Virus record (IMG/VR): IMGVR_UViG_3300042691_030980
Span: 1-32,853 of that record
Direction: 5' to 3' (one strand)
Length of the DNA: 32,853 nt
Source of the DNA: a virus
The position numbers and the translations under genes were made by a program. Each line of letters opens with the position of its first letter. Positions within the stretch are counted from its first letter, which is position 1. The notes under the pieces were generated by a model. The model ran no database searches and was not told the origin of the DNA. It worked only from the letters and a program-made list of their open reading frames with translations. Of the stretch, positions 1 through 32,853 are shown one piece after another.

Positions 1-2
1 CA

Positions 3-386
3 ATGGACTGCCGACGACGTCACGCATACACTGGGCGATTTGTGCGCTCAGATGGATACGTCGCAGTGCGCCGAGGTGATGGCTTTGTCCTTGAGCATCG
101 TGCAATCATGGAAGCGCACTTGGGCAGAAGCCTCGAAACATGGGAACACGTTCATCACCGAAACGGTGTTAAGTCCGATAATCGGCTGGACAACCTTGAA
201 GTCCTCTCTGTCGCAAATCACGCCAAAATTCATCATAAAGGCATCGACCGATCGTGCTACCACATGGCAACATGCAACGAGTGCGGAGCTACCTTTCATC
301 GTCGCATCAAAGAAACTGAAAAGCACCCTCGAACTTATTGCAGTCGAAAGTGCTATCTCAAGGGCGTGCAATCCAGCCAGCGTTGA
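3..386 (+). CDS. HNH homing-type endonuclease (possibly 5'-partial)
   Basis: The 127-residue ORF has a clear HNH nuclease core: an N-terminal strand pair, the EHR..M..HLGR segment, then HVHHRNGVKSDNRLDNLEVL and a trailing H-A-K-I-H. A short C-terminal zinc-knuckle-like segment (C-N-E-C ... C-S-R-K-C) follows. This architecture is typical of phage HNH_3 family proteins that bind and nick DNA and promote their own insertion into neighbouring genes. The first ATG lies at the very edge of the window, so the true start may be upstream. The ORF ends about 15 bases before recognisable methyltransferase sequence begins in another frame, so it appears to sit inside, or directly against, an interrupted methyltransferase gene. 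The frame used by the methyltransferase is also open through this stretch, but it reads as a non-protein-like shadow there. The HNH identity is secure; the intron or insertion interpretation is an inference. Confidence 0.8.
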   Translation: MDCRRRHAYTGRFVRSDGYVAVRRGDGFVLEHRAIMEAHLGRSLETWEHVHHRNGVKSDNRLDNLEVLSVANHAKIHHKGIDRSCYHMATCNECGATFHRRIKETEKHPRTYCSRKCYLKGVQSSQR

Positions 387-387
387 C

Positions 388-1176
388 AATCGTATCGCCC
401 ACGAGCCAGCAGTGCTCGCCCGTAAGCCACTGACCGGCACCGTCGCCGACAATGTGCTGACGTGGGGAACCGGTGCGCTCAACATTGATGGGAGCAGGGT
501 GGGTGAGCGTGAAAAAGAGCAGTACACCGGAGTAAAGCATAAAAGTTCTTTTGGCGGAGAAGCGCAAGATTATAAAAATCCTAATAAATATGAGAAGTCA
601 ACAGAACCACTACCCTCCGGTCGCTGGCCTGCTAACGTCATCCTCGACGAACACGCCGCCGAAGCGCTGGATGAGCAGAGTGGGCACAGTGTGAGTAATA
701 ATCGTATTGGCAAGCGAACTGGAAAAAACGCGGGCACTTATGGCGCATACACAGGACAGAGCGAAGTCAGCATGGGTCACACCGACTCCGGCGGCGCTTC
801 ACGCTTTTTCTACATCGCCAAAGCGTCGAGGGCCGAGCGTGAGGCGGGGTTGGAGGGTGTGGAGTTGAAAATAGGTGGCGGAATGAAAGGCACTGAAGAT
901 GGGACTCTGCTGACAGGTTCAGGAAACGAGCGCAACCCACTCCGAGCCAACCACCACCCCACCGTCAAACCCATCGCCCTCATGCGCCACCTCGTCCGCC
1001 TCGTCACGCCAAAGGGTGGTACCGTGCTCGATCCGTTCATGGGCAGTGGCTCAACCGGGTGTGCAGCAATGATGGAGGGCATGCGCTTTGTCGGCATCGA
1101 CATCACGGCTGAGTACGTGGACATTGCCGAGCGTCGTATCCTGCACTGGCTGAATCAGAACCCGATGGAGTTGTAG
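388..1176 (+). CDS. DNA methyltransferase, C-terminal part (5' end missing or interrupted)
   Basis: From about base 400 this frame reads as the C-terminal part of a phage beta-class DNA methyltransferase. It begins with a HEPAVLARKPL segment and GTVADNVL..GTGALNIDG, then HPTVKP, the S-adenosylmethionine motif LDPFMGSGSTG, and GIDITAEYVDIAERRI. In this permuted class the catalytic (D/N/S)PP(Y/W) motif lies N-terminal to these segments, and it is not visible here. It should be upstream of the window or separated by the HNH gene. The frame stays open back to base 1 without family-like sequence, so the 5' boundary given is approximate. The likely role is modification of phage DNA against restriction. 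The gene is followed directly by a small ORF and a ParB-like gene. Confidence 0.75.
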   Translation, partial: NRIAHEPAVLARKPLTGTVADNVLTWGTGALNIDGSRVGEREKEQYTGVKHKSSFGGEAQDYKNPNKYEKSTEPLPSGRWPANVILDEHAAEALDEQSGHSVSNNRIGKRTGKNAGTYGAYTGQSEVSMGHTDSGGASRFFYIAKASRAEREAGLEGVELKIGGGMKGTEDGTLLTGSGNERNPLRANHHPTVKPIALMRHLVRLVTPKGGTVLDPFMGSGSTGCAAMMEGMRFVGIDITAEYVDIAERRILHWLNQNPMEL

Positions 1177-1398
1177 ATGAGCAAAAAGTACAAAAAGAAG
1201 TACATCATCCTTGGGGCGCCATTTCCATATTGGTCTGACAAAGTGCGTGGAACTTCATACATCGTTCAGCGCAAAGAAGTTGTAACACGCAGATGGATTT
1301 ACACATGGTACCTTGCCGGTCACACCCCATGGCACGGAAAAACGTGCATTTGGCGAACGGTTATCAGTAAAGTGCGTAGAATAGGAAAGGAAAATTGA
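1177..1398 (+). CDS. Small basic protein of unknown function
   Basis: This is a 73-residue ORF starting immediately after the methyltransferase stop (TAG then ATG), with GGAG six bases upstream inside the end of that gene. The product is strongly basic, with an N-terminal run of Lys residues and Arg/Lys-rich ends, and has many aromatic residues (several Trp and Tyr). I recognise no domain. Its composition and its place between a DNA methyltransferase and a ParB-like protein would suit a small nucleic-acid-binding protein, but this is only an inference. Tight spacing on both sides supports it as a real gene of the operon. Confidence 0.55.
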   Translation: MSKKYKKKYIILGAPFPYWSDKVRGTSYIVQRKEVVTRRWIYTWYLAGHTPWHGKTCIWRTVISKVRRIGKEN

Positions 1399-1399
1399 T

Positions 1400-1951
1400 A
1401 TGTATAACAATCGCATCGTTAGACACGGAACTGAAAACCCAGAGCAACTGTTGGCACATCCCGACAACTTTCGTGTGCACGGTCGTGCACAGCAAGACGC
1501 ATTGCATCAGGTTATGCGTGACGTGGGAGTGGTGCAAACCGTCATTGTCAATGAAACCACTGGTCACGTTATTGACGGCCATCTACGCATCGCACTTGCG
1601 CTTCGCAACAACGAGCCATCGGTGCCGGTGACATACGTGCAGTTAAGTGAGGATGAGGAGCGAATAATTCTTGCTACGTTTGATCCAATTGGCAATATGG
1701 CCATGATAGACAGACAAAAGCTTGCTGAGTTGCTAGAAGATGTTGACATTCCAACAGAGGAACTTGATACGTTTATTGACTCACTCAAAGTGCAAAATGA
1801 GATTGTTGACCCAGTTGCAGATGACGCAACTGAGTTGCATGATGACGAAAAAACATATATGGTTGTAGTAGAATTGCCATCGCGCGACGCCTACGACCAA
1901 GTGATAATGGAAATGGAGTCACGTGGCTACAAGGTAAGGGGTAATCAATGA
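1400..1951 (+). CDS. ParB/Srx-like nuclease-domain protein
   Basis: The 183-residue product has the ParB N-terminal-domain signature: N-P..L..HP.N near residues 13-23, a Q-T-V-I-V strand, and G-H-V-I-D-G-H-L-R near 55-63, the conserved DGH(L)R box. The C-terminal third is acidic and then forms a short alpha-beta segment. Phages often place such ParB-like domains next to DNA methyltransferases and the terminase small subunit, as here. Biochemical roles in the superfamily include CTP-dependent DNA binding and nuclease or ATPase activity, and which applies is not visible. A good Shine-Dalgarno (AGGAAAGGA) precedes the ATG, and the stop overlaps the next start by four bases. Confidence 0.75.
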   Translation: MYNNRIVRHGTENPEQLLAHPDNFRVHGRAQQDALHQVMRDVGVVQTVIVNETTGHVIDGHLRIALALRNNEPSVPVTYVQLSEDEERIILATFDPIGNMAMIDRQKLAELLEDVDIPTEELDTFIDSLKVQNEIVDPVADDATELHDDEKTYMVVVELPSRDAYDQVIMEMESRGYKVRGNQ

Positions 1952-2340
1952 ATAGAATTATTCGCACAGCCGAAAAGATGCGCACTATTCTTCGTGCAAT
2001 AGAAATTGGCGCAACCCATCGTATTGCGGCAATGAGTGCTGGCGTGTCCGAGCGCACGCTTAAGCAGTGGACTGACGAAGATCCCGAGTTTCGTGAGCAA
2101 GTTGACATTGCCGAAAGCAAATCTGCCATTCGCTTGTTGGCCAAAGTTGAGCAAGCAGCAAACAATGGCGATTGGAAAGCCGCTGCGTGGAAACTTGAAC
2201 GTCGATTCCCACAGGAGTATGGCAAGCAAATCATAGAGCAAACAGGACAGGTGGACTATGTCATCGACATCGGCATCAGAAAAGAGGATCGTCCGGCACT
2301 CAACGATGACGGAGCCTCAACGAAACTTTTGGTTGAGTGA
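1948..2340 (+). CDS. Terminase small subunit (putative)
   Basis: The 130-residue protein has an N-terminal helix-turn-helix: A-I-E-I-G-A-T-H-R-I-A-A-M-S-A-G-V-S followed by E-R-T-L-K-Q-W. Next comes F-R-E-Q-V-D-I-A-E-S and a helical segment with A-A-W-K-L-E-R-R-F-P-Q-E-Y-G, a sequence typical of phage small terminase or Nu1-like DNA-recognition subunits. It would bind the packaging site and recruit the large subunit. It lies directly upstream of, and overlaps, the large terminase gene. The overlap depends on the start chosen for the large subunit. Function is inferred from the motif and position. Confidence 0.8.
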   Translation: MNRIIRTAEKMRTILRAIEIGATHRIAAMSAGVSERTLKQWTDEDPEFREQVDIAESKSAIRLLAKVEQAANNGDWKAAAWKLERRFPQEYGKQIIEQTGQVDYVIDIGIRKEDRPALNDDGASTKLLVE

Positions 2341-3445
2341 CGCAAAGTTTCGTTTGTTTGTGGGTGGCGTTGGCAGCGGAAAGACGCGCGCTGGAATCGT
2401 AGAGTGTTTTCGACAAGAGCCACAAAGCAATGGTATGGTCGTTGCGCCAACATATACAATGCTTCGTGATGCTACACTGCGTACATTTTTGGAGTTGGCA
2501 GAAGAGGCCAACATTCTACAATCATTCAAAGAGGGCACGATGATTGCCAAGCTACACGGCAATCGTACTGTGTTATTTCGCTCTGCAGACGATCCGAACA
2601 AACTTCGTGGCCCCAACATTGGATGGTTTATGATGGATGAGGCGGCGCTACTTGACGAAATCGTATGGAACATCATGATTGGCCGTTTACGTGAAAAGCC
2701 ATCGCGAGGATGGGCAGTTACCACGCCTCGTGGTAAAAATTGGCTTTATCATAAGTTCACTAAAAGTGCCGGATATGAAATCATCAAGTCGTCAAGTAAA
2801 GACAATCCCTACCTACCAGAGGGGTTTGTTGAGTCTCTTGAGCAATCCTACACAGCGGAGTGGCGTGCGCAAGAAATTGAAGGCGACTTTCTCGATCCTG
2901 CTGGTGCGCTATTTCGACGTGAATACTTCAAACTCATTGACCGAGCGCCAGAAGGGTTGCAGTGGCATCGTTATTGGGACTTGGCGGCGTCAGTGCGACA
3001 GACGGCAGACTACACAGCATCAGTTGCAGTTGCAATGGACGATTCAGGTAATGTATTCTTGAAAGAGGGAATTCACTTACGCGCAGAATGGCCTGATGTG
3101 CAGAAGTTGATGATACGCACCATGTTGCAAGATGCATCCGTGTTTCACTACATCGAAAAGGCGTTGCACGGAATAGCAGCACTACAGGAACTGATGCGTG
3201 TCAAAGAAATAGCACATATATCCATTAACGACGTACAGCCTCAGGGTGACAAAGTGCAACGTGCGATGGCTTGGGCAGCGCGCGCAGAACAAGGCAAGGT
3301 GCATATCGTAAATGGGGAATGGGTATCAGAGTTTCTTGACGAAGTATCCATGTTCCCACACGGAAAGCACGATGACTATGTTGACAGCGTGTCTGGATCT
3401 ATGCCGATGCTAGGAAGTGCAGGAAGGTTGCTGCTATGGGATTAA
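2306..3445 (+). CDS. terL: Terminase large subunit (DNA packaging ATPase/nuclease)
   Basis: This is the packaging motor subunit. Walker A is GGVGSGKT at about residues 20-27, Walker B is IGWFMMDEA at about 105-113, and a coupling-motif-like VTTPRGKNW lies near 138-146. The RNase H-like nuclease domain begins at RYWDLAAS, with the first catalytic Asp in WDLA, and ends with HDDYVDSVSG, which supplies a second acidic cluster. The 379-residue length is slightly short but within the range for compact phage terminases. I chose the ATG at 2306 because homologues normally begin a few residues before the T-x-x-Q/P-x-x-F segment. An in-frame ATG at 2258 would add 16 residues. The gene overlaps the small subunit at its start and the portal at its end. 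Confidence 0.93.
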   Translation: MTEPQRNFWLSDAKFRLFVGGVGSGKTRAGIVECFRQEPQSNGMVVAPTYTMLRDATLRTFLELAEEANILQSFKEGTMIAKLHGNRTVLFRSADDPNKLRGPNIGWFMMDEAALLDEIVWNIMIGRLREKPSRGWAVTTPRGKNWLYHKFTKSAGYEIIKSSSKDNPYLPEGFVESLEQSYTAEWRAQEIEGDFLDPAGALFRREYFKLIDRAPEGLQWHRYWDLAASVRQTADYTASVAVAMDDSGNVFLKEGIHLRAEWPDVQKLMIRTMLQDASVFHYIEKALHGIAALQELMRVKEIAHISINDVQPQGDKVQRAMAWAARAEQGKVHIVNGEWVSEFLDEVSMFPHGKHDDYVDSVSGSMPMLGSAGRLLLWD

Positions 3446-5445
3446 AATCTATACCGATTGAAGCGTTTCCGCCTGGATATTGGCGAGTGCTCGAAGGCAA
3501 GCTTGAGGAGAGCAATGGCATTAGTGTGGTGCATGCTTACAAGTATGTTCCTGTAATGCGACAGTCTATTGACATTCGCGCCAATGCGGTGGCCGGCATG
3601 CCATACCTCATTATGCGTGGCGATCAAGACGTATCACTTGAGCCGGAAATCATCAAGTTTATGACGATGTTGCGACCACTATTGCGCAAGATTGAATCAG
3701 ACTTGTGCTTATTTGGCGCAGCCTATTTATTGATAGAGCGCAATCGGTTTGGACTGAATGGCAGACTGCGACCGTTATCGCCTGTAACAATCGAGCCTCA
3801 GTATGATGATAAGCTTGGCGTCAAAGAGTTTATTCGTACTATCAATGATAAAACGTACACCATTAAACCTGATGAGATGGTGTATTTTTGGTTACAAAAT
3901 CCTGACGCAGAAGTTGGCCCAGGTGTTGCACCTGCCACTACTGCGCTGCGTAGCGCCGCAACATTGTATTTCTTAGATACATTTCTTGAAAACTTTTGGC
4001 GTCGTGGCGCCATCAAGGCAACGCTTTTGTCGGTTAGTGGTCCAGCGCAGCAAGCCGAAATGCAAAAGTTAGAAGCATGGTGGAAGCGGTTTGTGAGTGG
4101 AGTTAAAAACTCGTGGAACTCAGTTGCCATTCGCGCTGATGTCAAACCAGTGGTTGTTGGTGACACACTGAAAGATACTGTTAATCCTGATTTAACTGAA
4201 CAATCTCGCACAGACACATTGACTGCATTTGGCGTACCACATAGCCTCGTGCTATCAAATGCGGCAACATACGCCACGGCAAATGTGGATCGCTTAGCAT
4301 TTTACGAGTCAACAATCGTACCGCAATGTACGATGATTTGCGAGGTGCTCAATGAGCAACTGCTATACAAGGCAGGCCTGCGCATCGTTCCACGACCCGA
4401 CAAGCTTGAAACGTATCAGCGCAATGAGCTCGAAAAAGCACAAGGCGTCATACAGTTAACTGGCAGTCCAATACTGACTGTCAATGAAGCGCGTGACATG
4501 ATGGGGTATGGCCCAATTCAACAAGCGCCAATGAATATTGATGACAAGTTTGATGAGCCACAAGAGACAATTAACGCAACTGCACCGGCCTTACGTGAGG
4601 AGTCGCCCACGTCACCGGTAAGCCAACAGATTAATGGCCAGTCTGCAAAGCAACTTGATTTAATGCGATGGAAGCACAAAGCCATCAAGTCGTTGAAGTC
4701 AGGGAAATCCCCATCAGTGCGATTTGATAGTGATGAAATACCATTTGCTGAAAAGAAGTTACTTGAACAACTTCTAATTGGCCAAGACGTACATGCGGTC
4801 AAACATATTTTTGATTCATTCAAACGTGCACCTGGCGAGTCACTAACAGATGATGAGCAACAGTTGTACGACATTCTTGTAAAGGCAATGGCGAAAATTC
4901 GCCGCGAAGCGATGGCAAGCGGTCGCACATTAAATGCTGAAGAGTTTGCGCAAAAGCTTGGAGCGGAAGTTACAAGCGCATTACGTTTGACGATGAATAC
5001 AACATATCAACAATTGATTGCCGAAGCTGTTAGTCGCCTTGGTGTTGGCGTTGATCCACTAGAACTTGCGCTTGCAATTGCGCCTGAGTGGGATTCATAT
5101 GTTGACAATCGACGCAAGCAAATTGAAGATACAACACGTCGATATTTGGCAATGTATGTTGATAGTACTATGACTGATAGTGTGATTGAGTTAGCGTTTG
5201 GCAATCGTCGTGCTGAGGTAATTGCAATAACTGAAAACACAAATAGCCAAGCAATGGTCATTATGAAGTTGCAGGAATTACTGCAGCAGATGGGTGTTGC
5301 GACAAAGCTTATTTGGATTACCGCGCAAGATGAGCTTGTATGCACGAAATGCCGTCCGTTTAATCGCACATCGCAGGATGTATGGAAGGTGCCACCACCT
5401 CTGCATCCATATTGCCGATGCACGCTAGTACTGGAGCGCGCATGA
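3436..5445 (+). CDS. Portal protein fused to Mu F-like head morphogenesis domain
   Basis: The 669-residue product has an HK97-type portal in its N-terminal half. Diagnostic segments include Y-V-P-V-M-R-Q-S-I-D-I-R-A-N-A-V-A-G, the tunnel and wing region with W-K-R-F-V-S-G, and F-G-V-P-H-S-L-V-L. The C-terminal part (from about residue 430) is helical and ends in a Mu gpF-type signature: I-T-A-Q-D-E-L-V-C-T-K-C-R-P, then P-P-P-L-H-P-Y-C-R-C at about 653-662, with paired Cys residues expected to bind zinc. Portals of this family are usually 400-500 residues, so this is a fusion of portal and minor head protein, which are adjacent separate genes in many phages. The product forms the DNA entry ring, and the F domain sits inside the procapsid. 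Confidence 0.9.
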   Translation: MGLKSIPIEAFPPGYWRVLEGKLEESNGISVVHAYKYVPVMRQSIDIRANAVAGMPYLIMRGDQDVSLEPEIIKFMTMLRPLLRKIESDLCLFGAAYLLIERNRFGLNGRLRPLSPVTIEPQYDDKLGVKEFIRTINDKTYTIKPDEMVYFWLQNPDAEVGPGVAPATTALRSAATLYFLDTFLENFWRRGAIKATLLSVSGPAQQAEMQKLEAWWKRFVSGVKNSWNSVAIRADVKPVVVGDTLKDTVNPDLTEQSRTDTLTAFGVPHSLVLSNAATYATANVDRLAFYESTIVPQCTMICEVLNEQLLYKAGLRIVPRPDKLETYQRNELEKAQGVIQLTGSPILTVNEARDMMGYGPIQQAPMNIDDKFDEPQETINATAPALREESPTSPVSQQINGQSAKQLDLMRWKHKAIKSLKSGKSPSVRFDSDEIPFAEKKLLEQLLIGQDVHAVKHIFDSFKRAPGESLTDDEQQLYDILVKAMAKIRREAMASGRTLNAEEFAQKLGAEVTSALRLTMNTTYQQLIAEAVSRLGVGVDPLELALAIAPEWDSYVDNRRKQIEDTTRRYLAMYVDSTMTDSVIELAFGNRRAEVIAITENTNSQAMVIMKLQELLQQMGVATKLIWITAQDELVCTKCRPFNRTSQDVWKVPPPLHPYCRCTLVLERA

Positions 5446-5903
5446 AAAACAGAGTTATCGTCACGCCACTCTTAAAGCGCATGATACGATCGGCGCAAGG
5501 CGACAATTATGGCAAAAAGTTTCAGCGATTCGTTGACGATTTGCTGTATTGGCTTGCAAAAGAAGGCCGTGATTTTGTATCTAAATATCCACGTGCCAAA
5601 ATACGGCGCCCAGGCAAGCCATATTGGATGCGTGGAATTGGCTTGGTGCGTGACACCAAAAAGGGGTTGAAGATATACGAGCCATCACAGGTACTAAATG
5701 CTCGTTGGGCTATCACAAAACTTGGTAGATCGTACATGTTGTACAATACTGCCACATACAGTGGACTTGTGCACTTCAGCAAAGTGCAAGCAAGAGTGCA
5801 TAAGATTCACAAATGGCGCACTGAGCAACAAATGTATCGGTTTCTTGTTGGTCGAACAAAGCGACAAATTGGCACAATGAAGCAGATTATAGGTGCACTA
5901 TGA
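5442..5903 (+). CDS. Head-module protein of unknown function
   Basis: This 153-residue protein starts at an ATG overlapping the portal stop (ATGA). A longer in-frame start at 5382 would lie within the portal gene and is less likely. The product is very basic, rich in Lys, Arg, Tyr and Trp, and predicted to be mixed alpha-beta. It has no recognisable motif, although its position after a portal/Mu F fusion would fit a minor head or closure protein. It overlaps the next gene by four bases, so it is surely in the late operon. Confidence 0.65.
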   Translation: MKNRVIVTPLLKRMIRSAQGDNYGKKFQRFVDDLLYWLAKEGRDFVSKYPRAKIRRPGKPYWMRGIGLVRDTKKGLKIYEPSQVLNARWAITKLGRSYMLYNTATYSGLVHFSKVQARVHKIHKWRTEQQMYRFLVGRTKRQIGTMKQIIGAL

Positions 5904-6823
5904 CTGAAGTTTTAATACGAAACGGAACAATAAAAACATTGCCAAATCTGGGCATTGTTCCATATGACGCCTCATACAGTCAATCAGTGTGGGATCCTGT
6001 CACAGGTAATGTTAACGTATATCCATTTACCTATAACGCAAATTATTTTATTTTATTTGTAGCAAGATTTGCTGCGCCAGCCGTTATTTCGTATGAACTT
6101 GTTGAGTTTGACAACAAGCCAGTAACGTGGCCAATATACATATTTTTGCAAGCACGACAGAATACAGCACTATCTCCGCAATATCAGGGATATGGGTATG
6201 TATTCTACTTTGCCACTCTTGATCAACCGGCATTTGTTAGTTTGCTTTCATTATCATATACCCACAACAACTTGGGCAATGGCGATATTGTGTATACGAT
6301 TATAGATATGCAGTTGACCAAAATAGACAACGAGTACTTTATTCGATGTAGGGCAAGGAATCAATACAAGACAATTCGTCTTGATGGATGGGATGAGAGT
6401 AAGCCGCATACATGCACCGCAACGATTGCATTTAACGGAGCAACATACACTGCAAGGTTTTTTATTGATATGCAGTTGGCGGCGACAATTACTTTTTCAA
6501 GTCAATCAAATGGGTACACGACATACAACTGGCCAAACACCCAAAACTTTGACACGTTTTACATGAACTACGCCAATATCCCATCCTATCCAGATGAGGC
6601 ATATGTGTATGGATATTCAACAATGTATCTTGGATTTGTGGCCGGATGGACTATGACGAGTACGACACTTTTTACCGAAGAAAACTATGCGTATTTGGTG
6701 GATTTATGCACTAACCGATACAATTTATCTCAGTCAACCGATTGCGTTGAAATCGCATCTGGCGAGTTGTCAACGGCGCGATTTGGATCTTCAACATTTG
6801 ATAGCACATTTTACATGTGGTAA
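5900..6823 (+). CDS. Putative beta-rich structural protein (head accessory or fibre)
   Basis: This is a 307-residue protein of unknown family. It is rich in Tyr, Thr, Phe and Asn with alternating hydrophobic strands, and has a segment resembling a jelly-roll or concanavalin-like sandwich (A-T-I-A-F-N-G-A-T-Y-T-A-R-F-F-I-D near residues 175-190). No transmembrane helix or signal peptide is seen. The start overlaps the upstream stop as ATGA. Its place between portal/Mu F and prohead protease, beside another beta-rich protein, suggests a virion decoration or fibre. That role is an inference from position and composition only. Confidence 0.6.
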   Translation: MTEVLIRNGTIKTLPNLGIVPYDASYSQSVWDPVTGNVNVYPFTYNANYFILFVARFAAPAVISYELVEFDNKPVTWPIYIFLQARQNTALSPQYQGYGYVFYFATLDQPAFVSLLSLSYTHNNLGNGDIVYTIIDMQLTKIDNEYFIRCRARNQYKTIRLDGWDESKPHTCTATIAFNGATYTARFFIDMQLAATITFSSQSNGYTTYNWPNTQNFDTFYMNYANIPSYPDEAYVYGYSTMYLGFVAGWTMTSTTLFTEENYAYLVDLCTNRYNLSQSTDCVEIASGELSTARFGSSTFDSTFYMW

Positions 6824-6833
6824 GGAGTGACGC

Positions 6834-7364
6834 ATGGCTACCTGGAATACACCAACGACTGTGGCAACTGGAAGCAATCTTACGAGTGCGCTTTGGAACG
6901 ATCAACTTGGCGCAAATGGAAGCTTGCAGTGGTTGTACGATCAAACGCGTGCAACGATTGCGGTATCAAAGTCAACAAACACTGCGCTTACGGCAGGAAC
7001 GTCGTATACCTTTGTGTGGGACATTTTAGATGCTGCCGCTGCGAATATGCGACAAAATATTACATTGCCATCATTTCCAACAACGCAAATTGTACTGCCA
7101 ACCGAGGGTGCGTATATAGTGACGCTGTATTTGCGATACAATGCAGCTGCAACGATTAGCACGAACTTTGTCACGCCTAGTTACACCTACACATTTGACA
7201 TGCCAGTGCGCGCGAATACATCATCGTCTGCAACTGCATTAATTTACGCAACCGCTGCCAATACCGCGCTAACTGTATCGGTTATCGCCTCAGCCAGTGG
7301 CACAGTGACGTACACATCAAACAACCCAACGCAATCGTTATTTGTAGCAAAGGCTGGATGGTAA
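6834..7364 (+). CDS. Putative virion fibre/decoration protein
   Basis: The 176-residue protein opens with the W-N-T-P-T-T-V-A-T-G-S-N-L-T-S-A-L-W-N-D-Q segment seen at the N-termini of many phage structural proteins that attach a beta-rich C-terminal domain to the particle. The remainder is Ala/Thr/Ser-rich and strand-forming, possibly C1q/TNF-like, ending in V-A-K-A-G-W. A strong Shine-Dalgarno (AAGGAG) precedes the ATG. It overlaps the next start at TAATG. The family assignment is by eye, and the particle location is inferred from gene order. Confidence 0.6.
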   Translation: MATWNTPTTVATGSNLTSALWNDQLGANGSLQWLYDQTRATIAVSKSTNTALTAGTSYTFVWDILDAAAANMRQNITLPSFPTTQIVLPTEGAYIVTLYLRYNAAATISTNFVTPSYTYTFDMPVRANTSSSATALIYATAANTALTVSVIASASGTVTYTSNNPTQSLFVAKAGW

Positions 7365-8113
7365 TGAAATATAAAGCACCTGCCGCTGCACGAGAGGCAG
7401 CAAGGCGTGCGCTTGAAGTGCGCGCTGAAAAACCGCCAAGTCAGCGTGGAATGATGGCAACAGGCCTTGCTCGGGCGCGTCAACTAATCAATAACGATGA
7501 TTTTACCGAGTCCGACATTCGCACAATGTACGCATGGTTTCGCCGTCATGCAGTTGATAAGCAAGGTTCAACATGGAGCGATCAAGGCAAGGGATGGCAG
7601 GCGTGGAATGGATGGGGAGGTGATAGTGCTTTTTCATGGGTGTCTCGCATTGTTCGCCAACTTGACGCACAAAAGGCCGTGCAAGTAAAGCCATATTTTC
7701 GAGATGGTGAAATTGTGCAAGGATATTCTCGCACAGGACGGCGGCGCAATGAGCCAACGCCAGCTACGCGTGGGCCTGACGTTGTGCCAGAGCAAGTGCA
7801 ATTTCCCGCGTTGTATCGTCGTGCAAGGCGTATGGCGCGTCAGAAGTACAACACCTGGCCAAACGCATCAGCCACAGCCTATATGATTAGCGCATATGAA
7901 AAACTTGTAAAAGCGCGTGGCGGTAAGCCATATCGCACTACAAAATCACTTGAATCTGCGGTGCGCGGTGTGATATTGTATTCACAAGATGCAACAAAAA
8001 GCCAAAAGCTAGCGCATCTTGCTGATGACAATCAGTGGTTTATGCAACAATGGATTCAGTTGTCGGATGATGTATCAGTTCCGGCAGGATGTGAGGATGC
8101 AAATGTTGAGTGA
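7364..8113 (+). CDS. Phage head-associated protein with two small conserved domains
   Basis: The ATG at 7364 overlaps the upstream TAA. An ATG six bases earlier is in frame but offers no advantage. The product has 249 residues. The N-terminal part matches a recurrent phage motif: K-Y-x-x-P-A-A-A-R-E-A-A-R-R-A-L, then G-L-A-R-A-R-Q-L, a W-F-R-R-H segment, and W-N-G-W-G-G-D with W-V-S-R-I-V-R-Q-L. I know such segments from proteins encoded next to, or fused with, prohead proteases. The C-terminal half carries a second module, F-P-A-L-Y-R-R-A-R-R-M-A-R-Q-K-Y ... W-P-N-A-S-A-T-A-Y, resembling the DUF5872-type segment. Function is unknown. Adjacency to the protease suggests a role in procapsid assembly. 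Confidence 0.65.
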   Translation: MKYKAPAAAREAARRALEVRAEKPPSQRGMMATGLARARQLINNDDFTESDIRTMYAWFRRHAVDKQGSTWSDQGKGWQAWNGWGGDSAFSWVSRIVRQLDAQKAVQVKPYFRDGEIVQGYSRTGRRRNEPTPATRGPDVVPEQVQFPALYRRARRMARQKYNTWPNASATAYMISAYEKLVKARGGKPYRTTKSLESAVRGVILYSQDATKSQKLAHLADDNQWFMQQWIQLSDDVSVPAGCEDANVE

Positions 8114-9185
8114 AAAACAAATCGCAATTGCCGATTCACTGAACGCCATCGTAACGCGCTTTGGCCCATTTGAGCAAGGCGACGATGCGAACGGATGTGA
8201 CTATCGTGACGGCGAATCAAATCGAAATCACGCAGGAAAGTGTTGCGCCGAATGCGTGTTTTATCGTGGCGGTGGGTGTTCAATCGTCAATGGCACTGTT
8301 GACGCAATGGGCATTTGTCGTTTTTGGATTATTTCAGATCAAACACTTGAAGAGTCTGAATATGAAGATGGCATGGAGTCTGATGACGCAAGTGTTGAAA
8401 CTGAAACGGATGAGTACGAGGATGAAATGAAGGCTGTGTTGTCAACAGCGCAGCGTAATAAGCTTCCGGACTCAGACTTTGTATTTCCAAATGAGCGATC
8501 ATTTCCGATTGTTGATGCATCTGATGTGCAAGACGCTGTTTCCAGTTGGGGTCGATACCGTGGCCCCGAGTCATTTGAAACGTTTAAAAAGCGTTTAACG
8601 GCACTTGCTAAACGCAAAAACTTTGGCGACGCACTTCCAGACTCTTGGAAAACTGATGAGATGGCAAAGTCACTTCCATCATATGCCATCAAGTCTGTTT
8701 CTGTTGAAGAGCAAACATATCGAGGTCTCGGAATCGTGTTTGGTGGTCGTGACTTGGTTGGCGATCAATTTACCAAAATGACCGATATTGGCGCAAGTAG
8801 ACCGTTTGAAGGCATGGAGTTGTACTACAATCATGCTGACGAACTTCCCGAGCCAATCGGTCATGTCACAAAAGCCGACATTGACGAGGCCGGTGTTTGG
8901 TTTGAGTTTCAATTATCGAAGCGTCACAAGTACATTGAGAAAGTGCGCAAGTTAATTGAAATTGGGGCGCTCGGTTTAAGCACTGGCGCACTTCCACATT
9001 TGGTGATTCGAGATACAGGTGAGCTTAAGCGTTGGCCAGTGGGTGAGTTATCAGTCACACCAAATCCAGCGGAGCCACGGACGCTCGTTCATACCAAGTC
9101 CGTTGATGATGAATCACCTAGTGATGCATTGCCATCTGGGCCTGTAATCGTATTTGTAAGAGGAAAGAGCAATGGACGTAGTTAA
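8103..9185 (+). CDS. Prohead protease with cysteine-rich N-terminal domain
   Basis: The start at 8103 has GAGG six bases upstream and overlaps the previous stop; an earlier in-frame ATG at 8019 lies deep in the upstream gene. The 360-residue product has three parts. Residues 30-76 hold a Cys-rich module (C32, C47, C48, C51, C59, C72, spaced like a HiPIP-type or zinc module, with G-G-G-C-S-I-V-N-G). Residues 110-172 hold a segment with L-P-D-S-D-F-V-F-P and F-P-I-V-D-A. From about 196 it is an HK97-type prohead serine protease. The catalytic His is in Y-N-H-A-D (H244), the Ser in G-L-S-T-G (S293), followed by W-P-V-G-E-L-S-V-T-P-N-P-A. It should cleave the capsid N-terminal scaffold domain. 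Confidence 0.85.
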   Translation: MLSEKQIAIADSLNAIVTRFGPFEQGDDANGCDYRDGESNRNHAGKCCAECVFYRGGGCSIVNGTVDAMGICRFWIISDQTLEESEYEDGMESDDASVETETDEYEDEMKAVLSTAQRNKLPDSDFVFPNERSFPIVDASDVQDAVSSWGRYRGPESFETFKKRLTALAKRKNFGDALPDSWKTDEMAKSLPSYAIKSVSVEEQTYRGLGIVFGGRDLVGDQFTKMTDIGASRPFEGMELYYNHADELPEPIGHVTKADIDEAGVWFEFQLSKRHKYIEKVRKLIEIGALGLSTGALPHLVIRDTGELKRWPVGELSVTPNPAEPRTLVHTKSVDDESPSDALPSGPVIVFVRGKSNGRS

Positions 9186-10299
9186 TTTAGACGAATTGGC
9201 AAGTAAGGTTGCCACCAACCTCAAAGCCGATGTGATGGCACAGTTGCTTAACGATCCAATCGTTGCACGTGCTGGTGTAGTGACGCCTGATGGTGGAACG
9301 AAGGACAAAGAAGTTAAGAACTTTGCCGACTATTTGGCTGCAGTTATTCGTGGCGACACGAAGCGCTTGGAGTCAGTTTACGAGGTAAAGGCGCAAGTTG
9401 AGTCTAGCGCAACGAGTGCTGGGTACATGATCCCACCTCAGTATGCCTCGGAGATTCAGGGCATCGCTGTTGAGGAGTCAATCATTCGCGGTGGCGCAAC
9501 GGTACTTAATCCAACTGCTCCCGAGTGGAAAGCCCCACGCATGGATCAAACCATTGCACCTGATGGCAGCTCAGCATTTTTGGGTGGCGTTAAGTTGTAT
9601 TGGACGGCAGAAGCCGGAAACATTCAGTCAACGTCAGTCAAGTTTGACCAAATTGACCTCAAGGCACATAAGCTCGCTGCATACATGCAAGTCACCTCAG
9701 AAGTGTTGCAGGATGCTCCGGCACTTAGTGGCATGTTGACTCGACAATTTGGCTTGGCCAAAGCATGGTTTGAGGATTACCACTTCTTGCAAGGTAATGG
9801 TGTTGGCAAGCCACTTGGCATCTTGAATGCGCCGGCCACCTACTCGGTTACTCGACAGACGTCAACTGACTTTACATTGCAAGACGCCACCAATATGTTG
9901 GCGCGATTGCCGGCATCGTCAAAGCGTCGTGCAGTCTGGATTATCCATCAGTCAGTTGAGCCAAAATTGATGGCCATGGCAACGAGTGGCAACTTTGTCA
10001 CCTTCCTGCCAAACTTGCAAAACGAGCCAGTGATGCGCTTGCTTGGCCGTGAGGTTATGTTCACGGAAAAGATTCCAGAGCTTGGCACTGCTGGTGACGT
10101 GTTGCTTGTTGATCGCAGCAACTACTACATCATGGATCGCCAGGGCACAACCGTTAGTACGTCGGATGCACCTGGATTCTTGACTGATGAGACGACCATT
10201 CGCATGACGTCGCGTCTTGACGGCCAGCCGGCACTCAATGACAAGATCACGTTGGCAAGTGGCACGTATCAGGTTTCGCCATACGTGAAGTTGAGCTAG
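9172..10299 (+). CDS. Major capsid protein, HK97 fold
   Basis: The 375-residue protein directly follows the prohead protease, overlapping it by 14 bases with a strong AGAGGAAAG ribosome site. It carries HK97-type features: a charged helical N-terminal delta-like domain (about residues 1-80), then S-A-G-Y-M-I-P-P-Q-Y at about 82-91, W-T-A-E-A-G-N in the E-loop region, L-A-A-Y-M-Q-V-T-S-E-V-L-Q-D-A, G-N-G-V-G-K-P-L-G-I-L-N, and C-terminal D-R-S-N-Y-Y-I-M-D-R. Protease cleavage near residues 70-82 would leave a mature protein of about 300 residues, which is an inference from the family. It assembles the icosahedral shell. Confidence 0.93.
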   Translation: MDVVNLDELASKVATNLKADVMAQLLNDPIVARAGVVTPDGGTKDKEVKNFADYLAAVIRGDTKRLESVYEVKAQVESSATSAGYMIPPQYASEIQGIAVEESIIRGGATVLNPTAPEWKAPRMDQTIAPDGSSAFLGGVKLYWTAEAGNIQSTSVKFDQIDLKAHKLAAYMQVTSEVLQDAPALSGMLTRQFGLAKAWFEDYHFLQGNGVGKPLGILNAPATYSVTRQTSTDFTLQDATNMLARLPASSKRRAVWIIHQSVEPKLMAMATSGNFVTFLPNLQNEPVMRLLGREVMFTEKIPELGTAGDVLLVDRSNYYIMDRQGTTVSTSDAPGFLTDETTIRMTSRLDGQPALNDKITLASGTYQVSPYVKLS

Positions 10300-10309
10300 G
10301 AGGAAATTC

Positions 10310-10753
10310 ATGGCTATTTTTACTGAGCGATTATCGCAATCGCTTGCCGTGGTCGGCACGATTGATCCTGCGTCATACAATGCGCAAACTAATTCTGATG
10401 GCGTTGACATGCAGTTGTTTCGTCGTGTAATGTTTGTTATTTCGGCTGGCGCTATTGGCAACAACACTGTTGCTGCCGTGGTTAAGGGCGGAAACAACAA
10501 CAGCACATTTGCCACAACGTTGACTGGCAAGTCGTTAAGCGCAAGCACCTTTAGTGGTAGTGGCGATAATAATTCGCAAGCAATCATTGAGGTGATGGCC
10601 GAGGAGTGTGCTACGCAAGACGTGCGCTACATTCGCTTGGAATTAACTCCAAGTGGCGCTGCGCATCTCTCAGCCGTTGTACTTGCCGGCGTTGCACGAT
10701 ACGAGCCTGCTGTTGATTATGACTTGGCGAGCGTTGAGCAAATTGTAGCGTAG
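10310..10753 (+). CDS. Small head/decoration protein (putative)
   Basis: The 147-residue protein is preceded by a perfect AGGAGG seven bases before its ATG, which implies high expression like the neighbouring capsid gene. It is beta-rich and Ala/Ser/Thr-rich, with D-V-R-Y-I-R-L-E-L-T-P-S-G and V-V-L-A-G-V-A-R-Y-E-P-A near the C-terminus. Proteins of this type commonly follow the major capsid gene in phages of this group and are annotated as structural or decoration proteins. No enzymatic motif is present. Confidence 0.65.
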   Translation: MAIFTERLSQSLAVVGTIDPASYNAQTNSDGVDMQLFRRVMFVISAGAIGNNTVAAVVKGGNNNSTFATTLTGKSLSASTFSGSGDNNSQAIIEVMAEECATQDVRYIRLELTPSGAAHLSAVVLAGVARYEPAVDYDLASVEQIVA

Positions 10754-10760
10754 GAATATC

Positions 10761-11420
10761 ATGAAACTGTTTCTCTTTATGCCACGAATGCGAACATTGG
10801 GGAAAGTGCACAAAGCACTATGGGATGCGCGACAGGCATGGGGTAAGCCACACATGTATGTGGAATATCAATGCGATCAGCCATTTGAGGATGGATATGA
10901 TAACGTCACATACTTGTATGAGAAGGCAAGACAACAGTTTTTGAAAACCGATTGCGATGCATTTGTGAGCATCGAGGATGATATTGTCATCCCGAGTCAT
11001 GCGCTTGGCGCGTTAGCAGATGTCAAGAAAGATGTTGTTATGGGAGTCTACTGCCTTCGTCAAAAACCAAACTACCGGTGGAATGCATTTCATCGAGTGC
11101 GTGATGACGAAGGCATGTCGCTTACAGAGCACAATCCAAATACATGCATTACATTGTGCGAACAACAAAACATCTATCCAGTGGAGGGTGTTGGACTTGG
11201 CCTCACAATGATTAAGCGGCATGTGCTTGAAAAATTGACATTTGAGCGACGTGGTGCTGCGTGCAATGACTGGTATTTCTCAACTGATTGTCAGAATAAT
11301 GGCATTCAGCAATATGCGCATTTCGGGGTTTTATGCGGACACATTATGATTGATGGCACTCGGCGTGTACTATGGCCCGATCCACGTGGCTACAATTTGC
11401 ATCGCGAGGAATTATTCTAA
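10761..11420 (+). CDS. Glycosyltransferase-like (GT-A fold) protein in the head module
   Basis: The 219-residue protein has features of a GT-A nucleotide-sugar transferase: N-terminal M-K-L-F-L-F-M-P-R-M-R, a central F-V-S-I-E-D-D-I-V-I-P with an EDD (DxD-like) motif at 72-74, then D-V-V-M-G-V-Y-C-L-R, V-E-G-V-G-L-G-L-T-M-I-K-R-H-V-L at 141-156, and a late D-C-Q-N and C-G-H. These suit metal-dependent sugar transfer. It lies between the decoration protein and the head-tail connector, so a virion protein could be the acceptor, though a host or DNA target cannot be excluded. It overlaps the connector start by one base (TAATG). The family call is fairly firm; the substrate is unknown. Confidence 0.72.
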   Translation: MKLFLFMPRMRTLGKVHKALWDARQAWGKPHMYVEYQCDQPFEDGYDNVTYLYEKARQQFLKTDCDAFVSIEDDIVIPSHALGALADVKKDVVMGVYCLRQKPNYRWNAFHRVRDDEGMSLTEHNPNTCITLCEQQNIYPVEGVGLGLTMIKRHVLEKLTFERRGAACNDWYFSTDCQNNGIQQYAHFGVLCGHIMIDGTRRVLWPDPRGYNLHREELF

Positions 11421-12058
11421 TGGCCTATGCAACGCTGCAACAGTTAAAGCGACGGTTAGATATTGCTAGCAACGAAACACGCGATGATGACATTCTTGCG
11501 GAGTTTCTTGCTGAGGCGCAAAATGTTATTGATTTGGCAACAGACCGCACGTTTGAAGCGGCATCTGATACCACACGACGATTTGACGCTGTGCAATATC
11601 AAGACTATCTATACTCAATGAATCGCATGTACACGATGTACTCATACGAAAACTACGCCGATAGCAGGGTGTTGTGGTTTGACAAATATGACATTTGCCA
11701 AATTACGCAAATTCGCAACGGCGACGGAACAATTGTGAGCGCATCGGATTATGTGACATTGCCAATAGATATTACGCCATACTTTGGCGTGCGCTTGAAG
11801 CTTGATGCAGATGTGACATGGACATGGGATAACTCTCCAGACGCTGCAATTGAGGTTACCGGTCGATGGGCATATAGCGTCACTGCGCCACTAGCGATAC
11901 GAAATGCGACGTTGCGTCTTGCAATGCATTTTTATCGTCAGAAAGACAACTCATACGAAGTGTCAGAAACATTGACTACGAATGCGCTTATTCAGATTGA
12001 CGATCTACCACGAAGTGTGCAGCGAATTATTGCCAACTACAAAAGGATTGTGGCATGA
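11420..12058 (+). CDS. Head-tail connector (gp6-like adaptor)
   Basis: The start is the ATG at 11420 overlapping the upstream TAA; a longer in-frame start at 11372 would sit inside the glycosyltransferase gene. The 212-residue product begins Y-A-T-L-Q-Q-L-K-R-R-L-D-I, then D-D-I-L-A-E-F-L-A-E-A-Q-N-V-I-D-L-A-T-D-R-T-F-E. That is the typical N-terminal helix pair of HK97 gp6/SPP1 gp15 head-completion adaptors. It then has a beta-rich middle with I-T-Q-I-R-N-G-D-G and a C-terminal helical L-R-L-A-M-H-F-Y-R. It should bind the portal from outside and start the neck. Confidence 0.8.
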   Translation: MAYATLQQLKRRLDIASNETRDDDILAEFLAEAQNVIDLATDRTFEAASDTTRRFDAVQYQDYLYSMNRMYTMYSYENYADSRVLWFDKYDICQITQIRNGDGTIVSASDYVTLPIDITPYFGVRLKLDADVTWTWDNSPDAAIEVTGRWAYSVTAPLAIRNATLRLAMHFYRQKDNSYEVSETLTTNALIQIDDLPRSVQRIIANYKRIVA

Positions 12059-12495
12059 GTTATCTTGTTGATGATGTAATTTCAGCAGTCGCATCTATGA
12101 GCGTAGCCGGAATTACTGCAAAGTACAATACTGACTTGAAGTCAAGTGTGGAAACTGCATTCATGCCATATCGTTTTATTACGCACCGCAATGCCGGCGC
12201 AAGCACTGGAGAGTATGATCGAGACACGTTAAATGGGCCACATTACATTGCGTCGTTTCGCATTACCGACATTTGCCTGTTTCGAGCTGTGGCGCAAGGC
12301 ATTAATGAGGGGACGATTTCAGGCGCAATATACAACTACATGAATGAATATCTTGCAGCAGTGCGTAGCATTGCCACGGATAAATACATGGTTGTAGCAT
12401 GCGATTTGGAATCTGACTTGTATGAATATCCGATTAGTAGTGGAAAATACTACGACACGGTTATTGCATCGGTCACAATTGGTCTTGTAAATTAG
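12055..12495 (+). CDS. Tail terminator/neck protein (putative)
   Basis: The 146-residue protein overlaps the connector stop by four bases and is followed by the major tail protein. Its position and size match tail terminator proteins that cap the tail and join it to the head. The sequence shows alternating strands and helices and ends with T-V-I-A-S-V-T-I-G-L-V-N, but no signature firm enough to name the family. The call rests chiefly on synteny. Confidence 0.6.
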   Translation: MSYLVDDVISAVASMSVAGITAKYNTDLKSSVETAFMPYRFITHRNAGASTGEYDRDTLNGPHYIASFRITDICLFRAVAQGINEGTISGAIYNYMNEYLAAVRSIATDKYMVVACDLESDLYEYPISSGKYYDTVIASVTIGLVN

Positions 12496-12504
12496 GAGGC
12501 TGTT

Positions 12505-13008
12505 ATGGCACAAACAAGTGGTGCAGTAGCTCAAGGTATTGCACGTATTGAAGTAAGCTTCAACAAAACCACATGGCACAACATTGGTGGAACCTCGCAA
12601 TCAGTCACTGGCGCCGATCAAGAGCGTCAAGTTGGTGATGCGTACACGGTCGAAGGCGATACTGCGGTTGCTTCGCCAGGTAAGCGCACGCCAATGGACT
12701 TGGAGTTCAACATCCTGTACACTGAAATCAGCACTGAGGCATATGAGCTTATTCGTGCGCAATTCGAGGATGCTGATACAGGCTCTGTTATCTACGTGCG
12801 ATACGTGCCAAAAGGTGGTACGGCTGGAGCAAATGCAATGTATCGTACACCAATCTTGGCAAACACGATGCCGGCACTTTTGACGAGTTTCCGTTATCCA
12901 ATGTTTGACGCAAGTACGGCAGGCCCGATTATGAGCATGTTTCGTGTTCATACGCCGTATCTTGAAAAGACATCGGCAAGTAACACAAGCGGAGGGAGTG
13001 GTACCTAA
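12505..13008 (+). CDS. Major tail protein (tube)
   Basis: The 167-residue protein has a strong AGGAGG ribosome site. Its beta-rich sequence has W-H-N-I-G-G-T-S-Q-S-V-T-G near the N-terminus, a turn with G-K-R-T-P-M-D-L-E-F-N-I-L-Y-T and Y-E-L-I-R-A-Q-F, and a flexible Ser/Gly/Thr-rich C-terminus. These features and the position before the tail chaperones and tape measure identify it as the tube-forming major tail protein. Its stop overlaps the next ATG by one base (TAATG). Confidence 0.82.
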   Translation: MAQTSGAVAQGIARIEVSFNKTTWHNIGGTSQSVTGADQERQVGDAYTVEGDTAVASPGKRTPMDLEFNILYTEISTEAYELIRAQFEDADTGSVIYVRYVPKGGTAGANAMYRTPILANTMPALLTSFRYPMFDASTAGPIMSMFRVHTPYLEKTSASNTSGGSGT

Positions 13009-13271
13009 TGTCTGAAGAAGCCAAAACCGAGTTTTTGTACAAACTCAAACGCGATAAGCTGACCATGAAGGACATGAAAATCTTCTGGCAGATTCGCAAG
13101 GGGAAGATGGGAGATGACGAAATCTACGATTGGCTAGATCAAATGGTAGAAGGGGGTGTTGCACACATCCCCTACTCCCAATTTAGCGAAGTGTTTGCGC
13201 AGATTTTTATCCAGTTTTATGAGCTTGAAAATCCGAAGGACGCCGAGGGAAAAGTCTCGAAGTCCGCGTGA
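13008..13271 (+). CDS. Tail assembly chaperone (gpG-like, zero-frame product)
   Basis: This 87-residue protein, rich in Lys, Asp and Glu, lies between the major tail protein and tape measure, where lambda-like phages encode gpG. It contains F-W-Q-I-R-K-G-K-M-G-D-D-E-I and Y-D-W-L-D-Q-M-V-E. Near its 3' end, at codon 80-82, the mRNA has G-GGA-AAA in the correct phase for -1 slippage. Slippage would replace the last five residues with a 62-residue extension ending at 13441. The product is expected to coat the tape measure during tail assembly and to be absent from the virion. Confidence 0.82.
   Translation: MSEEAKTEFLYKLKRDKLTMKDMKIFWQIRKGKMGDDEIYDWLDQMVEGGVAHIPYSQFSEVFAQIFIQFYELENPKDAEGKVSKSA
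13247..13253 (+). other. Programmed -1 ribosomal frameshift slippery heptamer
   Basis: The bases GGGAAAA are phased as G-GGA-AAA in the upstream chaperone frame (codons GAG GGA AAA), matching the X-XXY-YYZ rule. The sequence closely resembles the lambda gpG-gpGT slip site G-GGA-AAG. After a one-base backward slip at 13253, the frame is open through to 13441, overlapping the tape measure start. The zero-frame stop lies at 13269-13271, just downstream. Confidence 0.82.
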
Positions 13272-13441
13272 TGGCGCACCTTCACACGGGCGAACCGGCG
13301 CCGTATGAAATGCTCATACTTCGGTTATGCAGAGAGTTTAGCTGTCTGCCGAGTGCGCTCGAAGCCGAGAAATGGGAACATATTGGGCCATTACTTGTGT
13401 GCATGGCTGCTGAATCAAAGGTAAGGGAGTTCCACCGATGA
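13271..13441 (+). CDS. Tail chaperone frameshift extension (gpT-like)
   Basis: This 56-codon ORF begins with an ATG overlapping the chaperone stop (TGATG) and ends overlapping the tape measure ATG (ATGA). Its frame is also entered from the slippery site at 13247-13253, without any stop in between. The main product is therefore probably a fusion of about 144 residues (13008-13253, then 13253-13441) rather than a free 56-residue protein. The extension contains Y-E-M-L-I-L-R-L-C-R-E-F and W-E-H-I-G-P-L-L. By the lambda model this gpT-like part would contact tube subunits. Re-initiation at the ATG remains possible. Confidence 0.75.
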   Translation: MAHLHTGEPAPYEMLILRLCREFSCLPSALEAEKWEHIGPLLVCMAAESKVREFHR

Positions 13442-16400
13442 CAGAACAATTTCGCGTAGAGTTTATTGGCGATAATAAGCTGTCAGCGGTACTAGCGCGT
13501 GTGTCACGAGAATTAGAATCTGTGTACACGCGCGCAGGAACTGCCGCAAACTCAATCACGGCACTTAATGGCGCAATGAGTGGCAGCAGGGCGACAACGC
13601 TTTCGCAAGATGTTCGCGCCATGAGCACGTCGCTTAAAAGCATTCAGAATGTATCAATATCCAAAATCATTGGTCAATTTGCAACGTTTGAGCGACGCAC
13701 GGCCGGCGTCATGCGCAACCTAGCGGCAATTGAAGCGTCGTTACAAAATATCAGTCAAATGCCCAACGTCACAGCCAACATTCAAGTTCCGCAGCCACCA
13801 CGACAAGGCGGCGGTGGGGGTGGTGGTAGGGGCGGCGCAAACCTTACGGCATTTCAAGAGTTTGAGCGATACCTACACATTTTTAACTCAGTCACATTTG
13901 CGCTTGGTACGTTGCAAATCATGGCGCAACAATATTACGATACTGTGCGCGCAGGTAATGAATTAACTCGCGCGCAAACGTTGCTCATGTCGGTTGTGCA
14001 GTCTGAGGGGATTTTACCTGGCATTACGGCAATGCAAAAGTATGGCCAAGCAATACAGGTCGCAGCACGCAATCAAATCCTCTTTGGTGGCACTCTTTCC
14101 GAGTCTATTGAAGGCATTCTGAAATTACAACAAATCAGTCAATCTGCCGGAATGAGCATCAACACACTCAACGACGCCGTGCAGTTGCTTTCACTTCGCG
14201 ATCCAGTGCAAGGCATTGAAGGTGCGACAATTGCCATTCAGGAATTGATTAGTGGCGATCCCATGTCGTTGCGTCGGCGTTTTGAATTGCCGGCAGATGC
14301 CGTAAATCGTTTGGCGAACATGTCAGGGAATGCACAAGCACAGATTCAAGGATTGACTGAATTACTTGCCACGCAAGGCATTACGCTTGACGCGCTTAAT
14401 GATCAACTCAACACAACCGCTGCAACGTATAATCGTCTTGAATCCGCTGCGTCAAATGCATATCAGCGATTAGGTCAACAGTTAGCACGCTTTGGCGAGC
14501 CAGTAGCCGCTGCGGCCGCAGAATCGCTTGCCGGTGTGTCAGTCGGCCTCGGGCCATTTCGCGAACTAGCGGGAGTCATGAATCTCAATCCACTTACAGC
14601 TGGATTGGGGACACTTGTGGGTGCATTTGGTGGATTGCAAGACCAAATGTTGCAGAATGTTGATATAGCTCAGCAAATGGATGCGGAAACGCGTGCGTTA
14701 TTTGAAGGCATGGTGCAAAATGGCACTATCACTGCCGAGGCGACACGCGCAAGGCTTGAACGTGAACAACAGGCGTACGAGTATAGCATTGGCGTCATTA
14801 ACCGATATGCAGCCGAAACCGAAGCCGCTGCCGCTCGACAGCGTGAAGCGTTTGCTGGTGATTTTGCCGACAACTATCGCCAAAAGATTCTTGACCTTAT
14901 TGATGCGCAAATGAAGGCAAACTCTTCAACGCGCGCTAAATTACATCTTGATGCCGCTGCCGAGTTGGCGCAAACAAACTTAAGCCAAGCAGTTTTAATT
15001 TATGCACGATCGCTTAACGTATCTCAGGCAGAAGCCGAGGAGTTGATTAAGCTTAAGATGGTTGAGCTTAACTTGACCGAAGATAATATTCGTGCGTTAT
15101 ACGGCCTTGAAGTTGCTGTTGAAGAAGTTAAGACATCATATCAATTGCTTGCTGAATCAATGGCAGAAAGCAACAAAGGCGCTCTTGAACAAAAGCAAGT
15201 TGATGAGTATTTACTGCAACTTTTTCCATCCATACTTGATGGCACTATCAAGTTTGCGCAAGCACAAGTCATACTTGCACAGGCATTTGGTCTAAGTAAC
15301 GAGCAAGCACTTGCATTGCTTGATACTTACATGAACCTCATGACATTTGATCCTGATGAAATTGCACAGAGAATAAGTGGCAATTATATTCCAGGTACGC
15401 TTGATTATTTCGGTAAAGGCGCAACACGTATTTATGGCCAAGCGTATCGTGAAGCTATGCGTGCGTACAATCCCCGAGAGGCCGTTGGTGTTGTGAGCGC
15501 CGGCCTTGAAGAGATAAACAAAGAACAAGAAAAAGCTGGCAAGAAGCGACTAAGCACAATTGAAAGCAATAACCAGCGCATGCTAGATATTGAGGCGGAA
15601 ACGTATGTTAAGTTGCTTGAATACGACAAAGAGATTTATCGCAAGCGCATAAAGGAATTGCAAGAGTATTTTGCGTCTGCCACGCTGATGACGCAACGCA
15701 GAGCATATGAAACAACTGCCAATAACCTTGATCTCATTGAGGGTCGCAATAGCAAGCTTGATGCAGAAACACGACAGCGATTGCTTGCACGTGAAAACAT
15801 TGAGGCGTATGGAACTTTGCAGCTCAATGAAGCAACACGCAAAGCAAACGAAATTGCACTCAATGGCGATGCGTCATTTGCAAAAGAGTATCTCTCAATT
15901 CAAGAGAATCGCGTTGCCGATACTGAGGATTTGAATTGGAAGTTGCATGATACATTGGTTCGCCTTGAAGGAGATCCTGCTGCGCAAGAGCGAGCAAAGA
16001 CGGTACATGCAGAATCCCTTGCTGCTTTGGAAACGTACTACGATACACGCATTGGTCTTGCAAAAGCTGCTGCCGAGCAAGAAAAAGAAGCGGAACGAGA
16101 AGCACGCAAGCAAATTATTGATGACGCAATTGCATCAGTGATGGCGTTTACCGAAATTGACGAGGGTAAGCGCAAAGACATTGTAGACGGCTTAAATGTT
16201 GCCAAAACGACTATTGCCGATTTATCATCGGTATATGTGTCAGGCGTTGACGCAATGCGTGGGTCGCTTGAATTGCTTGCCAAGGCAATGATGAATGTAA
16301 AAGAACAGGCAAACATACTAACGCCTGAACAACTTGCCATGTTCAATGGGTTGCCATCCGGAATTGGCAGCGCAGGGCCTGGAAGTAATATTGACATCAC

Positions 16401-16533
16401 TGACAGCAACAATACTACTACGGTCAATGTTGGTGGAATTACGGTATCTGTGCAGTCTCAGGCCGATCCAAATCAAATTGCGCAAACTGTGTTGCAAATA
16501 TTGCAAGACCAGCAGAATCAGCGAGGTGGATGA
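13438..16533 (+). CDS. Tape measure protein
   Basis: At 1031 residues this is the longest gene in the window. It follows the frameshifted chaperones, which fixes its identity. Features are a helical N-terminus, a Gly-rich hinge near residues 120-135 (a run of Gly with one Arg), a central helical region with repeated E-A-E-A and A-A-A segments, long coiled-coil stretches from about 690 to 930 rich in Glu/Lys/Arg, and a Gly/Asn-rich C-terminus. The length sets the tail length (by the usual 1.5 angstroms per residue, roughly 150 nm). The protein may also enter the host envelope at DNA ejection. No peptidase motif was seen. Confidence 0.9.
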   Translation: MTEQFRVEFIGDNKLSAVLARVSRELESVYTRAGTAANSITALNGAMSGSRATTLSQDVRAMSTSLKSIQNVSISKIIGQFATFERRTAGVMRNLAAIEASLQNISQMPNVTANIQVPQPPRQGGGGGGGRGGANLTAFQEFERYLHIFNSVTFALGTLQIMAQQYYDTVRAGNELTRAQTLLMSVVQSEGILPGITAMQKYGQAIQVAARNQILFGGTLSESIEGILKLQQISQSAGMSINTLNDAVQLLSLRDPVQGIEGATIAIQELISGDPMSLRRRFELPADAVNRLANMSGNAQAQIQGLTELLATQGITLDALNDQLNTTAATYNRLESAASNAYQRLGQQLARFGEPVAAAAAESLAGVSVGLGPFRELAGVMNLNPLTAGLGTLVGAFGGLQDQMLQNVDIAQQMDAETRALFEGMVQNGTITAEATRARLEREQQAYEYSIGVINRYAAETEAAAARQREAFAGDFADNYRQKILDLIDAQMKANSSTRAKLHLDAAAELAQTNLSQAVLIYARSLNVSQAEAEELIKLKMVELNLTEDNIRALYGLEVAVEEVKTSYQLLAESMAESNKGALEQKQVDEYLLQLFPSILDGTIKFAQAQVILAQAFGLSNEQALALLDTYMNLMTFDPDEIAQRISGNYIPGTLDYFGKGATRIYGQAYREAMRAYNPREAVGVVSAGLEEINKEQEKAGKKRLSTIESNNQRMLDIEAETYVKLLEYDKEIYRKRIKELQEYFASATLMTQRRAYETTANNLDLIEGRNSKLDAETRQRLLARENIEAYGTLQLNEATRKANEIALNGDASFAKEYLSIQENRVADTEDLNWKLHDTLVRLEGDPAAQERAKTVHAESLAALETYYDTRIGLAKAAAEQEKEAEREARKQIIDDAIASVMAFTEIDEGKRKDIVDGLNVAKTTIADLSSVYVSGVDAMRGSLELLAKAMMNVKEQANILTPEQLAMFNGLPSGIGSAGPGSNIDITDSNNTTTVNVGGITVSVQSQADPNQIAQTVLQILQDQQNQRGG

Positions 16534-17951
16534 TGCAACTCAATAATTGGAATGCATACTATTCGTCAATTCAGTTGAATAATATTGCAGGGGCAACATA
16601 TACCAATGGCAGCATGAGTAATGCGTACACAACGCCATTTTCTATTATTTCTAGTGGCGACGGATCATCATGGGTTCCTCAAACAACGCAATTTATTGAT
16701 GTGTATTCTGGCGGAGCGCCATTCACCTATACGCAGGAATTGGTGCAACGTGGAGCTGAAGTGCAAGATGAAGAGATTCAGCTACTTGTTGTTGGGTCGT
16801 CTCCAAGTGACGTGGCAAATAAAATCAATACACTACGACAAGCGCTAACAATGACCGACATTACAGGGCCGGTTATTTTAAGCATTCGTCGCAGTGGCCA
16901 AACAACATATACTGATTTTCTTGTGCACTCGGCCATGGTGCAAGAGAATCCAACATATTACGGCCGAGACATCAAACTATCAGGAAATGCGCCATCAAGG
17001 GCATTTATATCACTTAAGGTCACTCGCTCTCCATATGGAGTTGATCAGGTTCCGTATATGCGTGCCACTAATATTGCATTGGCGAATGGCGTCAATCTAG
17101 CCATGTCAGTCAACTTAAATGTTTTTTCCAATCTTGTTGGCGGATTGGTGAATCTGAAAATTGATAATACTTCTAGTGGTGGTGTTGGCCAGATTGGGTC
17201 GTTTATTACCGGATTTTCATTACCAGATACATGGAGCGCTACTGCGCCAACATTTACTGGCACACTTGCCGCGGGTGGCACGGCGTCGCAAGGAAGGTCT
17301 ATTACCATACAAGACATTCAGTGCCTTGATCCATTGCAGGTTGCGGTTGTTATGGATTGCCAAAACAATGATATCGAGGCAAGACTAGAGATTGGGGATT
17401 ACGTCACTTCTTATGTGCGATCAATTGGGTCAGATGTCAATCCAACGTTTACCGCAGGTAGAGTGTTTTTAATGCCGCCAATTGACGTGCACAGTTTGTT
17501 TAGTGGTTTGCAAGATTATGGCACTAAATACACGCTAACCTATCGCATTCGCATACGAAATATCAATCGCGGCGCAACGCGAACATACACGATGACTAGA
17601 GTGTTTTCATGGCGCGGAAGTGCATTGCTCTTGCAGCCAACAGTAGATTGGACGGCGCGTACAGAGGTGTATACGGCATATCAATATTTTGCATTTGCCG
17701 ATCAGGTTGATTTTACATGCCAGCCACTACCCATACCAAAAGCGTTTATGGGGTATCAAAATGATCCGGTAGATAAAATAACATACGACAGTGCTGCCAA
17801 AATTAAAGGCAGCATATTAAAGATTACGCAACGAAGTGGCGCTATTACAATGCCGTTGATTGCAACAACAACAACGAGTCAGTACAAATCAAATGTATAC
17901 TCAGGCGTGTACATATCAATTACTCCGTTGTATCAGGTGACAAAGCCATGA
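16530..17951 (+). CDS. Distal/minor tail protein (putative)
   Basis: The 473-residue protein directly follows the tape measure with a four-base overlap, the usual position of distal tail or tail-tip proteins. It is mostly beta-strand, with a Q-E-L-V-Q-R-G-A-E segment and N-K-I-N-T-L-R-Q-A-L helix near residues 65-110 (the pattern of a galectin- or hub-like N-terminal ring). A long Thr/Asn/Ser-rich middle could be carbohydrate binding. No catalytic motif is recognised. The start could be the second Met, one codon later. Confidence 0.65.
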   Translation: MMQLNNWNAYYSSIQLNNIAGATYTNGSMSNAYTTPFSIISSGDGSSWVPQTTQFIDVYSGGAPFTYTQELVQRGAEVQDEEIQLLVVGSSPSDVANKINTLRQALTMTDITGPVILSIRRSGQTTYTDFLVHSAMVQENPTYYGRDIKLSGNAPSRAFISLKVTRSPYGVDQVPYMRATNIALANGVNLAMSVNLNVFSNLVGGLVNLKIDNTSSGGVGQIGSFITGFSLPDTWSATAPTFTGTLAAGGTASQGRSITIQDIQCLDPLQVAVVMDCQNNDIEARLEIGDYVTSYVRSIGSDVNPTFTAGRVFLMPPIDVHSLFSGLQDYGTKYTLTYRIRIRNINRGATRTYTMTRVFSWRGSALLLQPTVDWTARTEVYTAYQYFAFADQVDFTCQPLPIPKAFMGYQNDPVDKITYDSAAKIKGSILKITQRSGAITMPLIATTTTSQYKSNVYSGVYISITPLYQVTKP

Positions 17952-19093
17952 TAGATGCGATAACTATTGAAGTGATAGGCACATCCACATATGGCATACC
18001 AGACTACTATAACGTCACATTCCTTACTGGAATGACAACGTATCAGCATAGCATTACCGCTCAGGGTGGCTGCGAATCGTGCACCATAGATTTTGATGCA
18101 CCAATCAATAAAGCATCCGATTATACTGGATATGTGTTGCGCCATGTGGTAGCGTATGATCAATATGGAGTTGCCATATGGCGTGGATTCATCAATCGAG
18201 TGGTGATTGATTATGGATCAACTGTTACGAGTGTTGGCGTTGAATCGCTTGCGTCAAATTACGTACTGTATAGCAACAACACATTTCGCGCCACGTTAAG
18301 TGATTCACTTGTAGCACAGGCATATGCTGAAAAAACACGCGTTGTTCGAGCAAACCTCAATGCCGTATCGGCCACTTTTGCTACACAGATTTTGACGCAG
18401 GAGTTGACGTTGCATGGGGCGCCAAGCGTCGAAACACGCACCACAGCAGAAACGCGCACGCGACAGCAATGTAAGGTGCGATTTGAGTGCCTTGGATGGT
18501 ACTCCATAGCGCAATGGAAAACAATAGGCGCAACTGCGCTTGCAGGTACCGGAAACGATACTGCAACAGATATTGTGACATACATCAATGCAGTGCTCTC
18601 GCCAAATGCATGGTTTCAAGTTGGCGCACCACTTGCGTCAACTGGGGTGATAAACTCCACAACAAACTCGTGGCAAGCGCATACGCTGTACAGTCAAGTA
18701 TTAAATGATTTATTTCAGGCCGGCACAAGTACAGGTCAAGTGTTGTCATATGGCGTTGATGCGCAAGGCATTTTTGAGTTTCAAGCAAGCCAAATCAATA
18801 CCGTTAATGTGCATTACACTAAATCACTTGCGTCGGCAGCTATATTCTCAGAAGGCATTGAAGTTCCGCCAACGCAAATAGTGCCAGATAAAAATCTAAC
18901 CATTCAGGAATTGCAACCAATGATGTTCGTGTATGGAAAAACATACCCAGGATTGCAGTATATTAACCGTGTAAGTTTGCAAATGGATCGCAATGGCTAC
19001 CAGCTTGTGTTGGAGCCGACGAACCTAAACGACGTCAATAACGACCTTGCGCGCATGCGCACAAAAGACAAGTTTGCAAGGAGTACTACATGA
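17948..19093 (+). CDS. Tail-tip/baseplate hub-like protein (putative)
   Basis: The 381-residue protein has mixed strands and helices. Its N-terminal part, with T-I-D-F-D-A-P and V-A-I-W-R-G-F-I-N-R-V, resembles phage tail hub (gp27/gpD-like) N-terminal beta domains that describe a path or tangent to the tail axis. Its middle includes Y-S-Q-V-L-N-D-L-F-Q-A-G and the C-terminus is charged. It overlaps both neighbours by four bases. Receptor-binding specificity would normally be encoded near here, but no separate receptor-binding gene with tail-fibre repeats is recognised. Function is assigned by position and weak fold resemblance. Confidence 0.55.
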   Translation: MIDAITIEVIGTSTYGIPDYYNVTFLTGMTTYQHSITAQGGCESCTIDFDAPINKASDYTGYVLRHVVAYDQYGVAIWRGFINRVVIDYGSTVTSVGVESLASNYVLYSNNTFRATLSDSLVAQAYAEKTRVVRANLNAVSATFATQILTQELTLHGAPSVETRTTAETRTRQQCKVRFECLGWYSIAQWKTIGATALAGTGNDTATDIVTYINAVLSPNAWFQVGAPLASTGVINSTTNSWQAHTLYSQVLNDLFQAGTSTGQVLSYGVDAQGIFEFQASQINTVNVHYTKSLASAAIFSEGIEVPPTQIVPDKNLTIQELQPMMFVYGKTYPGLQYINRVSLQMDRNGYQLVLEPTNLNDVNNDLARMRTKDKFARSTT

Positions 19094-19572
19094 GCATGAT
19101 ACGAGGGGAACGCGTCATGGCTTCAACGTTGCACAAGTGGATGGCATCATATGCGCCATATGTTGACTTAAGTGTACGTGAAGAGCTTATATCTGCATAT
19201 ACCGCAACAGGATTACTCACATCACTTGGCAATGTGTGGCCAATGGCGTATGCTGCTGTGTACACAAACATGTTTCGCTCTCAGTCATTTGTGCATGGCA
19301 AAAATGTCGGCGTTCCAAAAGATATGAAGTTTGACTCTTATACGTCGGCCGTATTTGCGCACATGGCGCACATTTGCTCATACGTGTATATTGACGACAA
19401 TCTTGATGACGCCACGCGTGCATTCATCAAGATGTCGCCAACAATTCTTGCTACAAACAAATCAGATAAACGTGGATCGTGCATTGAGTGGATTGAGTTT
19501 ATTGAAGCGCATTCCACACAATCAATCGACTATCGTCAAATCCACTCTGTTGCGCAAACCATTCGTGCGTAG
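19090..19572 (+). CDS. Last gene of the late operon, unknown function
   Basis: This 160-residue protein starts in an ATGA overlap with AAGGAG six bases upstream. A second in-frame ATG at 19117 also has a good site (GAGGGG). The sequence is helical, with hydrophobic A-Y-A-A-V-Y and V-F-A-H-M-A-H-I-C-S-Y-V segments too short and polar to be clear membrane helices. No family is recognised. Its 3' end overlaps the convergent RusA gene by 74 bases, so the late and early transcription units meet here without an obvious terminator. It may be a tail-tip or late accessory protein. Confidence 0.55.
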   Translation: MSMIRGERVMASTLHKWMASYAPYVDLSVREELISAYTATGLLTSLGNVWPMAYAAVYTNMFRSQSFVHGKNVGVPKDMKFDSYTSAVFAHMAHICSYVYIDDNLDDATRAFIKMSPTILATNKSDKRGSCIEWIEFIEAHSTQSIDYRQIHSVAQTIRA

Positions 19573-19927
19573 CGTCATGTGTAATTGAGATACGCACAGC
19601 GCCATTGCGTATGACGCCAGCCTTGCGCATAATAAGCGTGGTAATCTTTGAATCGTCAACGCCAATTCCATCACTGATTGCATCTTGCATGACCTTTAAC
19701 AGGTTGTCTAGGTCACGTCGCCTTTTATCCGGCGTAAATACCTCTACGCTCATTTGCAGTGGAAGTTCAGGGATTCCATATCGCTGCTTGGCAGTTTGAG
19801 CAACATATCCGACAAGTGCTCGATACGCGCTTGCCTCTGGCTTTAACACGCGCTTTCCGCTTGCGATGGTGACATAGGCGTGGTTGATTGACGGTGGGTA
19901 TGGCACCTCAAAACACAAGCTAGACAT
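19499..19927 (-). CDS. rusA: RusA-family Holliday junction resolvase
   Basis: The 142-residue start at 19927 fits the RusA N-terminus, which begins V-P-Y-P-P-S-I-N-H; a longer frame start at 20080 would overlap the upstream gene heavily. The catalytic acidic cluster is plain: R-R-R-D-L-D-N with D72 and D74, D82 in M-Q-D-A, and D91-D92 in G-I-G-V-D-D-S-K-I. These match E. coli RusA D70, D72 and D91 in spacing. The enzyme is a dimeric, metal-dependent resolvase of four-way junctions, here probably processing recombination or replication intermediates before packaging. The start overlaps the upstream HTH gene by eight bases, as in one operon. Confidence 0.92.
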   Translation of the reverse strand: MSSLCFEVPYPPSINHAYVTIASGKRVLKPEASAYRALVGYVAQTAKQRYGIPELPLQMSVEVFTPDKRRRDLDNLLKVMQDAISDGIGVDDSKITTLIMRKAGVIRNGAVRISITHDATHEWFAQQSGFDDSRLIVWNALQ

Positions 19928-20507
19928 GTATTTTCCTTCCGTTTGACTTGGCCCATTCAACAAGATCGTCGCGCAGCCATACCTGCTTGTTTTGCCGCAA
20001 CTTTTTTGGTCGCGGAAAATCCAATCGGTGTTTAATCCAGTAACTGATTGTTTGGTTTGTAACTCCAAACATGACGGCAACGGACTTCCGTGCCACTAAC
20101 CACGATCCACGACACTCCAACACAAGTCGCTGCACCGATTCGTCAGTTATTCGGTCAACATCTATGGTTAGTGCGTGGCCCATCATAAGCCAATCTCGAA
20201 ACTCCGCACGATTGATGAATCGCTTTTTGCCACGAAGATATGATGGCAATCCATTGCGCATATGGTGATGCAGTCCCGCAAGCGTCACGCCAAGTATAAT
20301 GCACAGCTCTGTGGCCTCGTAATCGGTTTGTTGTATTGCCTCAACACGAATACCAAGCCTATGTAGCTTTAAGCGCACTGATTCAGTGGTGCGACCAAGC
20401 TTGTGCGCAATCATCGCAATAGGCTCGCCATCATCATACATCGCCTTTGCCGTTTCCTCTTCAACAACAGTCCAGAAGCTATGTGTGCGATACTCGTAGC
20501 GCGTCAT
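19920..20507 (-). CDS. Triple helix-turn-helix DNA-binding protein
   Basis: The 195-residue protein reads as three short DNA-binding modules. Residues 10-55 form a SANT/GcrA-like helix set (W-T-V-V-E-E-E ... I-A-M-I-A-H-K-L-G-R-T-T-E-S-V). Residues 62-108 look like a winged helix (E-A-T-E-L-C-I-I-L-G-V-T then F-I-N-R-A-E-F-R-D-W). Residues 130-190 resemble an AlpA/excisionase-type HTH_17 (L-V-A-R-K-S-V-A-V-M-F-G-V-T-N-Q-T-I-S-Y-W, then W-L-R-D-D-L-V-E-W). It could be a regulator or a replication accessory factor. It lies between the helicase loader and RusA, overlapping both by four to eight bases. Confidence 0.65.
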   Translation of the reverse strand: MTRYEYRTHSFWTVVEEETAKAMYDDGEPIAMIAHKLGRTTESVRLKLHRLGIRVEAIQQTDYEATELCIILGVTLAGLHHHMRNGLPSYLRGKKRFINRAEFRDWLMMGHALTIDVDRITDESVQRLVLECRGSWLVARKSVAVMFGVTNQTISYWIKHRLDFPRPKKLRQNKQVWLRDDLVEWAKSNGRKIHV

Positions 20508-21445
20508 TTCCCACCTCTATCACGAATAATTTGGCGATATGACTGAAACGGCAACCATAAGCGTTTTGACTGATTGATGCGATCGGCAATGCGCTCATCA
20601 AGACGATTGAATAACTCTGATGGGTCAAGGTTGCTGGTGTACAACGTCTTTTTCCCCATACGCCCTTCAATGATTCGAAAAATGCGCCCTCGAATCCAAT
20701 CGCTTTGATCTTCCTCAGCGCCGATGTCGTCTATCACAAGCACATCTGCGTACATTAGTTGGTCAATAATACGATCTACCGTGTTTGTCTTGACCGCCCC
20801 TCGCAGTTCGTCTACAAGGTTTGGCATGATGCGATACATCACATTGTAGCCTTGCTCTGCGTACTGAATGGCCCACGCGCGCGCTAAATGGCTCTTTCCG
20901 CAGCCTACGTTGCCAAACACGTAGTATGACATGCCATTATCAAATACATCGCTTTTGAGCGTGTTGTAGGCCACTGCAAGACGCTTTTGCTGAAACTCCA
21001 CAGTCATGGTATGCGTAGCGGTTTTGTACTCGCTCAGCGGTCGATTGGTGTCAAACGTATCAAACGTATCATTGGCAAATGCCTGTAATGATTTGCGGAA
21101 TGATGTTCCCTTTCCGTTGCACTCACATCGTTGCATTTGGCCGTAGCGGTAGTCCATCGGGTCAACATCAAGCATGTACCATCCAGCACCGTCGCAATTA
21201 CAGCCATTCACAAGTGGCTTTGACTTATGCACAACGCCACGATTCTTTGGTCGATTCTTGTAGTATTCCTTCCAGTACGCCTTTGAAGCCTCAAACACTT
21301 CACGGCCAGTCATCCCATCATGAATCACTCCAATCTCTTCGAGTGGAGTCCTCACGCTCGAACTCGGCAATACGCTCCCCCAATAGCGATTCACGTTGTT
21401 GCCGCTGAATGTCGCCTCGCTGCGCTTGTCGTCGTGATCGGTCAT
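20504..21445 (-). CDS. dnaC: DnaC-like helicase loader (AAA+ ATPase)
   Basis: The 313-residue protein carries Walker A G-N-V-G-C-G-K-S (about 178-185), Walker B V-L-V-I-D-D-I-G (235-242), sensor-1 T-S-N (270-272) and R-L-D-E-R-I-A-D-R, the canonical DnaC/IstB set. An N-terminal C-N-C ... C-E-C arrangement (C82, C84, C107, C109) could bind zinc. It should load the host replicative helicase at the phage origin with the O-like initiator just upstream. The ATG at 21445 has GAGAGG nine bases upstream, so I use it despite a 128-base overlap with the initiator gene. An ATG at 21313 would remove the overlap and lose only the N-terminal 44 residues. Confidence 0.87.
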   Translation of the reverse strand: MTDHDDKRSEATFSGNNVNRYWGSVLPSSSVRTPLEEIGVIHDGMTGREVFEASKAYWKEYYKNRPKNRGVVHKSKPLVNGCNCDGAGWYMLDVDPMDYRYGQMQRCECNGKGTSFRKSLQAFANDTFDTFDTNRPLSEYKTATHTMTVEFQQKRLAVAYNTLKSDVFDNGMSYYVFGNVGCGKSHLARAWAIQYAEQGYNVMYRIMPNLVDELRGAVKTNTVDRIIDQLMYADVLVIDDIGAEEDQSDWIRGRIFRIIEGRMGKKTLYTSNLDPSELFNRLDERIADRINQSKRLWLPFQSYRQIIRDRGGK

Positions 21446-22085
21446 CTTTCCATCCCTCTCTATATACTTGCAAGCATCCTGCTACGTTGCCTGGTCGATA
21501 TCCCTTTGCAATCCACTCCCTACACACCACTTCCCACCGATCAATGTCGTCTACCTGATTTTCCACCTGACTGCGAATAGCGATTGGTACCGATAGACGA
21601 TGTATCTCTCGAAAGACGGTCATTGCACTGCGAATGACTTCCTTCGGCTCTTTTGGCTTTGGCGTTCGCTTCGTTTTTGGCGTTGGTGACGCAACGTCAA
21701 TGAGCGATTCTTGTACAACATCGTCAGATGTTGTATTACTTTCTTTCCTTTCTTTATATGGTGGCAATTTTTGCAATACTTCTGTTGCAATTATTTCCAT
21801 ACTTTGCGTTTCAGTATTGCAATTATTGCCATAGCAAATCGTGTACACTCTTCCCTTTGACCCCTCTTGCATTGCCACCAAACCCTGTGCAACGAGCGCT
21901 GATGATGCGCTTGATATTTGTCGTATCGACGCACCAGTCAACTTTGCAAGCATTGATAGCGATAACGTGGCACTCTCACGCTGCCATCCTGCTGTGTGAC
22001 GATAGATCGCCATGAGTACTTTTACTTCAACGCCAGACAGCGTTGGCAGTAACTCAAAAATGTGGTTTGGTATCTTGGTGTACAT
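21318..22085 (-). CDS. Replication initiator, O/DnaD-like, with internal iterons
   Basis: The 255-residue protein begins with a winged helix: F-E-L-L-P-T-L-S-G-V-E-V-K-V-L-M-A-I-Y-R-H-T-A-G-W, then L-S-L-S-M-L-A-K-L-T-G-A-S. That is the standard N-terminal DNA-binding domain of lambda O-type initiators. A Thr/Pro/Lys-rich linker follows (about 130-155), then a helical C-terminal domain with W-I-A-K-G-Y-R-P-G. The linker-coding DNA (21764-21834) contains AT-rich repeats like iterons, as lambda ori does within gene O. It should bind these repeats and hand the helicase to the DnaC-like loader encoded next. It is the leftward operon's key replication gene. Confidence 0.78.
   Translation of the reverse strand: MYTKIPNHIFELLPTLSGVEVKVLMAIYRHTAGWQRESATLSLSMLAKLTGASIRQISSASSALVAQGLVAMQEGSKGRVYTICYGNNCNTETQSMEIIATEVLQKLPPYKERKESNTTSDDVVQESLIDVASPTPKTKRTPKPKEPKEVIRSAMTVFREIHRLSVPIAIRSQVENQVDDIDRWEVVCREWIAKGYRPGNVAGCLQVYREGWKDDRSRRQAQRGDIQRQQRESLLGERIAEFEREDSTRRDWSDS
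21764..21834. repeat. Iteron-like repeats inside the initiator gene (candidate origin)
   Basis: Plus-strand GCAATTTTTGC at 21764-21774 is followed by GCAATTATTTC (from 21787) and TATTGCAATTATTGCCATAG at 21815-21834. The flanking 21735-21763 segment is an oligopyrimidine tract (TTTCTTT repeats), purine-rich on the minus strand. The same core and the same purine tract recur, inverted, at 32200-32330. By analogy with lambda, the initiator would bind here and open the AT-rich flank. Confidence 0.6.
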
Positions 22086-22091
22086 AGCGCC

Positions 22092-22892
22092 CTACGTCAT
22101 GCAGTGGCCTGACTCGCAAGCCATGCCCTCGTCAAACATATCAACGGTTTCAACAAATTGAAAGTCGCGCATCGGTCGCTGTTTGCCCCATAGATACACA
22201 TCATCCTTGTCGCCATACTTTTTGCGCTTCTGATTGATAGTATCTTCAAGCTCAATCACGCGCTTGAACAAGTGCGGATAAAGCCGACGCAACTCCATCC
22301 AGTCCTTATCGGCTTTGTATGGACAGAACCAACATGATGATTTTGGGGCCGGAGGCAATCCTGCGCCAACAATGATTTGCTGACATGCAATGCGATTCAA
22401 GCGCAGGTCAACAAGTGGATATTCTTTGTACGCGTACACGTCACGCTCAGGATCGTCGGTACGCATGCGATGAATCTCATCAGTGCTGATGCCTACACCG
22501 ATTGGCTGTCGATTCTGCTTAGTGGCACCGGCGTTGTCGCGCATCCATCGGTCAATCACCTTGACCTTCCATTTGCTTGTGCAGTTGCGCCATGATGGGC
22601 CGCCGCCTTTCATGTGTACCGGAATAGCAATATCGTTGCGATCTTCAACGAGTGCCTCGTATAGCGTCTGTGCGCTTGTTGGCTTTCGCTTCCATTGAAC
22701 CTCAACAAAGTTCAGTCCATATTGCAATGCAAATGGCTTCGCAATGTTTTCAATGTACTCCATTGTGCCTGGATTTTCACTATCACTACCAACATTGGCA
22801 AACACAAAGTGTGTGTACGGCAGGATTTGTTGTGCTGACAATACCATGACCGCAACAGACTGCACGCCACCGCCAAAACTAAATACTCTCAT
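22092..22892 (-). CDS. PP-loop ATPase / PAPS-reductase-like protein
   Basis: The start at 22892 has AGAGGG five bases upstream; a longer frame start at 22943 runs through a strong hairpin and is less likely. The 266-residue product opens with a PP-loop (S-F-G-G-G-V-Q-S-V-A), the nucleotide-binding signature of PAPS reductases, DndC and tRNA thiolation enzymes. Later come R-N-C-T (C104), G-V-G-I-S-T-D-E-I-H-R-M-R and a C-W-F-C-P-Y pair (C187, C190), giving three Cys that could ligate an Fe-S cluster. Phage members of this group have no settled role. Sulfur transfer to nucleic acid is one possibility. There is no DndD/E-like partner here, so DNA phosphorothioation is not supported. Confidence 0.8.
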   Translation of the reverse strand: MRVFSFGGGVQSVAVMVLSAQQILPYTHFVFANVGSDSENPGTMEYIENIAKPFALQYGLNFVEVQWKRKPTSAQTLYEALVEDRNDIAIPVHMKGGGPSWRNCTSKWKVKVIDRWMRDNAGATKQNRQPIGVGISTDEIHRMRTDDPERDVYAYKEYPLVDLRLNRIACQQIIVGAGLPPAPKSSCWFCPYKADKDWMELRRLYPHLFKRVIELEDTINQKRKKYGDKDDVYLWGKQRPMRDFQFVETVDMFDEGMACESGHCMT

Positions 22893-22914
22893 ATCGCCCT
22901 CTGTTATACTAGAA

Positions 22915-22943
22915 GTGTGGCCACAATTCCCCTGTGGCCACAC
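22915..22943 (-). other. Perfect 11-bp intergenic hairpin upstream of the PP-loop gene
   Basis: GTGTGGCCACA, a seven-base spacer, then TGTGGCCACAC forms a perfect stem between the tandem RHH gene (ending 22947) and the PP-loop gene's ribosome site (22897-22902). No U-run follows on the minus-strand transcript, so it is not a standard intrinsic terminator. It may be an mRNA-stability or processing element, or an operator. Confidence 0.6.
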
Positions 22944-22946
22944 CCC

Positions 22947-23249
22947 TTATGCTGTATGATACCACTCCATTGCAATACGGATTGCATGCGCAATGCTGAC
23001 ACGTCGGCGCTTTGCAGTGTCCTTAAGTAACATATACTCAGACTGCTGCATATACGCAGCCGTAGGCCACTTAAATCGCTCAACAACCACTGGAACCATT
23101 GGCGCGCCAGCCTCAATCCACTTGCGTACGACGATGCGAATATGATCCGACATCGTGTTCATCTCCCTCGCCGCCCTCTCTCTCACCTTCGCTGCGGTCT
23201 GTTCGCAAAGACTCGTGGACACCAAAGTTCGTAGTGAAGTGTTCGGCAT
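22947..23249 (-). CDS. Tandem ribbon-helix-helix DNA-binding protein
   Basis: This 100-residue protein starts at an ATG with AAGGAA six bases upstream. Its first half is a CopG/Arc-like RHH: strand L-R-T-L-V-S-T-S-L, helix A T-A-A-K-V-R-E-R-A-A-R-E-M, turn N-T-M-S, helix B D-H-I-R-I-V-V-R-K-W-I-E-A-G. The second half, with M-L-L-K-D-T-A-K-R-R-R-V-S-I-A-H-A-I-R-I-A-M-E-W, looks like a second RHH. Two in one chain could act as a pseudo-dimer. It overlaps the preceding RHH gene out of frame by 137 bases. A role as early-operon regulator is likely but not proven. Confidence 0.7.
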   Translation of the reverse strand: MPNTSLRTLVSTSLCEQTAAKVRERAAREMNTMSDHIRIVVRKWIEAGAPMVPVVVERFKWPTAAYMQQSEYMLLKDTAKRRRVSIAHAIRIAMEWYHTA

Positions 23250-23373
23250 ATAATTTCCTTACTGCTAATCGCGCAACATCAGACGCACTCATGTCTAATC
23301 GAATCGTCAACTCGTGAAGTTGTTGGTCGGTAATCTCATCACATCGAAACGTGCGCGTCGTTGTGTGCGTCAT
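23113..23373 (-). CDS. Ribbon-helix-helix protein overlapping the next RHH gene
   Basis: The ATG at 23373 is the best start; an upstream in-frame one at 23439 falls inside the previous gene. Residues 1-48 form an RHH domain: T-T-T-R-T-F-R-C-D-E-I strand, T-D-Q-Q-L-H-E-L-T-I-R-L helix, D-M-S-A-S-D-V-A-R-L-A-V-R-K-L helix. The last 40 residues are a Glu/Gly/Arg/Asp-rich tail encoded by DNA that also encodes the start of the next RHH gene in another frame. The tail has no predicted fold, which suits dual coding. The domain is convincing; the exact 3' end rests only on the stop codon. Confidence 0.6.
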   Translation of the reverse strand: MTHTTTRTFRCDEITDQQLHELTIRLDMSASDVARLAVRKLYAEHFTTNFGVHESLRTDRSEGEREGGEGDEHDVGSYSHRRTQVD

Positions 23374-23374
23374 A

Positions 23375-23728
23375 TCATAAACCTTGTGCTTGATCTCGGC
23401 CAATAGGCCAACCATGCTTGTCAATATGCTCGTATACATCGTACATCGCCTTGCTAAATCCAGTACTCATATGTGATTCAGTGGCCATTAGCTCAATCAT
23501 ACGCATCATGTGCGCCATGACCTGTGTGTTTGCATGTTCAAGTGCACGCATCTGGTCGTGGCGTTGATTGTCGTTTTTTGATAAGCCAAGTCGTCCAATT
23601 CCAAGTAGATACACGTGCATCTTGCCGAGATCGTCAATCATCTGTTGCTCAATGCGCATACGCGATTCAAGCCACTTGGCGAGTTGTTCTGCGCTATCGG
23701 CGCTTTTGGTAAATACATTCTGTTTCAT
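23375..23728 (-). CDS. Helical protein of unknown function
   Basis: The 117-residue start at 23728 has AAAGGA five bases upstream, directly beside a hairpin (23740-23770). The product is almost entirely helical with many Met and His residues, including A-E-Q-L-A-K-W-L-E-S-R-M-R-I-E-Q-Q-M and M-A-H-M-M-R-M-I-E-L-M. It may form a coiled-coil oligomer. No family is recognised. It lies between the annealing protein and the RHH genes in the leftward operon. Confidence 0.6.
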   Translation of the reverse strand: MKQNVFTKSADSAEQLAKWLESRMRIEQQMIDDLGKMHVYLLGIGRLGLSKNDNQRHDQMRALEHANTQVMAHMMRMIELMATESHMSTGFSKAMYDVYEHIDKHGWPIGRDQAQGL

Positions 23729-23739
23729 GTCATTCCTTT

Positions 23740-23770
23740 GCCATCGGCAGTTAATCCAACTGCCGATGGC
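23740..23770 (-). other. Perfect 11-bp hairpin abutting a ribosome binding site
   Basis: GCCATCGGCAG, loop TTAATCCAA, then CTGCCGATGGC. The hairpin sits between the annealing-protein stop (23781) and the Shine-Dalgarno at 23734-23739, which it touches. There is no U-tract, so it is not a classical terminator. An intercistronic stabilising or translation-tuning hairpin is likely. It resembles the 22915-22943 hairpin in stem length and position. Confidence 0.65.
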
Positions 23771-23780
23771 CTCATTCGTC

Positions 23781-24329
23781 TTATACGGTGATATTGTGCG
23801 CAGCAAGTTGCTCTTTGATTGACCGACCAAGCTCAACAAGCTCGGCGTCGTCAAGGTCGTCAAATGGCGTGTCAAGATGATCGTGCTTCAACTCAATCGA
23901 GGCCCCAGCAGCCTTAAGCAACATCTTGTCAATGCGCTGTACATACGCTTGGCGCTTATCAGCTGACGACGCCTTAGACTCTGCACGACGTTGCGCTTCT
24001 TCAACCTCTTCGCGCGATGCAATCGCATACCCCTTGCGCTTGTCGCTGCTGTACCCGAGGAATGCCAACGCACGACCAATGGCGCTTGTTTCGCAGTCCT
24101 CAATAGGATTGGTGGCTTTCGCGCTATTACCGCCGAGATCAAGCATGAACGATGATGTGCCAGTGGCCTTGCGCCCATCGCGCATTGATACTGTTGCTTG
24201 GATATACCCCATCTTGCCAGTCAGCATGACCGGCGCAGTTACTTCGACCATCGTGATTTCCGCTTGTGCGTCAAACACGCGCTCGGCGACTGATACATAG
24301 TTGGCCAATCGGTTGTTGTTAGAAGTCAT
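23781..24329 (-). CDS. Putative single-strand annealing / Erf-Rad52-like recombination protein
   Basis: The start at 24329 has GAGG six bases upstream, giving 182 residues. The N-terminal 95 residues form a compact alpha-beta domain: I-T-M-V-E-V-T-A-P-V-M-L-T-G-K-M-G-Y-I-Q-A-T-V, then G-T-S-S-F-M-L-D, then N-P-I-E-D-C-E-T-S-A-I-G-R-A-L-A-F-L-G-Y at 74-93. The last segment is a hallmark of phage proteins annotated as Erf/Sak-type annealing or ssDNA-binding factors. The C-terminal half is a charged helical tail ending in acidic residues, as in many ssDNA-binding proteins. With RusA in the same operon it points to a recombination module. The family call is by motif and moderately sure. Confidence 0.6.
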   Translation of the reverse strand: MTSNNNRLANYVSVAERVFDAQAEITMVEVTAPVMLTGKMGYIQATVSMRDGRKATGTSSFMLDLGGNSAKATNPIEDCETSAIGRALAFLGYSSDKRKGYAIASREEVEEAQRRAESKASSADKRQAYVQRIDKMLLKAAGASIELKHDHLDTPFDDLDDAELVELGRSIKEQLAAHNITV

Positions 24330-24636
24330 TGTTTTCCTCATTTACGAGCGTGACGTCAATCAACAACACGCTGCTTATCCACTCGCTAATATCCTTGGTA
24401 TTGGTAAACCATGATGTCACTTCGGTGACAACGGTCTCTTGCTTTGGGTGCATTCCCAAGTCAATCTCGTGACTCTTAAGTGACACCATGTATATGCCGT
24501 TGACCTTGATCGTGATTGAAACCTCAAACGTGTTATTTCCATCGGCAGTGGCCAACCATCCATGCCATCCAGCAACCCATGCACTTGGACATGATTCTGG
24601 ATTTAAAATCTGCCGTTCAATAAAAAACTTATTCAT
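24319..24636 (-). CDS. Small beta-rich protein of unknown function
   Basis: The 105-residue protein starts at the ATG at 24636; a TTG two codons earlier is also in frame. The sequence is predicted beta-rich (S-I-T-I-K-V-N-G-I-Y-M-V-S-L) and contains W-H-G-W-L-A-T-A-D-G-N near residues 26-36. It overlaps the upstream membrane-protein gene by eight bases and the annealing-protein gene by eleven, so it is translationally coupled within the leftward operon. No family is recognised. Confidence 0.6.
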   Translation of the reverse strand: MNKFFIERQILNPESCPSAWVAGWHGWLATADGNNTFEVSITIKVNGIYMVSLKSHEIDLGMHPKQETVVTEVTSWFTNTKDISEWISSVLLIDVTLVNEENNDF

Positions 24637-25093
24637 TGGCAAGATCTTTCAGAATCTCACCGGCTTGCATGTATGAGAGTAGTGCTTGACCAATGTACTT
24701 CTTGGCCTCTTGCTCGTCAAGCATGAGTGCAGTGCGCTGTGTGGCCAATCCCATGCGAATGTGCTCATCAAGTGCAAGAAGTGATGCGTCGCAGTCAGGC
24801 ATTGCAAGCGAATCATACTTTGAAATGATGCCGTCAATTTCTACAACGCTCTTGGCATTACCCCACATATCGTATGCCTCAACAGTATTTGCAATCCATG
24901 CTGACGTGTCGCATGTCACTGGGATACTTGTTGCAATCACAACTGCGGTATGCGTTGGCACGATGATTTTTGGCGTGCTTGTTGCCTCACGCACTGCGGT
25001 GTCGGTGCGATCAAGTGCTGCACCCAAAATACCAAACACAACAAGACCACCGATAATCAACCCTGTTGTTTGTAAACATCCGCGCTTTGCCAT
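24629..25093 (-). CDS. Membrane-anchored protein of unknown function
   Basis: From the ATG at 25093 the product has 154 residues. Residues 9-28 form one transmembrane helix (T-T-G-L-I-I-G-G-L-V-V-F-G-I-L-G-A-A-L) after a short basic N-terminus, giving N-in topology with the rest outside the cytoplasm. The external part has two Cys (in V-T-C-D-T and P-D-C-D-A) and helices that could pair with each other. There is no lipobox. Placement in the early operon suggests a superinfection- or host-envelope-related function, but nothing in the sequence proves it. Confidence 0.6.
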   Translation of the reverse strand: MAKRGCLQTTGLIIGGLVVFGILGAALDRTDTAVREATSTPKIIVPTHTAVVIATSIPVTCDTSAWIANTVEAYDMWGNAKSVVEIDGIISKYDSLAMPDCDASLLALDEHIRMGLATQRTALMLDEQEAKKYIGQALLSYMQAGEILKDLANE

Positions 25094-25095
25094 CT

Positions 25096-25410
25096 CTACC
25101 ACTCCTTCTTAAACGTAACATATGGCTTTGGCTCACTTGCCTTGCGCATATCTGCTAATGCCGCCGCCGTGTGCATATCGCCATTGCGTGTGCACTCGAT
25201 AATGAAGTTTTCAATATCCTCAGCCTTGAATGACATTCGAGGCTTTGGTGTGATTACCGATACCGTGCCAAAACCAGGTGCCACAATCTTACCGCCATTG
25301 GCCTGAGCGTACTTAAGCAACTCTTCGCGGATAATGTCGGAACGCTCCTGCAGGCCCTTAATCTCATTCTGCACTTCCGTCAATTCGGCCATCAACTCTT
25401 CTACGCTCAT
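25096..25410 (-). CDS. Coiled-coil small protein of unknown function
   Basis: This is a 104-residue protein. Its N-terminal 36 residues form a strong coiled coil (L-M-A-E-L-T-E-V-Q-N-E-I-K-G-L-Q-E-R heptads). A Gly-rich turn (A-N-G-G-K-I-V-A-P-G-F-G) and a small helical C-terminal domain with Met and acidic residues follow. It overlaps neither neighbour but sits two bases after the first operon gene and just before the membrane-protein gene. No family is recognised. Confidence 0.6.
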   Translation of the reverse strand: MSVEELMAELTEVQNEIKGLQERSDIIREELLKYAQANGGKIVAPGFGTVSVITPKPRMSFKAEDIENFIIECTRNGDMHTAAALADMRKASEPKPYVTFKKEW

Positions 25411-25411
25411 C

Positions 25412-25981
25412 TCACTTCGCCTTCACTAAATACAAGTTCGCTCGCAAAATACCTTCAACCACATCTGCCTGTACGTTACTCATCGCAATCTCTTGTCGCA
25501 TCTGGTGCATTGCACTTGGGATGCTTTCAAGCGAAATCCCTGCCACCACATGGATACCAATGGGATTCAGCACCATGTAATCGCCATGCCAGCTGTTATA
25601 GCTCAGCCGATATTCAGGGTCGGGCCATACTACCGTGCGATCCTTGTAGATGGCAAATGGATTGCCATGCGCATCATACGTCATGAGCGACGTAAAGAAT
25701 TGTGTTTCCATGACGCCACGAATGTAGCGTGTGAAGTAACGCACCTGACTAGCCGGTTGCTTGTCAAGTTGCACAAGCTCATAATACTTATTCAGGTTGG
25801 CCGTATTCTCCATGTGTTGCTGTGTTAAGTATCGAGAGTTCCCTGTTGCATCCTGATGCTGTGCACGCCAATTAGACCACTGATGCGTCAACACTTCGAG
25901 CTGATAGCTCACATTCATCTTTTGTTGTTTGTAATCAGCACGTTGTTGCTCGTTGATCGCAAGAAATACGTCGATGTTCAT
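25412..25981 (-). CDS. First gene of the leftward replication operon, unknown function
   Basis: The ATG at 25981 follows a near-perfect GGGAGGTGA ribosome site and lies about 36 bases from the -10 hexamer, so this is the promoter-proximal gene. The 189-residue product is helical at both ends (Q-Q-R-A-D-Y-K-Q-Q-K-M near the N-terminus), with a beta-like middle containing F-A-I-Y-K-D-R-T-V-V-W-P-D-P-E-Y-R and G-D-Y-M-V-L-N-P-I-G-I-H-V-V. No family is recognised. As the first early gene it may act on the host immediately after infection, which is inferred only from position and expression signals. Confidence 0.65.
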   Translation of the reverse strand: MNIDVFLAINEQQRADYKQQKMNVSYQLEVLTHQWSNWRAQHQDATGNSRYLTQQHMENTANLNKYYELVQLDKQPASQVRYFTRYIRGVMETQFFTSLMTYDAHGNPFAIYKDRTVVWPDPEYRLSYNSWHGDYMVLNPIGIHVVAGISLESIPSAMHQMRQEIAMSNVQADVVEGILRANLYLVKAK

Positions 25982-26016
25982 TCTTATTCACCTCCCTTCT
26001 GTGTGTCGTTGACGTC

Positions 26017-26045
26017 ATTGTATTACAAACAAACAAGTATGTCAA
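26017..26045 (-). promoter_or_regulatory. Sigma-70-type promoter for the leftward replication operon
   Basis: On the minus strand TTGACA (26045-26040) is separated by exactly 17 bp from TACAAT (26022-26017). The -35 hexamer is perfect and the -10 matches five of six positions. Transcription should start near 26010 and reach the first ATG at 25981 after about 30 bases that contain GGGAGG. A 27-bp repeat copy touches the -35 box on its upstream side, a natural place for an activator or repressor. Confidence 0.85.
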
Positions 26046-26208
26046 GCGCGCGGAACCGAACGGCGAGTAGAAGGCTAATTTGCGTGAGCTCGGTACGGCG
26101 AGCTGAGCTTCCGGCATCTGCGTGGCCACACACCAGCACGCACGCGCGCGGAACCGCGTGACGAGTAGAGTAATTGCATGCGCGCGCGGAACCGAAGCGC
26201 GAGTAGAA
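26046..26208. repeat. Three 27-bp bipartite direct repeats upstream of the promoter
   Basis: Copies lie at 26046-26072, 26144-26170 and 26182-26208. Each has a constant 13-bp left arm (GCGCGCGGAACCG), five variable bases (AACGG, CGTGA, AAGCG) and a constant right arm CGAGTAGA. Copy one abuts the -35 box at 26040-26045. The spacing (98 and 38 bp) is irregular, so this is not a CRISPR array. A regulator- or recombinase-binding site is the most economical reading. Confidence 0.75.
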
Positions 26209-26698
26209 TCCCCGAGAGGGGTTGTCGGCGCGGTCGGGCCCACATGCAATTCTGCGCTGCGTTTTTGGCGTGCCATGCAGCGATACCGCGCCGGCCATGC
26301 GATCGGCGCAACGTATCACCAGTGACGGCCGGCCGGCGTCATAGATCGCAGCGCCGGCCGTATGTTGTCTCGTGTGTTGTGTGTTATCGGCGCACACTCC
26401 GCGCCGTGTCCGATGCGTTGACAATGTGACAATACGCCGTATTTGCGTTATACGGCCATTTTGCGACACGATACACGGCCGGCAGGTATACTCATACCAC
26501 TACGCAACGCGCAACGCCGTAAAATGGCGCTATGTTGCAAATACGGCCATGTGTGTATTTACGCGCCGTCATACCGGCCGGCGTGTCGCGCCGTCTCGTG
26601 TGCACTGGTGATACGGCCCGCGCTGCGATCTGCATACAATGAGACGGCCGGCGCGGTATCATACCGGCCGGCCGTGTGTGCGTTATTCGATTATGTGA
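26209..26698. other. Non-coding or decayed, palindrome-rich segment
   Basis: No gene here is convincing. The segment starts with CCCCGAGAGGGG (26210-26221), a hairpin with a GAGA loop. It contains GGCCGGCC at 26327 and 26666, repeated ATACGGCCAT words (26450-26560) and CACTGGTGATACGGC at about 26607. A minus-strand frame from 26469 encodes a fragment Q-H-T-A-G-A-A-I-Y-D-A-G that resembles the N-terminus of the 28.8-29.3 kb gene, but it has no ribosome site and its downstream part looks random. I read that part as a relic of another family member. Confidence 0.5.
26331..26359. repeat. Imperfect-hairpin repeat word, copy 1 (non-coding)
   Basis: GGCCGGCG and CGCCGGCC arms (8 bp, perfect) flank TCATAGATCGCAG. 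Read on the minus strand in one frame it encodes A-G-A-A-I-Y-D-A-G, the same peptide found in the intact genes at 27.0 kb and, in part, 27.66 and 29.2 kb. Here it lies outside any convincing gene. Confidence 0.75.
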
Positions 26699-26764
26699 TT
26701 ATTGACGCCGGCGACGCGTCGCATTCCAGATGATATACGCCGTGATGAGTGCGATAAGTTCCAT
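26699..26764 (-). CDS. 21-residue membrane-like peptide, last gene of the accessory operon
   Basis: An ATG one base after the stop of the preceding gene opens a 21-codon frame. It has a hydrophobic stretch E-L-I-A-L-I-T-A-Y-I-I-W followed by N-A-T and four consecutive Arg residues. This is the pattern of a minimal single-span membrane peptide with a cytoplasmic basic end. A GAAAG-type sequence within the upstream gene's end could serve as ribosome site. The last bases share GACGCCGGCGACGCG with the 29.4-29.6 kb gene. The short length keeps confidence modest. Confidence 0.4.
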   Translation of the reverse strand: MELIALITAYIIWNATRRRRQ

Positions 26765-26765
26765 A

Positions 26766-27287
26766 CTATTGCACACTTTCAAGTAATTCACACACGCGCG
26801 CATATGCAGTATTTAACTCTTTCAACGCGTCATTTAACGCCGTGGCGATCTTTTCGCGTTGTTCAATATGCGTGTCACCGTCGTATGCGTTGCCACGCCG
26901 TGGCATATCCGGCAATTTATTCGACAATTCGTATAGGCGATCGCCGATATACTGCGATTGTTGCCACGTCTCGCGCATATCGGCGCGCAACGTCTCATTT
27001 ACATACCATTGCAACCGGTATACAACGTCTCCGGCGTCATAGATCGCAGCGCCGGCCCGCGCAGCATACACGCGCAACGCAACCGGCGTATGTATCATAT
27101 CTGCACTCAACCGCGTCGAAAGGCCTTGCAAGTACGCAGCGGTATCATGCACACTGCCACAAAACACATAATCACTAAAATAGTCATTCTCACCAGTGAT
27201 CTTATACCGGCCGTCGCATCGTGTCGCGTTGACGTGGAGTAATTCGCATTTTGCAGCGATATACTTGCGCGCATCTTTTGCATTCAT
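26766..27287 (-). CDS. Accessory operon protein A (unknown, helical, AGAAIYDAG motif)
   Basis: This is a 173-residue protein of unknown family. It has an N-terminal alpha-beta part with two Cys (C14 and C24), then D-Y-F-S-D-Y-V-F-C-G, then the motif A-G-A-A-I-Y-D-A-G-D encoded by repeat-word copy 2, and a long charged C-terminal helix (E-K-I-A-T-A-L-N-D-A-L-K-E-L-N). The start follows AAAGGCGA located in the final codons of the upstream gene. It lacks the M-K-G gene end of its neighbours, consistent with being next to last in the operon. Codon choice (many ATA, GCG, GCC) differs from the replication genes to its left. Confidence 0.65.
   Translation of the reverse strand: MNAKDARKYIAAKCELLHVNATRCDGRYKITGENDYFSDYVFCGSVHDTAAYLQGLSTRLSADMIHTPVALRVYAARAGAAIYDAGDVVYRLQWYVNETLRADMRETWQQSQYIGDRLYELSNKLPDMPRRGNAYDGDTHIEQREKIATALNDALKELNTAYARVCELLESVQ
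27031..27057. repeat. Repeat word, copy 2 (inside accessory gene A)
   Basis: CCGGCGTCATAGATCGCAG followed by CGCCGGCC. It is identical to copy 1 over 27 bases and in the same orientation. It encodes A-G-A-A-I-Y-D-A-G in the frame of the 26766-27287 gene. Confidence 0.8.
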
Positions 27288-27289
27288 GG

Positions 27290-27772
27290 CTATTTGTCGC
27301 CTTTCATCGAATTGTATACATTCACTGCATACGCATAAATAGAAATGAGACTTGCATATTGAATAATCGGCAATGACACGGTATTTGCGTATTGCTTATA
27401 TGTTGCGTATTGATCGCCGTCGCTCATATGCGCAGCGTACAGAAATATAACGCCGGCCGTCTCGCGCATCATATATGTATACTGCAAATAGAATGCGCGG
27501 TACTCCGATGTATTTGTATACCGGCGATAAATCGGCGCGCCGGTGTCGCGCGTTGCAATCAATAACCGGCCGGCCGTCGTGAATGCGTCAACACTTGCAA
27601 TCATGGCGTTAATGTAACTGGTGATATCTGCGCGCGTGTCGTCGCATAATCGGCCGTGGCCGGCGTCATAGATCGCGCTATTCGCTGCGCTATAGTGACG
27701 ATCGGCGTCATTATGCGCCGTGTATGCAGCGTTAATAGCGCGCCGGTATTGTGTAATTGTCTCGTGTGTCAT
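27290..27772 (-). CDS. Accessory operon protein B (unknown, Tyr/Ala-rich helical)
   Basis: The 160-residue protein starts at an ATG overlapping the upstream stop (TAATG), with AAAGGC in the final codons of that gene as ribosome site. It is Tyr-, Ala- and Thr-rich and helical. It carries A-N-S-A-I-Y-D-A-G-H near residue 30 (repeat-word copy 3), G-A-P-I-Y-R-R-Y-T near 78, and ends N-S-M-K-G-D-K. The G-A-x-I-Y-R-R-Y element also occurs in accessory gene D, so the two are probably related. No catalytic pattern is seen. The third quarter is hydrophobic enough to pack as a helical bundle but not clearly transmembrane. Confidence 0.65.
   Translation of the reverse strand: MTHETITQYRRAINAAYTAHNDADRHYSAANSAIYDAGHGRLCDDTRADITSYINAMIASVDAFTTAGRLLIATRDTGAPIYRRYTNTSEYRAFYLQYTYMMRETAGVIFLYAAHMSDGDQYATYKQYANTVSLPIIQYASLISIYAYAVNVYNSMKGDK
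27658..27676. repeat. Repeat word, copy 3 (half, inside accessory gene B)
   Basis: GGCCGGCGTCATAGATCGC matches the left arm and spacer of copies 1 and 2, but the right CGCCGGCC arm is absent. It is read in the same frame and encodes A-I-Y-D-A-G. Confidence 0.75.
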
Positions 27773-28302
27773 TATTTGTTATTGCCTTTCAAGTATGCTG
27801 CATGTTGTCGCCATGTATAGTACGAATGCGCATATGATAAATAGGATTGTATCGAATGACGCCTTTCTGTTATTGCGTACCACTTGCGTTTATACTCCGT
27901 CATATTTGCGTCATACTCACAATGACGGCCGGCGCGGTGTAGTGCCTTATGACGGCGCATAAATACGCCTTCAATAGTACTTATTTGCCGATGCGTTACA
28001 TACTCACCAGCACCATATAACCATTTCGTATACATGCGCGACGCCGTGGCCGTGTCATCTGCAGCGCGCGCATACTCATCACTTTCGACGGCGTCAACGC
28101 GCGCGGTATTATCGGCGTGAGTCGCATCGTATGCATGTAGCCATTGCGTGATAGTGCTGAGTATAGCGAATTGATCGCCGGTATCATGCGTCGTATGCGA
28201 GACGGCGGCGGCCATTAACTCATTTACGCGCGCCATGTGTGCATAAAAGTTCGCGCAGCGCAATGCATCGGTGTCAATTCGCGTGTGTCGCAATGTAATC
28301 AC
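27772..28302 (-). CDS. Accessory operon protein C (unknown, family paralogue)
   Basis: The 176-residue protein uses a GTG start immediately after the upstream TAA, with AAAGGCGA as ribosome site. It is helical and His/Tyr/Arg-rich. The segment G-E-Y-V-T-H-R-Q-I-S-T-I-E-G-V-F-M-R-R-H near 100-120 aligns with G-E-Y-V-K-Y-R-N-V-T-N-A-Q-L-S-A-M-R-D-N in protein D, which supports common ancestry. It ends Y-L-K-G-N-N-K, again placing AAAGGC before the next gene. Function is unknown. The middle is acidic (several Asp) and the C-terminus basic. Confidence 0.65.
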   Translation of the reverse strand: MITLRHTRIDTDALRCANFYAHMARVNELMAAAVSHTTHDTGDQFAILSTITQWLHAYDATHADNTARVDAVESDEYARAADDTATASRMYTKWLYGAGEYVTHRQISTIEGVFMRRHKALHRAGRHCEYDANMTEYKRKWYAITERRHSIQSYLSYAHSYYTWRQHAAYLKGNNK

Positions 28303-28794
28303 TTATTCGCCTTTCATCGTTAATAGAATTGTCTCGACGTCGCGCAACGTCTCATTAAGTGTATGCAGTGGCGATATATCGGCCGTGGATTGATAGCGCT
28401 GCATCATGGCGTCATATCGCGTCATAAGATCGCGTATTTGCTGGATTGTACTATCAATACCGGCGCCGGTAACTCGCAGTGATGACGCCATGGCCGACAA
28501 TTGATTATTTGCGCATACCGCGGTATGCAGTACCGTTGCATTGTCGCGCATGGCCGATAACTGCGCATTGGTGACGTTGCGATATTTTACATATTCACCA
28601 TGCGCCGGCGCACGTAGCACACTCCGCGCCGTGGCCGGCGTGTCAATATAGAACTTAACGCGTCGCGCGCATGATACCTCGTGATCAGCCATAAGTGACG
28701 CGGTGATATATCGCCGATAAATGGCGCCGGCCGTCGTGTGTAGTACGGCCGCGGCCGTGTATGCGTCTCGTGTCGTCTCGTGTGTAGTGCTCAA
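28303..28794 (-). CDS. Accessory operon protein D (unknown, family paralogue)
   Basis: The 163-residue protein probably starts at TTG (28794), seven bases after AAAGGCGGG in the end of the upstream gene; no ATG lies nearby. It aligns with protein E along much of its length: L-H-T-T-A-G-A-I-Y-R-R-Y against L-H-T-A-G-A-A-I-Y-T-R-Y, then A-x-R-V-x-x-Y-I, a K-Y ... M-R-D-N-A-T-V-L-H-T-A centre, and S-P-L-H-T-L-N-E-T-L ... M-K-G against R-P-L-Y-E-L-C-D-T-L ... M-K-G. The coding DNA contains a 16-bp perfect palindrome at 28513-28528 and a 14-bp one at 28458-28471. Function is unknown. Confidence 0.68.
   Translation of the reverse strand: MSTTHETTRDAYTAAAVLHTTAGAIYRRYITASLMADHEVSCARRVKFYIDTPATARSVLRAPAHGEYVKYRNVTNAQLSAMRDNATVLHTAVCANNQLSAMASSLRVTGAGIDSTIQQIRDLMTRYDAMMQRYQSTADISPLHTLNETLRDVETILLTMKGE
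28513..28528. repeat. 16-bp perfect palindrome inside accessory gene D
   Basis: GCATACCGCGGTATGC reads identically on both strands. It lies within coding sequence and is one of several long palindromes in this operon, together with the 14-bp TACCGGCGCCGGTA at 28458-28471. Confidence 0.85.
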
Positions 28795-28795
28795 C

Positions 28796-29269
28796 TTAAT
28801 ACCCGCCTTTCATATAGTCGACGTCATTTAATAGCGCCGTCAACGTGTCGCACAATTCGTATAACGGCCGTGTGTCACATACGCCGTGTAGTGTGTGCGC
28901 GTACTCATCGCGGCGCATAATGACGGCGTGTCGCATCTGCGCAACGTATATACCGGCGTCAACTGGTGAGACGGCGCCATATACTGCGCGCTGCATAAGA
29001 TCCATACCGGCGCCGGCCGTGTATTGTAATATGTATGCGTTATGCATGAGTACGGCGCGATCGTGTGCGGTATAGTGTGCGTATTTGCGCATGGCCTTAT
29101 GTGACGGCAATTTACCGCGATATAGTCCAACCGGCGCCCAAGTGATATACGCGCCTACGCGCTGCGCTGCGCTACTCCACTTAATAGCCTTATGCGTTGC
29201 GCCGGCGTATCGTGTATAGATCGCAGCGCCGGCCGTGTGTAGTGTCTCTTGCATGTTTATTACGTGCAC
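28796..29269 (-). CDS. Accessory operon protein E (unknown, family paralogue)
   Basis: The 157-residue protein starts at GTG (29269), six bases after AAAGGCGA; an ATG five codons later (29254) is the alternative. Near the N-terminus it has H-T-A-G-A-A-I-Y-T-R-Y-A-G, encoded by repeat-word copy 4, then W-S-S-A-A-Q-R-V-G-A-Y-I, a K-Y-A-H-Y-T-A-H-D-R segment, and the end D-V-D-Y-M-K-G-G-Y. It is the closest relative of protein D by eye. The helical pattern suggests a four-helix-bundle-like protein, but no known family is evident. Confidence 0.68.
   Translation of the reverse strand: MHVINMQETLHTAGAAIYTRYAGATHKAIKWSSAAQRVGAYITWAPVGLYRGKLPSHKAMRKYAHYTAHDRAVLMHNAYILQYTAGAGMDLMQRAVYGAVSPVDAGIYVAQMRHAVIMRRDEYAHTLHGVCDTRPLYELCDTLTALLNDVDYMKGGY
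29201..29234. repeat. Repeat word, copy 4 (inside accessory gene E)
   Basis: GCCGGCG and CGCCGGCC arms flank a longer spacer (TATCGTGTATAGATCGCAG) than in copies 1 and 2. It is read in the same frame and gives A-G-A-A-I-Y-T-R-Y-A-G. Confidence 0.7.
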
Positions 29270-29335
29270 TGTAATTCGCCTTTCATTGTGTTGAGTAGAT
29301 CAATTCGTCTCATCATTGCCACGGCGTGGCATATG
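29270..29335 (-). pseudogene. Orphan family C-terminus downstream of truncated protein F
   Basis: The minus-strand frame ending in M-R-R-I-D-L-L-N-T-M-K-G-E-L-Q-C-T carries the family's M-K-G-E gene end and provides the AAAGGCGA ribosome site for protein E. It has no start signal of its own. It is best read as the separated 3' end of the protein F gene, or of a deleted gene between F and E. Its stop overlaps the GTG start region of E. Confidence 0.4.
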
Positions 29336-29359
29336 GCGGGGGCCGTGCGTATGTATGTA

Positions 29360-29599
29360 TCATGTGTCACCCGTCCGCGCGAAAATCGTAGGCATGAGTA
29401 ATAGAGTGAGATCGCACGCGCCGGCCGGCGTATCGGCAACGCTGCGTAATGCGTCGATTATGACGCCGGCGACGCGCTGCATGATGCGCGCTGCATTCGA
29501 TGCATACAATACCGCGCCGGCCACGCGCCGGCCGGCCATGATATCGGCCGTCATATGCGCGTCATATGCGCGCGTTAACTCATCGCTTAGCATGCTCAT
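29360..29599 (-). CDS. Accessory operon protein F (unknown, probably C-terminally truncated)
   Basis: The 79-residue protein starts at 29599, seven bases after GAAAGGCC in the end of the upstream gene; an in-frame ATG two codons later is possible. It has A-G-A-V-L-Y-A-S-N-A-A-R-I, resembling the A-G-A-A-I-Y motif of its neighbours, and M-Q-R-V-A-G-V-I-I-D-A-L. It is half the usual length. Beyond its stop another frame encodes M-M-R-R-I-D-L-L-N-T-M-K-G-E-L, which looks like the lost family C-terminus. A GGGGG run at 29338-29342, rare in this region, lies between the two. A frameshift or deletion is the likely cause. Confidence 0.5.
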   Translation of the reverse strand: MSMLSDELTRAYDAHMTADIMAGRRVAGAVLYASNAARIMQRVAGVIIDALRSVADTPAGACDLTLLLMPTIFARTGDT

Positions 29600-29600
29600 G

Positions 29601-29858
29601 CTATAGGCCTTTCGTGTATGCGTACAAAGATCGAACTGCGTGCATGTACTCACATGCTGCGCCGATCCAACCGCGCAGCGTTGACGCCGTCGCCATGGCA
29701 TGGCGTGCATACTCCACGCGCATACGGCCGGCGTGTGCGATATCGGCCACGGATAACGGCCGGCAAATATCGGCGCTGCATACCGGCCTACTATAGGCCT
29801 TTTGCTCCAGTGATACCGGCGCCGTATCGGCCGGCCGGCGTGTCGTGTCGTGTGTCAT
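29601..29858 (-). CDS. Accessory operon protein G (unknown, short)
   Basis: The 85-residue protein starts at the ATG at 29858, with AAAGGCGA seven bases upstream. The N-terminal part (T-H-D-T-T-R-R-P-A-D-T-A-P) is encoded by a 21-bp sequence duplicated just upstream (29816-29836 and 29889-29909). The rest is helical and ends Y-T-K-G-L, which supplies the ribosome site for protein F. In another frame near 29790 the DNA carries a second gene-end-like sequence (AAAAGGCCTATAG), suggesting assembly by duplication of operon junctions. Coding status is less certain than for the larger genes. Confidence 0.45.
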   Translation of the reverse strand: MTHDTTRRPADTAPVSLEQKAYSRPVCSADICRPLSVADIAHAGRMRVEYARHAMATASTLRGWIGAACEYMHAVRSLYAYTKGL

Positions 29859-29909
29859 CGTGTCGCCTTTCATGAGTGTGTGTTAAGGCCGGCGCCGTAT
29901 CGGCCGGCC
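29816..29909. repeat. 21-bp perfect direct repeat, two copies 73 bp apart
   Basis: Copies lie at 29816-29836 and 29889-29909 and run from CCGGCGCCG to CGGCCGGCC. Each contains the GGCCGGCC octamer and is followed by GTGTCGT-type words. One copy is inside the 29601-29858 gene and the other in the 70-base gap before it, which indicates a local tandem duplication. Confidence 0.8.
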
Positions 29910-29929
29910 GTGTCGTCTCGTGTCGTGTA

Positions 29930-30340
29930 CTATCGCGCGTTGTATGCAGCGTGTGCGCTAGGCCATGCAGCGTAGTGCGATACGACGCCGGCGCCGTCAT
30001 ACATGTATGTGTCTACTATCTCCGCGCCGGCCGGCGTCAGTGTCGAGTACTCCACGCCGTGTATAGCCGCGGCGTTAATGAGCGTCTCGACGCGCGCCAC
30101 GTTCATACCGTCGACGTTATCCAACTCCATAACGATATAGTCAGCATATGACCAACCGGCCGTAGTGTTGACGTCGTATCCGTCCTGCGCGTCCTGAATA
30201 GTTTGCGCAACGTACTCACAAAGGATATTCAAGGCCGCCTTCGTTTGCGCCGGCGTGGCCGTCTCGTGTGCAGTGATGCGCGCGTGTGCTGTTTGCATCT
30301 GCAGCGCGATAGCCAATTGTACTGTTTGTGTCATTGCCAT
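29930..30340 (-). CDS. Accessory operon protein H (promoter-proximal, unknown)
   Basis: The 136-residue protein is the first gene after the promoter at 30412-30441. Its ATG follows ATGAAAGGCAAGGCGAAACA, a doubled ribosome site. The sequence is Ala/Thr-rich and helical (V-Q-L-A-I-A-L-Q-M-Q-T-A-H-A-R-I at the N-terminus), more acidic than the other family members, and contains T-T-A-G-W-S-Y-A-D-Y-I and T-Y-M-Y-D-G-A-G-V-V. The loose A-G-x-x-Y-x-D resemblance may link it to the others but is weak. It ends without the M-K-G terminus. No function can be assigned. Confidence 0.62.
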   Translation of the reverse strand: MAMTQTVQLAIALQMQTAHARITAHETATPAQTKAALNILCEYVAQTIQDAQDGYDVNTTAGWSYADYIVMELDNVDGMNVARVETLINAAAIHGVEYSTLTPAGAEIVDTYMYDGAGVVSHYAAWPSAHAAYNAR

Positions 30341-30411
30341 TGTTTCGCCTTGCCTTTCATGCGTGGCCGGTATGTCCGGCGTGTCGTGTCGCGTCTCATG
30401 CGCGATATTCG

Positions 30412-30441
30412 ATTATAGGCGCATTTATATGTATGTGTCAA
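30412..30441 (-). promoter_or_regulatory. Sigma-70-type promoter for the accessory operon
   Basis: On the minus strand a perfect TTGACA (30441-30436), an 18-bp spacer and a perfect TATAAT (30417-30412) point at the accessory operon. The start of transcription would be near 30405, about 65 bases before the first ATG at 30340. Two perfect hexamers imply strong expression by host RNA polymerase without a phage factor. Confidence 0.87.
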
Positions 30442-31208
30442 GTGGCGCAACGCATCAATATTTATATGTGTGTCGTGTGGATTGTCGGCGTCATTCTATG
30501 CAATGCAGATATGACGGTGTCGGGTGGGGGGTGTCGCATCTGCCACGGCGCGCGCCGGCCTTTCGTTGCGTATACGCTGCATCACACGCATGCATCTATA
30601 CACGGCGCGCGTCTCGTGTCGGCCACGTATGCAGCGTATACATATATAGATGCATCACCGGCTACGCATGCATCTATGTATTGCGCCCGATCGGGCAGCG
30701 CATCGGCCATTCAGTGACACGCCGGCCGGCCTTCATATAGTCGCGTGCGCAGCGCATCGGCCACGGCGTCGCGTGTCATCGGCGCATCGCCGGCCATGCA
30801 TCGGCGCGCGTGTGCAGTGTGTCGGCGTCGACGCATCGGCGCGCGTGTGCACTGGTGAGACGGCGCCGGTATGGCAAAAACGCGGAGAGGCGGTAGGGGT
30901 AGGCATCCACTCACTCGCAAATCCCCATTTCATGCCAAAAAGAAAACCCGCATCGCATCGCATCCCAACCAACAACCCACATCATTATCAGTATGCATGG
31001 TCAATAAAAACACACATCCCACCAGGTGCGCGGTACCTGATGGGATATAGCGTGTGTCCGGATGGAGCGTGACCGATATGGGAAAGGCGTACCATATCAG
31101 TCGCGAATACAAGTGTAGTGAGTGCGTCATACACCGGTATTGGGATTGATTATAGCACAAAGCGTATGATAGATTTGATGTAAGGGGAAGTAGCAGAGGG
31201 AGTGGTGT
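30442..31208. other. Long intergenic region between divergent accessory and lysis units
   Basis: I find no convincing gene. It contains a set of mutually exclusive inverted repeats at 30570-30677, a 12-bp palindrome GCCCGATCGGGC at 30685-30696, GGCCGGCC at 30724, an 11-bp inverted repeat with one mismatch at 31017-31027/31035-31045, and another (10 bp, one mismatch) at 31072-31081/31092-31101. The palindrome-rich composition ends near 30870 and typical phage composition follows. A short minus-strand frame (30711-30797, 28 codons) and a plus-strand one (30932-31072) lack ribosome sites. A promoter for the lysis genes is expected near 31140-31170, but only weak hexamers are visible. Confidence 0.55.
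30570..30677. repeat. Interlocked inverted repeats (pseudoknot or switch topology)
   Basis: Stem 1 pairs GTATACGCTGCAT (30570-30582) with ATGCAGCGTATAC (30629-30641), 13 bp perfect. Stem 2 pairs ATGCATCTATA (30590-30600) with TATAGATGCAT (30645-30655), 11 bp perfect. The 3' arm of stem 2 can instead pair with ATGCATCTAT at 30668-30677 as a local hairpin. The order 1-2-1'-2' is an H-type pseudoknot arrangement, with an alternative exclusive hairpin. Confidence 0.75.
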
Positions 31209-31709
31209 ATGAGTGGAAGTGATCGAGGGGTGTTCAAGGTTGTGAATTGGCCTGCCAAAAACTATCATAAGCGACGGCAGATGCCAAGGGTGATAGTATT
31301 GCACCACACTGGCGGAAGTGGGAATGTGGAGAATGAGGTGCAGTACCTTGCTGATAACAAGCCAGGGGTATCGGTGCATGTGGTGATTGCGAAAGATGGG
31401 ACTAGATACCGCATGGTGAATGACGAGCATGTAGCGTATCACTGTGGGTACTCAAAGGTAGGGAGTCTTGGTCGGCCGAATGAAGTAAGTTTAGGAATTG
31501 AGTTAATCAACACTGGAAACAAAAAAGAGTTAGATCCATGGCCGAACGAACAGATTGTGTCATGTGTTGAGCAGGTGTATGAGTGGACGCAGAAGTATGA
31601 GATTGAGATGATTACGTCGCATGCGGGGATTGACACGATGGGGAAGTACGATCCATACAAGTTTCCGTGGCAGTTGTTTTACCGACTTTTGGGGGAGAGT
31701 GAGGCATGA
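31209..31709 (+). CDS. N-acetylmuramoyl-L-alanine amidase endolysin (Amidase_2)
   Basis: The 166-residue enzyme has Amidase_2/PGRP features: V-I-V-L-H-H-T-G-G (His at 32-33, first zinc ligand), S-V-H-V-V-I-A-K-D-G-T, A-Y-H-C-G-Y-S, S-L-G-I-E-L-I-N, and S-H-A-G-I-D ... G-K-Y-D-P-Y-K-F-P-W with the second His (138) and the Asp that complete the zinc site. There is no signal peptide or separate cell-wall-binding domain, so release should depend on the adjacent holin genes. AGGGAG lies six to seven bases before the ATG. The final codons overlap the next gene by four bases. Confidence 0.92.
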   Translation: MSGSDRGVFKVVNWPAKNYHKRRQMPRVIVLHHTGGSGNVENEVQYLADNKPGVSVHVVIAKDGTRYRMVNDEHVAYHCGYSKVGSLGRPNEVSLGIELINTGNKKELDPWPNEQIVSCVEQVYEWTQKYEIEMITSHAGIDTMGKYDPYKFPWQLFYRLLGESEA

Positions 31710-31966
31710 ACATGAGTGAGTCAGCCGAAGTGCGGTTGATACGGATTGAAACGCAGATATTGCAGGTGGTAGATTTGCTGCAGAAAGGGGATAGTAAGTT
31801 TACGCGCATTGAGGCTGAGGTACTTGCCATGGAACGCAAGTTTACGCAAGAGATGAGTGAGATTAAGCAGCAGGTGTCGTTTTGGAAGGGTGGTCTTGCC
31901 ATTGTGGCGATTATTTGGCCTCTTGTGATTGCCATTGTGAGTCGATTATGGGTATCGGGAGGGTAG
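31706..31966 (+). CDS. XhlA-like holin-associated membrane protein
   Basis: The 86-residue protein has an N-terminal coiled coil (I-R-I-E-T-Q-I-L-Q-V-V-D-L-L and A-E-V-L-A-M-E-R-K-F) of about 55 residues. One transmembrane helix follows at about 60-83 (W-K-G-G-L-A-I-V-A-I-I-W-P-L-V-I-A-I-V). This order matches the haemolysin XhlA family, which acts with a holin in host lysis. It lies between endolysin and holin, overlapping the former by four bases and separated from the latter by one. Confidence 0.8.
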   Translation: MNMSESAEVRLIRIETQILQVVDLLQKGDSKFTRIEAEVLAMERKFTQEMSEIKQQVSFWKGGLAIVAIIWPLVIAIVSRLWVSGG

Positions 31967-31967
31967 T

Positions 31968-32159
31968 ATGAAGTCAAAGAAGGCGTGGTACCGGTCTCGC
32001 ACTGTCTGGGTGAATGTGCTGATGTTGATTTTGGCCATTATTGCAACGGTACAAGAAACAAATGCGGTACCAATTGAAGAGCTAGCAGTAGTTGCTGCGG
32101 TAGTGAATGTAGTGTTGCGGTTTGTGACCGTTGATCCCATTGGATGGTTTACCAAATAA
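31968..32159 (+). CDS. Holin
   Basis: This 63-residue protein has a basic N-terminus (K-S-K-K-A-W-Y-R-S-R), a first membrane helix T-V-W-V-N-V-L-M-L-I-L-A-I-I-A, a short loop, a second helix E-L-A-V-V-A-A-V-V-N-V-V-L-R-F, and a V-D-P-I-G-W-F tail. The S-R-T-x-W-x-N ... N-x-x-L-R-F-x-T pattern is common in small phage holins that follow amidases. It would permeabilise the membrane to release the endolysin. It is the last gene of the lysis cassette. Confidence 0.82.
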   Translation: MKSKKAWYRSRTVWVNVLMLILAIIATVQETNAVPIEELAVVAAVVNVVLRFVTVDPIGWFTK

Positions 32160-32167
32160 CGATGAGT

Positions 32168-32196
32168 GTTGGCGTGTAAAGTGTTTATACGCCAAC
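32168..32196 (+). terminator. Terminator-like hairpin after the holin gene
   Basis: GTTGGCGTGTAAA and TTTATACGCCAAC form a 13-pair stem with one G-U pair and a three-base loop (GTG), starting nine bases after the holin stop. The following bases (ATCTATTGCAATTTTT) have a T-run only after a delay, so termination is plausible but not textbook. Confidence 0.6.
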
Positions 32197-32199
32197 ATC

Positions 32200-32302
32200 T
32201 ATTGCAATTTTTGCTATAGAAATAATTGCTATAGCAATTTTTGCAATACTTTTTCGGTCTGCTATTGCAATTTTTGCTATAGAGCTATTGCAATTTTTGC
32301 TA
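32200..32302. repeat. Iteron cluster GCAATTTTTGC, four copies, before dnaN
   Basis: The core GCAATTTTTGC is found at 32204-32214, 32234-32244, 32267-32277 and 32290-32300, at 30, 33 and 23-base intervals, mostly within TATTGCAATTTTTGCTATAG. A purine-rich ACCATATAAAGAAAG tract follows to about 32327. Core and tract recur, inverted, inside the initiator gene at 21735-21834. This looks like an origin with an AT-rich unwinding element. Confidence 0.78.
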
Positions 32303-32334
32303 CCATATAAAGAAAGATAAAGAAAGAGTACAAA

Positions 32335-32370
32335 ACATGCTAACGCATGTTCTCGGAAGCGTAGCTTCCG
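32335..32370. other. Two adjacent hairpins upstream of dnaN
   Basis: ACATGC-TAAC-GCATGT (32335-32350) and CGGAAGC-GTA-GCTTCCG (32354-32370) are perfect stems of 6 and 7 bp. They lie between the iterons and the dnaN start at 32436. They could be part of the origin or regulate dnaN expression. No U-tract follows. Confidence 0.6.
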
Positions 32371-32435
32371 CACATCATGATCGTGTGCAATAATGGAATT
32401 GGGTGACAATACACTAAACACTGAAAGGCAGACAC

Positions 32436-32853
32436 ATGGAAGTATACGTTTACGTAGAACGAATGCGCTACGCACTTGGTATTCTCAGTCGCGTAGTAAA
32501 GTCACACACAACACAGCCAATCCTCGGGCAGATTCATTTCTCAATTGATAATGAATCTACGCTGACTGCAACAGCCACGGATCTCATCACCCAAGTGCAA
32601 ATGCATATTCCGCTGGTGCATTCGTATGATGGCGAGCCATGCGGGTTTACGTTGCCAGCCAAAACCATCAAGGATCTTGTGGCCAATCTGCCACTTGAAA
32701 AGATGTGCATCAAGATTGACGCCAATGCCACGATGGCCAAGATTATCTGTGGATCGTCGGTTAGTGAAGTCGTCACCATAAATCCTGATGATTTCCCGAT
32801 GGCTCCGATTGCCGTAAAACCGGAAACGGCATTGTTTACCGAGGTTGGCAAGG
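32436..32853 (+). CDS. dnaN: DNA polymerase III beta sliding clamp (3' end beyond the window)
   Basis: The ATG at 32436 has GAAAGG seven bases upstream and opens a frame that runs off the window. The first 139 residues match the DnaN N-terminal clamp domain: L-G-I-L-S-R-V-V-K-S-H-T-T-Q-P-I-L-G, then L-T-A-T-A-T-D-L-I-T-Q-V-Q, F-T-L-P-A-K-T-I-K-D-L-V-A-N-L-P, and a segment leading to I-N-P-D-D-F-P-M-A-P. The clamp tethers the replicative polymerase to DNA. Phage-encoded bacterial-type clamps are uncommon but known. Placement beside an iteron cluster suggests a replication unit continuing to the right. Confidence 0.88.
   Translation, partial: MEVYVYVERMRYALGILSRVVKSHTTQPILGQIHFSIDNESTLTATATDLITQVQMHIPLVHSYDGEPCGFTLPAKTIKDLVANLPLEKMCIKIDANATMAKIICGSSVSEVVTINPDDFPMAPIAVKPETALFTEVGK

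Follow-up and report, generated by a model that had tools for sequence, protein, structure and literature searches.

An exchangeable early-gene cassette at a fixed phage locus, written in a private vocabulary of short words

Cryptically simple and satellite-derived low-complexity DNA is known mainly from eukaryotic genomes. The locus described here resembles such DNA in being built from a limited, scrambled selection of short motifs, true tandem arrays of which lie close by. It belongs to a phage, however; its genes keep their frames open and have normal SD sites, it is a single locus open to exchange, and it uses word sets that are lineage-private and common over kilobases. Simple-sequence contingency loci, at which a single gene is switched by one tract, have slippage-prone tandem arrays as well, whereas here multi-kilobase cassettes are affected as a whole. 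Phages also have hypervariable early and accessory loci, such as islands for host takeover or anti-defence, which are similar in fixed position, swapped content, strong promoters, and small, fast-evolving genes of no assigned role; none is known to us, or appeared in the literature searched, with a cassette-specific DNA vocabulary that ignores the reading frame. As regards diversity-generating retroelements, with their reverse transcriptase, template and variable repeats and A-to-N changes, the vocabulary seen here includes spacers and is not A-specific. The highly iterated palindromes (HIPs) of cyanobacteria are octamers that occur throughout the genome in connection with methyltransferases, and alternate HIPs with matching methyltransferases have been described (PMC4390886). 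Short GC-rich palindromes far above expectation, and words that can differ between genomes, are common to both; here, however, the words form families concentrated in one cassette and are mostly non-palindromic in relatives. In the literature searched, no account of a comparable locus was found, the HIP work being the only near neighbour.

The window, by which we mean the whole viral stretch analysed (32,853 nt; IMG/VR record IMGVR_UViG_3300042691_030980), contains a block that the initial annotation had set sharply apart from its flanks. This was borne out by a genome-wide 4-mer scan in 1.5-kb segments, in which the composition outliers were confined to the cassette, all stretches above 5 MAD starting at 26001-29751. 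The octamer GGCCGGCC was located exactly at all seven positions first reported (26327, 26666, 27568, 29530, 29829, 29902 and 30724) and is absent from the rest of the window. GCCGGC, GCGCGC and CATATG, said to abound, occur 40, 21 and 7 times in the 4.6-kb cassette versus 11, 14 and 17 times in the remaining 27.9 kb, and CGGCCG 33 versus 5 times. GGG/CCC is depleted about 3-fold, but is not almost absent as had been claimed (15 both-strand counts, several at 30520-30535). The word excess noted at first is real, and looks like an undescribed phenomenon. The features of the locus are as follows.

26017-26045, minus strand: promoter-like site of the core early operon, 11/12 match
26047-26070, plus strand: flank repeat copy 1, CGCGCGRAWYYN6CGAGTAG, upstream of the core early promoter
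26145-26168, plus strand: flank repeat copy 2
26183-26206, plus strand: flank repeat copy 3
26209-30870, no strand assigned: early-gene cassette of private vocabulary, with words GGCCGGCC/GCCGGC/CATATG/GTGTCG
26766-27287, minus strand: gene H, 173 aa, N-terminal domain common to proteins of other cassettes
27290-27772, minus strand: gene G, 160 aa, GAAAGG SD at 27790
27772-28302, minus strand: gene F, 176 aa, GAAAGG SD at 28315
28303-28794, minus strand: gene E, 163 aa, paralogue of D
28796-29269, minus strand: gene D, 157 aa, four-helix bundle, paralogue of E
29360-29599, minus strand: gene C, 79 aa, GAAAGG SD at 29613
29601-29858, minus strand: gene B, 85 aa, GAAAGG SD at 29871
29816-29955, no strand assigned: 73-nt tandem duplication within the cassette
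29930-30340, minus strand: gene A, 136 aa, GAAAGG SD at 30358, no family
30412-30441, minus strand: cassette operon promoter, TTGACA-18-TATAAT with 18-nt spacer

The eight cassette genes, including the proven paralogue pair D/E, look genuine. The operon lies on one strand as proposed, with eight genes, each with a GAAAGG SD, in place of about nine; on the gene strand, eight of nine GAAAGG words stand directly upstream of gene starts, and the other strand has one such word. The cassette promoter, described as strong, is a perfect 12/12 match to the sigma-70 consensus. The proteins are rich in Ala, Thr and Tyr (15.7, 9.2 and 7.4%), as had been noted at first, and their assignment to no known family held in searches of all eight, with nothing above cut-off in Pfam and no convincing match in PHROG. 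Structure searches gave no significant match for the D bundle in PDB and BFVD or for protein H in PDB, and scans for close relatives with protein H and the neighbouring early protein gave no match. The suggested paralogy was confirmed for D and E (29% over 148 aa, E 9e-9), whereas the B/C similarity found no support.

Palindromes had been taken as the essence of this block, with a count against Markov models proposed as the check. Six-mer palindromes number 210 in the cassette versus 73±9 expected from mononucleotide content, but 171±15 are expected at order 1 (dinucleotide) and 182±13 at order 2; for 8-mer palindromes, the count is 61 versus 52±8 under the dinucleotide model. The huge excess over the mononucleotide model thus shrinks to a slight one under the dinucleotide model, indicating that the true anomaly is a restricted vocabulary and not palindromicity. 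Palindromes as a selected class were ruled out by these order-1 and order-2 controls. The palindromes of the window are the word set of just one phage; words of its relatives are mostly non-palindromic, and in some of them palindromes fall below the dinucleotide expectation. The initial reading holds for the discrete block, for an operon of partly paralogous small genes and for the word excess, and is too narrow as to palindromes.

Nine more phage contigs covering the locus were compared with the window (n=10). In 10/10 contigs found to span it, the cassette has a fixed position, flanked by the early promoter (leftward) and the endolysin gene (rightward), with operator-like repeats at the core early promoter on one side. 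All nine further contigs carry a low-complexity cassette. The word sets are private or common only to the nearest relative (GTTGCCG, AGCCTCAGCC, CTGTGCTGTG/GGCGCGCC, CACCCCGGCC, GTCGTGGTG and others), and most vocabularies are overlapping families of 4-6 nt words with no single fixed-length site. The 5-mer divergence is 0.08-0.42 between cassettes versus 0.01-0.09 between backbones; for about half of the cassettes, the nearest or almost nearest backbone is their own. By an unbiased composition scan, the outliers were all inside the cassette in 9/10 phages, and none were found in three controls. In 10/10 cassettes, 8-mer entropy was under the order-3 Markov expectation (z −4 to −12), indicating motif redundancy, and AG/CT is depleted in most. 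Related cassettes keep one vocabulary despite large divergence. The closest cultured phages are 25-33% identical, and a host search found no host, the one weak terminase relative being in a Methylovulum MAG.

The vocabulary was next learned from spacer DNA alone and then counted in genes. In the window genes, the three codon phases hold 193, 184 and 197 spacer-learned words, altogether 574 versus 254±19 in synonymous-codon shuffles (about twofold, z=17). In the coding sequences of the cassettes compared, such words exceed the backbone level about 3-10 fold and that of synonymous shuffles 1.7-2.4 fold (z 5-24). Homologous proteins of different cassettes are written in different vocabularies; for G003_3, own-cassette words stand at 68% versus 11% for words of the window. 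The short-word vocabulary of each cassette spans genes and spacers and all codon phases, beyond codon usage, and vocabularies differ among cassettes even where some proteins are homologous, while related cassettes share one.

Whole cassettes are exchanged for others while the backbone stays nearly identical. Phages G013 and G016 are 97-98% identical outside the cassette; inside, 6.7 and 4.0 kb are nearly unrelated, with sharp breakpoints at L101:4877/L100:12320 and L101:8874/L100:18984, this clean replacement being seen in relatives and not in the window's own cassette. The block at 26209-30870 is best explained as an allelic form of an early-gene cassette that is hypervariable and exchangeable and that occupies a fixed site in a clade of phages.

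Change within cassettes was followed in one sister pair of relatives, L144/G016, which stands for the relatives and not for the window itself. There, the cassettes differ by 3.8-13 indels per kb versus 0.2 in backbone, 6/9 cassette indels of at least 3 nt scored as repeat-like, an excess of repeat-unit indels, and one site holds different arrays in each. Substitutions are also above the backbone rate, severalfold or more; the raised divergence may partly reflect import from other lineages rather than mutation. In spacers of this pair, divergence is 4.1% in words versus 4.8% in non-word DNA, so that words are not clearly more conserved, as expected of a mutational footprint rather than of strongly selected sites. 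Relatives carry true tandem arrays of their own words, (TGCTG)16, (GTGTGCCT)n and (AGCCTC)18, and (TTCGG)n and other arrays were read directly. Repeats of 16-27 nt number 10 in the window versus a Markov expectation of 1-4, with strong excess in G002 and G013. Shared 8-mers in the window are about 4 at 8-80 nt and 2.2-2.6 beyond, versus about 0.27 in backbone. Local redundancy is in strong excess in G002, G003, G005, G013 and G016, and most cassettes have a long-range plateau, the window being nearly flat.

We consider it about an even chance that this early-gene locus is hypervariable, is exchanged by recombination and is rewritten through repeats that expand again and again and short tracts that are copied within it; the generator is the part that we infer. 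Local, ongoing repeat expansion and contraction by replication slippage, together with short-tract self-copying, would leave the vocabulary as a footprint, and selection would filter for open reading frames, so that the cassette would become cryptically simple, with a dialect of its own. Between phages, cassettes would move by homologous recombination in the flanks. The small early proteins may be fast-evolving host-takeover or counter-defence factors, with the locus as their innovation ground. Local slippage alone is insufficient, since shared 8-mers show little distance decay and few tandem arrays are left in the window; self-copying across the cassette, descent from an old satellite or some other process would be needed beside it. 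Word orientation in G002 and G013, which tracks one strand and flips near promoters, is not predicted by plain slippage and speaks against this explanation. It is doubtful that the clade has a dedicated diversification process confined to this locus, in which the cassette would copy its own short words through template switching or through targeted slippage. Each lineage would thereby gain a dialect of its own and a steady supply of novel early proteins, with homologous flanks for exchange, as in a word-based analogue of a diversity-generating system. No enzyme for such a process was identified.

Selected recognition words are a less probable rival: many sites for a host or phage DNA- or RNA-binding protein (decoy, centromere, silencing or partition array) would be spread by selection even through genes. 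Exact canonical parS TGTTTCACGTGAAACA occurs five times in G019 and three times in G004, within the cassette or beside it and for the most part in spacers, together with related TTTCAC/GTGAAA words; these two are sister cassettes. The retention of one vocabulary by related cassettes, and the tracking of one strand relative to transcription in several, also agree with recognition. However, overlapping families of 4-6 nt are not one fixed-length site, the sister cassettes of L144 and G016 conserve words hardly more than other DNA, and with ten vocabularies on similar backbones the target would have to change constantly. The decoy sites suggested by the initial annotation find support only through exact parS in two relatives and not in the window, where none was detected with two mismatches allowed; the eight phages other than G019 and G004 have no exact site. 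Another locus-specific mutator or RNA-level constraint, such as biased repair at an origin of replication or the need to avoid an endoribonuclease or terminator, could limit the words, and would fit the location where early and late transcription diverge, the promoter-linked flips in G002 and G013, and the AG/CT depletion; as a shared constraint predicts a shared vocabulary but vocabularies are mostly private, we consider it unlikely.

That whole cassettes were imported from donors with unusual genome signatures is improbable, even though cassettes are clearly swapped as units and differ from backbone in composition. TpA is over-represented (rho 1.34 in the window cassette, 1.49 in G003), to our knowledge a rare property of cellular genomes, and many such donors would be required; moreover, homologous genes occur in different vocabularies, about half of the cassettes lie nearest or nearly so to their own backbone, and a DNA search of annotated phage records with the window's cassette gave nothing similar. 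A single donor genome, as first suggested, is disfavoured by ten cassettes with differing vocabularies on similar or near-identical backbones. HIP1-like iteration had been raised as well. The genome-wide spread of HIPs is lacking, as words are concentrated in the cassette (GGCCGGCC, 7 there and 0 elsewhere), and palindromes are not over-represented beyond shorter words, and HIP membership was rejected. A HIP1-like drive confined to the cassette, with methylation-linked mismatch repair making and keeping GC-rich palindromes (model of PMC4390886), would suit the GC-rich palindromes of the window, present both in genes and in spacers, and the matching methyltransferases of alternate HIPs. It is nevertheless very improbable: no DNA methyltransferase was found among the scanned early genes of the window phage, the octamer is missing from the rest of its genome, and the words of most relatives are not palindromic, palindromes in some being rarer than the dinucleotide model predicts.

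If the pattern holds, new genes evolve at a phage locus whose word content is determined in the DNA itself, regardless of frame, and is inherited with the cassette, and gene birth from low-complexity DNA would be directly observable in a virus. It raises the question of which process or selection imposes a private vocabulary on several kilobases while sparing neighbouring DNA. Composition-based calls of foreign origin can mislead, and the parS-bearing relatives offer a concrete entry point to a binding-site role. Phages L110-L138 share the endolysin but are more distant, and in none of them does a vocabulary cassette adjoin the endolysin gene; L137 and L130 carry word-iterated spacers at other places.

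The window, a 32,853-base virus record, carries rightward late genes for terminase, portal and major capsid and a leftward early operon. The flagged block is located between the promoter-like site of the core early operon on one side and the rightward endolysin gene on the other.

Features of the window
2258-3445, rightward: terminase, a late gene
about 19.5-26 kb, leftward: early operon (O-like replication protein, DnaC/IstB-like ATPase, PAPS-reductase-like protein)
22092-22943, within the core early operon: PAPS-reductase-like gene (phrog_424, 1.8e-35)
26045-26017, minus strand: promoter-like site of the core early operon
30441-30412, minus strand: promoter of the cassette operon, perfect consensus
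from 31209, rightward: endolysin gene

The perfect consensus at 30441-30412 agrees with the initial annotation, in which a strong promoter was placed there. The genes behind it are indeed small and on one strand, the minus, but they form an operon of eight instead of about nine, each preceded by GAAAGG. The octamer GGCCGGCC was found exactly at every position assigned to it, and is confined to these sites. Saturation with palindromes was supported only in part: in the Markov check the excess was far over the mononucleotide model, but only slightly over the dinucleotide model. The self-complementary dinucleotides of the block are all raised (AT 1.81, CG 1.73, GC 1.58, TA 1.34). As the palindrome total barely exceeds the dinucleotide model, what sets the block apart is how restricted its vocabulary of short DNA words is, and the palindromes are a by-product of this. 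By sliding 4-mer divergence, all stretches of the window more than 5 MAD off the genome norm lay in the block or across its edge.

Relatives were gathered by terminase searches and the locus was anchored on the endolysin, all sequences compared being metagenomic contigs. A low-complexity cassette was observed at the locus in nine of nine other spanning contigs, with words other than those of the window.

Words of the cassettes in relative phages
G002: GTTGCCG/TTGCTCG
G003: AGCCTCAGCC/TAGCCTTGGC, over 9.6 kb
G013: CTGTGCTGTG, TGTGCCTG, GGCGCGCC
G016 and G010: CACCCCGGCC
G019 and G004: GGGGGG or ATGCCG, with TTTCAC/GTGAAA
G005 and G021: GTCGTGGTG and GGTGTCG words

By Jensen-Shannon comparison of 5-mer spectra, the cassettes are 0.08-0.42 apart versus 0.01-0.09 for the backbones, and the vocabulary is largely common within three pairs (G010/G016, G004/G019, and G005/G021). 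Cassette borders were drawn by eye ahead of the statistics; the unbiased composition outlier scan concurs, having flagged the cassette and nothing else in 9 of 10 phages (G004 was under threshold) and no outliers in three control phages. Word-iterated spacers were also detected at another locus, adjoining a nuclease-like gene, in more distant phages sharing the same endolysin (L137:480-830 and L130:1350-1700; ATACACGT; GTACACAGG), and word iteration may extend beyond this clade.

For the enrichment test, words were learned from spacers only and then counted in genes, the two being divided by our own gene calls. Spacer-learned words of the window were present at 168 per kb in coding sequences versus 21 in backbone, with 193/184/197 by codon phase, and 574 were observed versus 254±19 in synonymous shuffles with codon usage kept (z 17). 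The same shuffle test gave z values of 24 for G003, 15 for G013, 9.9 for G010, 8.5 for G016, 6.9 for G019, and 4.8 for G004. The vocabulary is a DNA-level property.

Protein composition tracks the cassette (A/T/R/Y in the window, A/K/E/Y in G003, T/A/N in G002). Proteins D and E, initially judged alike by eye, form a paralogous pair (29% over 148 aa, E 9e-9). D is confidently predicted to fold into a helical bundle (pLDDT 88) of four long helices and one short, for which structure search of PDB and BFVD gave no significant match. For protein H, an N-terminal alpha-beta3-alpha domain was predicted with moderate confidence, and the helices beyond it with low confidence. H aligns with G003_3 (35% over 51 aa, E 1.7e-4), the aligned part of which is covered 68% by words of its own cassette and 11% by those of the window; its likeness to the G013_8/G016_3/G010_3/L144 family is weak (21-26%). 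Homologous proteins thus occur in cassettes with different vocabularies. One protein in the G010/G016 cassettes gave weak profile matches, clamp-like (phrog_947) and RusA-like (phrog_3007). Small sigma-like proteins are encoded in the G021 cassette (L103:2795-3277; sigma-70 region 4, Pfam 1.9e-10) and, as assigned by eye only, in the G005 cassette (L022:3683-4246).

Between G013 and G016, flanks 97-98% identical switch abruptly into different cassettes, that of G013 being 6.7 kb and mainly leftward, that of G016 4.0 kb and rightward, with only one clear homologue (G013_8/G016_3, 56% at the protein level) and a 54-nt stretch in common. Cassettes are exchanged between phages. The early-side flank carries the repeat CGCGCGRAWYYN6CGAGTAGWA, found by exact scan of IMG/VR in at least five contigs, every one from this clade; this count is a lower bound, the scan having passed over at least G016 and the window. 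These repeats look like operator sites, because three copies in the window lie directly upstream of the core early promoter.

As to its origin, the vocabulary may be generated by recurrent expansion and self-copying of words. Relatives carry true tandem arrays built from their own words. In one sister pair, G016 and L144 (found via the flank repeat), substitutions amount to 1.4% in the backbone but 5.8-11% in cassette segments, and indels to 0.2 and 3.8-13 per kb, respectively. A (TTCGG)n tract at one site is long in one phage and short in the other, and the adjoining array differs in unit. Gene 3 is replaced, and part of the excess divergence may be import from other lineages. Words in this pair are barely more conserved than the remaining cassette DNA, which argues against strong selection on single sites and, together with the own-word arrays and the cassette divergence, favours expansion and self-copying. 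Simple slippage is disfavoured, since word sharing in the window is close to flat across 5 kb, its repeats are mostly as predicted by an order-4/5 word model (excess only at ≥16 nt), and word orientation is constant, flipping near promoters in two phages (words picked after inspection). With these points offsetting the evidence for self-copying, we infer such a generator with confidence about evenly balanced; a slippage-type mechanism would be novel in its setting, but not in its kind.

Protein-binding words are recognisable within the vocabulary at least in the G019/G004 lineage, where exact parS sites number five in G019 and three in G004; the window has none.

Canonical exact parS sites (TGTTTCACGTGAAACA), most in cassette-gene spacers
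L102: 7628, 7924, 8920, 9560, 10735
L019: 12571, 13578, 14016

The sites in these two related phages could serve host ParB recruitment, partition or a decoy array. Donor genomes, HIP-like drive, other mutators, and RNA constraints were also weighed. The closest published idea is the HIP model, in which repair is linked to methylation (PMC4390886), but defining features of HIP, such as genome-wide spread of the word, are lacking here. Provisionally, and against partial coverage of the literature, what is new is the pattern: an exchanged cassette holds a vocabulary that is bound to one locus, private to a lineage and blind to reading frame.

Beyond the endolysin gene, about five copies of the 15-nt CTATAGCAATTTTTG form an array at 32199-32282, possibly origin iterons or operators; an akin array is located at L100:9119-9154, and L005/L006 match the stretch at 32199-32282 at about 81%. 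The array is followed by a gene running off the window end (32436-32852), which encodes the N-terminal domain of DNA polymerase III beta clamp (Pfam 3.7e-11).
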